64,000 nucleotides of DNA from Chitinophaga sp. (GTDB lineage: Bacteria > Bacteroidota > Bacteroidia > Chitinophagales > Chitinophagaceae), in assembly GCF_019236475.1 (NCBI RefSeq), contig NZ_JAFAIX010000009.1, positions 310,001-374,000 on the forward strand. Direction: 5' to 3'. Below, piece after piece: positions 1 to 64,000 of this stretch. Made by a program: the position numbers and the translations under genes. How positions within the stretch are numbered: position 1 is the stretch's first letter; every line of letters starts with the position of its first letter. A model generated the notes under the pieces. The model did no database searches, was not told the DNA's origin, and saw only the letters and a program-made list of their open reading frames with translations.

Positions 1-222
1 ACGGTCTGCTGTTACAGCAGGATAGGACTGCAGCCATTGCTGGAGTTTGGCAGGTTCCAGGAAGTATTGGCAGATATTTTCCAGCGCATTGTTGATAAAT
101 GCCGGGATAAACCATCCATTGGCGATATAAGCCCTCTCCTTAACCACTTCCCATTCAGGGCTGTTTCCGGCCAGGTATTGGCCCAGGCGCACCAGCGCTG
201 CTTCTTTTTCTGCTATATTCAT
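1..222 (-). CDS. Acyl-CoA reductase (LuxC-like), N-terminal part; runs off the left edge of the window
   Basis: Reverse-strand reading frame from ATG at 222: MNIAEKEAALVRLGQYLAGNSPEWEVVKERAYIANGWFIPAFINNALENICQYFLEPAKLQQWLQSYPAVTAD..., open to the window edge; divergent to a ferredoxin gene. This frame is not in the ORF track because it is truncated. Confidence 0.7.
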   Translation of the reverse strand, partial: MNIAEKEAALVRLGQYLAGNSPEWEVVKERAYIANGWFIPAFINNALENICQYFLEPAKLQQWLQSYPAVTADR

Positions 223-316
223 GAATCTTTAATAAATAATGACTTGATTAAACCCGGAAAATTATATTTTTGTCCACAAAATTAATGGCTTACTACTTAA
301 ACAAAAAGTTTACTCT

Positions 317-664
317 ATGGCAATTAAGATAACAGACGAATGTATTAACTGCGGCGCTTGCGAACCAGAATGCCCAAACAATGCAATTTATGAAGGCGGA
401 GTGGAATGGGCCATTGCTGATGGAACCAGTGTAAAAGGAACTTATACCCTGATGGATGGCTCCACTATGGATGCTGATCAGCGTAATGCTCCTATTAGCG
501 TAGATACATACTACATCGTTCCTAATAAATGTACTGAATGCCAGGGATTTCATGAGGAACCACAATGTGCAGCTGTTTGCCCTGTAGACTGCTGTGTACC
601 AGACGAAATGTACCAAGAAACAGTAGATGAACTGCTGGGTAAGAAAGAAAAACTGCACATGTAG
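317..664 (+). CDS. 4Fe-4S dicluster ferredoxin
   Basis: [28 protein letters not shown] plus second Cys motif [21 protein letters not shown]; intact ORF. Confidence 0.93.
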
Positions 665-688
665 TTAATATATTCAAAGGAAGCTAGA

Positions 689-721
689 ACCGCTCTGGAA
701 TGGTGCCAGAGCGGTTTTTTT
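689..721 (+). terminator. Rho-independent terminator after ferredoxin
   Basis: ACCGCTCTGG-aatggtg-CCAGAGCGGT followed by T-run. Confidence 0.85.
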
Positions 722-822
722 ATGCTCATAACAGTCTTCGTATATACGCTGGACGTTAGGTAATCATAGGTAGGCATCGTACCTTGCCAGTGACATAGAT
801 TAATAACTAAATCTTATTCCCT

Positions 823-1140
823 ATGGCATTAAAAATTAATGAATGCCCCAACAACGCCATTTATGAACAAGGCGTAGAATGGTCCCTGGCAGAGGGGACC
901 TCCCTCAAAGGACAGGTAGTCCTCAGGAACAATGAACCGCTGGATACCAGCCAGCGAAAACCCCCTCTCAGCAACGATATCTTTTACATCGTCCCGGACA
1001 AATGCACGGAATGCCAGGGTTTCCATGAAGCACCCCGCTGCGCGGATGTTTGCCCCGTAGATGCCTGTGTTCCGGACGAATTGTACAGAGAAACGCTTGA
1101 CGAACTACTCGAGAAACAGGCTTTTCTCCATGCTGAATAA
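823..1140 (+). CDS. Ferredoxin paralogue lacking most of the N-terminal 4Fe-4S motif
   Basis: [20 protein letters not shown]... aligns throughout with the upstream ferredoxin except for a missing block that holds the CxxCxxC; second cluster [22 protein letters not shown] retained. Confidence 0.85.
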   Translation: MALKINECPNNAIYEQGVEWSLAEGTSLKGQVVLRNNEPLDTSQRKPPLSNDIFYIVPDKCTECQGFHEAPRCADVCPVDACVPDELYRETLDELLEKQAFLHAE

Positions 1141-1263
1141 CACACGATAGCTTTGCTGGAGCCCGGCCCCTGGCCGGACTCCCTTCTTTCCGCTATTATT
1201 TTCTGGCCTCTTGTACGGCAAAAAACTTTCCTTAACTTTACCCGCTTATAGCTCAGTCATCTT

Positions 1264-2253
1264 ATGAAGAAAAATATTGCTTTAGTTGCCGGTGGCTACT
1301 CCGGAGAATATGTAATTTCAGTACAAAGCGCTGTTACCATTGAGAAAAACCTGGACAGCAACAAGTATGCGGTCTATAAAATTATTGTTACCCGCGAGGG
1401 CTGGACACACACTGCTCCTGATGGCCAACAATATGAGGTGGATAAGAATGATTTTTCCCTGACCATCAATGGGAATAAAATCAAATTTGACTGTGTTTTT
1501 ATCGGTATTCACGGCACTCCTGGCGAAGATGGCCGCCTGCAAGGATATTTTGAAATGCTGGACATTCCATACACTAGCTGTGGAATGGTTACCTCTGCAC
1601 TGACCTTCAACAAAAGCTATTGCAATAAAGTAGTGGCGGCGTTAAATGTGGTGAATGTTTCCAAATCCGTTCATATCTTCAATAATCAGCCTTATAATAC
1701 CCAGGATATCCTCCAGCAACTGCACTTACCGATATTTGTAAAGCCTGCAGAAGGTGGCAGCAGTATCGGTATGTCAAAAGTTAAAACTGCAGAAGAGCTG
1801 CAACCAGCTATTGACAAAGCTTTCAAGGAAGATTCCCAGATCCTGATCGAAGAATTTGTAAAGGGTAGAGAACTGACAATTGGCGTATACCGCGCTGGTG
1901 GCCAGTTGCATGTACTCCCTATTACAGAGGTAGTGAGCAGCAAAGAGTTCTTCGACTACGAAGCGAAATATACACCAGGCGTTTCCAACGAAATCACGCC
2001 AGCTCCTGTACCTGCTGAAATTACAGCCCTGGTACAACAAACCGCTTCTAAACTGTATAACCTGCTGAACTGTAAAGGCATCACCCGAATCGACTTTATT
2101 TGGGAGGAAGCCAATAATAAACTATTTTTCCTGGAAGCCAACACCATGCCCGGTCAGTCTGAAAACAGCCTGATCCCGCAACAGGTAAGGGCTGCAGGGA
2201 TGACTTTGACCGACTTCTACGGCGCTGTGCTGGAAGAAGCGATGAAAGGCTAA
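1264..2253 (+). CDS. ddl: D-alanine--D-alanine ligase
   Basis: ATP-grasp ligase motifs: HGTPGEDGRLQG, FVKPAEGGSSIGMSKV, TRIDFIWEE...FLEANTMPGQSENSLIPQQ. Confidence 0.93.
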   Translation: MKKNIALVAGGYSGEYVISVQSAVTIEKNLDSNKYAVYKIIVTREGWTHTAPDGQQYEVDKNDFSLTINGNKIKFDCVFIGIHGTPGEDGRLQGYFEMLDIPYTSCGMVTSALTFNKSYCNKVVAALNVVNVSKSVHIFNNQPYNTQDILQQLHLPIFVKPAEGGSSIGMSKVKTAEELQPAIDKAFKEDSQILIEEFVKGRELTIGVYRAGGQLHVLPITEVVSSKEFFDYEAKYTPGVSNEITPAPVPAEITALVQQTASKLYNLLNCKGITRIDFIWEEANNKLFFLEANTMPGQSENSLIPQQVRAAGMTLTDFYGAVLEEAMKG

Positions 2254-2289
2254 CCTGTAACTGATTTATCACTTTTAACGTAATAAACT

Positions 2290-3108
2290 GTGTTTGATTT
2301 TATTACTAAACGATCTTTTGTAGTCAATGTGGTGGCGGTGATTGCCATGTTTTTCCTGTTGGCTGTCATCTTCTTTACGATGCTGCCTATCATTACCAAA
2401 CATGGTAAACAGCTCACAGTGCCTGATGTAAAAGGTTTGAATGTTAAAAATGCTATTGCCAAACTGGAAGCTGCTGGATTTGATGCAGAAGTGAGAGATT
2501 CTATTTTTATCGATAGTATTCCGCCACTGGCAGTATGGGCCCAAACGCCCGATAAAGGGGCGGAAGTGAAAATGGGTAGAACCATCCACCTGACCGTCAA
2601 TAAAACCGTAGCCCCAATGGTGGCTATGCCGGACTTAGAAGGACTTACCTTCCGTAGTGCGGAAATGATGCTGAAAAGTCTGCGCCTGAATGTAGGGGAT
2701 ACTATCTATAAACCGGATTTCGCTACCAATACGGTGTTGCAACAGCTCCTAAATGGCAAAACACTGAAACCCGGTACCATGGTGGCGGAAGGAACCAATA
2801 TCACCCTGATTCTCAGTAGTGGTAGAGGAAGCGTGGAGAACCCAGTACCTGATTTTATCGGTCTGACTTATGCAGAAGCAAAGGAAATCCTGAGCGCCAG
2901 CAATCTAAACCCAGGTTCAGTAATTATCGATCCAAATGTATCAGATACCCTGAATGCCTACATTTACAAGCAGTATCCTACCCGTAAGAACGAAATCGGG
3001 GATTTCAATATGGTAAGAGCTGGGGAAGCCGTAGATCTCTACCTATCTGCTACCAAACCGGTGAAAGATAGTTCTGGAGCTGCACAGCAGCCTCCTGCGG
3101 GTGAGTAG
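2290..3108 (+). CDS. Membrane-anchored PASTA-domain protein (GTG start)
   Basis: N-terminal TM segment followed by three PASTA-like repeats (VPDVKGLNVKNAIAKLEAAGF; MPDLEGLTFRSAEMML; VPDFIGLTYAEAKEILSASNLNPG). Confidence 0.88.
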   Translation: MFDFITKRSFVVNVVAVIAMFFLLAVIFFTMLPIITKHGKQLTVPDVKGLNVKNAIAKLEAAGFDAEVRDSIFIDSIPPLAVWAQTPDKGAEVKMGRTIHLTVNKTVAPMVAMPDLEGLTFRSAEMMLKSLRLNVGDTIYKPDFATNTVLQQLLNGKTLKPGTMVAEGTNITLILSSGRGSVENPVPDFIGLTYAEAKEILSASNLNPGSVIIDPNVSDTLNAYIYKQYPTRKNEIGDFNMVRAGEAVDLYLSATKPVKDSSGAAQQPPAGE

Positions 3109-3159
3109 GAAAAATTGGTTAATTTTACTGGTAATCAACAATCATTAAAAAAGAAAAGT

Positions 3160-3465
3160 ATGCAAAACATAACTGCTGAAGAATTAAAAGCACGTCTGGA
3201 TGCTGGTGAGCAACTGACACTGGTGGATGTAAGAGAACCACACGAACGCGCTGAATTCAATATTGGCGGCATTCATGTGCCATTGGGTCAAATCCAGATG
3301 ATGCAAATCGATGAACTGGAAGGACTGGAAGGTAAAGAAGTAATCGTTTACTGCCGCAGTGGTAACCGCAGCGGACAAGCAGCTATGTCACTGGAAACAC
3401 AAGGCTTCACCAATGTGTTGAACCTGGCCGGCGGTATGCTGAAATGGAGAGAAATCTACGGTTAA
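3160..3465 (+). CDS. Rhodanese-like domain protein
   Basis: MQNITAEELKARLDAGEQLTLVDVREPHERAEFNIGG...VYCRSGNRSGQA; ATG at 3160 preferred over the TTG at 3115 in the ORF track. Confidence 0.9.
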   Translation: MQNITAEELKARLDAGEQLTLVDVREPHERAEFNIGGIHVPLGQIQMMQIDELEGLEGKEVIVYCRSGNRSGQAAMSLETQGFTNVLNLAGGMLKWREIYG

Positions 3466-3525
3466 TCCGTGTTTTTGATATTTTTATCGAGATAATTCCG
3501 GGAGCAGCAAAATGCTCTTGCCGAC

Positions 3526-3571
3526 AAAAAAAGGGGAAATTGACGTCACAGATGTCAATTTCCCCTTTTTT
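3526..3571. terminator. Bidirectional terminator hairpin between convergent genes
   Basis: AAAAAAAGGGGAAATTGACGTC-ACA-GATGTCAATTTCCCCTTTTTT; near-perfect stem with 3-nt loop. Confidence 0.85.
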
Positions 3572-3587
3572 GATACAGCTTCTTTTA

Positions 3588-3974
3588 TTATGATTTTACT
3601 ATTGCGGTAGCTTCTATTTCCACCAAATAGCGGGGATCAATCAGTTTGCTGACCTCCACCATGGTAGTAGCGGGTTTGATACTTTTGAAGAACTCGCCAT
3701 GAGCACGGCCAAATTCTTCCCAGCGACTGATATCCGTCACAAACATCCTGGTTCTTACCACATCATGTAAAGTGGCGCCCGCCCTAATTAATACCGCTTC
3801 GATTTTGGCGAGAATAAATTTCGTTTGTTCATACGCGTTACCCTCTGCCACCACTTTCCCTTCATCTTCTGCAACGGTACCTGATACTTCAATAACATTT
3901 CCGGTTCTCACTGCTCTGGAATAACCTACTTTGTCTTCCCAGGTGGCTCCGGAGGAATAATTGGTACGAGTCAT
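3588..3974 (-). CDS. RidA/YjgF family protein
   Basis: GYSRAVRTGNVIEVSGTVAEDEGKVVAEGNAYEQTKFILAKIEAVLIRAGATLHDVVRTRMFVTDI...LVEIEATAI. Confidence 0.9.
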   Translation of the reverse strand: MTRTNYSSGATWEDKVGYSRAVRTGNVIEVSGTVAEDEGKVVAEGNAYEQTKFILAKIEAVLIRAGATLHDVVRTRMFVTDISRWEEFGRAHGEFFKSIKPATTMVEVSKLIDPRYLVEIEATAIVKS

Positions 3975-4000
3975 ACAGCTAATATTTGTGATAAAGATAA

Positions 4001-5077
4001 TTATTTACTGTCGGCTGGCGTATTCCGAAATTTCACCACCTTCCCTAATAGATCAAACCAGAACGGAGCCCCTAGGGAAATGGCCATGGCAGTCATAAAC
4101 CAACCTGCCAATACCAACCAGATGTTTGCCTGCAGCGGGTGTGAGAGTCCGAGTCTCCCTACAGCAAAATCCCGGTGAATGCCCAACACATTGCGCGCCT
4201 CTGCCGCATCTCTGCGCAACATGCCATATACGGCCACTACAGCCGTATCCGCCACAAATGCCTTTACACTCGTATCTTGACGCAAGAAAGCACTGTCTTT
4301 ATAAAATAGTTGATGTTGTTGCAACGTGTCTACCATGGGATAAAAGGCATCGCTTCTACTGCTGGCCAATTGCACCATTTCCTGTCGTACTGTTTTATCT
4401 TTCATCAAAATCCTGGCAATCGCGATGGTATCTACGTTGAAGATACCGGCAATGAAGAAGCCAATGATCAATAGCCAGGTCTGGCAATGCTTGCGATACC
4501 AACTGCTGGCCCTAGACATGGTTTCATTGAACCAGGATTCTAATTGTATCCTGAACTGAGGAATATCTTCACCTGCATCTGCAAACAAATTTCGTATATG
4601 CGATACCGTATGTTGGCCTAATTGCAGGCTGTTTTCTTCCAGCGCGGCCTGGATCGTTTCCGTATCACTGCTCTTGGCAGTAGTACTGGTTCGCAACAGG
4701 TGCACAATCGTTTGAGAAAAGATAGTCGGACTGATATACGCCGGCCTGGATGCGGCGGTATTTTCTCCTAAGTAATGAATGGAAGGAGAGTCGTAGAATT
4801 TTTTCAATATGGGAGCATCGGCAAATGGATTGAAATAGTGGACAATACTCCATCCTTTTTCGTAAAACCAGGTAAAAAACGTGAATTTTCCGAATTTTCC
4901 CAGGTCATTTGCATGAGTATCTTCATCCAACATGCGTCGTAGCGCTTTCGACAAGATACGTGACCGCAGGCCAAAGGCGCGCGCGATCATTTCCTGTAAG
5001 ATAGTGACGAACAGAGAATATAGGAGATAAATGAATATCAGCCCCAGGGCAACATCGATGGCAAGGTTACTAAACAT
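4001..5077 (-). CDS. Conserved hypothetical integral membrane protein
   Basis: TM segments at N-terminus (LAIDVALGLIFIYLLYSLFVTI), middle and C-terminus (WLVLAGWFMTAMAISLGAPFWFDLL); no recognised catalytic domain. Confidence 0.75.
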   Translation of the reverse strand: MFSNLAIDVALGLIFIYLLYSLFVTILQEMIARAFGLRSRILSKALRRMLDEDTHANDLGKFGKFTFFTWFYEKGWSIVHYFNPFADAPILKKFYDSPSIHYLGENTAASRPAYISPTIFSQTIVHLLRTSTTAKSSDTETIQAALEENSLQLGQHTVSHIRNLFADAGEDIPQFRIQLESWFNETMSRASSWYRKHCQTWLLIIGFFIAGIFNVDTIAIARILMKDKTVRQEMVQLASSRSDAFYPMVDTLQQHQLFYKDSAFLRQDTSVKAFVADTAVVAVYGMLRRDAAEARNVLGIHRDFAVGRLGLSHPLQANIWLVLAGWFMTAMAISLGAPFWFDLLGKVVKFRNTPADSK

Positions 5078-5122
5078 ACATAGGGATTTGGATCAAAAAT
5101 AGGGTGCAGGTACGCAGGTTAT

Positions 5123-6331
5123 TTACGTAGCTGCCGGAATAGCTTCAAAGAAACAGCAACTGCCACCTACCCAGGTATCATTACTGTTGAAGCCCACTCC
5201 AATCATTCTGCCCTTACTGATGCGGGACAGGTTATGCACGAGCATAGGTCGGGCCGCACCATCTGGCCAGATATAGATCATGCGAATTTCACAGATTGCA
5301 TTACCATCTGGCGTTACGATAACAGGTGCATATTGTACCCGATGCTGCAATATCCAGTTTTCCGGATCTTTGATCGCATTGATATCTTCTGCTGTTACAT
5401 CAATCTTCACGCCCTGGCCTGCAAAGGAAAACAAAGGTTTCAGTACATAATTCTCTAGATCGGTCGGAATTACCGGCAGTTGATGCAGAAACCAGCTTTT
5501 AGGCACATAATCACTGTGCAACAAAGGCATAGTATACTTACTGATCCGATAAAACCAGTTTGGATGCGTAATCCACTCTACATCTAAGTCTTGGAAGAGA
5601 TTTACATGCTCGCCCAAGGTGGATTGCTGACGTTGCAGATCGTCGAAGATAATGCGGTTATAGATGCGTTTTACAGGTGTGAGTACGCCATCTTTACGAT
5701 AGAAAAGGTGATTGCCTTCCTGTACCAGGTCTGTAATGCACACGGCACGAATCCCCAGGTATTTTTCGGTGCTGTAAAAATCGATTTTGGTTTTCTGTTC
5801 TTCCGGTTTTACTTCCAATAGAATGACTTCTTCCGGTGGAAGATCGCCGATGATCATCTCCCGTAGGAGCTGATAATAGCTATCGTCATCCAGACCGTTG
5901 AAATAGTTATTGAGTTCCTGAGGGATTTCAAAATGATTCCTAAACTGTTTGGCCATCACCTGCTGGAAGGCGTTCATGGTAGGGAAGCCTTGCAGTTCTA
6001 TCAGTTGTGGTTCCAGTTCGCCGGCTTCGTTGCGGGTAACGGCGAAATCGATCACAATGAAGTGCGGATGGTCATTTTCTCCAGGCACTTTGAGGGCTGG
6101 AGGAATGGCTTCTTCCGTCAGTGTTTTGAAATCGGGCCGCAGTATTACATTCACTACTTCTTCGCAAGCCTGTACTAGCTTGGCTGTCAGGTCGCCGGGA
6201 ACAAATACAGGCGTTTCAGCCACTCTGAATGCGGGGGCTACACCGGCTTCTTCGGCCATTCCCTGTAAGAAATGGTGATATGCCGTTGTGGTGAACTTTT
6301 CGTTATAGGCTTTTCTTACGGAAGGAATCAT
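5123..6331 (-). CDS. ATP-grasp-like ligase (family not firmly identified)
   Basis: C-terminal ATP-grasp-like signature YVLKPLFSFAGQGVKI...NWILQHRVQYAPVI...CEIRMIYIWPDG; IELQGFPTMNAFQ earlier in the protein; located in an amidoligase-type cluster. Confidence 0.65.
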   Translation of the reverse strand: MIPSVRKAYNEKFTTTAYHHFLQGMAEEAGVAPAFRVAETPVFVPGDLTAKLVQACEEVVNVILRPDFKTLTEEAIPPALKVPGENDHPHFIVIDFAVTRNEAGELEPQLIELQGFPTMNAFQQVMAKQFRNHFEIPQELNNYFNGLDDDSYYQLLREMIIGDLPPEEVILLEVKPEEQKTKIDFYSTEKYLGIRAVCITDLVQEGNHLFYRKDGVLTPVKRIYNRIIFDDLQRQQSTLGEHVNLFQDLDVEWITHPNWFYRISKYTMPLLHSDYVPKSWFLHQLPVIPTDLENYVLKPLFSFAGQGVKIDVTAEDINAIKDPENWILQHRVQYAPVIVTPDGNAICEIRMIYIWPDGAARPMLVHNLSRISKGRMIGVGFNSNDTWVGGSCCFFEAIPAAT

Positions 6332-6342
6332 AGTAAAATAGC

Positions 6343-7227
6343 TTAGAAGAATGTGTTTTCGTTATCATTATGGGCCGCTACCTGTACCAGTCGTTCGATG
6401 GTGGCCAATCGCTCACTGAGCGCACCATAGATGGCATAATCCAGGAATGCGGTGATGAAGCGGTCGTGTGTCAGCATGATTTTATCCGGATCGGTGAGCT
6501 GGGTAAGCATGCTTTCATACTTTTCAATACCGTGATGGGCGATGACCTGTTCTTTCTTTTCGTCTTGTAACAGGTACATGTGCATACCAGCGGCATCTGC
6601 TTCGGGATGGAACTGGGTTCCTATGAAATGTTCATTGAACCGGATGGCCATGGTGGCGCGTTCCAACGGAACGTGCGGACGTTCTTTTTCAATGGCGAGT
6701 ACTTTGGCGCCCATGGCGGCTAGGTTCTCTTCATTGAGTTCTATTACTTGCCAGTTGCGGCTGTCCACAATGTAAAAAGGATCAGGCAATGCGGAGAATA
6801 CTTTTTCCTGCATGCCCGCAGCAGTTTTATGTACGGGGAAAACGCCGAAGGCAGGGGATTTGCGCTTGCAAACATTCCCTAGCTTGTAATAGCGGCACAT
6901 GATCTGGTAGGAGTGACAGATAAAAAGCACAGGCTTTTTCTGTTCATGTGTTTTATTCCATGCCATCAGGTTTTCCACGAGGTGGAAATAAGCCTTTTCC
7001 CAGTCGCTACCTTCACTATCGACCGGACTTCCAGGGCCGCCAGTGGAGATATAAATATCGTAGGATGTATCTGGTACCTGTTGCTGTAGTCTTACCTCAA
7101 ATTCATCAAAAAGCAGATTGAGCGAGTGCATCTCTGCATATTTCAGCAATATCTCCCGGATACAGCGCATACCCTCGTTCGGTACGCCTTCGTACATATC
7201 CAGCACGGCTATTTTAATGGTGCGCAT
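6343..7227 (-). CDS. Class I glutamine amidotransferase (GMP-synthase-like GATase1)
   Basis: STGGPGSP; nucleophile region VLFICHSYQIMCRYY; HPE dyad in FIGTQFHPEAD. Confidence 0.82.
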   Translation of the reverse strand: MRTIKIAVLDMYEGVPNEGMRCIREILLKYAEMHSLNLLFDEFEVRLQQQVPDTSYDIYISTGGPGSPVDSEGSDWEKAYFHLVENLMAWNKTHEQKKPVLFICHSYQIMCRYYKLGNVCKRKSPAFGVFPVHKTAAGMQEKVFSALPDPFYIVDSRNWQVIELNEENLAAMGAKVLAIEKERPHVPLERATMAIRFNEHFIGTQFHPEADAAGMHMYLLQDEKKEQVIAHHGIEKYESMLTQLTDPDKIMLTHDRFITAFLDYAIYGALSERLATIERLVQVAAHNDNENTFF

Positions 7228-7265
7228 GCTGCAAAATTACAAATATCATGGGAGGAATCCTGGAA

Positions 7266-8366
7266 TTAGCAGTTCGCAAGAAATTGTTGCTGAATGAAAT
7301 CGGTTACTGCAACGAGGTCTTGGGTATCTTGGTACACTTTCAGTTGCCTATCGGCGCCAGTTCCATTTTCGAGGATGCGGGCGGTGGCACTGAGAATTTC
7401 CCGGCTGCCTAAGTCATCTACCACATCGTCAATGAAGTCGAGCAGTTCAAAGATGAGTGCCCTGGCATTCACTTCCATTTCCTTACCGAAATCGATTAGG
7501 TTGCCCTCGATGCCATAACGGGAAGCCCGCCATTTATTTTCGTTGACGAGAGCCCGGTTATAGATAATGAAGTTCAAGTTCTGCATGCGGAGCTTATAGA
7601 TCTTAGCACATACGGCTTGGAACAATCCAGCAATGGTGATGGTATCGTCTAGGGTTAAAGGCACATCACAGATCCGGAATTCCACGGTGTTGAAGAAAGG
7701 ATGTACGCGCAGGTCCCACCATACTTTTTTGGCATTGTCTATACAGTTGGTTTTCACCAGGAGCTGGATATAACGATCGTATTCTTCAATGCTGCTAAAG
7801 TAATCCGGGATACCGGTACGAGGGAATTTATCAAAAACCTTTGTGCGGAAGGATTTAAAACCGGTATTCCGGCCTTCCCAGAAAGGGCTGTTGGTGCTTA
7901 ATGCAAATATATGCGGTAGGAAATACCTAACGGAATTAGCGATGTGTAGTGCCATATCCCGACTTTCCATGCCTACATGTACGTGCAGGCCAAAAATGAG
8001 ATTGGAGCGTGCGGCATCCTGCATTTCGTTGACGATTTCGAAATAGCGGGGATTATCCGTAATCAATTGCTGTTGCCAGTGGCTGAAAGGGTGAGTCCCG
8101 GAAGCGCCGATGCTGAAGCCAAGATCCCCGGCAATCTGCGCGATGGTTTTACGCAGGAGGGCTACATCTTCGCGGGCATCGTGGATATTATTACAAACGC
8201 GGGTGCCTACTTCCACTACTGCCTGGTGAAATTCTGCTTTCACCTGGTCGCGGATAACCTTGTGGGCATGTTCCACAATTTTTTGTTCATGCGATCTCAA
8301 CTCCCTGGTTACGGGGTCCATCACCATGTATTCTTCTTCTATACCCACTGTGAACGCATTGTACAT
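7266..8366 (-). CDS. Carboxylate-amine ligase, GCS2 / YbdK family
   Basis: FTVGIEEEYMVMDPVTREL...EFHQAVVEVGT...GTHPFSHW...HVHVGM...DLRVHPFFNTVEFRICDVP; typical COG2170 motifs. Confidence 0.9.
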   Translation of the reverse strand: MYNAFTVGIEEEYMVMDPVTRELRSHEQKIVEHAHKVIRDQVKAEFHQAVVEVGTRVCNNIHDAREDVALLRKTIAQIAGDLGFSIGASGTHPFSHWQQQLITDNPRYFEIVNEMQDAARSNLIFGLHVHVGMESRDMALHIANSVRYFLPHIFALSTNSPFWEGRNTGFKSFRTKVFDKFPRTGIPDYFSSIEEYDRYIQLLVKTNCIDNAKKVWWDLRVHPFFNTVEFRICDVPLTLDDTITIAGLFQAVCAKIYKLRMQNLNFIIYNRALVNENKWRASRYGIEGNLIDFGKEMEVNARALIFELLDFIDDVVDDLGSREILSATARILENGTGADRQLKVYQDTQDLVAVTDFIQQQFLANC

Positions 8367-8433
8367 AAAGTGCTCCTATCGTTTTTAATTTATACAAATG
8401 TATGTCGGGAAATCAATCGGGTGTAATTTTTTT

Positions 8434-9369
8434 CTATTTATCAGGATGGATAAATTTTCCCCAAGTGAGGTTGTCTTTTCCGGGTTCCTGTGCGATGGCT
8501 CTTTCTATGGCATATTCGGCGCTTATTTCCACGATCCATTCGAAATTCTTTTTTCCAATGGAGTGAATATCGGCATCGGGAGCAGGATTGCAAAAGTCGA
8601 TTGCATAAGGTACATCCCCTCTGACGGCAAATTCCACGGTATTGAAATCGTATCCCAGGTGTTGGTTCAATGCCAACGTATCCCGGGTAATTTCATCCAA
8701 CACAGCCTGGGGCGTGTCGAAATCAGCATGGTAACGCTCGTGATGCTGATGACGGGGATTGTAGGGCATAATATGCACATGTTTCCCGCCAATACAGTAA
8801 CAACGGTAGTAGGAAGTGAAATCGATCTCCTCCTGCAACATCATGACTAATTGACCTGTTTCCTGGTGGATATTGTAAAACTCTTGTTTGTCGTTCAATC
8901 GGAATACGTTCTTCCAACCGCCGCCATCAAAGGGTTTGAGGTAGGCAGGAAAGCCTACATAGTCGAAGATGGCATTCCAACTGAGGGGGTAAATCAAATT
9001 GCGAAATGATTTATCGGAGGTATTGTCCGGCAACTGAAAAGAGGGGAGCAGTGCGGTTCTGGGCACGCGTACACCAATTTTTTCTGCGAGGGCGTTATTG
9101 AAAAATTTATCGTCGGCGCTCCACCAGAACGGGTTGTTGATAACGGCGGTTCCAGAAGCGGCGGCATTTTTTAGATAAGCCCGGTAGAAGGGTACATCCT
9201 GGGAAATACGGTCTATGATCACAGCATATCCAGCCGCTTCTCCCTGTAATACTTTGTCGATGGTGACAAATTCTGCGAATATTCCCGGCGGATTTTTCCG
9301 GTTAATAGCGTCTACGAATGCTTGTGGAAAGGTATTTTCCTGTCCGAACAGGATGCCAATCTTTTTCAT
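8434..9369 (-). CDS. ATP-grasp domain ligase (RimK/Ddl-like)
   Basis: FPAYLKPFDGGGWKNVFRL, MMLQEEIDFTSYYRCYCIGGKHVHIMPYNP, NTVEFAVRGDVPYAIDFCNPAPDAD. Confidence 0.8.
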   Translation of the reverse strand: MKKIGILFGQENTFPQAFVDAINRKNPPGIFAEFVTIDKVLQGEAAGYAVIIDRISQDVPFYRAYLKNAAASGTAVINNPFWWSADDKFFNNALAEKIGVRVPRTALLPSFQLPDNTSDKSFRNLIYPLSWNAIFDYVGFPAYLKPFDGGGWKNVFRLNDKQEFYNIHQETGQLVMMLQEEIDFTSYYRCYCIGGKHVHIMPYNPRHQHHERYHADFDTPQAVLDEITRDTLALNQHLGYDFNTVEFAVRGDVPYAIDFCNPAPDADIHSIGKKNFEWIVEISAEYAIERAIAQEPGKDNLTWGKFIHPDK

Positions 9370-9372
9370 GTG

Positions 9373-10080
9373 TTACCTGATTAATGAGAGATAGCGAGGA
9401 AGCATATTACGCCATGCTGGCCAGTCGTGGGTACTTTCCGGACGTATATCCAGCCAATGGTTGATATCCTTCCTGGTCAGTATGCCAGACATATTTTCAT
9501 TCTGTGTGCGGGTAACATCGTTGTCGGCGACGCCGAGAATGATACCCATACGCCAGAGGGCTTCGTGTTGATTGTCGCGTATAAAATCCACGGGATTACT
9601 ATAATAGACTTGATCGTCATAATAGCCATCCAGCCTGGATTTTATATCAAAAATGCCGCTGAGGGAGAAAAGATAAGATACAATTTCCGGATGACGAAAT
9701 GCAAAAGAGGTGGCATGAAATCCGCCGAAACTGCAACCAGCAGTGATAACCCGGGTATGGCCTGTTTCGGTAGTCATCCTCGGATATATTTCTTCCAGCA
9801 GGAGTTTGTCATAACGTTGATGGTTATACGCTCTTTCAGCGGGTGTGATGTCTTTGTTGTACCAACTACTCGTGTCATAACTATCCGGGCAATATACCCG
9901 AACAATTCCTTCGTCAATAAACCAACTGATAGCCTCTATGAGGCCTCTGTCTTTACTTTCATAATATCTACCCATGGAGGTAGGAAACAATAGGAGCGGA
10001 TAGCCAGCATGCCCGAACACCAACATTTCAAATTCCTGGTCTATGTTGGGGGAATGCCATTTATAGAAATTTTCAATCAC
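9373..10080 (-). CDS. Alpha/beta-hydrolase esterase (COG4947-like); GTG start
   Basis: Nucleophile elbow AGCSFGGFHATSFAFRHPE; LFPTSMGRYYE; C-terminal ESTHDWPAWRNMLP; 3-bp gap to the downstream ATP-grasp gene. Confidence 0.82.
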   Translation of the reverse strand: MIENFYKWHSPNIDQEFEMLVFGHAGYPLLLFPTSMGRYYESKDRGLIEAISWFIDEGIVRVYCPDSYDTSSWYNKDITPAERAYNHQRYDKLLLEEIYPRMTTETGHTRVITAGCSFGGFHATSFAFRHPEIVSYLFSLSGIFDIKSRLDGYYDDQVYYSNPVDFIRDNQHEALWRMGIILGVADNDVTRTQNENMSGILTRKDINHWLDIRPESTHDWPAWRNMLPRYLSLIR

Positions 10081-10142
10081 GGTGCAAGCTTTGTCTAAAT
10101 TTAAAAAATGTTTCGCGAATTGAATATGCGTACCTTCAATTT

Positions 10143-10913
10143 ATGATCTGGAATGATTTCGTTTATGCACCCGGACTGGACCGGGAGGTGCTCCTGGATA
10201 TTTACCAGTTCAGCGAACAGCCGAAAACATTGCTGCTGTTGAATGACGGACAAGAAGTTCGGAAAATGGATATGGCTGCATTATTGGATAACCTACGATT
10301 GCCAGTGGCGGTTGTGGCTATTCATGCAGGTCCAGCGCGATTGCAAGAATACGGCATCGCATCTCAACCCGATTACAACGGAGATGGCGCTAAAGCCGGC
10401 GCCTATACTACGTTTATCAATACCGTTTTACTTCCCGCCCTCTATAATCGTTTTCCTGATTGGAAACCCTTACCAGTGGCCTTTGCAGGCTTTTCCCTGG
10501 GAGGTTTGTCCGCCCTGGATATCGTTTGGCACCATCCGGATATTTTTTCCTTTGCTGGCGTATGTTCTGGCTCCCTTTGGTGGCGAGATGTGCCACTGGG
10601 CCCCGATTACAGCGATGCCAATAACCGTATCATGCACCGATTGATCCGCCAAAGTGCCTATCAACCTGGATTACAGTTTTTCTTCCAATGTGGCACCGAA
10701 GATGAAACCGCTGATCGTAACGGGAATGGCATCATAGACAGCATTGATGATACCAAAGATCTGATCCAAGAGTTGTTATCCAAAGGATATGAAATGGATA
10801 AAGACCTGTGGTATTATGAAATTGCCGGGGGCAGACACGATGCTATCACCTGGGAAAAAGCCCTGACGGCCATGTTGTTGTTGCCTTTTTTCAATGGTCC
10901 GGATAGAAAATAA
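10143..10913 (+). CDS. Esterase-family alpha/beta-hydrolase with an EF-hand-like loop
   Basis: AFAGFSLGGLSALDIVWHHPDIFSFAGVCSGSLWW; GGRHDAITWEKAL; internal DRNGNGIIDSIDD. Confidence 0.85.
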   Translation: MIWNDFVYAPGLDREVLLDIYQFSEQPKTLLLLNDGQEVRKMDMAALLDNLRLPVAVVAIHAGPARLQEYGIASQPDYNGDGAKAGAYTTFINTVLLPALYNRFPDWKPLPVAFAGFSLGGLSALDIVWHHPDIFSFAGVCSGSLWWRDVPLGPDYSDANNRIMHRLIRQSAYQPGLQFFFQCGTEDETADRNGNGIIDSIDDTKDLIQELLSKGYEMDKDLWYYEIAGGRHDAITWEKALTAMLLLPFFNGPDRK

Positions 10914-12345
10914 TAATCTCCACTCTTCTGTTTTTCTGCCTACCCTGACTGGTGCTGTTATCTGCTACTGGTATGGATTCTCCCATCCCGTTAATAGCGG
11001 TGATCGCGGTTTGTGGATGTTTTTGTCGCACATAAGCCGCTACAGAGGCTGCTCTGCGCATACTCAGGTCCATATTATACAGTACTGTTCCTTTATTATC
11101 CGTATGACCGGTGATGGCCAGTTGTATGCCAGGAATGTCTGGGATATGGCGAAGAACGCTATCTAACGAGGCATAAAGGTGTTGATTCAATGCGCTGCTG
11201 TCGAACTTGAAAAGAATATCCGGAATAACGAGGGTATCTGTTTTAGCAACAGGTACTGATTCTTCTTTAGCCGGTTGGCAGCTAATGATTTCCACGGTTT
11301 CTATAGAGTCCATTCCAGGGCGCGGATGCGTATATCCTTTTATCACAAAGTCATCAAAGCTGAACCCCCGGTTATAGACCAGGTATTTTGCCACTTCATT
11401 GGCCCGATCAGTGGCGATAATCTCGTTATACTGGGGATTGGCTTTCAAGTAAGAGTAACCCGATATGAAGATTTTCTCTTTGACATCCTCAGGCTTTACC
11501 GTGAACACGCGTCCTAACTGATCTGCATATACGTGATTGATATCTTTACGATTGCTTCTGAAAAATTCGGGGGAGATGGTCACTGTATCACATTTACCGC
11601 TATGCTGAATTACCCGCAAAGGTAGTTGCAGCTTGGGTTTGAGAGCGGCTTGGTACAAAGAGGTGCTGGGACGTGCATAGGAATGCCGCCAGCGGTCGTT
11701 GTACAGGAGTTTACGGATACTATCGGCCATAGTGGCGTTGTAGGCCTGGCCGTCTAAGGGCGTGATGGCAATACTATCAATATAGCAATAGAGGTCGCGG
11801 GCATTTTTAGGAGAAGAAGGTGCACTGAAATTCCCCATTACGAGGTAGGCATAATTATCTGCTGCCGTGAAGGTGGCCGTTGATTTTATCCATCCTTCCT
11901 TTGGTTTATCGGGAGTGGATTTGGTGAGATGGATAGTAGGCGTAGCGGCCAGTTGTACTGGAATGTCCTGGAAGGTTTCAGTGGTATCCAGTTTTATGTC
12001 AAGGAAAGTTGATGCATTTGATGTATTGAGCCAGAATACTTCCAGTTGATAACGGGTACCTTTCCGTAATGGATTGAGCAACTGCGTTTTATAATAAGGC
12101 CGAAAGCTGGTATTGGCGCGGTTTTCCATGATCAGGGTAATGGAATGATTGTCAGACGCGGTTTCCCCATCATAGATAACTTTACTGAAAAAGGGGGCGG
12201 TGGGATACCAGGCTCTTGGCGCACATCTGGCGGCATATTCGATGCAAATGTTAACTTCATTGAAACCGGGATTGGGAAGCAGATTTTGTGCAGATACGCT
12301 CGTACAGATGCAAAACAACAACAACGTGGTAAGGATAGATTTCAT
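10891..12345 (-). CDS. OmpA-family outer-membrane protein with signal peptide
   Basis: C-terminal OmpA/Pal domain LAITGHTDNKGTVLYNMDLSMRRAASVAAYV...GQKNRRVEIIIFY. Confidence 0.88.
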   Translation of the reverse strand: MKSILTTLLLFCICTSVSAQNLLPNPGFNEVNICIEYAARCAPRAWYPTAPFFSKVIYDGETASDNHSITLIMENRANTSFRPYYKTQLLNPLRKGTRYQLEVFWLNTSNASTFLDIKLDTTETFQDIPVQLAATPTIHLTKSTPDKPKEGWIKSTATFTAADNYAYLVMGNFSAPSSPKNARDLYCYIDSIAITPLDGQAYNATMADSIRKLLYNDRWRHSYARPSTSLYQAALKPKLQLPLRVIQHSGKCDTVTISPEFFRSNRKDINHVYADQLGRVFTVKPEDVKEKIFISGYSYLKANPQYNEIIATDRANEVAKYLVYNRGFSFDDFVIKGYTHPRPGMDSIETVEIISCQPAKEESVPVAKTDTLVIPDILFKFDSSALNQHLYASLDSVLRHIPDIPGIQLAITGHTDNKGTVLYNMDLSMRRAASVAAYVRQKHPQTAITAINGMGESIPVADNSTSQGRQKNRRVEIIIFYPDH

Positions 12346-12436
12346 AAGGGTACTGATTAGCGTCTAAACGTGACAAAATCCGGTTTTATTTTAACAGCGG
12401 CTCGGATTTTAAGATAAATATTAAATTCGTAAAAAC

Positions 12437-13207
12437 TTGAAAACCTTGCAGTTTCCAGTAACTCTTCCAATTGGATCAACCCATTTGCCCCTTCATGCAC
12501 TGACGGAAACCTTGGGTATGTTCATCGGTTTCAGATTCTTTTTATTGCTGAAGAAGCGTCAGGGAGACGCGGTTACTCCGTCCAATCGCATCTGGGCTAT
12601 TATAGGAGCTATTTTTGGCGCACTCTTCGGCAGCCGATTGTTGGGGGCACTGGAAAACCCACCCGAACTCGCGTCTGCCCATAATATCTTACTCTACGTC
12701 TATGCTAGCAAAACCATAGTGGGCGGCCTTCTCGGAGGACTCGCAGGTGTAGAGCTCACCAAAAAGCTGATAAAAGAAACCCGATCCACCGGTGATTTAT
12801 TTGTTTATCCGCTGATACTTGCCATGATGATAGGACGTATCGGGTGCTTTAGCATGGGCGTGTACGAAGAAACCTATGGTTTGCCTACTACGCAGCCATG
12901 GGGCATGTACCTCGGCGATCAGTACCTCCGACATCCTGTAGCCCTATACGAAATCTTATTCCTCGGACTGTTGTGGATTTCGCTGGCATTGCTGGATAGA
13001 AAGGTAGTATTGGTTCAGGGGGCGCGATTTAAGCTGTTCATGGTTGCTTATTTATTATTCCGTTTCTTACTCGATTTCATAAAACCCGGTTACAGGTTTT
13101 CTATTGGTATAGGATCTATACAGATAGCCTGTTTGCTGGGATTACTATATTATCTCCCGGATTTCATTATACCGGGCCGACTCATTGAAAAACGCCATTA
13201 TGCCTGA
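12437..13207 (+). CDS. Divergent prolipoprotein diacylglyceryl transferase (Lgt)-like membrane protein; TTG start
   Basis: Lgt-like topology and motifs (ALFGSRLLGALENP; IVGGLLGGLAGVELTKK; MIGRIGCFSMGVYEETYGLPTTQPWG; HPVALYEI). Confidence 0.75.
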   Translation: MKTLQFPVTLPIGSTHLPLHALTETLGMFIGFRFFLLLKKRQGDAVTPSNRIWAIIGAIFGALFGSRLLGALENPPELASAHNILLYVYASKTIVGGLLGGLAGVELTKKLIKETRSTGDLFVYPLILAMMIGRIGCFSMGVYEETYGLPTTQPWGMYLGDQYLRHPVALYEILFLGLLWISLALLDRKVVLVQGARFKLFMVAYLLFRFLLDFIKPGYRFSIGIGSIQIACLLGLLYYLPDFIIPGRLIEKRHYA

Positions 13208-14630
13208 AAAAAATTACACCTATTATGATTTCACATTGAGCATTTGCAGTACTTGTTTACGCAGAGCAGATGCCAAAGTGATCTTCGAAGACGGAAAAGT
13301 GTTTATGGTAAAACGCTGTCCGGAACATGGAATGGAAAAAGTACTGATTGCGACGGATATTGAGTATTACAAAAATACCCGTAACTACAACAAACCTTCT
13401 GAAGCACCTTTAAAAACCAATACCAATACGCATTACGGATGCCCTTATGATTGCGGATTATGCCAGGATCATGAACAGCATTCTTGTTTGAGTGTTATTG
13501 AACTGACAGACAGATGTAATCTCACCTGTCCTACCTGTTATGCAATGTCCAGTCCGCATTATGGCCGTCATCGTACATTGGAGGAGATCGAGCAGATGTT
13601 GGATATCATCGTTGCCAATGAGGGGCAACCGGATGTGGTACAATTGAGTGGAGGAGAACCGACGCTGCATCCTCAGTTCTTCGAGATATTGGATATTGCC
13701 AAACGTAAGCCTATACGACATCTGATGGTCAATACCAATGGTATTCGTATTGCGAAAGACAAGGAATTCACTGCCCGCCTGGCTACCTATATGCCTAATT
13801 TTGAGATCTACTTACAATTCGATTCTTTCCGACCGGAAGTGCTGGAACGTATGCGTGGTAAGGATTTGACGGATATACGCAAACAGGCGCTGGAAAACCT
13901 GAATGAAGTAAACCTCAGTACAACACTGGTGGTTACGCTCCAGAAAGGGCAAAATGAAGATGAGATGGGGGCTATTATTGATTATGCCCTGAAGCAGCGT
14001 TGTGTGCGTGGCGTTACATTCCAGCCGGTACAGGTGGCGGGCCGTACGGATGATTTTGATCCTGCTACCGATCGTATAACGTTAACGGAAGTACGTCAGC
14101 GGATATTGGAGCAGTCGCCCATCTGGCAGCCGAATGATATTATTCCGGTTCCTTGTAACCCGGATGCATTGGCGATGGCGTATGCCCTGAAAATTGACGG
14201 GGAGGTCTTTCCGCTCACCCGTTATGTAGATCCGGCGGTTTTGCTGAATAACGGAAAAAATACGATTGTATATGAACAAGACGAGCGTTTGCATCAGCAT
14301 GTGCTGAAGATCTTCAGCACGGGGATTTCCACTGATGCCGCTGTCAATGATATGCAGTCGTTATTATGTTGCTTGCCGCAGATACAAGCGCCCGGACTGG
14401 ATTATACCAACCTATTCCGGATAGTGATTATGCGTTTTATTGATGCTTATGATTTTGATGTCAGGGCGATTAAGAAGTCTTGCGTACACATTGTACATAA
14501 AGATGGGCGCATTATTCCATTTGAGACCATGAACCTGTTTTACAGGGACGACAAAGAGGAATACCTGAAAGCATTGCAGATGGAAATGGGTGGCCCAAAG
14601 CGGATGGTATCTCCCGATATAAAATCATAA
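13200..14630 (+). CDS. Radical SAM protein of the MJ0619 / tetraether-synthase-like (COG1964-type) group
   Basis: CSTCLRRADAKVIFEDGKVFMVKRCPEHG N-terminal Cys motif; GCPYDCGLCQDHEQHSC; radical SAM motif DRCNLTCPTCYA; QLSGGEPTLHPQF. ATG at 13200 overlaps the end of the Lgt-like gene. Confidence 0.85.
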   Translation: MPEKNYTYYDFTLSICSTCLRRADAKVIFEDGKVFMVKRCPEHGMEKVLIATDIEYYKNTRNYNKPSEAPLKTNTNTHYGCPYDCGLCQDHEQHSCLSVIELTDRCNLTCPTCYAMSSPHYGRHRTLEEIEQMLDIIVANEGQPDVVQLSGGEPTLHPQFFEILDIAKRKPIRHLMVNTNGIRIAKDKEFTARLATYMPNFEIYLQFDSFRPEVLERMRGKDLTDIRKQALENLNEVNLSTTLVVTLQKGQNEDEMGAIIDYALKQRCVRGVTFQPVQVAGRTDDFDPATDRITLTEVRQRILEQSPIWQPNDIIPVPCNPDALAMAYALKIDGEVFPLTRYVDPAVLLNNGKNTIVYEQDERLHQHVLKIFSTGISTDAAVNDMQSLLCCLPQIQAPGLDYTNLFRIVIMRFIDAYDFDVRAIKKSCVHIVHKDGRIIPFETMNLFYRDDKEEYLKALQMEMGGPKRMVSPDIKS

Positions 14631-14635
14631 AGCCT

Positions 14636-14890
14636 ATGTATATTTTTAGGATGGTTGTTTTGATGACCGGAATACCGCTAGGCTTAGCTGTGATTTTCAT
14701 TTCTACCAAGGAGTTGGAAGGGCTGATAGCAACGGCAATACTGGCGGAGGTAGTGATACCTTCATATATCCTTGGAGCGCTCATACTGGCATTCCTGCGA
14801 AAGAAGGAAATAGCCCAAGCTATGGGATGGAGTGTAGGAATTTTATTGTTGATAGGGTTCTCTTTTTTGGGGCTGCTGGGAATAATGTAG
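14636..14890 (+). CDS. Small membrane protein, copy 1
   Basis: MYIFRMVVLMTGIPLGLAVIFIS...; hydrophobic, 2-3 TM segments; homologous to the next ORF. Confidence 0.7.
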   Translation: MYIFRMVVLMTGIPLGLAVIFISTKELEGLIATAILAEVVIPSYILGALILAFLRKKEIAQAMGWSVGILLLIGFSFLGLLGIM

Positions 14891-14935
14891 GCAGACAGCA
14901 ATGGTTATTATCTCCCAATATAAAATTTAAAGTTT

Positions 14936-15205
14936 ATGAATAATTTCTGGAAGATGACATGTTATATGACCGGCATCCCGCTGGGAATAGCGTTGTTATT
15001 GGGTCTTGTTGGTGGAGAGGATGGATTGGCATCCGCGGCAATTATGGGATTGGCGTTGATACCTATTTATTTTTTTACTATGATCATACTGGCGATTATG
15101 GGTAAGGCGGATGCGGCAAAAGCCATGGCATTGAGTATGGGGTTAATGTTGTTGATTGGGTTATCTATCTGTGGCGCGGTGATGTCTGGGATGAATTTTC
15201 ACTAA
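14936..15205 (+). CDS. Small membrane protein, copy 2 (tandem paralogue)
   Basis: MNNFWKMTCYMTGIPLGIALLLGLV...MGKADAAKAMALSMGLMLLIGLS; parallels copy 1. Confidence 0.7.
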   Translation: MNNFWKMTCYMTGIPLGIALLLGLVGGEDGLASAAIMGLALIPIYFFTMIILAIMGKADAAKAMALSMGLMLLIGLSICGAVMSGMNFH

Positions 15206-15226
15206 TTATCGTAGTGGCTATAAACG

Positions 15227-15260
15227 AAAAGCGGCTGTATCACTTGATACAGCCGCTTTT
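15227..15260. terminator. Bidirectional terminator hairpin between convergent genes
   Basis: AAAAGCGGCTGTATC-ACTT-GATACAGCCGCTTTT, perfect 15-bp stem. Confidence 0.88.
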
Positions 15261-15282
15261 TTTATGGAGATTGAAATAAATC

Positions 15283-18200
15283 TTAGAAAGAATATCTCAG
15301 ACCCAGTTGCATACCCCAAGTGCTCAGGTTAGAAATGTTATTCTGGTAAGCATTGTTTACCAGGTTAGCACCTACGTTAGCCATTTGGTAAGTAACCACG
15401 CCGTTTGCATTTACACCTTTACTAACCAGTGGGTTAGTTACAGTAGTCTGCTGTCTTACGCCCCAGTTTTTGTTCAGGAGGTTAGGCAGGTTCAGCATGT
15501 CTACGCTGAATTGCAGGGTATGACGGGTACCACCTTTGGTAGTCAGGTAGAAGTCCTGCAGGAAGCGGGCATCCAGTCTGTTGTACCAAGGGAGAACGGC
15601 GCCATTTCTGTCAGCGTATTGGCCTTTGTGTTTTTTTAGGTATTTGCTGCTGCTGATGAATTGGTCATAAGCTGCTTGTTGATCAGCAACAGTGAACACT
15701 CTTGCATCAGGTTTACCAGCGTTGTAAGTGAACTGAGTGAAGTTCACATCAGCACCAGTTTTGTAGATGTACATCAGGTCAGCAGAGCTGTTACCGTCAC
15801 CGTTGATATCACCATTGATAACGTAGCTAACGGTAGAGAGGTTAGAACCTTCGTAGAACAGAGACAGGGTAGAAGCGAAGTGCTTAGCATACTCTTTTCT
15901 GTAAGAAACGTTCGCAACTACACGGTGAGGCATAGCGTACTGAGAAGGTCCGAGTTCCAGGGAGTTGGAAGTACCCACGTTAGGGTTAGACTGCCAGATA
16001 GAAGCTGCCTGGTTACCTGGGTTACCAGTTACGTCTTTAGCGTTAGTGTAAGTATAAGCTACGGAACCATACAGACCGTTAGAGAAGGTTTTGCTCAGTT
16101 GACCGGTGAAAGACATAGAGTACCCTTTGTTGGTGTTCTCCATGATAACAACAGTAGTCTGACCTTTATTCAGGTATTTATCTGACTGGTTAGCCAGTAC
16201 ACCATACCAAGGACGGTTATCACCGTTAGCATTCAGTTGTTTGGTTGGTTCCAGCAGGTTCGGGTTACGCATAACAACCGCGTTGATGTCTTTGGTAAAC
16301 ATCGCCTCGAAAGTAGCGGTGAAACCACCACCAAGTGCTTTATCGATACCTAGGTTAGATCTCCAAATCTGAGGGAATTTGAATTTAGGATCGATCAGGG
16401 TAAAGCCTGAAGGTGCTACAGGAGAAGGAGCAGTAGGGAATTTATTCAGGTAAGCGCTTGCATTTGGATTGAAAGTGATTCCAGCCAGATCAGCAGCTTT
16501 GTTCAGTACAACCTGGTTCTGATACATACCAGAGTTGGTAGGCATGTTGGTCAGGTATACGAAAGGAATTTTACCAGTGAAGATACCGGTTCCACCACGA
16601 ACGATCAGGGATTTATCACCCATTACATCCCATCTGAAACCAACTCTTGGAGACAGCATCAGTTTGCTGTTAGGCCATTTACCAGTAGAGAAGTGAGTCA
16701 TGTTACCATCTTTGTCAGGGAAAGACAGTGCAGTGATAGCTGGGTTTTCCAGCGGTTGTTGTGGGTAGATAGGCAGATCAGCGCGTAAACCTACAGTCAA
16801 TTTGAAGTTAGGTTTAACGTTCCACTCATCCTGTACGTAAGCGCCCAGTTGAGCGATTTTCAGGTTAGCAGAGAATACAGAAGAATCGCCTGGTACCAGG
16901 GTATAGGTATTTGCGTAGAAAGCAGGAGTTGCATTGTTCATGAAGTCAGCCAGGGTATTATAGATATAATAGCTGGAAGAACCAGGCATGAACATGTTAC
17001 CTAATTTCTGGTATTCGTAAGAGATACCAGCAGTGAAGGTATGATCACCTTTGTACAGGGTGAAGTTATCAGTAATGTTGAAGATATTATTGATAACATC
17101 GTTGTTGCGGGTGAATGGATCAGTACCAAAGCTGATATAGTTTTTGCCGGTACCATCGAAGATATCTACAGTTGGGAATGGATTGCCCATTGAGAAACGG
17201 GTATCCTGGTTCTTAGTGTAAGTAACGATGAACTGGTTAGACATTCTGTTAGAGAATGCAGAGTTTAATTCCAAGCTACCGGATTTCACCCAGTGGTTAG
17301 TACCATAGTTAGAATTAGCAAAGCCCATAGACTGGTTGCTGAAACGGTTGTTTGGCAGACGAGAGATACCTGAAGCACCACCACCCAGTACAAATGCGTT
17401 ACCAGTTGTTGAGTTAGGAATGGAGCTTAAGTTCAGCATGCTGTTGTCAGAACCTTTGAAATCAGAATATTTCAGGGTCAGTTTGTGAATGCTGTTGATA
17501 TTCCAGTCAACTTTCGCGAGGATCTTATGGTTTTTGGTTTCAAATGCAGGGAAGTTATTGAAGCTTCCTGGATCATAACCATATTTAGATTTCAGGAAAT
17601 CAGACAGTTTCTGCAGAGAGTCAGCAGAAGTAGCAGACATATTTGCAGGACGTGTACCAGTGAAACCTGAAGGAGTTGGCTGCCAGGTTACACCAGGAGC
17701 AGAAGATTTCTCATACTCACCGCTCACGAAGAAGAACAATTTATTCTTAACAATAGCGCCACCGAGGGTACCACCGAATATTTTATTTTCGCTCTTAGGC
17801 AGTGTCAGGGTGTTATCGTGTACTTTAGTACCGTTGAAGCTCTGGTCACGATAGTAACCATAAACGCTACCATGGAAGTCGTTAGTACCACTTTTGGTAA
17901 CAGCATTAATACCAGCACCAGTAAAACCTGATTGTCTTACATCATAAGGAGCGATATTAACAGAGATTTGATCATAAGCGTCCAGAGAAATAGGAGATGC
18001 ACCACCACCTGGTGTTGGGTCACTGCTCAGACCGAAGTTGTTGTTCAGGTTGGCACCATCTACTTGCAGGTTGTTCAGACGACCATCACGGCCACCAAAA
18101 CCGTTACCATTTGCCTGAGGAGTGAGGCGGGTAAAGTCAGTGATGTTTCTAGTTACAGTAGGAAGAGTTTGTAATTGACGGAGGCCTACTACAGTTGATG

Positions 18201-18645
18201 CGCCCGTTTTGTTTTGGTTTAAACTTGCAGATTTGCTACCTACTACATTTACAGTTTTCAATTCTTTACCAGAGGTCATTGTCTGGTTGATAACGAAAGG
18301 TTCGCCCAGGTTGAGGCTGATACCTTCCATAGTGATCGTTGTGAAACCGATGAAAGATATTTCTACCTTGTAAGGGCCGCCGATACGCATGCCCGGAATG
18401 GTGTAGTTACCATCGGTTCTAGTAACTGTACCGTACACTGTACCAGAAGGAACGTGTGTAGCTTTTACAGTGGCGCCGATCAATCCTTCGCCCTTGTCAT
18501 CCTTAATCCTACCCGTGATGCTAGAGGTCGTAACCTGACCAAAGCTGACAAAGGCAAGAAGCATTAAAGAAAATGTTAATAATAATTTTCTTAATCCCAT
18601 GATTTGAGAATTTTGATTCATGGCGCAAAGATGAGCAATTCTCAT
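15283..18645 (-). CDS. TonB-dependent receptor, Oar-like, with carboxypeptidase-regulatory-like N-terminal domain (true start possibly internal, near 18600)
   Basis: SSITGRIKDDKGEGLIGATVKATHVPSGT...; plug LPTVTRNITDFTRLTPQANG; SGTNDFHGSVYGYYRD; C-terminal LGLRYSF. Confidence 0.9.
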   Translation of the reverse strand: MRIAHLCAMNQNSQIMGLRKLLLTFSLMLLAFVSFGQVTTSSITGRIKDDKGEGLIGATVKATHVPSGTVYGTVTRTDGNYTIPGMRIGGPYKVEISFIGFTTITMEGISLNLGEPFVINQTMTSGKELKTVNVVGSKSASLNQNKTGASTVVGLRQLQTLPTVTRNITDFTRLTPQANGNGFGGRDGRLNNLQVDGANLNNNFGLSSDPTPGGGASPISLDAYDQISVNIAPYDVRQSGFTGAGINAVTKSGTNDFHGSVYGYYRDQSFNGTKVHDNTLTLPKSENKIFGGTLGGAIVKNKLFFFVSGEYEKSSAPGVTWQPTPSGFTGTRPANMSATSADSLQKLSDFLKSKYGYDPGSFNNFPAFETKNHKILAKVDWNINSIHKLTLKYSDFKGSDNSMLNLSSIPNSTTGNAFVLGGGASGISRLPNNRFSNQSMGFANSNYGTNHWVKSGSLELNSAFSNRMSNQFIVTYTKNQDTRFSMGNPFPTVDIFDGTGKNYISFGTDPFTRNNDVINNIFNITDNFTLYKGDHTFTAGISYEYQKLGNMFMPGSSSYYIYNTLADFMNNATPAFYANTYTLVPGDSSVFSANLKIAQLGAYVQDEWNVKPNFKLTVGLRADLPIYPQQPLENPAITALSFPDKDGNMTHFSTGKWPNSKLMLSPRVGFRWDVMGDKSLIVRGGTGIFTGKIPFVYLTNMPTNSGMYQNQVVLNKAADLAGITFNPNASAYLNKFPTAPSPVAPSGFTLIDPKFKFPQIWRSNLGIDKALGGGFTATFEAMFTKDINAVVMRNPNLLEPTKQLNANGDNRPWYGVLANQSDKYLNKGQTTVVIMENTNKGYSMSFTGQLSKTFSNGLYGSVAYTYTNAKDVTGNPGNQAASIWQSNPNVGTSNSLELGPSQYAMPHRVVANVSYRKEYAKHFASTLSLFYEGSNLSTVSYVINGDINGDGNSSADLMYIYKTGADVNFTQFTYNAGKPDARVFTVADQQAAYDQFISSSKYLKKHKGQYADRNGAVLPWYNRLDARFLQDFYLTTKGGTRHTLQFSVDMLNLPNLLNKNWGVRQQTTVTNPLVSKGVNANGVVTYQMANVGANLVNNAYQNNISNLSTWGMQLGLRYSF

Positions 18646-18980
18646 GGTTAAATTTTAACTCTGTATTAACAAATTGTTAAGAGCCTTGCTGAAAATTGAA
18701 AGGGGCTAAAAAAAATTTGAAGCTTTTTATTAAAAGAATTATTCGTAGGACATTTACCAAATATTTCTGCTAAAATTTCGCGGCTGTCAAATTTACCTTA
18801 TTGTTAATAACTGGAATCGCTGTAAACACTGAACCTTTAGCGGTTTAGTTTGTTTCGGGCAACTTATTTTAAGTCAGTAAAATATATGTTAATTTAATAG
18901 TGCGTAATTAACATAGCTGCAACATAATTTTAACAGAGAAACCGAGATCACATGGTCCAGTTTTCCATGTTTAATTGTCG

Positions 18981-18988
18981 TAACTTTG
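18981..18988 (+). promoter_or_regulatory. Putative Bacteroidota-type -7 element upstream of ribBA
   Basis: TAACTTTG, matching the TAnnTTTG consensus, 33 nt before the ATG at 19022. Confidence 0.45.
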
Positions 18989-19021
18989 CGCCATTCAATT
19001 ATTACTTCGAAGAACTATTTT

Positions 19022-20224
19022 ATGTTAGATACAATAGAAGCTGCAATAGAAGATATAAAAAACGGAAAGCTGGTAATTGTAGTGGACGATGAGGACCGCG
19101 AAAATGAGGGAGATTTCATCACTGCTGCCCGCAACGTTACTCCTGAAATCATCAACTTTATGAGCATCCATGGCCGCGGCCTCATTTGCGCTCCCCTCGT
19201 GGAAGAACGCTGTGAAGAACTCGGCCTCGAATTGATGGTAAGGGACAATACTGCTCTTCATCAAACACCCTTTACCGTTTCTGTAGACTTGCTCGGACAT
19301 GGTTGCACCACCGGTATCTCTGCACACGACAGGGCTAAAACCATTCAAGCCCTGATCGATCCGGCCACCAAACCGGAAGATCTTGGTAAACCAGGTCATA
19401 TCTTCCCCCTGAAAGCTAGATCAGGTGGCGTACTCCGCCGCTCAGGTCATACCGAAGCTGCTATCGACCTAGCCCGCCTCGCAGGTTTTGAGCCCGCAGG
19501 CGTACTCGTGGAAATCATGAATGAAGATGGCACCATGGCCCGACTTCCTGAACTCCGCGAAATCGCTACCAAGTTCGATATGAAACTGATCTCCATTAAA
19601 GATCTGATCTCTTACCTCCTCAACCAGGAAACCCTGATTGAAGAAGGCGTTAGCGTTCAAATGCCTACCAAATACGGCAACTTCGAACTGATCGCCTTCA
19701 AACAGGTGAACACCGGCGAAATCCATATGGCGCTGAAAAAAGGGGAATGGGAAAAAGGTGAACCCGTACTGGTACGCGTACACTCTTCCTGTGTAACCGG
19801 CGATATCCTGCACTCTCTGCGCTGCGACTGTGGTGAGCAATTAGCTGCTGCCATGAAAATGGTGGAGAAAGAAGGAAAAGGACTGATCCTGTACATGAAC
19901 CAGGAAGGACGTGGCATCGGCCTCATGAATAAACTGAAAGCATACAAACTCCAGGAAGAAGGCCGCGATACCGTAGAAGCCAATCTGGAACTTGGTTTCA
20001 AAATGGATGAACGCGATTATGGCGTAGGGGCACAAATCCTTCGTCATCTGAATATCTGCAAACTGCGCCTTATTACCAATAACCCGCGCAAACGCGCTGG
20101 CTTGCTAGGTTATGGACTGGAAATAGTGGAAAACGTTCCTATTGAAATTCATCCGAATCCGCATAACGAGAATTATCTCCGTACTAAAAGAGATAAACTC
20201 GGACATGAAATCCTGAAAGGATAA
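19022..20224 (+). CDS. ribBA: Bifunctional 3,4-dihydroxy-2-butanone-4-phosphate synthase / GTP cyclohydrolase II
   Basis: Rib[32 protein letters not shown]; Rib[31 protein letters not shown]. Confidence 0.96.
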
Positions 20225-20248
20225 TTTTTATACCATATTATATTATGT

Positions 20249-20283
20249 AAAGGGAATGACGTCTGCGACGTCATTCCCTTTTT
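20249..20283. terminator. Bidirectional terminator hairpin
   Basis: AAAGGGAATGACGTC-TGC-GACGTCATTCCCTTT, perfect 15-bp stem. Confidence 0.9.
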
Positions 20284-20289
20284 GTTTTC

Positions 20290-20318
20290 GTCGCCCCTGC
20301 CCGCCGGGCAGGGGCGAC
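20290..20318. repeat. Perfect GC-rich palindrome
   Basis: GTCGCCCCTGCCC-GCC-GGGCAGGGGCGAC, 13-bp stem with 3-nt spacer. Confidence 0.9.
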
Positions 20319-20486
20319 AGCCGGGAGAATTTTGCTTTGCGCGAATTGCCACCGCAGGAAATGCGATTATGTTGAATCGACTTTAGGACTGGGTGACAGC
20401 CGGGAGAATTTTGCTTTGCGCGAATTGCCACCGCAGGAAATGCGATTATGTTGAATCGATTCTAGGACTGGGTGACAGCCGGGAGA
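20316..20486. repeat. 79-bp intergenic tandem repeat (two full units plus a partial third)
   Basis: gacagccgggagaattttgctttgcgcgaattgccaccgcaggaaatgcgattatgttgaatcga...ggactgggt begins at 20316 and 20395; partial copy from 20474. The two full units differ at about two positions. Confidence 0.95.
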
Positions 20487-20501
20487 TTTTTACTTGTATT
20501 A

Positions 20502-23500
20502 TTATTGATCAGAAGACTTCTTCGTGCTATCTGGTGGAGGCACCAGTTTTATGCCGCTACTATCTACTATATGATGGCGGGTACTATCCGGCCGTGGCTT
20601 AGCGCGTAAGGCCTTGTTGCGATTGAATAACTCCAGGAACCGGTCATACTCTCTCACGTAGGAAATACCCAAACCTGATTTCGTACGGTTGTTCAGGTTA
20701 TATACGTCGTAATCAGATTTACTGAAGGCATTGATACGGAAACGACCATCCGGCGTCAGTAGGTATTCGATGCGGAAGTCGCCTGCAAAACGGTTGGAGC
20801 TAGCAGAGGTAGCTGTTTTACCCCAGTCGTAATCTCCACCTGCATACAGTCGGAAGCGGTTATTAAATAAGGTACTGGTGACACCGGCACTTACCTGGTT
20901 ACGATCTACAGAGGAATTATCCGGTAATCCGCCTACGTTATAAGCGCGATAGTTTACATTGATGCCTATACCGCTTCCTTTGAGCAAGGCGCCGGTTATA
21001 TTATTAAGGATAGCAGATGCCTGTGCGGAAATCGCTTGTCCCACGCTGTTTTTACCAGTGATGCCCACATTGGCGCCACCACCGGCATCATCCGGCAGGA
21101 ATTGGTTGGCGATGAGCAATCCGTATATCTGTAAGAGGGCTTTGTTCTGGTCGTTGTTGATTTCTTTCAGTTTAGCTGCTACGCCGCTCTCATAAGACAT
21201 GGTGCCTACTTCGGGGAGTTCAATGGAATAGGTGATGTCTGGTTTCATGAGGGCGCCGCGCAGGTTGATCAATACATCCACTTTCTCCTGACGGGTAGCG
21301 AGTTTGTCGTTCGCAGCGAGGGTGGCTGCCTGACCTACCAGGTTGTACAAGCTCACTTTAGGGAGTGAGTACTTGGCGGTGATATTCATCTTGGCTTCAC
21401 GGGGATCTCCATTCCAACTGATGCTACTGTTTTTCTCAATGTCAAATTTCCAGCTAGTAACACGTTGGAAGGTGAAGTTATAGGAACCATTACTGATTTC
21501 ATAGTTGCCGAACATATTGAAATCACCGTCTGTATTAGCAATGATTTGCAGATTACCCGTTCCGTTGGCGGAAATGATGTCTCCCGTTGTAGCATCCAAA
21601 ATCACATCAATCTGTGCATCCGGATTGGCGGCGATGTCTAGCTTTACGGTTAGTTTGGTATTGTCTTTCTTTTTCTTGTTTTCTTTTATCTCTGTACCGT
21701 ATGTTTTGAAAGTAATGTAATCATACTTGCCAATGTCTTTACTGTCGGATATTGGGAGATAGAAATGTGTTCCGCGGATCGGTCTTGCTAATACGTGCAA
21801 CTGTAAATCATTCAGCGGCCCGGAGAAATAAACCTTTCCATCAGCGATGACATCCCCGTAAAATAGGTCATTATCATGCGCCGTGGTATTAAGGAAAAGG
21901 AATTTACGACCCGTTACATCAAAGTCGAAATTGAGTTTATCGAAGTGATCATGGCTGATATAGCCGTTGGCGGTCCCTTTTGTGTTGTATTTATCAATAA
22001 CAGTGAAGCTACCGAATTCAATCAGGTTGTCGTCTACATTCACATTCAGCTTAGGTATCCGATAACGGGTACCCAGGTAATCTACGGTAACGCCTACGGT
22101 GTCAAGCGCCAGTTTACCCACCACAGATGGTAGATCAGTGGTTCCTGAAATATTCAGGCTACCAGATACGGAGCCGGTAAGATCATGTACATAACCCGCC
22201 AGGTATTTATTGAGTAGATTGATATTAGCGCCACCCAGGTTGATAACGGCGTCTAGCCCTTTGTCACTTTTGGAAGTGCCCACACGGCCTTGGGCCATGA
22301 AGTTCATACCTGTATTATCCGACTGTACAGAGAAATTTACCACGCCGGTATGTTGCAGATAGCTACCCTCGAAGGTTACCAATCCTATGGAATCGTTGTC
22401 TATCCGCAAATCTCGGGTACGCAGCGAAGTATTGATATCTAGGTTTTGGGTAGGATCAGATATATTAATAGTACCATCGGTGACACCTTCAATCCGCGTA
22501 GCTACCAGTTGACTAGGTATCACATCTGCGAGGTTCAGGTTTTTCAAGGTGATGATAAACCTGGATTCATCCGGATTGAATTCGTTTGTTTCTACTGTGA
22601 TGCTTTGATCGTTGCGGGTAACACGCAGATTTTTCACTGTCAGGAAATGCTTACTCCAGTAAATCTCATTACCTGGCGTTACATTCCATTGGCGTTCATT
22701 CACGGTAAAGGCACTATTGAGGAAATTCACCTTTATGCCTTCCTGTACGGTGACGACACGGGCATAGAAGCCATCCAAGCTACTGGTGTCTTCAGCCTGC
22801 ATATCCATTTTGATGTAAGAAGTATCATTGGAGGAAGAGGCTAGAATCAATGGGTTTTGTAAAACGACATTGCTTCCATTCAGTACCTTACCTACGGTAC
22901 TGCTTAGATTCACCTTGTGGGCATTACCATCCCCTTTGATTTGTAAGTCCTGTAGATGATATCCCATGATGCTGGCTTCTGGTACTTGTACGTTTAAGGC
23001 CAGGTTGCCGGAAGTGGTATTGAGAGAGCCTTCCACTGTGGAATTATCGAAACCGGTTACGGCGGTGGTAAATCCTTTGATGAGTTTGGCAATGTTGCCA
23101 AACTGGAAATGGAATTGGAAGTCTTCCTGGATTTTACTGTTCACCGGCGCTTTGAAATAGCTAGGGTAGTAGCGGTACAACAGGAATTGGAAGGCATCTG
23201 GCAGTTCGAGGAAGCTGTATTTCCCTTTTACATATCCATCCACTTCACTACCATTGATCAGAAGGGTTTTCTGATCTACATCGGTATGTGCGCTGATAGC
23301 GAGGGAGTCAAATTCTAGGCGACTTTTATCTTTAAACACAGAAACGTCGTACATCCTGGCCACCCCTTCGAAGTTATCGATATTGCTACCGGCGAAGTTC
23401 AAGTCCAGTTTGGCTTGCAGGGTAATAGAATCATTTACCAGGTGTAGCGCTTTCAGGTCACTTTTCCGGATTTCAGAATTGAATTTAAAAACGGGGAGTT

Positions 23501-25331
23501 TCTCGTTAAAGTCGATTGTCCCGGAGAAGTCCATATCCAGGTTAGGATCGTTGGCGGTGAGGGCGCCATTAAAGAATTTCCGGTTCATTTCTCCTTTGGT
23601 GCGGATATTCTGGTATTTGTAACCGTAGAGGGAAATACTCTGTACATCTGCATCCAAGGAAGCTTTGAGGGTTTTGAAGTTAAACCCGGCCCCGTTTACG
23701 CGGGCATTCAAGGTCGCTTCTTGGAGGTCGGGGATATTGAGCAGGCTACCCAGGTCGAAATTATTTGTAGTCAGACTACCGGAGTATACCGGTACATCGC
23801 GGTTGGTTTTAAAGTTCAAGTCGGACGTCACCTGGCCGAGGTTCGTTTGGAACTGGCCATAGGCCACGAAGTCGTTGATGAAACCTGTATAGCTTCCTTT
23901 AAATCGGATATTCGTGAGTCGGTCTATGCGTACATTGGCGGTTACATCTTTCACGAGGGGCATGATCTGCATAACATCCGTGCCGGTGGTCACCAGGTCG
24001 TCTGTATGGAAATCGATGAATGTTTCATTGATGTCTGGCAATCCGCGCATTTCCAGGGAGCCTTTGAGGCGAGTGGTATTGCCGGCTTCCAGTTCTACAT
24101 CGGAAGCTTTTAGGTTGCTGACAGGGCCACGGGCGTTTCCGTTGATGGTAATTTCCTTTTTCCAAGAGGAGAGCGGAGGCGCGAAGTAGGCGATATCATC
24201 TGAGGAAACTTTACAGTTCTTGAAATTGGCCCGCATGTATACCAGGTCGATATAATCGCTCATATCGTCGAAGTCACTGTACTGCATGGTATAGTAATCA
24301 CCGATATGGCTACGATTGGTCTCGAGGTCCAGGTGGGAAAACTCCATTTCCACGGGCGACATTTTAAACCTACTGGTCAGTTTTTTCACCTCAAAGCCAC
24401 AGCGTTCGCGGGTGGTGAGGGAAAGGTCGCCGATGATACTGTCTTTGAAGATACTGGTATTAGTGAGTGACAGGTTAATATCTCCGAAGCGGATATGATG
24501 GGGTGCAAAATAGCCATCTTCGATTTTCGTAGTGTCTTCCGGGTTATCCACGCCGAATAATCCGTTTTTGATTGTGAGTTCTTTTACCAGCAGTTTCCAG
24601 TTGGCGCCGTTCCAGCGAAGCTGGGTGCTATCGTAGGTTACAGGCGTATTGGCTCTAGGCCGTTTTTTACGGAGTGGGGAAGAGCTATAGCTACTGAGGA
24701 TAAAGCTGGGTTGGTCCAGGGAAATTTCCTGGATATCGACATTATGTTTTTTCAGGTCCAGACTTTTGGCATCCAGGTAAATACGTTTGGCATAGCCGCG
24801 CATATCTTCGCCGACCCATTGATCTATTTGATTGATGCGGATGTTGCGCAGGTCGATTTTTTTGAGATCTAGGGAGATGCCGGTATTCTGTTTGGGTGTT
24901 TTACTTGGAGCAGAGCCGAACGCATCCGAAATAAAAGCATAGTTCCATACGGAGTCGTTGCGGGGACGGAGCAAGTTTACTTGTGCATTTTCCAGTCCTA
25001 TGAATTTGATAACAGGTTTATCCTGGAAGAAGAACCAGTCTGTAATCCTTAACTGTAGCTTGCCGGCATAGATGAGCGTGTCTTTATGCTGATCTTCAAT
25101 GAGCGCGCCTTCTAGATCCAGGCTGTTGAATAGCCGGATATTCACATGTTTGATTTCCACCCTTGTATTCAATTGTTCGGACAATCTGTTGGTAGCCTCA
25201 TGTACCAGGAAGTTCTGGACAAAAGGAATGTTTACCAATACTCCGATCAAAATGATGAGGCCTAACAAACACAGTAGAATCACCGATAATATTTTCCGTA
25301 TTTTTTTCAGGCGGCTAAGTTTATCCGGCAA
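20502..25331 (-). CDS. Translocation/assembly module TamB-like (DUF490) protein
   Basis: 1609 aa, N-terminal TM, long beta-repeat region, C-terminal TamB motifs (DLAANPDAQIDVILDATTGD...; PDITYSIELPEVG). Confidence 0.88.
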   Translation of the reverse strand: MPDKLSRLKKIRKILSVILLCLLGLIILIGVLVNIPFVQNFLVHEATNRLSEQLNTRVEIKHVNIRLFNSLDLEGALIEDQHKDTLIYAGKLQLRITDWFFFQDKPVIKFIGLENAQVNLLRPRNDSVWNYAFISDAFGSAPSKTPKQNTGISLDLKKIDLRNIRINQIDQWVGEDMRGYAKRIYLDAKSLDLKKHNVDIQEISLDQPSFILSSYSSSPLRKKRPRANTPVTYDSTQLRWNGANWKLLVKELTIKNGLFGVDNPEDTTKIEDGYFAPHHIRFGDINLSLTNTSIFKDSIIGDLSLTTRERCGFEVKKLTSRFKMSPVEMEFSHLDLETNRSHIGDYYTMQYSDFDDMSDYIDLVYMRANFKNCKVSSDDIAYFAPPLSSWKKEITINGNARGPVSNLKASDVELEAGNTTRLKGSLEMRGLPDINETFIDFHTDDLVTTGTDVMQIMPLVKDVTANVRIDRLTNIRFKGSYTGFINDFVAYGQFQTNLGQVTSDLNFKTNRDVPVYSGSLTTNNFDLGSLLNIPDLQEATLNARVNGAGFNFKTLKASLDADVQSISLYGYKYQNIRTKGEMNRKFFNGALTANDPNLDMDFSGTIDFNEKLPVFKFNSEIRKSDLKALHLVNDSITLQAKLDLNFAGSNIDNFEGVARMYDVSVFKDKSRLEFDSLAISAHTDVDQKTLLINGSEVDGYVKGKYSFLELPDAFQFLLYRYYPSYFKAPVNSKIQEDFQFHFQFGNIAKLIKGFTTAVTGFDNSTVEGSLNTTSGNLALNVQVPEASIMGYHLQDLQIKGDGNAHKVNLSSTVGKVLNGSNVVLQNPLILASSSNDTSYIKMDMQAEDTSSLDGFYARVVTVQEGIKVNFLNSAFTVNERQWNVTPGNEIYWSKHFLTVKNLRVTRNDQSITVETNEFNPDESRFIITLKNLNLADVIPSQLVATRIEGVTDGTINISDPTQNLDINTSLRTRDLRIDNDSIGLVTFEGSYLQHTGVVNFSVQSDNTGMNFMAQGRVGTSKSDKGLDAVINLGGANINLLNKYLAGYVHDLTGSVSGSLNISGTTDLPSVVGKLALDTVGVTVDYLGTRYRIPKLNVNVDDNLIEFGSFTVIDKYNTKGTANGYISHDHFDKLNFDFDVTGRKFLFLNTTAHDNDLFYGDVIADGKVYFSGPLNDLQLHVLARPIRGTHFYLPISDSKDIGKYDYITFKTYGTEIKENKKKKDNTKLTVKLDIAANPDAQIDVILDATTGDIISANGTGNLQIIANTDGDFNMFGNYEISNGSYNFTFQRVTSWKFDIEKNSSISWNGDPREAKMNITAKYSLPKVSLYNLVGQAATLAANDKLATRQEKVDVLINLRGALMKPDITYSIELPEVGTMSYESGVAAKLKEINNDQNKALLQIYGLLIANQFLPDDAGGGANVGITGKNSVGQAISAQASAILNNITGALLKGSGIGINVNYRAYNVGGLPDNSSVDRNQVSAGVTSTLFNNRFRLYAGGDYDWGKTATSASSNRFAGDFRIEYLLTPDGRFRINAFSKSDYDVYNLNNRTKSGLGISYVREYDRFLELFNRNKALRAKPRPDSTRHHIVDSSGIKLVPPPDSTKKSSDQ

Positions 25332-25406
25332 AAATAATTAATAGTTGCTATCAGCATGCAGCAAGAAGCAGAAATATCTTCTAAATTTATACCAAAAGTT
25401 CACAAA

Positions 25407-26483
25407 ATGTTCAAGCGACTGATATTACCATTTGCCGCCCTGGTGATGGGTTCCGGCTCATTGATGGCAGCCAGTGGGGTGGAGAGGGATTCCGCAACAC
25501 AGAAAACACGTTATATGTTGGTTATTCACGGAGGGGCGGGGACCATTCTGAAATCCCAGATGACCCCAGAAAAAGAAGCTGCTTACAAAGCAGGACTTAC
25601 TAAGGCATTGGAGGCAGGTTATACCATTCTGAAATCTGGAGGTAGTAGTCTGGATGCAGTAGAAGCCGCCGTAAAGGTGATGGAGGATAATCCTTTATTC
25701 AATGCAGGGAAGGGCGCAGTCTTTACCAATGAGGGGCGCAATGAAATGGATGCCGCCATTATGAATGGAAAAACCTTACAGGCGGGTGCTGTAGCAGGAG
25801 TAACGGTTGTTAAGAATCCGATTACTGCTGCTCGTGCTGTCATGGATAAATCGCAGCATGTATTGATGTTTGGCCCTGGCGCGGAGAAGTTTGCGAAGCA
25901 GGCCGGATGTGAAATTGTAGACCCCAGTTATTTTTATACGGAAGACAGATGGAAATCTTTGCTGAAAGTTCGAGCGGCGGATTCCACCAAAATGCAGTTG
26001 GATCACGATTCCACTATTCAACATAAACCAGCTACCAAATTAGGGGTGGAGAATAAAGATCATAAATTCGGTACCGTTGGTGCGGTGGCGATAGATAAAC
26101 AGGGCAACCTAGCTGCTGCTACTTCCACTGGAGGTATGACCAACAAAAAATTTGGCAGGGTAGGAGATAGCCCGATCATTGGTGCAGGCACTTACGCCAA
26201 TAATGCCACTTGCGCTATTTCTTGTACAGGATGGGGCGAATATTTCATCCGATTGGTAGTGGCAAAAACTGTCAGTGATCTCATGGAGTACAAGAATATG
26301 AGTGTAGCAGATGCCGCTGCGGAAATGATTATGAAGCAAGTGCCTAAACTTGGCGGTGATGGCGGTCTTATCGCGATTGATAAAGACGGTAATATCGCGA
26401 TGCCTTTCAATACTGCGGGCATGTATCGCGGTAGCGTAACTGCCGACGGCAAAATCGAAGTAAGTATTTATAAAGAGAATTAA
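25407..26483 (+). CDS. Isoaspartyl peptidase / plant-type L-asparaginase
   Basis: VIHGGAGTI; AVEAAVKVMEDNPLFNAGKGAVF; catalytic Thr in HKFGTVGAVAIDKQGNLAAATSTGGMTNKKFGRVGDSPIIGAGTYA; start at 25407 preferred (signal peptide MFKRLILPFAALVMG). Confidence 0.92.
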   Translation: MFKRLILPFAALVMGSGSLMAASGVERDSATQKTRYMLVIHGGAGTILKSQMTPEKEAAYKAGLTKALEAGYTILKSGGSSLDAVEAAVKVMEDNPLFNAGKGAVFTNEGRNEMDAAIMNGKTLQAGAVAGVTVVKNPITAARAVMDKSQHVLMFGPGAEKFAKQAGCEIVDPSYFYTEDRWKSLLKVRAADSTKMQLDHDSTIQHKPATKLGVENKDHKFGTVGAVAIDKQGNLAAATSTGGMTNKKFGRVGDSPIIGAGTYANNATCAISCTGWGEYFIRLVVAKTVSDLMEYKNMSVADAAAEMIMKQVPKLGGDGGLIAIDKDGNIAMPFNTAGMYRGSVTADGKIEVSIYKEN

Positions 26484-26490
26484 TGCATAT

Positions 26491-26525
26491 GGGCTGACTG
26501 TAAATATACGTCAGCCCCTTTTTAT
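26491..26525 (+). terminator. Putative terminator after asparaginase
   Basis: GGGCTGAC-...-GTCAGCCC followed by CTTTTTATT. Confidence 0.75.
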
Positions 26526-27199
26526 TATATTGTATCTGTCATTCTTCTGTCACAAACTTATCAACTGCTACCATGCTGCTATAGTTTGTAATATCTTGTT
26601 ATAAGGAACCAAAGTCGCAAAAACGTAACAGCACTACCCGAAATGATACCCGCAATGTTTGTGTGCTCCCGCTGTCCCGTCATGCATTAAAGATAAAAGT
26701 ATCGTCAACCAAGGCCCGCCAACGAGCAATTTTTTTCAACAATCATTTAGTACATCACCATCAAAAAAGTCATCGCGTAATTGTTAAACATGCTTTGCTA
26801 AATCGATTTTTTAAACTAAAACCAGGAGGTACACATCTACACTTTCACTATTGAATAATGAAAAAACCGTGCACCTGTGTACGGAGATCACCACATTTAT
26901 CAACCAGGAAATCCAATCATCATGCATTCCATCTATTTCTATCGAGGCTGCCATGGCAGCTAGTTTCATGTATTTCGGATGAGGCGCCGGCAGCGTAATG
27001 CCGTGTTCTCCTGCTGCTATTAAACTGCGGTACTCGTACTGCGGCAGGCCATCTCATGTCCTTACCTGAACGCCGGAAACCTCCCCTCCATTTACCCACC
27101 TTCCCTCCAAAAGGGAAAGGTCAGACCACGGATACCCAGTGGTAATGGCCATTCCATGCCCATACGGTATTCGCCAATTCTCACCACAAACCAACATCT

Positions 27200-30100
27200 A
27201 TGTCAAAGAAAATTTTGTACTTGTTGCTCCTGCTATGCTGCTCGTTGAGCATGTATGCACAGCAGGGGAAGGTGACCGGGATCGTTAGAGACGAAAACGG
27301 CTCACCCATTCCAGGAGCTACCATCCTGGAGAAAGGTACCCAGAACGGTACCACCACTAATGTAAACGGTACTTTTTCCCTCACCCTGAAAGGCACCAGC
27401 AATGTGCTGGTAGTCACTTTCGTAGGTTATGCTCCCAAAGAACTGAAAGTAGGGGATAAAACCAATTTTCAAATCAGTCTGGCCCCAGACGCCAAATCCT
27501 TGAAAGATGTGGTAGTTATCGGTTACCAGGAAGTATCCCGGAGAAAGAACACCGCTTCTATCTCTAGTGTAAAGGGAGACATGATCAAAGACTTACCAGC
27601 GCCCAGTTTCGACATGCTCCTGCAAGGCCGCGTAACAGGCGTAAACGTGCAAAACTCTTCCGGAGAGCCAGGTGTACGCAATTCGGTGGTAGTAAGGGGA
27701 AACAGCTCAGTGCTGCGCGGTTATGATGAAGCCCGTGCCCTTAGCTCTCCGCTCTATGTAATCGATGGTGTGCCTGCTTCTACGGATGATATCAGTGTGC
27801 TTTCCTATGGGCAGGGTACCGGTACGAATATGTTGGCAGGCCTCAACCCCAATGATATCGAATCCATCGACGTATTAAAAGATGCTTCTGCTGCGGCTAT
27901 CTATGGTTCCAGAGGTTCTAACGGGGTCATTATCGTAAAAACAAGAAAAGCCAAATTGGGTAAACCTCAGTTCAACTTCAGTACCTATATGGGCTACTCC
28001 CAACAACGTAAACTGACAGAACTGGTAACAGGTGCAGAAGAGAGACGACAGAAACTCTGGGTACTGGGCCTATACAACAAATGGGCAGATAATCAATATC
28101 TCCCCCAAATGCTGACAGATAGCCTGAATCCGGCGTTTAATAATGCAACCGACTGGCAGTCGCTTTTCTATCAGACAGGTAAGATCAATAACTATGATAT
28201 GTCTATGTCTGGCGGTAGCGAAGCCGTGAATTACCGTATCAGCCTGGGTCACTACCGTGAAGAAGGTATCCTGAAAAACACTGGTTTTAAAAGATATAGT
28301 GTACTGGCCAATATCAATTCACAGATCACCTCCAAACTGACGAATACAACTATCATTAAAATATATCGTACAGATAGGCCTCGTTCGCTGAAAGATCGTA
28401 CTGGTGGCAACTTCGCCTTCAATAGCTATGAATTGCCTTCTTCTTTTTATAAGCTCACAGATGCCGGCAAACAATTCCTGCTGGGCAACAGTCAGAATAC
28501 AGATAAGAACCTGAACAACAGCATGCAGTTGAGTACCATCTTCAATTACAGTATTCGACCTAACCTGAATTTTAATACCACCATTTCCTACGAAACCGCC
28601 AATTCCAGCAGAAACTATTACGTACCTGCGGTGGTGCGCACCAATGGCTATGGCTACGCGTCTTCCTTTGCTGACAAATCAGAACACTTTACGGTATATA
28701 ACACCCTCGAATACACGAAAAAACTGGGACAGCATACTATCAATGTCATCGGCGGACAAAACCTGGAGTACAATTCCTACCGCAATACCTTCGCGTCAGC
28801 GGATTTCATTGCAAATGACTACGTGAATGTAGTAACGGTGGCTGATAAAAACTTCAGCACTGCCAGTTCCGGCTTCCAGGAAAGTGGCCTCCAGAGCTTG
28901 TTTGTACGTATGAACTACGATTTTAAAGGAAGATACTTGCTCTCTGGTGTATTCAATGCGGACGCTTCCTCGAAATTTGGTACGAAAAATCGCTGGGGTT
29001 ATTTCCCTTCTGTATCTGCGGGCTGGATCATCAGTGATGAACCTTTCATGAAAGGCACTGGCAACTGGCTAAATATGCTGAAAATCCGCGGTAGCTGGGG
29101 TATTACTGGTACGCAGCCGGAAGAAAACTATTTGGGCTATAACACCTATGCAGTGAACAATGCGAATTTCACTGATCCCACGTCTACCTATAACGGCGGT
29201 TCTGTTATCACTCCCAACTATCACAATGGGATTGCCCAGCGTAATCTTTCCTGGGAACAAAGTATCCAGAGCAATATCGGCTTGGAAGCTTCTCTGCTGA
29301 AGGATCGTATTAAAGTCACCATGGACGCCTATTCCCGAGGTACTAGCAGAGGATTTTTTGAATACAAACTGCCCGTTTATAGCGGATATGATCTCGCTAA
29401 AACAAATGCGATTGGTATACGTAACTCCGGACTGGAACTAATGATCAACACCCGTAACCTGTCGCCTACCAGTAAGGTGCAATGGTTTACTGATTTCAAT
29501 ATCTCCTATAACAAGAACGTTATTACGAGTCTCCCTAATGGCGGACGCAGCCTGATTATCCCCTATAACGGTGGCGCCTATGGGTTCGATTACCTACTCA
29601 CAGTAGGCAAACCTGCCAACCAGATGTTTGTGTTCCAATACGGTGGTGTGTATGCCTCAGATGCAGATGTGCCATTCAACAAACTAACAGGTAAACCACT
29701 GCAAAACTTTGTAGGTACTGATTATAAAGGTGGAGATCCTATCCTGATCGACCAGGTAGGTAACTACTACATTAAAGAACCGATGGACCAGATTGTTGGG
29801 GGAGACCCGAACCCTAAAGTGACGGGAGGTCTAAACAACGCCATCAGCTACAAAGGTTTTACAGTGGGCTTCTTCTTCACCTTTACTGCAGGTCGTCAGA
29901 TTCTGAATTCGTATATGCTACGTCGTTATGCCAACCTCTTCGATGCCAGCGGTGATGCCGGCGAATGGAAACTGGCACAGGGAGCCCTTTTCGATCTGAC
30001 AAAAGTGAACTTCTGGAAGAAACAAGGAGATCATGCAGATATTCCTTCCTTATCACTAGTATCCTCCGACCGCGATTATCACTACACCTGGTTTGATAAA

Positions 30101-30352
30101 AGTTCCATGTACATTGAAGATGGTAGCTACTGCCGACTGAAAAACCTCAGTCTAAACTACGCTTTTGGCCCCAAAGTGCTAAAGACCCTGAAGTTATCAC
30201 GGTTACGCATATACGGCGTAATGGATAATGTGTTTACCATTCAGCGTTCTCATGTACCGGATGTGGAAGCCGTTAACGCATATGGTGTATATGATGGCGA
30301 TGGTTACCCCATTCCGCGGAAATATACACTGGGACTTGATTTAGGATTTTAA
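27200..30352 (+). CDS. SusC-like TonB-linked outer-membrane receptor
   Basis: GKVTGIVRDENGSPIPGATILEKGTQNGT; DMLLQGRVTGVNVQNSSGEPG; IDVLKDASAAAIYGSRGSNGVIIVKT. Confidence 0.95.
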   Translation: MSKKILYLLLLLCCSLSMYAQQGKVTGIVRDENGSPIPGATILEKGTQNGTTTNVNGTFSLTLKGTSNVLVVTFVGYAPKELKVGDKTNFQISLAPDAKSLKDVVVIGYQEVSRRKNTASISSVKGDMIKDLPAPSFDMLLQGRVTGVNVQNSSGEPGVRNSVVVRGNSSVLRGYDEARALSSPLYVIDGVPASTDDISVLSYGQGTGTNMLAGLNPNDIESIDVLKDASAAAIYGSRGSNGVIIVKTRKAKLGKPQFNFSTYMGYSQQRKLTELVTGAEERRQKLWVLGLYNKWADNQYLPQMLTDSLNPAFNNATDWQSLFYQTGKINNYDMSMSGGSEAVNYRISLGHYREEGILKNTGFKRYSVLANINSQITSKLTNTTIIKIYRTDRPRSLKDRTGGNFAFNSYELPSSFYKLTDAGKQFLLGNSQNTDKNLNNSMQLSTIFNYSIRPNLNFNTTISYETANSSRNYYVPAVVRTNGYGYASSFADKSEHFTVYNTLEYTKKLGQHTINVIGGQNLEYNSYRNTFASADFIANDYVNVVTVADKNFSTASSGFQESGLQSLFVRMNYDFKGRYLLSGVFNADASSKFGTKNRWGYFPSVSAGWIISDEPFMKGTGNWLNMLKIRGSWGITGTQPEENYLGYNTYAVNNANFTDPTSTYNGGSVITPNYHNGIAQRNLSWEQSIQSNIGLEASLLKDRIKVTMDAYSRGTSRGFFEYKLPVYSGYDLAKTNAIGIRNSGLELMINTRNLSPTSKVQWFTDFNISYNKNVITSLPNGGRSLIIPYNGGAYGFDYLLTVGKPANQMFVFQYGGVYASDADVPFNKLTGKPLQNFVGTDYKGGDPILIDQVGNYYIKEPMDQIVGGDPNPKVTGGLNNAISYKGFTVGFFFTFTAGRQILNSYMLRRYANLFDASGDAGEWKLAQGALFDLTKVNFWKKQGDHADIPSLSLVSSDRDYHYTWFDKSSMYIEDGSYCRLKNLSLNYAFGPKVLKTLKLSRLRIYGVMDNVFTIQRSHVPDVEAVNAYGVYDGDGYPIPRKYTLGLDLGF

Positions 30353-30370
30353 CCATTTAAACAACCAGAC

Positions 30371-31864
30371 ATGAAACGAATCATTTCATATATAATACTC
30401 ATCGCATTTTGCAGTGTTTCCTGCAAGCAGGTACTGGAGCTCAGACCGAAGGAAACACCCAGTAGCGATGTATACTGGCAAAGTGAGAATGATGCGCTGG
30501 CGGCCACATTGGGCGCTTATTCCCTCTTGCGCGACGCGCTCACGGATCAAAACCGCTACTACGTTTACGGCGATGTGCCTTCCAAAGCTTTCCAAATCAC
30601 CTATAACTCAGATTATGCCATTCAGCAGTTGATTGCTGGCTCTTATGATGGCGTGTATTATGGTTACCTGGATAATCTGCAAGACTGGACAAAGTTCTAT
30701 AAGGCTATTGCACAGACCAACCTGTTGATCAAACGGCTGCCACAGATGGATGAAAAGAAATTCAAACTGGCAGACCGTAAGAAATATTTCCTGGGAGAAG
30801 CCCTGTACCTGAGAGCTTTTACCTATTTCTATATTTCACGGGTATGGGGAGACGTGCCGCTGGTAACTACAGCCGTTGAAGATGTCGTGGAGGCGAAACA
30901 ATATGGCAGAGAAACACAAGCTAAAGTACTGGCACAATGCATCGCAGACTTGGAACAAGCCAAGACACTGATTCCAACCGTAACGGAGTCGCCCTCGGAT
31001 AAAGGTATCCGTGCTAGCCTGGCTACTGTTCTGGCCTTGGAAGCGCATATCTACGCCTGGATGGGTAACTACCAAAAATGCGAAGAAATGACAAAAGATA
31101 TCGTAAATAATCCTGCACAGTTTAATCTACAGTTTATTACAGACTCTGCACAGTTCCAGCGTATATCGATTGGGCGTACTTCAGAAAGCATTTTTGAAAT
31201 CAGTATCAACTACGATCAGAATGAAAGCTCACAGCAAGGCATTGGTGAACGTACCTTATATAGTCCTTTCTTGGCTACACGTATCCCAAGCGGAGAGAAC
31301 GTTCCCTGGACATTGAGCATGGAAACCATCAATAAACTGTATGATATCAATGGTGCTGATACCTTGGATCTCCGCTACAAATCTTGGTTCTACCAGGTGA
31401 AGGGGGATCATCCTATGCTGAAAAAATATGCAAATGTGATTTATAAAGATGGTGAAGTAAAGAAGAACCCACGCTTCTCTAATAACATTATCATCTTCCG
31501 TTTGTCGGATATCATGTTACTGCGTGCGGAAGCACTGTACAAAACCGGTAATGAAGCAGGGGCCAGGGTATTGGTAGATCAGATTCGTGCGAGAGCAGGC
31601 ACCACACCAAGTGATCCGACTGTAACAGGGGCTGATTTCTTGTCATTCCTGGTATACGAGGAAATACGTGAGTTGTATGCAGAAGGGCATATGTATTATG
31701 ACCTCATACGCAATGATATGCTCTCTGAATTCAATGATGTATTTGATGGCGCATTAGATAAAGGAAGCGCCAATTACGGACGCCAGTACTGGCCGATTAA
31801 CAGGGATCTGTTCAAAGATAATCCCTATATGAAGCAAACGCCTTACTGGAGCGGTAGATTATAG
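30371..31864 (+). CDS. SusD-like RagB lipoprotein
   Basis: Lipobox FCSVSCKQ; ALYLRAFTYFYISRVWGDVPLVT; DIMLLRAEALYKTG...VDQIRARAG; YDLIRNDM. Confidence 0.93.
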   Translation: MKRIISYIILIAFCSVSCKQVLELRPKETPSSDVYWQSENDALAATLGAYSLLRDALTDQNRYYVYGDVPSKAFQITYNSDYAIQQLIAGSYDGVYYGYLDNLQDWTKFYKAIAQTNLLIKRLPQMDEKKFKLADRKKYFLGEALYLRAFTYFYISRVWGDVPLVTTAVEDVVEAKQYGRETQAKVLAQCIADLEQAKTLIPTVTESPSDKGIRASLATVLALEAHIYAWMGNYQKCEEMTKDIVNNPAQFNLQFITDSAQFQRISIGRTSESIFEISINYDQNESSQQGIGERTLYSPFLATRIPSGENVPWTLSMETINKLYDINGADTLDLRYKSWFYQVKGDHPMLKKYANVIYKDGEVKKNPRFSNNIIIFRLSDIMLLRAEALYKTGNEAGARVLVDQIRARAGTTPSDPTVTGADFLSFLVYEEIRELYAEGHMYYDLIRNDMLSEFNDVFDGALDKGSANYGRQYWPINRDLFKDNPYMKQTPYWSGRL

Positions 31865-31887
31865 TCATCCACTTAAAAAAATTATGT

Positions 31888-32583
31888 ATGAAAAAGTTGA
31901 TTTATTATAGCTGTATGCTGGGCCTTGCTATCGTCCTGCTGCAGGCTTGCAAGAAAGATAATTATATTGTGGGAGGCAGTCTGCATAACCCAAAATACAA
32001 CGGCACTACTTACGATTATCTACATACTAATCACTTGTTCGATACCCTGCTGATAGTGATCGACCAGTTGGGATTGAAAGATGAAATTAATGCGAATAAC
32101 ACTACCTTCTTCGCACCTACAAATTATTGTTTCTATAATTATGTAAAGAAGATAGTGCAGGCCAGAAAACGTATAGCGCAAAATGATGAGAACCTGGTAG
32201 TGAATTTCAGTGATATAGATCTGAATACTCTACGGGATTCCATTCGGGCTTATATTTTTCCTGGAAGAATCGTATTGGATTCATTGGACAAGTATGGCAA
32301 AATGATTACTGCCATGGACGGAGAACAACGGTTGATCCGGGCTATTGAGGACCCCTCTGTAAATGTGGGCGGTACTAATTTTACGGATCTACCTAAATAT
32401 ATGTTTCTGACAAAAATTTATGGCACGCGCGACCCTGATAACCTCGACAGTCTGAAACTAATTCCGGATAGTCAGAAGGATGAGACATCCATCATGCAGA
32501 CCACGGGCATTATCACCAATAACGGGGTATTGCACGTGTTGAGCAATTATCACATCCTCACTTTTGCCAAAATTCCTCAATAA
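31888..32583 (+). CDS. Fasciclin-like lipoprotein
   Basis: Lipobox VLLQACKKD; NNTTFFAPTNYCFYNY; TGIITNNGVLHVLSNYHILTF. Confidence 0.8.
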   Translation: MKKLIYYSCMLGLAIVLLQACKKDNYIVGGSLHNPKYNGTTYDYLHTNHLFDTLLIVIDQLGLKDEINANNTTFFAPTNYCFYNYVKKIVQARKRIAQNDENLVVNFSDIDLNTLRDSIRAYIFPGRIVLDSLDKYGKMITAMDGEQRLIRAIEDPSVNVGGTNFTDLPKYMFLTKIYGTRDPDNLDSLKLIPDSQKDETSIMQTTGIITNNGVLHVLSNYHILTFAKIPQ

Positions 32584-32589
32584 TTTACT

Positions 32590-33561
32590 ATGAAAATGTG
32601 TAAATATATTTCGCTGTTCCTTTTGCTGATAGCCGTTTTTGCTGCCTGCACTAAAGTAACGCCAGGTTATATCAGCGATCAGATTCGTTATGTAGACGAC
32701 ACCTTCAGGGTGCCTAAAGGAACCTACTATTCGGCCGACTGGCGCTCCTTTCAGGCAGATGGTTCCAGTTATCCACTCAGTGTAAAACTGCTGGAGATAA
32801 GGGACCTGGCCACTGGTAAAGTAGCCACGCAGTTTTCCGATTCCCAAAACGTTTGGGTATTCAACGAACTGTTTAACCCAGATACGGATACCACCGTGGA
32901 ACTCCTGAATAAGAAACGCACCATGCAAAGGGTACTGCCTATTCAAATCATGGAGAAATCCGGACAGGTAACGTTGAATCAAGGCTCTTTAAATATTCCT
33001 GATGGGAATTACACTTTTGATATCAGTGTTGCCAATGAGAGAGGGATGAAGGTATTCAAAAATATCGCGGTGTTGCAATTATACCTGGAGCAGTTCCAAG
33101 ATCAAGGAAAGGGCTGTGCATGGTTTAAGGATAATACCACTACCAGCGGGGATTTGGGCGCGCCTACCATGACTTGTACCAAAGTATCTGACCAAGGTTA
33201 TCGCGTAATTGTACGGATAACGGATAAAGCAGGAAATCCATTTAATCCGAAAGCAGGGGAGTTAATCAAACGTGGCGACAGGCCTTTGTTTGAAAGCTAT
33301 GCACGCTTTCATCCAGTACAATATACAGATACTACGATGATTTGTGATTATGAGGTAACGCCGTTCCCTATGAAGGAAGTGCCAGGTTATGGTTATCTGA
33401 TGTATTATCGTATACCCAGCCAGTTTGTAACGATTGATCCAGGCGTAACACCTACTCCTGATCCGATATATAGTGTGAATCCACGTTTTGCTTTCCGCCT
33501 GTTGGTACCAGGTACTTACCTGGTGAACATTAAGTTGCAGAAGGTTTTAAGAAAGATATAG
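32590..33561 (+). CDS. SusD-associated lipoprotein, DUF5007-like
   Basis: Lipobox FAACTKV; YISDQIRYVDDTFRVPKGTYYSADW...; follows SusC/SusD/fasciclin in the same direction. Confidence 0.65.
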   Translation: MKMCKYISLFLLLIAVFAACTKVTPGYISDQIRYVDDTFRVPKGTYYSADWRSFQADGSSYPLSVKLLEIRDLATGKVATQFSDSQNVWVFNELFNPDTDTTVELLNKKRTMQRVLPIQIMEKSGQVTLNQGSLNIPDGNYTFDISVANERGMKVFKNIAVLQLYLEQFQDQGKGCAWFKDNTTTSGDLGAPTMTCTKVSDQGYRVIVRITDKAGNPFNPKAGELIKRGDRPLFESYARFHPVQYTDTTMICDYEVTPFPMKEVPGYGYLMYYRIPSQFVTIDPGVTPTPDPIYSVNPRFAFRLLVPGTYLVNIKLQKVLRKI

Positions 33562-33580
33562 GTAAATGGTGAGAATAAGT

Positions 33581-33618
33581 ATTTGCAAGGGAGATGACTT
33601 GTTCATCTCCCTGCAAAT
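33581..33618. terminator. Bidirectional hairpin between convergent genes
   Basis: ATTTGCA-a-GGGAGATGA-cttgt-TCATCTCCCTGCAAAT. Confidence 0.75.
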
Positions 33619-33623
33619 ATGAA

Positions 33624-34472
33624 TTATTTCACTGGCTCTACTGTATAACCTTGCTTACGCAAAAGATTAATCACTCCTTCTTCCCCTCCAAGATGACCTG
33701 CCCCAAAAGCAAAGAAAGTGCTGGATGTTGTTGCTGCCTTTTCTATAACAGGAATCCAGTTTTTATTGCGTGTATACAATAATACATTGGCGTATTCGGC
33801 ATAGGATGATTCTTGCAGTGCAAACTCAAAGATCTTATCTACATTGCCTTCAGCATAGTACTGTTTGGTTTGCTCATCTCTTTTGCGCGCCGCTTCAGGA
33901 TTTTTGATATCCTTAATGATATCCGCCATTTGCACGCTATCAGGGATGACGTCAAATATTTTGAGCTGTGTCTCCAAACTTTCTAATCCTTCCACTGGTT
34001 TATTACTAGCCTTGGCCATGCCAAGAAATTCCTGCTCCAGTCCTGTAGGCGGACATCTCATATGTTGCACCATTAACAAACTGATCAGCACCAATGGTTT
34101 GAGATGAATCAACTGTGTTGCCTCCATATGGAAGCTATCGCGGATATAATTGGAGAACACTTGGAAATCGCTATCAGACATCGCTTTGCGCAGGTCATTT
34201 TCAGGCTTGGGAGCAAGTAAGGCCTGCATTTTTGCGGCAAACTGCGGATCTGCCATATTCATTTCTAAATACAGTGTAGAGGCCTTATCGAAAGCCTGTT
34301 GGGCTGCAGGGGAAATTTTGATTTCTTCTTTACAGAGCAGGTGGTAGGTGCCATAGAGCCAGGAGGGCTGTTTAAGACCTTTCCCTGAGACTTTCCACAA
34401 CAGGGAAGATTCTTGTGCCTGGCTGACCAGCGTTGTAAAGCATACAAGGGTAAAAAGAAAAATCTTCTTCAT
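33624..34472 (-). CDS. TraB/GumN family protein
   Basis: SLLWKVSGKGLKQPSWLYGTYHLLC...YLEMNM...GLESLETQLKIFD...FFAFGAGHLGGEEGVINLLRKQGYTVEPV. Confidence 0.9.
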   Translation of the reverse strand: MKKIFLFTLVCFTTLVSQAQESSLLWKVSGKGLKQPSWLYGTYHLLCKEEIKISPAAQQAFDKASTLYLEMNMADPQFAAKMQALLAPKPENDLRKAMSDSDFQVFSNYIRDSFHMEATQLIHLKPLVLISLLMVQHMRCPPTGLEQEFLGMAKASNKPVEGLESLETQLKIFDVIPDSVQMADIIKDIKNPEAARKRDEQTKQYYAEGNVDKIFEFALQESSYAEYANVLLYTRNKNWIPVIEKAATTSSTFFAFGAGHLGGEEGVINLLRKQGYTVEPVK

Positions 34473-34475
34473 GAG

Positions 34476-35558
34476 CTATGAATGGCGTTGATAAAATTCA
34501 AGTAAAAACTGTTGTAATATCTGAAGGTCTTTAGACAAATGCAGTGCCGAAATGATGGCTCTGTGTACCGGTGCATGATGTGGCAACGGATATGGAAAGC
34601 TGGAAATGATCAGATCTCTCTCTGACAAGTAATTTGCCAGGGAAGGACGATCATCATATTGCGGTAGTATGAATATCGGGAGACACGGATGCTGCTGATA
34701 GGGAACGCCTTCTAACAGGTGACGGGCGGTCTGAATATTCAACTTAAGCTGTTGTAATTGCTGTTTGATCAACGGTGCGGATTGCAGCCATGCAAAGGCA
34801 GTTGCTGGCATCATAGGCGTACTTGCGGTGAAGTAGGGGGTACGTTTTAGGGCCGCAATATCTGCTGCAGTACCAGCAATAACGCCACCTTCCGTACTAT
34901 ATGCTTTTGCCAGGGAAGTGGTGACCAGGTAACGTACGTTATCCGTACCTGGAGCCGTATGAATACTCCCTTTCCCTTCTGGTCCCAGTATCCCGAAACC
35001 GTGGGAATCATCCAGTATTACGAGCACCTGTCGACTCAACTGCCGCAGCCAATCGAAATTGAATACCGTTCCCGTAATCGGATTAACGGTATCTGATACA
35101 ATCACATAGGAATGATCAGGGTGATTGTTTACTTTTTCAATCGTCTGGGCTTCCCATTGCTGCCGCGTTTCCGTTGGTAATGCAGGCACATGATGCCAGA
35201 TCGCAGGATGCGCACCAGGTGCATATAACAGTTCTCCGCAATTGGCGGCATAGTGAATAGCAGCCTGACCAGATAGGTAACCAGAAGAAAACAGTACTGC
35301 TGCCTGCTGGTCCATCGTGGAGGCCAGGGCATGTTCCATTTCTTCGTATAGGCTTAAACGTATGTTGCTAACGCGGGATGCAGGAAATAAGGCGCCGAAT
35401 TGGTTGATACCCTCAATGAGGGTGGCTTTAAAAACAGGGTGTTGGTGTAATCCTAGATAGGAGAAGCCGGAAAAAAATAGACAGCTTCTCCCATCAATGA
35501 CTACCGTTCTGCCTGGGGTGAGATCGGTGTGGAACATAGGAATTGTTTGTGGAGACAA
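34476..35558 (-). CDS. Pyridoxal-phosphate alpha-oxoamine synthase-like (BioF/KBL family) aminotransferase
   Basis: FFSGFSYLGLHQHP; VLFSSGYLSGQAAI; VILDDSHGFGILGPEGKGS; TTSLAKAYSTEGGVIAG. Confidence 0.82.
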   Translation of the reverse strand: MSPQTIPMFHTDLTPGRTVVIDGRSCLFFSGFSYLGLHQHPVFKATLIEGINQFGALFPASRVSNIRLSLYEEMEHALASTMDQQAAVLFSSGYLSGQAAIHYAANCGELLYAPGAHPAIWHHVPALPTETRQQWEAQTIEKVNNHPDHSYVIVSDTVNPITGTVFNFDWLRQLSRQVLVILDDSHGFGILGPEGKGSIHTAPGTDNVRYLVTTSLAKAYSTEGGVIAGTAADIAALKRTPYFTASTPMMPATAFAWLQSAPLIKQQLQQLKLNIQTARHLLEGVPYQQHPCLPIFILPQYDDRPSLANYLSERDLIISSFPYPLPHHAPVHRAIISALHLSKDLQILQQFLLEFYQRHS

Positions 35559-35993
35559 CTAGTCCTTTTTAGTGCAAAGGATAAAATGAAAATCGCCGGA
35601 TACCACTTTCATATCGAAATGATCATCATCCAGTCGATCTACTGTTACTAGGTTCTCCGCCTTACGATCTCCGTTAGAAGCAGTAACGGAAATAACTTTA
35701 CCATTACTGAGTATCCGATATTTACCGGAATCAGGTTTATTGTCGATGGTGGCAATGAACACGTTATTATCTAGGAACTGATAGTATACATTGCTGTAAT
35801 AGCCGTCTTTTAAATCGCGTGCCTGTGTGATCTGGGTCAGATTGTAAGGATCTCCTTTAGGCACCTTTACATCATATACCCGCCATTTTTTATGCAATAG
35901 CAATTCGTTCGTCTTACCGGTATTACATGCCTGCAGGAATAATGCAGCGATGATAACAGTAAAGACTACACGGAACATAGTGTTTGTTTTCAT
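35559..35993 (-). CDS. Hypothetical lipoprotein (lipocalin-like size)
   Basis: Lipobox LFLQACNTG; KWRVYDVKVPKGDPYN. Confidence 0.65.
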   Translation of the reverse strand: MKTNTMFRVVFTVIIAALFLQACNTGKTNELLLHKKWRVYDVKVPKGDPYNLTQITQARDLKDGYYSNVYYQFLDNNVFIATIDNKPDSGKYRILSNGKVISVTASNGDRKAENLVTVDRLDDDHFDMKVVSGDFHFILCTKKD

Positions 35994-35994
35994 A

Positions 35995-36528
35995 TTATCG
36001 GGAACCGAATTTTGCTTTGTTATAGGCCTCTGACTGACCTTTTGGAATAGAAAGGCTATCCCATTTGTCTTTCAGTATCATCTTACCAATATAAACCATC
36101 TGTCCCACATGATAGGGAATATGTCCCAGTTGACGGTTAATGGCATCTACCACAATAAGTGGTTCATTGCGGATCATTACCGTCTTTTCCAGGTCTTCCG
36201 GCTTCAGGGAAGCCAAAGTATCCATCATACATTTCCAGCCTTCTTCCCAGAGGGCTTGAATAGCTTCCTTATCAAGATTATCGTTCTCAAATTCCTCATC
36301 GCGGTGACGGTTAGGTTTCTCGCCATCGGTGGTGAGGAAGTCTGTCCAGCGGGAGAGCATATTGCCGCGCACATGTTTCACAATGTGGGCAATGCTGTTT
36401 GGTTCTCCTGCTGGCTGCCAGTGTAACTGTTCAGTATTCAGGCGGGCAATGGTTTTGCTGCCCATTTCTTTGGCAGTGAGAAAACGTTGTTGAACGCTGG
36501 TCAGATATGCGGTTGCTAATGATGACAT
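35995..36528 (-). CDS. DinB-like / DUF1572 family protein
   Basis: KTIARLNTEQLHWQPAGEPNSIAHIVKHVRGNMLSRWTDFLTTDGEKPNRHRDEEF...LGHIPYHVGQMVYIGK. Confidence 0.85.
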   Translation of the reverse strand: MSSLATAYLTSVQQRFLTAKEMGSKTIARLNTEQLHWQPAGEPNSIAHIVKHVRGNMLSRWTDFLTTDGEKPNRHRDEEFENDNLDKEAIQALWEEGWKCMMDTLASLKPEDLEKTVMIRNEPLIVVDAINRQLGHIPYHVGQMVYIGKMILKDKWDSLSIPKGQSEAYNKAKFGSR

Positions 36529-36546
36529 GATGAATCAGTTTTAGGA

Positions 36547-38253
36547 TTAATAACCTGCGGCGCTGTCGTCGCCGCGTTTGTCTGCTGCTGCATCCAGTTT
36601 TTTGGATGTCAGGTTTTTACGAATTAATTCTGTTCTGCCGATAGGGCCTCTTTTCACCACTTTGTACCCCATTGCTTCCAGTGCTTTGATGCTGGCTTCA
36701 TTGAAACCTGTTTCCACATATACTACATCTGGCAGCCATTGGTGATGGAATTTCGGTTTATTCACGGCATCATCTGGGGAAAGGCCGAATTCCAGCGAAT
36801 TTAACAGGGTCTGAAACACAGAGGTGATGATCGTAGAGCCACCTGGAGTGCCCAGGGAATAAACCGGCGTATTGTTTTGTAATACGATGGTCGGCGTCAT
36901 GCTGCTGAGCATACGTTTGCCGGGAGCAATTGCATTGGCTTCTGTGCCTACAAGTCCGTACATATTGGGTACGCCTGGTTTTACGCTGAAATCATCCATT
37001 TCATTATTCAGGAGGAAGCCGGCTTTACCTACCACTGTACGAGAACCGTAGTGCCCGTTGAGGGTAGTGGTGACTGCCACGGCATTTCCTTCTTTATCAA
37101 TAATGCTCAGATGCGTAGTTTGTTCGCTTTCCTTGATCAGTCCGGCTTTGGTTTGATCGCTGTTACCTGCTTTGCCTGGTTGATAATCTGCCATTCTTTG
37201 TTTCAGGTAATCCGGTTGGATCAGTTTTGCTACCGGTACTTTTACAAAGTCTGGATCGCCGAGAAACTCGGCCCTGTCGGCGTACGCGCGTCTCTCTACC
37301 TCAATCATCAACTGCATGGCCTCCGGCGATTGAAAACCCCATTTACCGATAGGGTACTTTTCTATCATCATCATCATTTGCTGTAAACAAATACCGCCAG
37401 AAGATGGGAGGGGCATGGTAACAATCGTTTTACCTTTGTACTGGAAGGAGAGAGCAGTTCTTTCTTTCGCTTTATAGTTCTTCAGATCTGCCAAAGTCAT
37501 GATACCATGACCGCGCTGCATTTCGGCTACAATTTTATTGGCCGTTTCGCCTTCATAAAATCCTGCCATTCCTTTTTCACGTACTAATCGGAGGGTATGT
37601 GCCAATTCCGGCTGTAAGAGGGTATCTCCGGCTTTCCAGGGTACATCTTTTACAAAAGCTGTGGGGGCAGTATTGAGTTTCAGGAATTCCGCTCTCGTAT
37701 CATTGAGGTTTTTTGCTTCCTGGGCAGTAATCACATATCCTTTCTCCGCCAGTTGGATAGCGGGATCAATCAACTTGCTGAATGGCAGTTTACCATATTT
37801 ATGAGAAGCATATAACCCAGCGATGGTGCCCGGTACGCCTGCGGCCAGGTGGCCATCCAAACTTAAATGCGTGATGGGATTACCTGCGCTATCCAGGTAC
37901 ATATCGCGACTAGCTTTCGCAGGGGCGGTTTCGCGGTAGTCGATAGCAATATTTTTCCCGTTTTTCAGGTGGGCTACTAGGAATCCTCCTCCGCCGATAT
38001 TGCCGGCGCCTGGGTATACGACCGCCAATGCCAACTGTGTAGCGATGGCCGCATCTACGGCATTCCCTCCTTGCTGCAATATGAGCACACCCGCCTGACT
38101 GGCAAGGGGATGGGCGGAAACCACCGCACCGTTGGGAACGGAAATATTTTTTTCTATGGTATAGTCGTAAGGGCGAAGTTGGTAGCCCGGTTGCTGGGCA
38201 CGGGCACTGAGTAATCCGCCGATGGCCACTCCAAATATTAACAGAAAACGCAT
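36547..38253 (-). CDS. ggt: Gamma-glutamyltransferase
   Basis: GGNAVDAAIATQLALAVVYPGAGNIGGGGFLV; catalytic Thr in TTHLSIIDKEGNAVAVTTTLN; GTPGGSTIITSVFQT. Confidence 0.95.
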   Translation of the reverse strand: MRFLLIFGVAIGGLLSARAQQPGYQLRPYDYTIEKNISVPNGAVVSAHPLASQAGVLILQQGGNAVDAAIATQLALAVVYPGAGNIGGGGFLVAHLKNGKNIAIDYRETAPAKASRDMYLDSAGNPITHLSLDGHLAAGVPGTIAGLYASHKYGKLPFSKLIDPAIQLAEKGYVITAQEAKNLNDTRAEFLKLNTAPTAFVKDVPWKAGDTLLQPELAHTLRLVREKGMAGFYEGETANKIVAEMQRGHGIMTLADLKNYKAKERTALSFQYKGKTIVTMPLPSSGGICLQQMMMMIEKYPIGKWGFQSPEAMQLMIEVERRAYADRAEFLGDPDFVKVPVAKLIQPDYLKQRMADYQPGKAGNSDQTKAGLIKESEQTTHLSIIDKEGNAVAVTTTLNGHYGSRTVVGKAGFLLNNEMDDFSVKPGVPNMYGLVGTEANAIAPGKRMLSSMTPTIVLQNNTPVYSLGTPGGSTIITSVFQTLLNSLEFGLSPDDAVNKPKFHHQWLPDVVYVETGFNEASIKALEAMGYKVVKRGPIGRTELIRKNLTSKKLDAAADKRGDDSAAGY

Positions 38254-38338
38254 GGAAAAACTCTTTTAACTAAATTAGTATTACCAGCGAATTTCAGGAA
38301 ATTTACTCTACTTTGCCGGATATTTTATTCCTTTTTCT

Positions 38339-40855
38339 ATGCGTAAATATATATTGCTGGCACTAACGATAGTTGGTTTTCTGCCTGCCATGGCGCAGGC
38401 GCCTACCCCAGACGCTTTTCTGGGGTATACGCTCGGAACACGCTTTACGCCCTCTTATCGCGTAGCGGACTATTTCCGCGCTGTTGCTGCCAGCGTGAAA
38501 AATGTAAAAATAGAACAGTATGGCACTACTTACGAAGGTCGCCCACTCATCACTGCCGTCATAGCCTCTCCGGAGAATTTCGCCCGACTGGAGCAAATCC
38601 GCAGTAACAGCCTGGATGCTGCAGCCGCCAAAGCCAATATGCCTGCAGGTCAACCTGTTATCGTCTGGCTCAGTTATAATGTGCATGGTAATGAAGCTGT
38701 TTCCACAGAAGCAGCCATGAAAACACTGTATGAACTGACCAATAACGGTAATGCACAAACGCAGGAATGGCTTAAAAATGTGGTAGTTGTCATGGATCCC
38801 TGCCTGAACCCCGACGGACATGACAGGTATGTGAATTTTTATAATGCCAACAGAAGCCTGAAACCGAATGTAGACCGTTATACCCGGGAACATAATGAAC
38901 TATGGCCCGGCGGCAGACCCAATCACTATTATTTTGACCTAAACCGTGACTGGGCCTGGCAATCGCAGCAGGAATCGCAGCAACGCCTGGCCAGCTATAG
39001 CAAATGGATGCCACAGGTACATGTGGATTTCCATGAACAAGAAATAGATGCGCCTTATTACTTCGCCCCTGCCGCAGAACCTTTCCATGATGCCATCACT
39101 CCTTGGCAGCGTGAACTCCAAGTAATGATCGGGAAAAATAATGCTAAATACTTTGACCGCGAAGGCTGGTTGTACTTTACAAAAGAAAGGTTCGATCTGT
39201 TCTATCCTAGTTATGGCGATACCTATCCCATGTATAATGGTGCGCTTGGTATGACCTACGAACAAGGTGGTAGCGGAAGAGCCGGCGTAGCAGTGCTGAA
39301 GCAGGATGGAGATACGCTTACCCTCACAGACCGCATTGCTCACCATTTCACTACAGGGATGTCTACCATTGAAGTGGCGGCTACCAATGCGGCAAAAATC
39401 AATCAGGAATTTGCCCGCTTCTTCCATGATGCTAAAACAAACCCACAGGGCGTTTACAAAAGTTATGTTGTGAAAGCGGCCGGCAATCCGGAAAAACTAA
39501 ATACCTTGGCGGACTTGCTTCGCAAAAATAATATCACCTTTGGATATGGCGCTACTGTAGGCGCTGCCAGCGGTTTTAGCTACTTCTCCGGGAAAACAGA
39601 AAACTTTAACATCGACAAAGAAGACCTGGTCATCAGTGCTTATCAGCCGCATTCAACTATGCTGCGGGTATTATTTGAACCCGTGTCTCACCTTAGCGAC
39701 TCTGTAACATACGATATCACTGCCTGGGCTTTGCCTTATGCATTCGGATTACCTTCCTATGCCGTGAAACAAGGGCTTACTGCTGCCGCAGATTCTCCGC
39801 AGGTGAAGAACAACAAAGCATTGGCTGCAGAACAACCTTATGCATATTTGGCAAAATGGAACAGTATTCGCGATGCGCGTTTCCTCTCCGCATTACTGCA
39901 ACGCAATGTGAAAGTACGTTTTAGCGAAACGCCGTTTACCGCTGGTGGTAAGGATTTCCCAGCAGGAACGCTGATCATTACCCGCAATGGCAATGTTACA
40001 AATTTATCCGACTTCGATAACTATATCACCACGCAGGCCAATCGATTTCGCATTTCCTTGGATGCTGTCAGCACCGGTTTTGTAGAAAAAGGCACCGATT
40101 TCGGCTCTGATAAAATTCGTTTTATCAAAGCGCCGAAAGTAGTGATGTTGGCCGGCGACAACGTATCTTCCCTAGGATTGGGCGAGGTATGGCACTTCTT
40201 CGAACAACAACTGGACTATCCGATTAGTATTGTCAATGAAAGAAATGTGAATGAGGTAGATTGGCAGAATGTAGATGTACTGATTTTACCTGATGGCGAT
40301 TACGCTGCCCTGAATGATAAAGGCACTTCAGAAACGTTGAAGAGCTGGGTGAAAAGAGGCGGTAAACTGATTGCGATAGAAAATGCCGCAGCACAGTTAT
40401 CAGAGCTGGACTGGGGTGTACACATGAAGAAAGATGAAGGCAAACAGGAAGCTGGTAAAACTGCTGCCTACAACGAGTTGAAAACATATGCCAACCGGGA
40501 GAGAGAAAGTGTAAAACAGTTCATTCCAGGCGCTATTTACCGTGTGGATATGGATACTACACATCCGTTGGCATTCGGTTATACGAGCAAATATTACACG
40601 CTGAAACAAGATGCCCGTTTATATGATTTCTTCGACGGTGATGGTTGGAATGTAGGCATCATGAAACGCGATAATTACCTCAGCGGTTTCGTGGGTACTG
40701 CTACCTTGCAACGCCTGAAAGATGGCGTGATATTCGGTGTGAAAGACAGCGGACGTGGTAATATCGTGATATTAGCAGATAACCCTTTGTTCAGAAGCTT
40801 CTGGGAAAATGGGAAACTGCTCTTTGCTAACGCGGTATTCTTCGTAGGAGAGTAG
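38339..40855 (+). CDS. M14-family zinc carboxypeptidase, secreted
   Basis: YNVHGNEAVSTEAAM (HxxE), DPCLNPDGHDRYVNFYNANR, VDFHEQ. Confidence 0.92.
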   Translation: MRKYILLALTIVGFLPAMAQAPTPDAFLGYTLGTRFTPSYRVADYFRAVAASVKNVKIEQYGTTYEGRPLITAVIASPENFARLEQIRSNSLDAAAAKANMPAGQPVIVWLSYNVHGNEAVSTEAAMKTLYELTNNGNAQTQEWLKNVVVVMDPCLNPDGHDRYVNFYNANRSLKPNVDRYTREHNELWPGGRPNHYYFDLNRDWAWQSQQESQQRLASYSKWMPQVHVDFHEQEIDAPYYFAPAAEPFHDAITPWQRELQVMIGKNNAKYFDREGWLYFTKERFDLFYPSYGDTYPMYNGALGMTYEQGGSGRAGVAVLKQDGDTLTLTDRIAHHFTTGMSTIEVAATNAAKINQEFARFFHDAKTNPQGVYKSYVVKAAGNPEKLNTLADLLRKNNITFGYGATVGAASGFSYFSGKTENFNIDKEDLVISAYQPHSTMLRVLFEPVSHLSDSVTYDITAWALPYAFGLPSYAVKQGLTAAADSPQVKNNKALAAEQPYAYLAKWNSIRDARFLSALLQRNVKVRFSETPFTAGGKDFPAGTLIITRNGNVTNLSDFDNYITTQANRFRISLDAVSTGFVEKGTDFGSDKIRFIKAPKVVMLAGDNVSSLGLGEVWHFFEQQLDYPISIVNERNVNEVDWQNVDVLILPDGDYAALNDKGTSETLKSWVKRGGKLIAIENAAAQLSELDWGVHMKKDEGKQEAGKTAAYNELKTYANRERESVKQFIPGAIYRVDMDTTHPLAFGYTSKYYTLKQDARLYDFFDGDGWNVGIMKRDNYLSGFVGTATLQRLKDGVIFGVKDSGRGNIVILADNPLFRSFWENGKLLFANAVFFVGE

Positions 40856-40861
40856 TTTTTC

Positions 40862-40892
40862 GTGCTGTTCCGCGCATCGCGCGGAACAGCAC
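40862..40892. repeat. Perfect hairpin 1 of 3
   Basis: GTGCTGTTCCGCGC-ATC-GCGCGGAACAGCAC. Confidence 0.92.
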
Positions 40893-40936
40893 AGTAAGGG
40901 AATGTTGAAACTATCAAAGTGCAGTAGTTCCAAAAC

Positions 40937-40967
40937 GTTTAGTTCCGCCCGAAGGGCGGAACTAAAC
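40937..40967. repeat. Perfect hairpin 2 of 3
   Basis: GTTTAGTTCCGCCC-GAA-GGGCGGAACTAAAC. Confidence 0.92.
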
Positions 40968-40975
40968 AAAAAAAC

Positions 40976-41018
40976 AAAAGTCGAAAGTTGACATCGAAGA
41001 TGTCAACTTTCGACTTTT
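40976..41018. terminator. Perfect hairpin 3 of 3, bidirectional terminator-like
   Basis: AAAAGTCGAAAGTTGACATC-GAA-GATGTCAACTTTCGACTTTT, 20-bp perfect stem flanked by A/T runs. Confidence 0.92.
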
Positions 41019-41035
41019 GAAAAAAAAATATAAGC

Positions 41036-41644
41036 TTACATCTTACGTTTAATATTACAACCCAGCGCGCTAGAAGTCGCCACCACCACAGTTTTTCCCG
41101 CCAACATTTCATTAATGGCATTATGCAGCAGCTTACTTTTCACTGCTTCCGCATTACCCGGACTATCGTCAATAGCTCCTTTATATACTAGCTTCCCATT
41201 TTTATCAAAGAGAAAGCATTCCGGTGTATGATTCGCATCAAAAGCATCTGCAATTTCAGCATTGCGATCTACTAAGTAATACCATGAAATATTACGCTTT
41301 GCAGCATATTCTTTCATGGCAGCTAAGGATTCGCCAGCATTGCGACTCGCTTCATTAGAATTGATCATTACTACTCCCACACGATTGTTATGGGCTGTTT
41401 CGCAAATGTTTTGTAGTCGTTGTTCATTGCGGAGCATATAAGGACATTGGTTGGCAACAAAAATTACCAGCAATCCTGCACTGCTTTTGGCAGCATTAAG
41501 AGAAATTTCCTTGCCGGAAATATCGGTGAGACGCGTGTCAGCTTTGGGGATAGCGGCGCCCAATTCAAGGGATGCTTCATTCGTTGGAAGGAACGAAGAA
41601 AACAGCAAGGTACAGACAGATAAATATAGTGCGGACTTAATCAT
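41036..41644 (-). CDS. Thioredoxin-fold / AhpC-TSA-like redoxin, exported
   Basis: FVANQCPYMLRNEQRLQNI...VVMINSNEA...YYLVDRNAEIADAFDANHTPECFLFDKNGKLVYKGAIDDSPGN; start near 41644 preferred (signal peptide MIKSALYLSVCTLLFSSF). Confidence 0.85.
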   Translation of the reverse strand: MIKSALYLSVCTLLFSSFLPTNEASLELGAAIPKADTRLTDISGKEISLNAAKSSAGLLVIFVANQCPYMLRNEQRLQNICETAHNNRVGVVMINSNEASRNAGESLAAMKEYAAKRNISWYYLVDRNAEIADAFDANHTPECFLFDKNGKLVYKGAIDDSPGNAEAVKSKLLHNAINEMLAGKTVVVATSSALGCNIKRKM

Positions 41645-41773
41645 AAAAACTATTTTCAGGTCCAACAAAAGGTGGTTAAATGTGACTAAAATCATCAGAA
41701 AGATAGGCCAAAAAATGATTCCTTTCACCCCCTAACACTTAAATCAACTTTAGCACCTGATAACCAATAAAAA

Positions 41774-41800
41774 GCTGTTTCCCGACAGGCGGAAAACAGC
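41774..41800 (-). terminator. Putative terminator of the M43 protease gene
   Basis: Reverse-strand GCTGTTTtccgcctgtcggGAAACAGC-type hairpin followed by T-rich sequence. Confidence 0.65.
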
Positions 41801-41824
41801 CAAAAATCTTATCCAGCGGCCAGA

Positions 41825-44800
41825 TTAGCGTAATAGCAAGAAGCTCCCTTTTATGAGTTCTGTGGTGCCATCTACATATTCTACCAATGCCATATATACA
41901 TAACTGTCCATATTACCGGTACGATTGTTTACTTTTCCGTCCCAGCCAAATGCTTTGTCGTTTGCAGGTATATTAAATCGTTCAAACACCTTGTTACCCA
42001 TGCGGTTAAAGATGGTGAAGCTTTTCACTATCCTGATATCGCTGGAACCAATGATGTAGAAAATATCGTTTTGCCCGTCTCCATTAGGGGTGAAGGCCGT
42101 AGGCATAATGGTACGGGGCAGTGTGGAGGTGAGTATCGTAGCATCAGCGGAAGCCGTGCAATAATAACTGTTCGTAATAGTCACCTTGTACTTCATGCTG
42201 GAACGTACCGTGGCGATAGGGTTTGGACAATTATTGCAAGATAAACCTTCTGCTGGCGTCCAGGTCCAGGAGGTGGCCGGATCGCCTTCTACTTGTGTGC
42301 GCAATGGTACCTGTGCAGGACGTAATAAGTTCGATGTCACGGGAGATAGTTGCAAACTAAATGGAATGTATGCTACATCGCCGGTATTATTATCACGCAC
42401 TGTTTCCGGTAGAATCGCGTTATAATTTCCATTGGCATCTGTACTGCCATCGCTATTGATCACCGCTAAGATACCATGGCCTTTTTCAGGCGCAGGAATG
42501 GTATGCGTGTATACGTGACAGTTACCTTCCTGACGCACCGTAGTATAAAACACTGTACCTAGTCGCTTGCCAGTCCCATCGTCGTAAAAAGTAACTGGAA
42601 TCTTGGACATCACACTGTCATATCCGTTATGCATGCAGATATTGAAGGCTACGACTACTTCTCCTTCTTTGTAACAATGGGCCTCTTTTAAGTCGATGGT
42701 AAAGTCGGGCGCAAAGATGGCGATATGCGCGGTATCGTATAACGTACAGCCGTAATTATTCGTTACCTGCAATCTAATATCATCGCTGTTTTTCATCGCA
42801 GCAATAGGATTATCACAATTGGTACAACTGATGGTATAAGTATTAGCGGTAGACCAAGTAGGCTGGTACGGTTTATCCAGCGTAGTATTGTATCTCAGGT
42901 CAAATCTATCTTTACGATATACCTGTGTATCTGCTGGCATTACCTGGAGTACTGGTGGGGTGTAATCTGTATCATACTGATTATTGGTATAATCTTTTTC
43001 AATCAATCCACTTTGAATGGTGTAGGCTATTTTCCCACCTGTATTGACGGTTGCGAAAACCTTGCCACTGGCAGGAGTGCCAATAAAATGTCCGTAGTGA
43101 TCACACGCATTGACGCTATAGGTACTCGTGATGAAATCCGTGCCAAGCTGGATGGCGCCTGGTTGTGCAGGATCTGCATCATAAAAACGTACGATTAATC
43201 CTGGAGGAATATTACCCGCAATAAAATTGTTACACAGTTGGAAATCCACGTGCAGCCTATTGTTGCTGGCACAGGTAAGATGTTGGACCTGCACGGTATA
43301 ATCGTCTGCAATAGGAATATGGATCGTAGCCATAGCGCTATCATAGCAGCCGAGCGGAGAATAAGCAGTGATTTGGCGGGTAGTAACCGTGTCTTTGCGG
43401 TAAGGAGCTGTATAAGTAGGGGAGACGCAGTTACTACAACTGAGATCATCCACTGGGGCCCATGTAGCAGTTGCGATAGTCCCGTTTTTCCCTTCCGCTT
43501 TCAATACTGCGGTGGTGAGTGGTTGCACCGTCAGGTCTGAGATATCAATTACTGGCGTGAAACGGAAATGGCGTTTTACTGCGATATTATTATTGTAGTT
43601 AGACTCCACTACATTGGTATTCGGTAATGCCAACGGAAGCGTAGTGCCGTTATCATTAATCACCGCGTAAATGGAATCGAGGTTACCCATTTGTACATTG
43701 GCTACAGTGGTAAAAACTGGAGTACTACATTTACCTGGTAGATCTGCCGGCAATGGATATAAATTGCCCAGTAGCTTGGCTCCTGGCTGGCGGGGATCTT
43801 TATCATAAAAGGCTACTGTTGTTCCTTTGGGAATCGTTTTATAGCCCATGTTGGCCGCATACAAGCTAATCCGCAATTGATTCTGCTGATAACATTCTGC
43901 CTTGGTCAGATACAGTATTGCATCAGGAGTAGGATCATCTACCGTCACATGCAATGTTTCTGATTCATCCGTGCAAACGCCATCCGTAGCGATCAGGCGG
44001 ATATTATAAATCCCTGGGTCCAGGAAGGTATAAGTGAGATCTACGTTCGTGCTGATCACTTGTTCCGCCATGCCTTGGTTATTGCTCATCAGCCATTGGT
44101 AGGAAGTCGCGTTTCGAGAACGGTTGGTGAAAACGATTTTATCCAGTTCTATACCTTGTTTGGAAGCTATTTTTCGTTTATCGGGCGTGAATCTGGCTAC
44201 TACGCCGCAGCTCACTCCCACTACGTCGGTACTGATGGAAGTACAGCCGCCATTAGTAGCTAGTAGGGTAATTTTATAATTACGTTTATCTGTAACAGTT
44301 AGTGTAAAATCCTTAGTGGTAGCAGCAGGTAGATCGTCTACCAGCCATTGGAAAGTGGCGGTGCCGGTAGTGGTATTGGTAAATGTAATTTGATTGCCTT
44401 GCAGCGGGTAATCGATGTTCTTGCTGAAAGAGGCCGTGGCGGTAGGTATGCAAGGTGGATTGCATACCGTACTGTTGATCATTTGGGGCAGCGCAGCATT
44501 GATGAAATTATGCATACGGTCTGCCTGGCCCTGTGTGAATCCCAGGATACAGCCTGTTCCCTGGCCGTAGTCCATAAAATTATCCGGGAGATCTGGCACG
44601 TCTACACTGAAACCGGAGAGGGTATCGGTGCTGCAGGAATTTTGTGGCGTGGCGCAGGAATAACCGCCGGTAATGGTTTTTTCCGGAGGCGTATCGCATA
44701 CTTTGTCGCCATCCACGGTGCAATCATCATTCTTACAATCCATATTTCCGAAAGTATGCAGGAGGCTGAGATAATGGCCCATCTCATGCGCTACGAGACC

Positions 44801-45466
44801 AACACCGAGGCCCGCCACAACGATGTCTCCCCCAGCGCTAGCATATCCGCCCATCTTCATCCGCGTCCATTGGCCGCATTCAAACAGTTGCATGAACTCG
44901 GACTTAATATCCGTGACTACCCAGATATTGATATAACGATTGCCATCCCACCGGCCCAGGGCAGTAATTTTATCCCCTTCAAGATCATTATCGAAATCCG
45001 TCAAGTAGGACTTGACGCGGGTGATACCGGTGGTAATACTACCATCTGGCGCAGTTTGTGCCAAGCAAAACTGGATACCTGTATTGGTACGACCACCTGT
45101 AAAAGCGCCGGAGGCAGAATAGGCTTCATTCAGGTCTTTGATCGCCTTTATCACAGCAGCATCGGTGATGCTGGCAGGATTCTCATTGATAATATGTACT
45201 ACTACCGGAAGGGTAACGGTGCCGGTTGCACGAAAGCCAGCTCTTTGTCGGGCGAGGATGGCTTTATCCACGAATTGCTCCCTGGAAAGAAACTGTGGAT
45301 TGCTGCGCCATCTATCCATCATGATATCCGTACCGCATGGACGGATGGCTGCTGTCAACTGGGCCTTTGATAGCAATGGTGAACTGACGAATAGTATAAC
45401 AATAAGGATAATACGAGTGAGTGTTCCTTTACAGATTTGCATTTTCCAGGATTTGGTTGTTGGCAT
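41825..45466 (-). CDS. Secreted M43-type metalloprotease with PKD-like and CARDB-like repeats and gliding-motility-type C-terminal domain
   Basis: HEMGHYLSLLHTFG zinc motif; DNFMDYGQG; TPNGDGQNDIFYIIG...SFTIFNRMGNKVFERFNIP...YVYMALVEYVDG C-terminal sorting-type module. Confidence 0.9.
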   Translation of the reverse strand: MPTTKSWKMQICKGTLTRIILIVILFVSSPLLSKAQLTAAIRPCGTDIMMDRWRSNPQFLSREQFVDKAILARQRAGFRATGTVTLPVVVHIINENPASITDAAVIKAIKDLNEAYSASGAFTGGRTNTGIQFCLAQTAPDGSITTGITRVKSYLTDFDNDLEGDKITALGRWDGNRYINIWVVTDIKSEFMQLFECGQWTRMKMGGYASAGGDIVVAGLGVGLVAHEMGHYLSLLHTFGNMDCKNDDCTVDGDKVCDTPPEKTITGGYSCATPQNSCSTDTLSGFSVDVPDLPDNFMDYGQGTGCILGFTQGQADRMHNFINAALPQMINSTVCNPPCIPTATASFSKNIDYPLQGNQITFTNTTTGTATFQWLVDDLPAATTKDFTLTVTDKRNYKITLLATNGGCTSISTDVVGVSCGVVARFTPDKRKIASKQGIELDKIVFTNRSRNATSYQWLMSNNQGMAEQVISTNVDLTYTFLDPGIYNIRLIATDGVCTDESETLHVTVDDPTPDAILYLTKAECYQQNQLRISLYAANMGYKTIPKGTTVAFYDKDPRQPGAKLLGNLYPLPADLPGKCSTPVFTTVANVQMGNLDSIYAVINDNGTTLPLALPNTNVVESNYNNNIAVKRHFRFTPVIDISDLTVQPLTTAVLKAEGKNGTIATATWAPVDDLSCSNCVSPTYTAPYRKDTVTTRQITAYSPLGCYDSAMATIHIPIADDYTVQVQHLTCASNNRLHVDFQLCNNFIAGNIPPGLIVRFYDADPAQPGAIQLGTDFITSTYSVNACDHYGHFIGTPASGKVFATVNTGGKIAYTIQSGLIEKDYTNNQYDTDYTPPVLQVMPADTQVYRKDRFDLRYNTTLDKPYQPTWSTANTYTISCTNCDNPIAAMKNSDDIRLQVTNNYGCTLYDTAHIAIFAPDFTIDLKEAHCYKEGEVVVAFNICMHNGYDSVMSKIPVTFYDDGTGKRLGTVFYTTVRQEGNCHVYTHTIPAPEKGHGILAVINSDGSTDANGNYNAILPETVRDNNTGDVAYIPFSLQLSPVTSNLLRPAQVPLRTQVEGDPATSWTWTPAEGLSCNNCPNPIATVRSSMKYKVTITNSYYCTASADATILTSTLPRTIMPTAFTPNGDGQNDIFYIIGSSDIRIVKSFTIFNRMGNKVFERFNIPANDKAFGWDGKVNNRTGNMDSYVYMALVEYVDGTTELIKGSFLLLR

Positions 45467-45545
45467 ACGGTGTTGTCACTGACACAGCCCCAAAATTACA
45501 GGAAACATCTGTTAAAAAATTACTATTTGATTGGGAGTGGAAAAA

Positions 45546-46520
45546 TTATCTTGTGGAAGGAATGACCTTTGGCTTATGGCCGGCATTTTCCTTTCGATTT
45601 TCGCTGAGATAGCGAATACTCGCATTCAATTCGAACCCTACAAGCAGGAAGAAGGAATTGAAAAATACCCAGAGCATCAGGATCAGGATAGTACCGATAG
45701 AGCCGTAGATTTTGTTGTAATTGCCGAAATTATTCACAAAATAGGAGAAACCTATGGTCACGAGCATCATACCGCAGGTGGCAACAGTAGCGCCGGCGGT
45801 GATGAAATGCCATTTCTTGGCAGTAGCGGGACCGAAGCGATATAATACCGAATTGACAGAATACAACAGCATGATGATAATGATCCAACGGGAAATATCG
45901 ATGATATTTTTCACGAAGGAGCTGGTGATATGGAGCCAGTTGAAGATGGTCCGAAGCGTAGCACCTTGTGCGATCATCAAGCCTACTGTAATCAGGAGAA
46001 TGACACCCAGCAGGGCTGTCAACTGCAAGGCCACGAGCCTATTTTGCCACCATTTGCGTTTATGGAAGCCAGAGCGTTCCATTTTATTGAAGGAGCGGAG
46101 TATTCCCATCACGCCGTTGGAGGAATAGAAAAAACCCATCAGGAAGGCGACAGACAACAATCCATTACGGTGCGTATGGAGGAAGTCGTGGATCATTTCC
46201 CGTACAATCATGTAGGTATTGTAATTGGGCGTAAGATCCTGTGCTAGATCGTACAAGGTCGGCTCAATATTCTTCAGTGGAACAAAGGGTACCAATGTAA
46301 ACAAGAAGATAAAGAACGGAGGAATGGCCAACAGGAAGTTAAAAGAGATGGCGCGGGCACGGTCGCCGAGGCCACGGTTTTTAACTTCCTGTCCGAAATA
46401 TGTCAGCACATCATACAATGGCAGTCCTTCAAACCCTGGTAAAATCAATGTTTTAGTACGTTCTACCAGTTGTTTGTAGGGTTTCGATCTGAATATTAAG
46501 TTTTCAGGTTTAAATGCCAA
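45546..46520 (-). CDS. YihY/BrkB family inner-membrane protein
   Basis: DRARAISFNFLLAIPPFFIFLFTLVPFVP...FSYFVNNFGNYNKIYGSIGTILILMLWVFFNSFFLLVGFELNASI. Confidence 0.92.
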   Translation of the reverse strand: MAFKPENLIFRSKPYKQLVERTKTLILPGFEGLPLYDVLTYFGQEVKNRGLGDRARAISFNFLLAIPPFFIFLFTLVPFVPLKNIEPTLYDLAQDLTPNYNTYMIVREMIHDFLHTHRNGLLSVAFLMGFFYSSNGVMGILRSFNKMERSGFHKRKWWQNRLVALQLTALLGVILLITVGLMIAQGATLRTIFNWLHITSSFVKNIIDISRWIIIIMLLYSVNSVLYRFGPATAKKWHFITAGATVATCGMMLVTIGFSYFVNNFGNYNKIYGSIGTILILMLWVFFNSFFLLVGFELNASIRYLSENRKENAGHKPKVIPSTR

Positions 46521-46547
46521 GATGATATATGTTGAGGTCAGTAATGA

Positions 46548-47615
46548 TTATAGTCCGCGTTTATTGAGTTCTGCCTGGTATTTTCTGGCATTTTCAAGAT
46601 GCTCTGAATAGGTAGCTGCAAACGCATGATAGCCGGAAAAATCCGATCTGGCGCAAAAATACAGATAATCTGTTTCTGGTGTATTCAGTACAGCGTTGAT
46701 GGATTTTTCAGACGGCGTACAGATCGGGCCAGGAGGCAGACCTTCATTGCGGTAAGTGTTATACGGAGAATCAAACTGGGTATGTCCTTCCCGGATTCTT
46801 TTCAGACCGAAATCTTGCAAAGCGAATTTCACAGTAGGATCGGCTTGAAGGCGCATGCCCTTGCGGAAGCGGTTCAGGTAAACACTAGATACCAGTGGTT
46901 TTTCGTCGTTTTTATTGGTTTCTTCCTCCACGATAGACGCTAGGATGGTTACCTGTATAGGCGTCAGGCCGAGGGCTTTGGCTTTCGCTTTACGTTCGTC
47001 TGTCCAGAAAGCGTCCATTGCTTTTTCCAGTTTCCTGAAAACGGCATCGGCATTGGTATTCCAATAGAATTCGTAAGTATTGGGCACTACCGCGCACATC
47101 ACGGTGTTGGTGTCCAGGCCAAATTGACGCAGGTATACCTGGTCTTTCAGCATGGCTCGGAGGGTAGTGGAGTCGGCTTCCAGGTTACTGGACACCTTAT
47201 GAACGAAGTCGTCTTTGGTGCGGAGTTTATTGATCACCAGGGTTACAGGTGATTGTTTCCCGGAGCGGAGCATCTTTACGATTTCGAAGTTGCTCATGCC
47301 ACGGGCAATTTTATATCTACCGGCTTTTACCTTGGCTGGATAACCAAACTCTTTTGCCACCCAGTTAAAGCTACCGGCATTGCGTATAATACCTTGTTCC
47401 TGGAGGCCATCTACTACGTTGTTGTAGGTGCTTCCAGTGCGTATGTAGAAGTATTTATTATCTCCAAAAGCGCGGGTGTTGGGTCCGAAAACTCTATAAC
47501 TGACATAGACCAGCGCCCCTGCTGCCAAGCATCCGATGATGAGCAGACTTCTTTTCAGGAGCATGGATTTCCCGGCGGATTGCTTCTTTTTTGCCATAGA
47601 TAGTAATGGTAACAA
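46548..47615 (-). CDS. mltG: Endolytic murein transglycosylase MltG-like (start may be slightly internal, MAKKKQS)
   Basis: TILASIVEEETNKNDEKPLVSSVYLNRFRKGMRLQADPTVKFAL...SPYNTYRNEGLPPGPICTPSEKSINAVLNTPETDYLYF. Confidence 0.93.
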   Translation of the reverse strand: MLPLLSMAKKKQSAGKSMLLKRSLLIIGCLAAGALVYVSYRVFGPNTRAFGDNKYFYIRTGSTYNNVVDGLQEQGIIRNAGSFNWVAKEFGYPAKVKAGRYKIARGMSNFEIVKMLRSGKQSPVTLVINKLRTKDDFVHKVSSNLEADSTTLRAMLKDQVYLRQFGLDTNTVMCAVVPNTYEFYWNTNADAVFRKLEKAMDAFWTDERKAKAKALGLTPIQVTILASIVEEETNKNDEKPLVSSVYLNRFRKGMRLQADPTVKFALQDFGLKRIREGHTQFDSPYNTYRNEGLPPGPICTPSEKSINAVLNTPETDYLYFCARSDFSGYHAFAATYSEHLENARKYQAELNKRGL

Positions 47616-47617
47616 AA

Positions 47618-47641
47618 AACCTCGCTTTTAACGGCGAGGTT
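47618..47641 (-). terminator. Terminator-like hairpin after secG, just before mltG
   Basis: Reverse strand AACCTCGC-cgttaaaa-GCGAGGTT followed by TTTTGTT. Confidence 0.75.
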
Positions 47642-47665
47642 TGCGAATATATTATTCAAACAATA

Positions 47666-48034
47666 TTATTTAGACTGACCAGGAGCCGGTTTTGCAGGCT
47701 GACCCTGTTGTGCAGGAGCTGGTGCTGGCTGAGGTGCTTGTATTGGCTGATTACCAACGCTCTTTTCAATAGCTGTTTTTTCCAGGGTCTGGGTACCAGC
47801 TTTGGAACCAGAACCGATAAAGAAAGGAGCTGTCAGGCACAGAATAGCGATAATTGCTGCCAGTACCCAGGTACCTTTTTCAAGCACATCCGTAGTCTGA
47901 CGTACGCCAATCACCTGATTACCAATACCTCCAAAGGAACCGGATAAACCGCCACCTTTAGGATTCTGGATCAGAACGAAAAAGCCCAGTAACACACAGG
48001 CCAGGATAATCAGGATACCAAAAACTATCAACAT
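47666..48034 (-). CDS. secG: Preprotein translocase subunit SecG
   Basis: ACVLLGFFVLIQNPKGGGLSGSFGGIGNQVIGVRQTTDVLEKGTWVLA. Confidence 0.93.
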   Translation of the reverse strand: MLIVFGILIILACVLLGFFVLIQNPKGGGLSGSFGGIGNQVIGVRQTTDVLEKGTWVLAAIIAILCLTAPFFIGSGSKAGTQTLEKTAIEKSVGNQPIQAPQPAPAPAQQGQPAKPAPGQSK

Positions 48035-48042
48035 AGAAACGA

Positions 48043-49299
48043 CTATTTATTTTTGTCTATTAGTGACTTTAAATCTTTTATCTTTTGCGCAAAATAAGCG
48101 TTTTTGTTGGGATTAAGCAAACTTAATTTTTGATATATCTGTATGGCATTCTGGTACTGATGCTGACGTACCCAAATTTCTGCCAATGTTTCAGATACAA
48201 TGTCTGTATCCACCTTAATAGAATCCAAAGCCATTTTCTCTACTGTTTCAGAGATTTCAGGCTCTTCGGTCTCTTCATACAGGCGGTGCAGTTGTTGCTG
48301 ATACCAATCTTTGCTGGTTCTGCCAGCGAAATTATCCTTCATCTGGCGTAGCCAGGAGGTAAAACTCTTCATTTCGGCTTCTCGCTGCACACTCAGTTCA
48401 TCAGCATGTTCCGGATCTTTCAAGCGTTTATATGCAAAATAATCATCTGTGAATAGTGGCTGAAATACTAATTCTGTTGCTTCTTCTGTCGGAATTTCCA
48501 ATGGAAATATTTTTATCGGCTCGGAAGACGCTTCTTCGGCTTCCGGCACTGCTGTTGTTTCAAAATTGTTTATGTCTGCTTGTGGCGGCGCAGCACTACT
48601 CACCTCTGGCTCATCCTCAGCAACAGGCGATGGTTCCGTTGCAACCGGCTCCTCTGCTGCTGCTAAGTGTACAGAAGGATCCAGTATGGCCATGTCTTCC
48701 GTTACTTCTTCCTCTACTGCCTGATCTACTACTTCCGCTGCTGGTAATTGAACAGTAGGGTTCAAGATGTCAAGGTCATGCTTCACTTCTTCCTCCACTG
48801 CCTGATCTACTACTTCTGCTGCTGATAATTGAACAGTAGGGTTCAAGATGTCAAGGTCCTGCGATACTTCCGCTTCATCATGCTGAATGGTTGTTGACTG
48901 TGTATTCAGTACGGAAGGCTCATGGATAATGGCCTCCGTGAAGGCGGTGGGCACTGCAGGTATATCGGCTTCGGTGTTTGCAGGAGCAGGGGGTGTGTGA
49001 ATAGCTTCCGGAAGCGTATCCGTAGGAATAACCCGCGCAATACGTTCTTCTACTGGCATTAATACCGCTTCGGTAGTAACGAACTGGTAGAAATGATGGG
49101 CCTGATGGCTGTAGATGCTACCGGTTTTGACAGTAGGACTATTTAAATCCTCATGGCGACTATAATCTTTCTTTGCCATAAGCACGCGAGCGGTTGCAAA
49201 GTAAGGATATTCCGTCACCAGCTTTTTTAAAGCGGCTTCATCTACCTGGTGAAGATCAGGTACATGGAAGATATGCTCAATAATCCTGTTTGGTGTCAT
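48043..49299 (-). CDS. TPR-like hypothetical protein with internal 27-aa repeats
   Basis: C-terminal ETLAEIWVRQHQYQNAIQIYQKLSLLNPNKNAYFAQKI TPR-like unit; low-complexity acidic repeat region. Confidence 0.8.
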   Translation of the reverse strand: MTPNRIIEHIFHVPDLHQVDEAALKKLVTEYPYFATARVLMAKKDYSRHEDLNSPTVKTGSIYSHQAHHFYQFVTTEAVLMPVEERIARVIPTDTLPEAIHTPPAPANTEADIPAVPTAFTEAIIHEPSVLNTQSTTIQHDEAEVSQDLDILNPTVQLSAAEVVDQAVEEEVKHDLDILNPTVQLPAAEVVDQAVEEEVTEDMAILDPSVHLAAAEEPVATEPSPVAEDEPEVSSAAPPQADINNFETTAVPEAEEASSEPIKIFPLEIPTEEATELVFQPLFTDDYFAYKRLKDPEHADELSVQREAEMKSFTSWLRQMKDNFAGRTSKDWYQQQLHRLYEETEEPEISETVEKMALDSIKVDTDIVSETLAEIWVRQHQYQNAIQIYQKLSLLNPNKNAYFAQKIKDLKSLIDKNK

Positions 49300-49353
49300 A
49301 CCTGCTAATGTAATAAAAATCTGATATGTATCAGTCGTTGCTACAGAATTTGA

Positions 49354-49887
49354 CTACCAGTTAGCAAATGCCCGGTTAAAGATATCATCCGTAATATTCG
49401 GAATGATTTCATTATCCAGGAGGCCATTCTCTACGCTGCTCGCCAGTGAGGTAGCGGGGAAGTCGGCGCTACGGGAGAAGGATTGCGTGAATCCTTTTTT
49501 ATCGCCCACACGCTTCAGGAATATTACATTCACGGTCACTGTCAGCCTAGATCTGGAAGATTTATCGACATTGGTTACAGCGGCATTGGAATAAGTGTAA
49601 CCGGTGATGGTAGCCCTGAATTCATAATCCGCTCTCGGTTCTGTTTCCGCAACTTGTACCAGTTTGGTTTGTCCTTGAATTTTATCACGGAGTTTTTGCG
49701 TCATACGTTGGCCCAGGGTAGGGTTGTTGATAGGCGCTCTATTCTCCACAAAACGAACATTCACGGTTTTTGCTTCCTGGTCGATACTGGCGCCGGTGGC
49801 GGAGTATTTAACGGAGCAGCCGCTTAATATGGCGAGTACTCCGAAGGTCAGGAGTATCGGGAATAATTTCCTCATGTATGGATGCAT
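49354..49887 (-). CDS. LptE-like LPS-assembly lipoprotein
   Basis: Lipobox LAILSGCSVKYSATGASID; position next to the sigma-54 regulator and miaB as in many Bacteroidota. Confidence 0.8.
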   Translation of the reverse strand: MHPYMRKLFPILLTFGVLAILSGCSVKYSATGASIDQEAKTVNVRFVENRAPINNPTLGQRMTQKLRDKIQGQTKLVQVAETEPRADYEFRATITGYTYSNAAVTNVDKSSRSRLTVTVNVIFLKRVGDKKGFTQSFSRSADFPATSLASSVENGLLDNEIIPNITDDIFNRAFANW

Positions 49888-49891
49888 TATT

Positions 49892-51133
49892 TTATTCTGC
49901 GATGTTATATTCTTTCAGTTTCCTGTACAGGGTTCTTTCAGAAATCCCCAGATCCAAAGCGGCATCTTTACGTTTGCCCTTATGTTTTTTGAGGGCTTTG
50001 ACGATGAGTTCCTTCTCTTTGTCGGCGATAGAAAGTGTTTCCTCTACTTCTTCGTGGTGATCGATTTTATTATCCTGTATAATGATAGGCTGTGCATTAC
50101 CAATGGTGGGCGCCTGCGGTGCAATATCTGTTGCCGTGGCAGGGTAGCTGTGTAATACATGGGTATCTGCTGGATGGAAATCGTGATTGTGTGCAATGGT
50201 CGGATTTTGCAGAATATCGAAGAACATCTTTTTCAGTTCTGTTACATCTTTCTTCATATCGAAGAAAAGTTTGTACAGGATGTCCCTTTCACTGGCGAAA
50301 TCGCCGCCATGTGGCTGAGGTGCAGCCAGCATGGGCAGTCTGTTTACTTCCAGGTGTTCTGGCAAGAATCGTTTCAGATCATGTGCCGTGACCATTTTAT
50401 CCGTAGATAGTACAGAAATCTGTTCTGCAATATTTTTCAGTTCTCTTACATTACCTCTCCATGGATAATTAACGAGCGCGTTGCGAGCTTCATCATCCAG
50501 TTGAATAGAAGGGGTTTTATATTTTTCAGAGAAATCTACGGAGAACTTACGGAAGAGCAGGGGAATATCCTCTTTTCTGTCACGTAGTGCAGGTACGCGG
50601 ATAGGTACGGTGTTGAGCCTGTAGTAGAGGTCTTCTCTGAACTTCCCTTGTTGGGTTCGTTCGAGGAGATCCCTATTGGTAGCGGCAATTACGCGTACAT
50701 CTGTTTTTTGTACTTTGGACGAACCCACGCGAATATATTCGCCAGTTTCCAGTACGCGGAGTAGTCGCGCTTGTGTTCCCAGCGGCATTTCCCCGATTTC
50801 ATCCAAGAAGATAGTACCGCCATTAACGGTTTCAAAATAACCTTTACGGTTGTCTACTGCACCGGTGAAGGAGCCTTTTTCGTGTCCGAATAGCTCGGAG
50901 TCGATAGTGCCTTCCGGAATAGCGCCGCAGTTTACCGCGATGAACGGATTGTGTTTGCGGGCGCTTAACGCATGGATGATCTGCGAGAATACTTCCTTAC
51001 CAACGCCGCTCTCTCCGTTTATCAGCACGGTGAGATCGGTATTGGCTACCTGTACAGCCACCTGCAGCGCGTAATTCAGCGCCGGGCTATTGCCGATAAT
51101 GCCGAACCTGTTTTTGATAGCCTGTATATCCAT
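49892..51133 (-). CDS. Sigma-54 interacting transcriptional regulator (AAA+ and Fis-type HTH)
   Basis: INGESGVGKEVFSQIIHA; NCGAIPEGTIDSELFGHEKGSFTGA; C-terminal KRKDAALDLGISERTLYRKLKEY. Confidence 0.95.
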   Translation of the reverse strand: MDIQAIKNRFGIIGNSPALNYALQVAVQVANTDLTVLINGESGVGKEVFSQIIHALSARKHNPFIAVNCGAIPEGTIDSELFGHEKGSFTGAVDNRKGYFETVNGGTIFLDEIGEMPLGTQARLLRVLETGEYIRVGSSKVQKTDVRVIAATNRDLLERTQQGKFREDLYYRLNTVPIRVPALRDRKEDIPLLFRKFSVDFSEKYKTPSIQLDDEARNALVNYPWRGNVRELKNIAEQISVLSTDKMVTAHDLKRFLPEHLEVNRLPMLAAPQPHGGDFASERDILYKLFFDMKKDVTELKKMFFDILQNPTIAHNHDFHPADTHVLHSYPATATDIAPQAPTIGNAQPIIIQDNKIDHHEEVEETLSIADKEKELIVKALKKHKGKRKDAALDLGISERTLYRKLKEYNIAE

Positions 51134-51184
51134 TTTTCGTTAAGCCGGTTTAGTGATATGATAATTATTACGGTGAAACAGTGC

Positions 51185-52609
51185 TTACTGTACCGCTACT
51201 CCTCTCAATGTTCCAGAAGTGCAGCTTTCCACTTTCACCATAACGTAATCTCCTTTCTGATAGTTTTCTTTCGGGAATACAATCACTTTATTCTGATCGT
51301 TTCTGCCGTAAAGTTCATCTGATGAGCGTTTGGAAGTGCCTTCCACCAATACTTTAAAGGTGCGACCTACTTCGCGCTGCATTCCTGCCAAGGAATTCTG
51401 GCGGTGGAGTTCTACTACTTCCGCCAATCTTCTTTTCTTCACATCTTCTGGAATATCATCCTGGTAACGACGTGCTGCCAGGGTGCCCGGACGCTCGGAA
51501 TAAAAGTACATATATGCCAGGTCATAACGAGCAAATCTCATCATGGCCATGGTATCTTGATGATCCTCTTCTGTTTCAGTGCAGAAACCAGTGATAATAT
51601 CAGTAGAAAGACCGCAATCCGGCAGTATTTCACGGATACGCTCTACTTTTTTGATATACCACTCACGGGTATACGTACGGTTCATCAACTGTAAGATACG
51701 GGTGCTACCACTCTGCACAGGTAGATGTATATAATTACAAATGTTTTCGTACTTCGCCATGATGAAGAGTACTTCATCTGTGATATCTTTTGGATGGGAG
51801 GTGCTGAAACGTACGCGGAGCAAAGGATTGATCAATGCTACTTTTTCTAGCAACTGGGCAAATGTAACGGTTTCATCTCCGGCATCGTTGGTCCAGTAAT
51901 AGGAATCCACGTTCTGACCGAGGAGGGTTACTTCCCGATAACCATTGTCGAACAGCTCTTGCGCTTCCCGAATAATGGAATAGGCATCCCGACTCCTCTC
52001 ACGGCCACGGGTAAACGGTACTACGCAGAAGGTACACATATTGTTGCACCCACGCATGATGGATACAAAACTTGTCACACCGTTATTATCTAGTCTCACC
52101 GGACTGATATCTCCATACGTTTCCTCTCTACTCAACAACACATTTACCGATTTCTGACCGCCTTCCGCTTCTGCAATGAGGGCAGGCAGACTGCGATAGG
52201 CATCTGGACCTACTACCAGGTCTACCAGTTTCTCTTCATCCAGCAGTTTACCTTTCAATCGCTCAGCCATACATCCTAGGATACCTACTAATAACCCCGG
52301 ACGCTCTTTCTTCGCACTCTTAAACTCCGTCAGGCGTTTACGTACCGTTTGTTCCGCTTTCTCCCGAATCGAACAGGTATTCACCAGGATGAGATTCGCT
52401 TCCTCTAGGTTACGGGTAGCACCAAATCCTTCGTCATTCAGAATGGATGCTACGATCTCACTATCGTTGAAGTTCATCGCACATCCGTAACTTTCTATAT
52501 AAAATTTCTTGCTATATGTATTGGAATGGTTGGCAGCAGGTGAGAAGGCTTCCCCCTGTCTACTTTCATCATGCACTTTGGTGTTCTGATCCAGCATTTC
52601 CTTTCTCAA
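51185..52609 (-). CDS. miaB: tRNA-2-methylthio-N6-dimethylallyladenosine synthase
   Basis: [17 protein letters not shown]; radical [29 protein letters not shown]-like C-terminus. Confidence 0.96.
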
Positions 52610-52686
52610 ATTTAGGATGGCAAAAATAAGGAATAAAAGTTGAAAATGCCATTATGTCATTTTGATTGGCTAGCTTAAAAATGAAA

Positions 52687-52711
52687 ACCCCTCCCGTCAG
52701 GCGGAAGGGGT
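52687..52711 (-). terminator. Putative terminator
   Basis: CCCCTcCCGtcaggCGGaAGGGG with T-rich sequence on the minus strand. Confidence 0.7.
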
Positions 52712-52738
52712 AGGAAATAGCTTGTATGGCATGGAAAA

Positions 52739-53239
52739 CTATGCCTTTACACCCAATTTAGTGGCCAACCAGCTATCTTTCAGCGGGATGAGCCATTTGG
52801 TGTCCAGGTCGGCTTTATTCAGCACGGTATTATTCAAATACAGGGTATTTTCGTCGATATAGCCTTTTTCCAGGGCGTAAGGCACCTGGGCCAGTGGCAG
52901 CAACTGTACTTTATCTTTTACGATGAAGCCCAGCAACAGGCGATCGAAGAGGTTTACCTCGTATTGTCTTTCCAGGCTCTTGATGATACGTACGGAGCTG
53001 TCGGTACTACAACCGCTCACCATCGTTTGCGTTTCATCTGCCATTAAAATGATTACATGGTTCATCACCACGCCACCCCATCCTTTAATAGGGTCGCCAT
53101 GGGCATTCCATTGCGCCGTAAATTGGTGCAGTTGTTCGTTGATCTCCAATACTTCCTGTTCGTTGAATGGTCGATTGCTCTGATATATCCAAACCCTGGA
53201 AGAAGGAGAAAATCCCTCAGGGAAATTTATCTTGTCCAT
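52739..53239 (-). CDS. Conserved hypothetical protein
   Basis: MDKINFPEGFSPSSRVWIYQSNRPFNEQEVLEINEQLHQFTAQWNAHGDPIKGW; intact ORF in a conserved-looking cluster. Confidence 0.75.
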   Translation of the reverse strand: MDKINFPEGFSPSSRVWIYQSNRPFNEQEVLEINEQLHQFTAQWNAHGDPIKGWGGVVMNHVIILMADETQTMVSGCSTDSSVRIIKSLERQYEVNLFDRLLLGFIVKDKVQLLPLAQVPYALEKGYIDENTLYLNNTVLNKADLDTKWLIPLKDSWLATKLGVKA

Positions 53240-53263
53240 ACTACAAAATTAGGTAATTCGGAT

Positions 53264-54043
53264 TTATTTCATGCTTTCGGCAATGATTTCGGCTAGGTCC
53301 AGTACCTGTACGGTATCTTCCTTGCCGGCTTCCTTCACACCGTCTGTGAGCATGGTCATACAGAAAGGACAGTTGGAGGCTACTACGGAAGCACCGGTTT
53401 CCACGGCTTCCCGGCCACGCTCAAAGTTGACACGGTCCGTACCTTTTTCCTCCTCCTTGAACATCTGCGCTCCACCGGCTCCACAGCAAAGACCTTTACT
53501 GCGACAGCGTTTCATCTCTATTAACTCGGCATCCAGTATTTCCAAGACTTTACGGGGCGCTTCATAGATATTATTCGCCCTGCCCAGGTAACAAGAATCA
53601 TGATAGGTGATTTTCTTACCCTTGAAGTTGCCGCCTTCTTTCAGTCGGATCTTCCCCTGGTCTATCAACTGTTGGAGATAGGTGGTATGGTGAATCACTT
53701 CATAATTACCACCCAGGGCAGGGTATTCATTTTTTATGGTGTTGAAGCAGTGAGGACAGGTCGTAACGATCTTCTTCACTTCATACATATTCAATACCTG
53801 GATATTGCTTTGGGCCATCATCTGGAAGATGAACTCGTTACCAGCGCGGCGTGCAGGATCGCCGGTGCAGCTTTCTTCTCTTCCCAGTACGGCAAATTTT
53901 ACCCCTACCTTATCCAGGATAGTGGCAAATGCCTTGGTTATCTTTTGTGTACGCTGATCGAAGCTGCTTGCACATCCCACCCAGAATAATACTTCCGGCG
54001 TTTCACTATTCGCGGCATATTCTGCCATTGTCTTTATATGCAT
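53264..54043 (-). CDS. (Fe-S)-binding CCG-domain protein (heterodisulfide-reductase-like)
   Basis: WVGCASSFDQR...CPHCFNTIKNEYP...YHDSCYLGRANNIYEAPR...GLCCGAGGAQMF. Confidence 0.92.
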   Translation of the reverse strand: MHIKTMAEYAANSETPEVLFWVGCASSFDQRTQKITKAFATILDKVGVKFAVLGREESCTGDPARRAGNEFIFQMMAQSNIQVLNMYEVKKIVTTCPHCFNTIKNEYPALGGNYEVIHHTTYLQQLIDQGKIRLKEGGNFKGKKITYHDSCYLGRANNIYEAPRKVLEILDAELIEMKRCRSKGLCCGAGGAQMFKEEEKGTDRVNFERGREAVETGASVVASNCPFCMTMLTDGVKEAGKEDTVQVLDLAEIIAESMK

Positions 54044-54059
54044 CGGGAGATTTTTAAAA

Positions 54060-55382
54060 TTAACTATTCATTTCTTGGATCCATTGCTCACGGTCGTCTG
54101 GACCGAATTTCCATGGCGCCATGTTATTCTCGATGTTGCTGAACATGCCGGTCCATTCTGCCGGTGCGCTGGATTCTTCCATTACGAGGTAACGGCGCAG
54201 TTGGAGAATGATATCAAGAGGACTGATACTTACCGGGCATTCTTCCACACAGGCGTTGCAGGTAGTGCAGGCGCGCAGTTCTTCTTCCGTGATATAGTTA
54301 CGCAATAAGGTTTTGCCATCATCTTGGAAACTACCATTGGCTTTGATATTCTGACCTACTTCGGCTACACGGTCGCGGGTGTCCATCATGATTTTACGGG
54401 GAGACAACAGCTTCCCGGTCTGGTTAGCTGGACATGCAGCAGAGCACCTACCGCACTCGGTACAGCTATACGCATCTAGTAAGTTTTTCCAGGTAAGATC
54501 CTGTACATCCTTGGCGCCGAATTTCGGAATAACATCGGAAGCAGGTGCTTCGGAAGCCAGTTCCGGTTGGAGCATCGTTTTTACTTCATGCTGGATGGCA
54601 GGCATATTTTCCATTTCGCCCTTTGGTTCCAGGTTGGCATAATAGGCATTGGGAAATGCCAGGATAATATGCAAGTGTTTGGAATAGGGGAGATAGTTGA
54701 GGAAAGCCAGTACGCCGAGAATATGCATCCACCAGCAGCCACGCTCGATACCGATAACGGTGCTATCAGACATGCCGTGGAATACGGAGGCGAAATTATT
54801 GCTAATCCAGAAAGCGCCAGTAGGAATATAGTGCTCTACACCGCGCGCTTGCAGGTTTTGATCTGCCGCATTCATGGTGAGAAACAAGCACATTAATACG
54901 ATTTCGGTAATAAGGATATAATTGGCGTCGGACCGTGGCCATCCGTCCAGATCATGGCTGGCGAATCGTTTCAGTTTGATAATATTCCTGCGGATCAGGA
55001 AAATAGCACAACCCAGGATTACCAGAACAGCCAGGATCTCGAAAAGTCCTATCAGTACAGGGTAGAGGCTTCCTAATACGTTAACGAATAAACGATGCTG
55101 TCCCAAAATACCATCCAGGATGATCTCCAGGATTTCCAGGTTAATAATGATGAAGCCCGCATACACGAAGAAGTGCAGCACCGCTACCAAGGGGTTACGG
55201 AACATTTTCTTCTGACCGAAAGCCAGTAATAGCACGTTTTTCCAACGTTGATTCGGCTGGTCCGAAAGATCCGTATCCCGCCCCAGCAGTATGTTTTTCC
55301 TGATCTGGCGCACCTGTAGGGAGAACAGGTAAACGGCTATCCCAAAGGCAATTACAAATAACAACTCTTGTACAATTCGCAT
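54060..55382 (-). CDS. (Fe-S)-binding membrane oxidoreductase subunit
   Basis: TM N-terminus; two 4Fe-4S motifs CTECGRCSAACPANQTGK and CTTCNACVEECPVSISP. Confidence 0.92.
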   Translation of the reverse strand: MRIVQELLFVIAFGIAVYLFSLQVRQIRKNILLGRDTDLSDQPNQRWKNVLLLAFGQKKMFRNPLVAVLHFFVYAGFIIINLEILEIILDGILGQHRLFVNVLGSLYPVLIGLFEILAVLVILGCAIFLIRRNIIKLKRFASHDLDGWPRSDANYILITEIVLMCLFLTMNAADQNLQARGVEHYIPTGAFWISNNFASVFHGMSDSTVIGIERGCWWMHILGVLAFLNYLPYSKHLHIILAFPNAYYANLEPKGEMENMPAIQHEVKTMLQPELASEAPASDVIPKFGAKDVQDLTWKNLLDAYSCTECGRCSAACPANQTGKLLSPRKIMMDTRDRVAEVGQNIKANGSFQDDGKTLLRNYITEEELRACTTCNACVEECPVSISPLDIILQLRRYLVMEESSAPAEWTGMFSNIENNMAPWKFGPDDREQWIQEMNS

Positions 55383-55460
55383 TATTTCAGATTTGACTCC
55401 CTAATTTATGTTTTTTTTCGTTCGTAGAACGCAGATGGGTATTTTCACTATTTTTGATGT

Positions 55461-55955
55461 ATGGAAAGGAATGTAATTCTTACACAGGATATCATACAAA
55501 AGAAATTAGAGCGCATCGCTTATGAAATATATGAACATAACAGCGATGGCGAAGAAATCATCCTGGCAGGTATCTGGGAAAGAGGGCTGAATATTGCCCG
55601 TAAAATTGCGGATATACTGCAACAGATCTCTCCGCTGAAACCTCGTATCATTGAACTGCGATTGGATAAACAACAACCAAGTGAAGTTACTGTTTCAGAG
55701 CAGGTGGACTTCAATGGCAAGGTGGTAGTGGTAATCGATGATGTGGCGAACTCCGGACGTACCATGCTGTATGCCCTCAAACCTTTGCTGGCGTACCTCC
55801 CGCTGAAAATTCAGACGGCGGTACTGGTAGACAGAAAACATAAATCATTCCCGCTGTCGGTAGATTTTGTGGGTTTCTCGCTGGCAACTACCCTCCAAGA
55901 AAATGTAATAGTGGAAACGGAAGGTAGTGAAATCGTGTCTGCCTACTTAAAATAA
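55461..55955 (+). CDS. Phosphoribosyltransferase (PyrR-like)
   Basis: VVVIDDVANSGRTMLYAL PRPP-binding motif; LVDRKHKSFPLSVDFVGFSLATTLQENV. Confidence 0.88.
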   Translation: MERNVILTQDIIQKKLERIAYEIYEHNSDGEEIILAGIWERGLNIARKIADILQQISPLKPRIIELRLDKQQPSEVTVSEQVDFNGKVVVVIDDVANSGRTMLYALKPLLAYLPLKIQTAVLVDRKHKSFPLSVDFVGFSLATTLQENVIVETEGSEIVSAYLK

Positions 55956-55980
55956 TAATCAAGTAATTCTATGCATAATG

Positions 55981-56011
55981 ATCCGGTCATCTCTAGTGAC
56001 CGGATTTTTTA
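55981..56011. terminator. Terminator between convergent genes
   Basis: ATCCGGTCA-tctctag-TGACCGGAT followed by TTTTT. Confidence 0.85.
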
Positions 56012-56024
56012 TTGCCCCCTTTTT

Positions 56025-56963
56025 CTAGAAGTAAATGGGATGCAGGAACAATCGGCCTTTGCTGTCTAATTCCAGCGTAGGTGCTGGGAATTTCAGCATG
56101 TTCAATACTTGGAACATCACTTTTACCCCTTTCTTTTTCGTACGAATCCTGGTGAAATCCACATCTGGTGAAATATAGAACTGCCGGATACGGCCCATAT
56201 GCGTGTAGTCATAATGTTTACCATTGGTATCATCCCACCAGTTGACCGTACCGCCATACATATGCTCAGCGCCATAGCCTACAGAAATATTCAGCCAGCG
56301 CGGGAGGTTACTATTAGGTGCAAAAGAACGTAGGTTGACAGATAGCCAGTAGGTTTGGGCGTTATAATCCTTCAGGATTCTTTCCAGGAAACGTGTACCA
56401 AATAACTGGTTGGTTTTATCTTTTAATACCGGATCATCATATCTGCCGGGATGGGCACTGAATTTAATCTGGATACGTTGTTCATTCCAAGCCAATTCTT
56501 GACTGATCAGCATGGCGGAGCCAATAGTATTGGCGCCCATATCTCCCCAGGAGAAGCCCCATTCACTGGAATAGCCATCTAGTATTTCTATTACAGACTG
56601 ATAGGCGAGGCCACTCAATCCGCCGATCCATATTTGTTTTTTTCTTGGAAGTCCAGACCAGCGCCACATTTCGCGGCTATATTTCCCAATGAAATAAGCA
56701 CTGAAAATATGCCCCATTTTGTCCATCTGGTTCCACTCGTTCATATCATTGAAGAAATGGAAATTACTTCTGGGATAGTCTTTATACCAGGCAGCATTGA
56801 GGGCGATGAGACTAGTACCATACATTGCAGCAGTAGCGCCGCTAAGAATGGCCACTCGTCTTGGAATGGTAGTATCGGGAATGGTAGTAAAGGAAACTTT
56901 TTGCTGAGCGTAGCTAAAATGCAGCAAGAAGAGGATAGGTAATATGCACAGGATACGTTTCAT
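56025..56963 (-). CDS. DUF2279-like protein
   Basis: NEWNQMDKMGHIFSAYFIGKYSREMWRWSGLPRKKQIWIGGLSGLAYQSVIEILDGYSSEWGFSWGDMGANTIG. Confidence 0.75.
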   Translation of the reverse strand: MKRILCILPILFLLHFSYAQQKVSFTTIPDTTIPRRVAILSGATAAMYGTSLIALNAAWYKDYPRSNFHFFNDMNEWNQMDKMGHIFSAYFIGKYSREMWRWSGLPRKKQIWIGGLSGLAYQSVIEILDGYSSEWGFSWGDMGANTIGSAMLISQELAWNEQRIQIKFSAHPGRYDDPVLKDKTNQLFGTRFLERILKDYNAQTYWLSVNLRSFAPNSNLPRWLNISVGYGAEHMYGGTVNWWDDTNGKHYDYTHMGRIRQFYISPDVDFTRIRTKKKGVKVMFQVLNMLKFPAPTLELDSKGRLFLHPIYF

Positions 56964-56975
56964 GCTGCATTGAAA

Positions 56976-57001
56976 AACCGCAGCCCATGCGGACTGCGGT
57001 T
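56976..57001 (-). terminator. Putative terminator after phospho-sugar mutase
   Basis: AACCGCAG-...-CTGCGGTT with a T-run on the minus strand. Confidence 0.7.
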
Positions 57002-57017
57002 CTAAAGGTGTTTTTGC

Positions 57018-58748
57018 TTATTTCAGATGCATGTCCGAAATAATGCCATTTATTTTTGCTTCCAGTTCAGCGGTTACGGCGTCGTAATCAGCAACACTTT
57101 GCAGGGTTGTATTTACGCTGAAATAGAATTTAATTTTAGGTTCCGTACCGGAAGGACGGGCAGAAATTTTGCTACCGTCGGCCAGTACAAACTGCAATAC
57201 ATTGGATTTAGGCAGGTCGATCGGTTTGATTTCGCCTGTTTTGATATCCTTGATTTGTTTCAGTTGGTAATCGTACATCATTACCACTGGAGAGCCATTG
57301 ATAGCAGTAGGAGGGTTTTCCCTGTAGCCGCGCATCATTTCAGCAATTTCGTCGGCACCTCTCATTCCTTTTTTAGTGATAGAGATCAGTGATTCCAGGT
57401 AATAGCCGTATTTAATATAAATGCTGAGCAGTTGTTCGAAGAGGGTTTTGCCCTTGCTACGTGCTACTGCCGCCATTTCGCAGATCATTGCTACCGCAGA
57501 CACGGCGTCCTTGTCCCGCACCCTGTCGCCAATCATAGTACCATAAGATTCCTCACCACCACAGATGAATTTTTCTTTAGGTTCTTTATTGCGGATCAGT
57601 TCTGCGATCCATTTGAAGCCGGTAAGTACGTTATAGCAATTAATATTATTCTGTGCAGCAAATACATCGATCAGATCGGAGGTTACGACTGTTTTGCAGA
57701 CGAAATCTTCTGGTCTGGCGAGGCCTTTTTCTTTACGGCCTTCGATGATATAGTTGAAGAGGAGCGCTGCGGTTTGGTTACCATTGAGCAGGATCCATTT
57801 GCCATGGAGATCTTTAACGGCAATGCCTACACGGTCAGCGTCAGGGTCTGTACCGAGGAGGATATCCGCATCTATTGCCTCGGCTTTTTTCAGGCCAAGA
57901 CTCATCGCTTCTGCTTCTTCTGGGTTAGGATATACCACAGTAGGGAAGTTGCCATCTGGAGTGGCTTGTTCTTCTACAATGTTTACGTTGGTAAAGCCGT
58001 AACGTTTGAGGATTTCCGGTACCATGGTAATACCAGTACCGTGAATAGGCGTATAAACGATTTTCAGGTCGTGCTGTTGTTTGCAGATTTCCGGGTTGAT
58101 GCTCAGGGCCTGGAGTTCCTGGAGGTAAGCCTCGTCAATGTCTTTACCGATGATGGTAATATTGGCTTCGCCGCCGGTCCACTTTACTTCAGCCGGAGAA
58201 GTGATTTTCTCTACTTCGCGGATAACGTTTTTATCGTGAGGAGGTACCAGTTGGGCGCCATCATTCCAGTAAGCTTTGTAACCGTTGTACTCCCTTGGGT
58301 TATGGGAAGCAGTACATACTACACCGCCTTGGCAGTGCAGGTGACGGATGGTGAAAGACAGTTCCGGTGTAGGGCGGAGGCTTTCAAACAGGTATACTTT
58401 GATGCCATTGGCAGCGAAAACGTTGGCAGCGGTTTCTGCAAAGAAACGGGAATTGTTGCGACTGTCGTGCGCCAGTGCTACCTTAATCTCTCCTTCAAAG
58501 CTCTGTTTCAGGTAGTTGGCAAACCCTTGGGTAGCCATACCAACGGTATATTTATTCATCCGGTTGGTACCAACGCCCATAATGCCACGAAGGCCACCAG
58601 TCCCGAATTCGAGGTTACGGTAAAAAGCTTCTGTTAGGTCATCAGGGTTTTCAGCCTCCATTTTCTTAATGGTGGCAACGGTTTCCGCATCGTAGTTACC
58701 GTTGAGCCATTGGGCTACTTTGTTTTGAATATTGATATCCATGGTCAT
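57018..58748 (-). CDS. Phospho-sugar mutase (phosphoglucomutase/phosphomannomutase family)
   Basis: FGTGGLRGIMGVGTNRMN; VVCTASHNPREYNGYKAYW; LGTDPDADRVGIAV; GGEESYGTMIGD; RPSGTEPKIKFYF; start at 58748 or 58742 preferred over 58898. Confidence 0.94.
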   Translation of the reverse strand: MTMDINIQNKVAQWLNGNYDAETVATIKKMEAENPDDLTEAFYRNLEFGTGGLRGIMGVGTNRMNKYTVGMATQGFANYLKQSFEGEIKVALAHDSRNNSRFFAETAANVFAANGIKVYLFESLRPTPELSFTIRHLHCQGGVVCTASHNPREYNGYKAYWNDGAQLVPPHDKNVIREVEKITSPAEVKWTGGEANITIIGKDIDEAYLQELQALSINPEICKQQHDLKIVYTPIHGTGITMVPEILKRYGFTNVNIVEEQATPDGNFPTVVYPNPEEAEAMSLGLKKAEAIDADILLGTDPDADRVGIAVKDLHGKWILLNGNQTAALLFNYIIEGRKEKGLARPEDFVCKTVVTSDLIDVFAAQNNINCYNVLTGFKWIAELIRNKEPKEKFICGGEESYGTMIGDRVRDKDAVSAVAMICEMAAVARSKGKTLFEQLLSIYIKYGYYLESLISITKKGMRGADEIAEMMRGYRENPPTAINGSPVVMMYDYQLKQIKDIKTGEIKPIDLPKSNVLQFVLADGSKISARPSGTEPKIKFYFSVNTTLQSVADYDAVTAELEAKINGIISDMHLK

Positions 58749-58855
58749 CAGTTTTTTTATGGACTGGGAGGTCCAAATGGAGTGTAAAGTAAAAATAAAA
58801 AAACCAATGTGTGAAATTCCAATTCGGGATTTCATTGAAAATCCCAGGTATTGGT

Positions 58856-58863
58856 TAAATTTG
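58856..58863 (+). promoter_or_regulatory. Putative -7 box close to the pcm start codon
   Basis: TAAATTTG matches TAnnTTTG; TTG at 58835-58837; ATG at 58869. Confidence 0.45.
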
Positions 58864-58868
58864 TGATT

Positions 58869-59522
58869 ATGAGGCGGTATGAAGATACTTACAAACAAAA
58901 AGGACTACGCAGACAATTAGTTGATAGTATCCGTCAGAAGGGAATTACAGATGAGAATGTCCTGGCGGCTATCGGCAATATCCCGAGGCATTTCTTCCTT
59001 GATACGGCTTTTGAAGGTATTGCCTATGAAGACCGTGCCTTTCCTATCGGTGAGGGACAAACGATTTCCCAGCCATACACGGTAGCTTACCAGACCCAAC
59101 TGCTGGAAATCAAGCCTTACGAAAAAGTCCTTGAAATAGGTACAGGAAGTGCCTATCAGGCCTGTGTGCTCGCCGAACTCAAAGCGAATGTGTTTACTAT
59201 TGAACGGCAGAAAAGGCTTTTCGATCATGTAAAGCAATTCCAGTTCAAGTCAAAATATCCCAATCTTCGCTGTTTCTATGGCGATGGCTATGAAGGCCTG
59301 CCTTCTTATGCTCCTTTCGATAAAATCCTTGTTACTGCTGCCGCTCCGGCCATCCCGGAAAAATTACTGCAGCAGTTGAAAGTTGGCGGTAAAATGGTGA
59401 TCCCTGTTGGCGGCCAAGACGTACAACGTATGCTGCGGATTACCAAAATCAACGATACTGATTTCGATCAGGAGCTGTTCGATAACTTCACTTTCGTACC
59501 TATGCTCTCCGGCAAAAGATAA
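58869..59522 (+). CDS. pcm: Protein-L-isoaspartate O-methyltransferase
   Basis: IPRHFFLDTAFEGIAYEDRAFPIGEGQTISQPYTVAYQTQLLEIKPYEKVLEIGTGSAYQACVLA. Confidence 0.94.
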   Translation: MRRYEDTYKQKGLRRQLVDSIRQKGITDENVLAAIGNIPRHFFLDTAFEGIAYEDRAFPIGEGQTISQPYTVAYQTQLLEIKPYEKVLEIGTGSAYQACVLAELKANVFTIERQKRLFDHVKQFQFKSKYPNLRCFYGDGYEGLPSYAPFDKILVTAAAPAIPEKLLQQLKVGGKMVIPVGGQDVQRMLRITKINDTDFDQELFDNFTFVPMLSGKR

Positions 59523-59524
59523 AG

Positions 59525-59555
59525 CCTGCCAACATATTGCAGATGCCGGCAGGCA
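59525..59555. terminator. Hairpin between convergent genes
   Basis: GCCTGCC-...-GGCAGGC followed by agtagtttt. Confidence 0.6.
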
Positions 59556-59561
59556 GTAGTT

Positions 59562-62042
59562 TTATAATCGGCCTTTTTCTGCATTAGGCTTTGGTGCTTC
59601 CTCTTGCGGCTTTTCCTCTTCGTCGTCCTGGCGCTTTTTCTTCTTGAAAAGGTTCGGGTCCATTTTGCCAAAACGGTAACGGACATTTAGGCGGATGAAG
59701 CGGGTAGCACGTTTGCGGTCATAGTCCTGTATGAAAGTAGGCGTCACATAGTGACTATTGTACTGTTGGGTATTCAACAGATCGGAGACATTCACTGCTA
59801 CCACCAGCCTGTTGTTCTTCAGGAATTCCTTTCTTACGCCCAGGTCAATACCGTTCATGGCTTTAAAGGTTCCCTGCGGCTGTATACGTGGTGAACGATA
59901 ATGTCCGCTGAGTTCTATATTGAAACGCTCTGGCAAACGGAACTGCATGTTGCCACTCAATCCATAAGTGAAGTTCTCGTTGTGAATGGTCACACTTTCA
60001 ATCTTATTATACTCCAGGTTCAGATTGGAATTGAATTTCCACCATTTAACGATCTTCCAACTATAAGAGAAATTAGCGCCCATATTCTGACTGGTGGCCA
60101 GGTTCATTGGGCGAGTAGTAGTCACGCCACTGATCGTATCAAGGGTACTGATGCGGTCAATATTATCATTCGTCTGCGCAAAATAAATACCTGTGCTCAG
60201 GTAATTATTCGTTTTTGGATACCAGGCAGAATAGTTCATTTCGAACTTATGCGTTAACGCGGAACGCAGATCTGGGTTACCAGTGCGGATATTCTGCGGA
60301 TCGGAGTTGTTGATGTAAGGCAGCAACTGATCGAAGTTTGGTCGGTCTATCCTGGTAGAATAGTTAAACACCAAGTTCTGATTCTGGTTCTTAGGCAGAT
60401 TATACTTCAGGAATACGCTCGGAAATATGTTAAAGAAAGACCGATTTACACGGGAGCTTTTTGTAAAGGAATAGCCACGGAGATACGATTGCTCTGCCCT
60501 CGCGCCTACTTGGTAACCAAGATTACCCAATGCATTGGCAAAGTTGAAATAACCTGCGTAGATGTCTTCCTCGTAATTATACTTATTGCTGAGCGACATA
60601 CTCTGGATAAAGGCCAGGCTGTCTCTATTATACAACATCGCTATATAATCATTCTCTATACTCCGCATCGTCGCTTTCACACCAGTTTCCAGCTTTCCTT
60701 TTTTACCAATTGGAGAGGTGTAGTCGGATTGCAGGTTCCAGAACTTATTCCCATTGCTACTTGTATTCTGCTGGTTGCCGGTACGATAGGCCGTGTCTAC
60801 ATTATGGTAAAAATAACTACTCAGATACTGGCTGTTGCCAGTACTGCCGTTATCACTATAGCTAACATATGCCGTCAGTTCCTGGTTGGGCTTTTTGTAA
60901 GTCCGTTTGTAACTCAGGCTGGTATTGTTATTATTGTTGTTATAGCGGCTGTTATTAGTCCGGATGCCGCTGGATAAAGGATTGTATTTCTCATCCAGGT
61001 TGTTGAGATTGATGTTTTCGTCCGTACCGCCGAAGCTATAATTCAGGCCCTGAGCGATGGTAATGGTATTGTGATCATCTAAGTAGTAATCGAATCCGAA
61101 GCGACCGCCATTGTTGCCGTTACGGTTATTATTCTCGCTGCGTTGGGTGAAATACCTGGTTTTACTGGTATCGGCAATGAGGTTTTCCCGATTGCTGAAG
61201 CCACTGCCGTTGAGGTCTTCATATCTACCGTTATAATTACCGAAGAAATTGAAGCGTCTCATGCGGAGACTCGCATTGGCGCTTCCATTTACCTGACCTC
61301 TGGAAGCCGCGCCAACATTGAACATCACGTTGTAACCGATGGCCTTATCTTTTTTCAACACGATATTGATAATACCGCCGCCACCTTGTGCTTCAAACTT
61401 GGCAGAAGGGTTATTAATCACTTCCACGCGGTCGATGCTTTCCGCTGGAATCATCTGCAGTGCTGTTTTTGCATCACCGAAGGGCGAGGGTTTGCCGTCT
61501 ACATAAATCGTAACACTCTTACCGCGAAGCGTCACGTTATCATCAATATCTACATCCACGCTAGGGATATTTTTCAGGATATCCGTACCAGTGCCACCTT
61601 CCGCATTGATCATATCGCCGGCATCAAATACCTGCCGGTCTATCTGCATGGAGAAGGAAGGCTTTTCTGCTTTCACTTCCACTGTACTTAATTCCTTGCC
61701 AGAGCGGTGCAGGTGCAAGGTTCCAACGAAGGCGCCCTTGCCTTCCACTACTTTAATGGCCTTCTCCAGTTTATCGTATCCCATGAAAGTGACACGCAAT
61801 ACATAGATGCCAGGATTAATATTAGTGAAACTGAAATTGCCACTGGCATTGGTATACATGCCGGTGACGACGGATGAATCGGAACTGTTGAGTACCACTA
61901 CCGAAGCCATTTCCACGGGTTTGGTAGTAGACAGGTCTACCACTTTCCCGTTCACTTTCGGTGGCGTGTGTGGCTGCGTTTGTGCATGAGCGTTACACAG
62001 CATACATAAAGTAGCAATCAACAGGGACAGTTTTTTTCGCAT
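59562..62042 (-). CDS. TonB-dependent receptor-like outer-membrane beta-barrel protein (OMP_b-brl_3 type)
   Basis: Carboxypeptidase-regulatory-like domain VNGKVVDLSTTKPVEMASVVVL; plug-like TGTDILKNIPSVDVDIDDNVTLRGKSVTIYVDGKPSP; barrel SRRIDRPNF-like motifs. Confidence 0.9.
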   Translation of the reverse strand: MRKKLSLLIATLCMLCNAHAQTQPHTPPKVNGKVVDLSTTKPVEMASVVVLNSSDSSVVTGMYTNASGNFSFTNINPGIYVLRVTFMGYDKLEKAIKVVEGKGAFVGTLHLHRSGKELSTVEVKAEKPSFSMQIDRQVFDAGDMINAEGGTGTDILKNIPSVDVDIDDNVTLRGKSVTIYVDGKPSPFGDAKTALQMIPAESIDRVEVINNPSAKFEAQGGGGIINIVLKKDKAIGYNVMFNVGAASRGQVNGSANASLRMRRFNFFGNYNGRYEDLNGSGFSNRENLIADTSKTRYFTQRSENNNRNGNNGGRFGFDYYLDDHNTITIAQGLNYSFGGTDENINLNNLDEKYNPLSSGIRTNNSRYNNNNNNTSLSYKRTYKKPNQELTAYVSYSDNGSTGNSQYLSSYFYHNVDTAYRTGNQQNTSSNGNKFWNLQSDYTSPIGKKGKLETGVKATMRSIENDYIAMLYNRDSLAFIQSMSLSNKYNYEEDIYAGYFNFANALGNLGYQVGARAEQSYLRGYSFTKSSRVNRSFFNIFPSVFLKYNLPKNQNQNLVFNYSTRIDRPNFDQLLPYINNSDPQNIRTGNPDLRSALTHKFEMNYSAWYPKTNNYLSTGIYFAQTNDNIDRISTLDTISGVTTTRPMNLATSQNMGANFSYSWKIVKWWKFNSNLNLEYNKIESVTIHNENFTYGLSGNMQFRLPERFNIELSGHYRSPRIQPQGTFKAMNGIDLGVRKEFLKNNRLVVAVNVSDLLNTQQYNSHYVTPTFIQDYDRKRATRFIRLNVRYRFGKMDPNLFKKKKRQDDEEEKPQEEAPKPNAEKGRL

Positions 62043-62147
62043 GCAAGGGTACTTATACTAGCTCTTGTAATATTGGTTTGATGGCGTAAAACTAATAGGC
62101 GTATCGTTAAATAGTGTTTGTATGTGATGAGCGGCAATCAAAAAATG

Positions 62148-62186
62148 ATAGCCGGCGTTCCGCTATAGAAGCGGGTTGCCGGCTAT
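62148..62186 (-). terminator. Hairpin between tandem outer-membrane protein genes
   Basis: ATAGCCGGC-gttCCGCtatagaaGCGGgtt-GCCGGCTAT. Confidence 0.7.
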
Positions 62187-62213
62187 TGGTTGCATCCATC
62201 CTCTTTAATGATA

Positions 62214-64000
62214 TTAGTAACCCATATCCATTTGGTTATCGTTGCTATCAGGGCGTTGTTTCTTTTTCTTGAACAGGTTGGAATCGAATTTACCGAAACG
62301 GTAACTGAAGTTCAGCTTGAAGATCCTGGATTCGCGCTTGCGGATGTAATCCTGTGCGAATGCGTAGGTCACTTGGTTCAGCTCATACTGACGCGTGTTG
62401 AAGATATCTGAAACACTGAGCGTAAGGGACGCTGCTTTGTTTTTCAGGAAATCTTTTCTCACCGCTACATCCACCGTGCTAAAGCCTTTGATGGTACCCT
62501 GTGCAGAAGAAGGGATCATCATCATACCACCGCCTCCGCCGCCACGGCCGCCGCCTCCACCTCCACCACCATTGCCGCTGTTAGGCAGTGCCACAGTTGG
62601 CGCTTGGTAGGTCGCATTCACCTGGAAAGTGAAATTGGCAGGCAGTTTCGTTTCGGAATTAATTTTGCCCAACCAACTGAAACCACTGTTGTTAAAGGTA
62701 TGTTGACCGTCGTTTACCTGTAGATCTGTCTGATACAGGTTGACGTTGGTAGTAACATCCCAGCCGCGAATAATCTGATTTTTCATGGTCAGCTCTGCGC
62801 CATAGGAATTGCTTCTGTTGGCGTTGGTATACTGCGTCAGCAGGGTATCCTTGCCGATAGGCGTGCTGATAGTAGTAATCAAGTTATTGGTATTGCGGAA
62901 GTAAATGCTTCCTAAGAAATTGCTGTTCTTCCAGTTCTTCACGTAGGAAAACTCCAGGCTGTTGGTGTATTCCGGCTTCAGGTTTGGATTACCTTCCCGT
63001 TGGTTTTGCGGATCGCTATAATCGCGGTAAGGTATCAATTGGAAGAAGTTCGGACGATTTACTCTCCTGGAATAATTCAATTGCAGTTCCTGGTCTTTCT
63101 TTAATTTCTGAGAAAGGAACACACTTGGGAAGAAGCCAGGAGTTGCTTTGGTTGGCTTATAAATAACACCCTGGTTTTCTCCGCTGTAGATATATTGTTC
63201 TACGCGTAAACCAGCCTGGTAGCCGAAATTGCCGATGGTATTGGCAAAATTGGCATATCCTGCATAGATTCTTTCTTTATAACTGTAGTCAGTAGAGAGA
63301 GAATCAATATGTGGGAAGGAACCGGTAAGGGTATCCTGATTAAACACATCGTATCTGCTGCTATAATCTCTCATCGTGGCTTTCACGCCCAGTTCCAGCT
63401 TACCGTTCTTACCAATTGGATTGGTGTAATCGGATTGCATGGTGATGAAAGTGGTTCGACCGTCTGTGGTATTATTTTGTCTTACAGATTGTCCGAGTGG
63501 ATTGGAAGCGGGATCCAGCGCCTGGGTGATATAATCGCCATTGCGACTATTATTACTTCTGTTGAAGTTCAGGTCTGCGGTTAATTCCTGGTTTTGTTTG
63601 GCAAACGTGTGACGATAGTTGAGGGCAGACGTATAGTTACGGAAGCTCATTTTGCTATCGTTTTGGCGATCGTTTTTGCTCGTCACCTGTTTGTGTACAT
63701 CAGAGAAAGTACTGAGGAGATCTTCATGGGTTTTGAAATCGCCGCCACCAACGCTTTGAGTGAAGGAGATGGTATTCCTGTTGTCCATGTAGTAATCAAG
63801 GCCCGCACGACCAAACTGGAACAGTGGTTTGCTTAAGCTGTTGCTATGTTGGTTTAGGTAGTTGGTATCGCCTTTGGAGCCGCCGAAGTTGGTGCGGTAG
63901 GTATTTCCTTCGCCCCATGTTTGGTTGGCGTTCACGTTGTAGTTGGCGAACACATTGATTTTACCTTGGCGTACCGCGATGTTGCTACCGCCATTGTATT
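62214..64000 (-). CDS. Second TonB-dependent receptor-like beta-barrel protein; 5' end lies beyond the window
   Basis: Homologous to the neighbour (NYSRRVNRPNFFQLIPYRDYSDPQNQREGNPNLKPEY...RKRESRIFKLNFSYRFGKFDSNLFKKKKQ); the frame stays open upstream of the ORF-track start (…YNGGSNIAVRQGKINVFANYNV). Confidence 0.88.
   Translation of the reverse strand, partial: YNGGSNIAVRQGKINVFANYNVNANQTWGEGNTYRTNFGGSKGDTNYLNQHSNSLSKPLFQFGRAGLDYYMDNRNTISFTQSVGGGDFKTHEDLLSTFSDVHKQVTSKNDRQNDSKMSFRNYTSALNYRHTFAKQNQELTADLNFNRSNNSRNGDYITQALDPASNPLGQSVRQNNTTDGRTTFITMQSDYTNPIGKNGKLELGVKATMRDYSSRYDVFNQDTLTGSFPHIDSLSTDYSYKERIYAGYANFANTIGNFGYQAGLRVEQYIYSGENQGVIYKPTKATPGFFPSVFLSQKLKKDQELQLNYSRRVNRPNFFQLIPYRDYSDPQNQREGNPNLKPEYTNSLEFSYVKNWKNSNFLGSIYFRNTNNLITTISTPIGKDTLLTQYTNANRSNSYGAELTMKNQIIRGWDVTTNVNLYQTDLQVNDGQHTFNNSGFSWLGKINSETKLPANFTFQVNATYQAPTVALPNSGNGGGGGGGGRGGGGGGMMMIPSSAQGTIKGFSTVDVAVRKDFLKNKAASLTLSVSDIFNTRQYELNQVTYAFAQDYIRKRESRIFKLNFSYRFGKFDSNLFKKKKQRPDSNDNQMDMGY

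What the first reader, a model, noticed from the sequence alone, without database searches (positions are those of the whole stretch)
5123..10913. Putative amide-bond-forming biosynthetic locus: two ATP-grasp-like enzymes, GCS2/YbdK ligase, class I glutamine amidotransferase and two esterases
Seen: five closely spaced minus-strand genes in the order esterase, ATP-grasp, GCS2, GATase1, ATP-grasp-like (gaps 3, 67, 38 and 11 bp), with a second esterase divergently transcribed 62 bp away. Known: ATP-grasp and GCS2 enzymes ligate carboxylates to amines, and GATase1 domains release ammonia from glutamine. Genomic surveys of amidoligases have described uncharacterised neighbourhoods of this general kind (from memory, not checked). 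Inference: the locus makes and/or hydrolyses a small amide, peptide or ester conjugate. No NRPS, RiPP precursor or known glutathione partner is visible, so the product is unknown.
Basis: partly seen in the sequence, partly recalled or inferred. Interest (0 to 1): 0.78.

Follow-up and report, generated by a model that had tools for sequence, protein, structure and literature searches.

The report
Conserved Chitinophaga peptide-amide ligase gene cluster
Six neighbouring genes of a soil bacterium form a widely inherited enzyme set that very probably builds, and also takes apart, a small peptide-like molecule nobody has yet identified, so the finding is real and testable, though it is built from known enzyme types.

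Summary
A divergent second esterase lies next to them. The set is not a local accident: all 25 genomes of the genus (Chitinophaga) carry it. In 396 Bacteroidota genomes the RimK-like gene (135), the GspS-like gene (114), GCS2 (129) and GATase1 (86) co-occur almost as one unit, and the RimK-like gene recurs in 9 of 195 Verrucomicrobiota genomes.

The main new result concerns GATase1. It is absent from all eight genomes that carry a cluster-type M29 aminopeptidase, and in seven of those M29 sits in its slot between GCS2 and the GspS-like gene. Amidohydro_3 abuts the GspS-like gene in three further loci. So this slot's conserved role is probably amide/peptide hydrolysis, not ammonia supply, echoing E. 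coli glutathionylspermidine synthetase/amidase. The genome has BshC but no bacterial-type GshB, which argues against a glutathione pathway.

Best reading: an NRPS-independent peptide (or peptide-amine) ligase pathway with a paired hydrolase. Substrates and product are unknown.

The parts
9373..10080 (-). estA: cytoplasmic esterase-fold (PF00756) hydrolase, first gene of the minus-strand run; invariant S117, D211 and H218 are the likely catalytic residues
   Evidence: directly upstream of the RimK-like gene in many loci
8434..9369 (-). RimK-like ATP-grasp ligase (labelled R2K in the working tables)
   Evidence: NCBIfam TIGR00768 35.9 bits; AlphaFold pLDDT 85 and Foldseek hits to RimK, Ddl, LysX, ArgX; D86, K145, E246, D258, N261 at least 97% conserved in 142 homologues
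7266..8366 (-). GCS2/YbdK-type carboxylate-amine ligase with the G-h-E-x-E signature (G8-I-E10-E-E12)
   Evidence: the only GCS2 in the genome
6343..7227 (-). class I glutamine-amidotransferase-fold Cys hydrolase; C104/H207/E209 invariant, unusual CHS[FY]Q elbow; proposed amide/peptide hydrolase
   Evidence: replaced by M29 aminopeptidase in other genomes
5123..6331 (-). GspS/YgiC/YjfC-like ATP-grasp ligase, the fifth gene of the run
   Evidence: AlphaFold pLDDT 91.7 and Foldseek to 3n6x, 1m0w, 3kal, 7uk6, 9cjn; profile hit region matches YgiC
10143..10913 (+). estB: second PF00756 esterase, divergently transcribed; homologous to estA
   Evidence: an estB-type gene is present in 72 of 80 named loci
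10081..10142 (.). 62-bp divergent intergenic region between estA and estB, presumed promoter region (not shown)
   Evidence: no exact TAnnTTTG -7 box inside it

Best explanation
The locus encodes an NRPS-independent pathway that builds a small peptide or peptide-amine conjugate from free building blocks and also contains the hydrolase that cuts it. GCS2 (probably a gamma-glutamyl-type ligation) and the RimK-like ATP-grasp act as one module and make a short (iso)peptide through acyl-phosphate chemistry. The GspS/YjfC-like ATP-grasp then activates the peptide carboxylate and joins it to an amine: a polyamine, amino acid or other primary amine. The GATase1-fold protein does not mainly feed ammonia to a ligase. 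It is the Cys amidase/peptidase partner of the GspS-like ligase, cutting the conjugate back or removing a gamma-glutamyl group; other lineages use an M29 aminopeptidase, or perhaps an Amidohydro_3 enzyme, for the same step. The esterases hydrolyse an ester or amide precursor or product. Shown: gene content, folds, conservation, co-occurrence and mutual exclusivity. Inferred: substrates, order of steps, direction of the hydrolase, and the role of the esterases.
For: Folds. Same gene order in 24 of 25 same-genus genomes (the remaining locus, L023, is cut by a contig end inside GAT) and across the phylum. Co-occurrence in 396 genomes: R2K/GSP 110 shared, GSP/GCS2 109 shared; GATase1 found in 86, 85 of them with R2K or GSP. 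GAT and GSPlike behave as one pair (33 and 34 of 80 named loci), including where both have moved away from R2K-GCS2. All 8 genomes with cluster-type M29 lack GAT (two-sided Fisher p 4e-4 among 114 GSP+ genomes, not corrected for phylogeny), and in 7 of 8 M29 lies between GCS2 and GSPlike. M29 is again next to GSPlike in a Verrucomicrobium, and Amidohydro_3 abuts GSPlike in three loci. Precedents: E. coli GspSA carries its synthetase and a Cys amidase in one protein (PMC6272389); YgiC/YjfC are peptide-spermidine ligases (annotation; Pederick 2023 as cited in PMC12568646); the same fold makes amides in E-64 biosynthesis (Cp1B).
Against: No substrate or product is known. 37 of 114 GspS-like+ genomes have neither GAT nor M29; three of these have Amidohydro_3 beside the gene, and in most others I inspected no hydrolase was evident. 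One family (f18) has R2K, GAT and GSPlike but no GCS2. The Arg that precedes the metal Asp in GspS/YgiC ('RxD') is not conserved and the ExN metal motif reads ExQ in the window family, so chemistry may differ. TM-scores to known structures are only 0.5-0.6 with high rmsd. The exclusivity counts are not corrected for shared ancestry.
Confidence: 0.55

Rival explanations
1. GATase1 is a true glutaminase that channels ammonia to a cluster ligase, so the product carries a primary amide (as in MurT/GatD or N-acetylglutaminylglutamine amide, from memory).
For: Cys-His-Glu triad invariant; the class I GATase fold usually does this; tight pairing with the GspS-like ligase.
Against: Replaced by an M29 aminopeptidase, which is not expected to supply ammonia from glutamine, in the same slot. 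The CHS[FY]Q elbow lacks the canonical glycines. Many genomes have the ligases without any GATase1 of this family.
Confidence: 0.15
2. A PuuA/PuuD- or butirosin-like protecting-group route: GCS2 gamma-glutamylates an amine, other enzymes process it, and GATase1 (or M29) removes the glutamyl group.
For: GATase1-fold gamma-glutamyl hydrolases exist (PuuD, GGP1; fold statement from memory, activity of GGP1 in PMC3042935). M29 as replacement fits removal of an N-terminal residue.
Against: No oxidase or dehydrogenase step is conserved between ligation and hydrolysis. Two further ATP-dependent ligases suggest building rather than catabolism. Family f18 lacks GCS2 but keeps GAT.
Confidence: 0.15
3. 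A low-molecular-weight thiol pathway of the glutathione/trypanothione type (GCS2 makes gamma-Glu-Cys, an ATP-grasp adds glycine, the GspS-like ligase adds a polyamine).
For: GCS2, a eukaryotic-glutathione-synthase-fold ligase and an amidase-type protein are all present.
Against: The genome encodes BshC and has no prokaryotic GshB by PF02955, so it probably uses bacillithiol. No thiol-disulfide reductase was recognised in the conserved neighbourhood.
Confidence: 0.1
4. A peptide-tagging or RiPP system in which the ATP-grasps modify a protein or ribosomal precursor.
For: RimK and graspetide ligases are among the structural neighbours of the 8434-9369 protein.
Against: No conserved small precursor ORF or exporter was evident in the compared neighbourhoods (ORFs under 60 aa were not examined). 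GCS2 and GspS-type enzymes act on small molecules.
Confidence: 0.06

Closest known systems
E. coli glutathionylspermidine synthetase/amidase (GspSA, gss)
   Same: An ATP-grasp ligase of the same fold tied to a Cys hydrolase (fused there; adjacent genes here).
   Different: The hydrolase is a CHAP domain there, GATase1 fold here. No glutathione pathway is evident here (no GshB found). The window cluster adds GCS2, a RimK-like ligase and esterases.
E. coli YgiC / YjfC peptide-spermidine ligases
   Same: Stand-alone ATP-grasp ligases of the same fold and size (386-387 aa against 402); YgiC is the best solved relative by profile.
   Different: Sequence identity is in the twilight zone. The E. coli genes sit with ygiB or yjfI-yjfM, not with GCS2, GATase1 or RimK-like genes. 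The window family lacks the conserved Arg of the RxD motif.
E-64 biosynthesis (Cp1B ATP-grasp; PMC12568646)
   Same: NRPS-independent stepwise amide formation by a stand-alone ligase of the same fold (9cjn, rank 18).
   Different: Fungal; no GCS2, GATase1 or RimK-like partner among the genes I read about.
YbdK / GCS2 family (PRK13515, TIGR02050)
   Same: Clear membership of the GCS2 protein; GhExE signature conserved.
   Different: E. coli YbdK is not known to me to sit in such a cluster; substrate unknown.
PuuA-PuuD gamma-glutamylputrescine cycle
   Same: GS-fold gamma-glutamyl ligation paired with a GATase1-fold hydrolase (from memory).
   Different: No oxidoreductases; two ATP-grasp ligases extra; different families.
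Amidoligase neighbourhoods surveyed by Iyer et al. 2009 (from memory; paper not held)
   Same: General kind: linked ATP-grasp, GCS2-type ligases and hydrolases.
   Different: I could not check whether this exact set, or the GATase1/M29 exchange, was listed there.

Membership tests
GCS2 / YbdK carboxylate-amine ligase | Full-length family match over curated cut-off | tested here: met
   PF04107 206.9/21 bits; PRK13515 532/371 bits; YbdK structure 1r8g 182 bits
GCS2 / YbdK carboxylate-amine ligase | GhExE active-site signature | tested here: met
   G8, E10, E12 at least 97% conserved in 103 homologues; signature as defined in PMC2588565
Glutathionylspermidine synthetase / YjfC ATP-grasp clade | Fold | tested here: met
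   Foldseek: the 22 matches at E below 0.001 are GspS, eukaryotic glutathione synthase and related folds
Glutathionylspermidine synthetase / YjfC ATP-grasp clade | Sequence match to PF03738 over cut-off | tested here: not met
   13.7 bits against 29.3; so related in fold, not filed as a member
Glutathionylspermidine synthetase / YjfC ATP-grasp clade | RxD / ExN metal and phosphate motif | tested here: inconclusive
   D95 and E112 invariant, Q114 in place of Asn, Arg not conserved; correspondence placed by eye, the profile alignment covers only the C-terminal ATP loop
Glutathionylspermidine synthetase / YjfC ATP-grasp clade | Polyamine as amine substrate | not testable with these tools
   needs enzymology
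RimK-type ATP-grasp | Family model over cut-off | tested here: not met
   TIGR00768 35.9 bits against 143.4; fold matches RimK/Ddl/LysX
R2K ATP-grasp clade (PMC4431377) | Two RAGNYA lysines with loss of the linker lysine | tested here: inconclusive
   K145 conserved and K153 common, but the linker-type K88 is also kept in the 31 closer homologues; Pfam R2K_2 below cut-off
Class I glutamine amidotransferase | Family match over cut-off and Cys-His-Glu triad | tested here: met
   PF00117 41/22.8 bits; C104, H207, E209 invariant in 21 sequences
Class I glutamine amidotransferase | Canonical GxCxGxQ glutaminase elbow | tested here: not met
   [FL][IV]CHS[FY]Q is the prevailing form, with few variants
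Anti-phage defence system | Match to PADLOC models | tested here: not met
   no hit for seven proteins

The most novel reading that the evidence does not exclude
A modular ligase pathway present in about a third of the sampled Bacteroidota genomes makes a new, widespread peptide-amine metabolite. Its second ligase (GspS-like or circularly-permuted ATP-grasp) and its hydrolase (GATase1-fold, M29 or Amidohydro_3) are freely exchanged for unrelated enzymes, and a class I GATase has become the conjugate's amidase.
Probability: 0.35. Interest if true: 0.75.

Novelty: new variant of a known kind. Interest (0 to 1): 0.55.

Why it matters
If right, a metabolite made by a large share of free-living Bacteroidota, and by some Verrucomicrobiota, is still unidentified and can be found by deleting one small cluster. 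It would also warn against reading every class I GATase next to a ligase as an ammonia donor, because here comparative genomics points to a hydrolase that can be swapped for a metallo-aminopeptidase.

Tried and rejected
Defence system: no PADLOC hit. Plasmid-borne spread: no hit for the two ATP-grasp proteins in PLSDB; plasmid GCS2 relatives (at most 43% identity) that I opened lie in unrelated contexts. Glutathione pathway: no GshB, BshC present. Downstream neighbours as partners: the sigma-factor-like genes after GCS2 in other Chitinophagaceae and the Rid and 358-aa genes at window 3588-5077 are lineage-restricted synteny. A Bacteroidota -7 box scan gave no more matches than chance, so promoters were not argued from it. 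F7 (450-480 aa, CP_ATPgrasp_2-like) as a hidden GSPlike orthologue: profile comparison gave 3% probability, so it is treated as a replacement of similar type. Literature: no paper in the held library was found to describe the cluster; the 2009 amidoligase survey is not held.
Full report
WHAT IS THERE. The window lies in a 6.48-Mb genome. Its genus is most likely Chitinophaga: one of the same-genus genomes, G018, has an 803,114-base contig carrying the locus, the same length as the C. eiseniae contig of L150. Pfam and NCBIfam name GCS2 firmly (PRK13515 532 bits), GATase1 clearly (41 bits) and both esterases. Neither ATP-grasp passes a sequence threshold.

FOLDS. The 5123-6331 protein was modelled from 26 homologues at mean pLDDT 91.7. 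The 22 PDB matches with E below 0.001 are glutathionylspermidine synthases, eukaryotic glutathione or homoglutathione synthases, YjfC, related effectors and the E-64 ligase Cp1B. D95, E112 and Q114, which I place at the GspS metal site by eye, are invariant, and 'YVLKPLFSFAGQGV' aligns with the YgiC ATP loop 'YVVKPIFSREGANV'. The Arg before the metal Asp is absent and ExN reads ExQ. The 8434-9369 protein (pLDDT 85) matches Ddl, RimK, LysX and ArgX. The GCS2 protein carries GhExE. The GATase1 protein keeps C104/H207/E209 in all 21 homologues, but its elbow is CHS[F/Y]Q.

CONSERVATION. All 25 genomes of the genus have the GCS2 protein at 79-100% identity. The neighbouring ATP-grasp, GATase1 and GspS-like genes follow in the same order, apart from one locus cut by a contig end. 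In 396 Bacteroidota genomes: R2K 135, GspS-like 114, GCS2 129 and GATase1 86. Overlaps are 110 (R2K/GspS-like), 109 (GspS-like/GCS2) and 85 of 86 GATase1 genomes with R2K or GspS-like (Fisher p 1e-47 or less, not corrected for phylogeny). Named relatives include Pedobacter, Mucilaginibacter, Dyadobacter, Niastella, Pontibacter, Cryomorpha, Ignavibacteria MAGs and Verrucomicrobia MAGs. The RimK-like gene is in 9 of 195 Verrucomicrobiota genomes. In 11 genomes of named loci where I looked, all had a GspS-like match, two of them (G437, G438) only as fragments at contig ends.

MODULES AND EXCHANGES. Two pairs hold together: R2K-GCS2 and GAT-GSPlike. GAT and GSPlike are still adjacent when they lie elsewhere in the genome. 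In eight genomes of six families an M29 aminopeptidase of one subfamily (at least 59% identity) is present and GATase1 is absent; in seven of them M29 lies between GCS2 and GSPlike. One of these is in a family (f51) whose other sampled members have GATase1. M29 is also next to GSPlike in Verrucomicrobium G436. In three loci of two other families an Amidohydro_3 gene overlaps or abuts GSPlike. In nine fetched loci whose genomes lack GSPlike, a 450-500-aa protein related to CP_ATPgrasp_2 follows R2K. Of the 17 GspS-like-negative genomes that have GATase1, 16 also have R2K. So the pathway needs a second ligase and, often, a hydrolase, but their fold can change.

MECHANISM. Three ligases of acyl-phosphate type plus an amide/peptide hydrolase fit the synthesis and controlled cleavage of a small peptide or peptide-amine conjugate. 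The hydrolase reading of GATase1 rests on its displacement by an aminopeptidase, on its non-canonical elbow, and on the GspSA precedent where the ligase carries its own Cys amidase (PMC6272389). YgiC and YjfC are annotated as peptide-spermidine ligases. No substrate can be named from sequence. The genome's BshC and lack of GshB speak against a glutathione-type thiol. estA-family esterases are also paired with an unrelated ATP-grasp_4 protein in Pararhizobium and Peptoclostridium, which suggests an ATP-grasp/esterase link outside this cluster.

LIMITS. 37 of 114 GspS-like+ genomes have neither GATase1 nor M29. Family f18 lacks GCS2. Counts are not phylogenetically corrected. Gene calls in other genomes are mechanical ORFs. 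Transcription was not tested. Whether an earlier survey listed this neighbourhood could not be checked.

VERDICT. Real, conserved and broader than reported; built from known enzyme kinds; product unknown; the GATase1/M29 exchange is the most informative new clue.

Noticed in passing
317-664 and 823-1140 (+): Two tandem ferredoxin-like ORFs; the second lacks the stretch with the first Cys motif (MALKINECPNN... against [22 protein letters not shown]...), as if one cluster-binding site was deleted.
   Followed up: no
12437-14630 (+): An Lgt-like prolipoprotein diacylglyceryl transferase relative (PF01790, 74.9 bits) overlaps a 481-aa radical-SAM-looking protein; an unusual pairing.
   Followed up: no
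3588-5077 (-): A Rid-family protein (PF01042) and a 358-aa protein without Pfam match follow the cluster; also found after it in C. eiseniae and, by gene size, C. niastensis but not in other genera examined.
   Followed up: partly
L180:14588-15799 (+): In five Dyadobacter loci a 403-425-aa gene lies directly downstream of the GspS-like gene; the one tested (L180) is a class III aminotransferase 2 bp away, a possible hint to an amine substrate.
   Followed up: partly
L253:5828-7756 and L251:5788-7753: estA-type esterases paired with an ATP-grasp_4 protein in Pararhizobium and Peptoclostridium: a minimal ATP-grasp/esterase pair outside Bacteroidota.
   Followed up: partly
L266:7957-9426, L267:6591-8060, L268:10237-11763: Amidohydro_3 genes overlapping or abutting the GspS-like gene, a possible third hydrolase type in the GATase1/M29 slot.
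   Followed up: partly
L111, L113, L114, L119, L127, L140, L141, L142, L146: A 450-500-aa CP_ATPgrasp_2-like protein lies directly downstream of the RimK-like gene where the GspS-like ligase is missing.
   Followed up: partly
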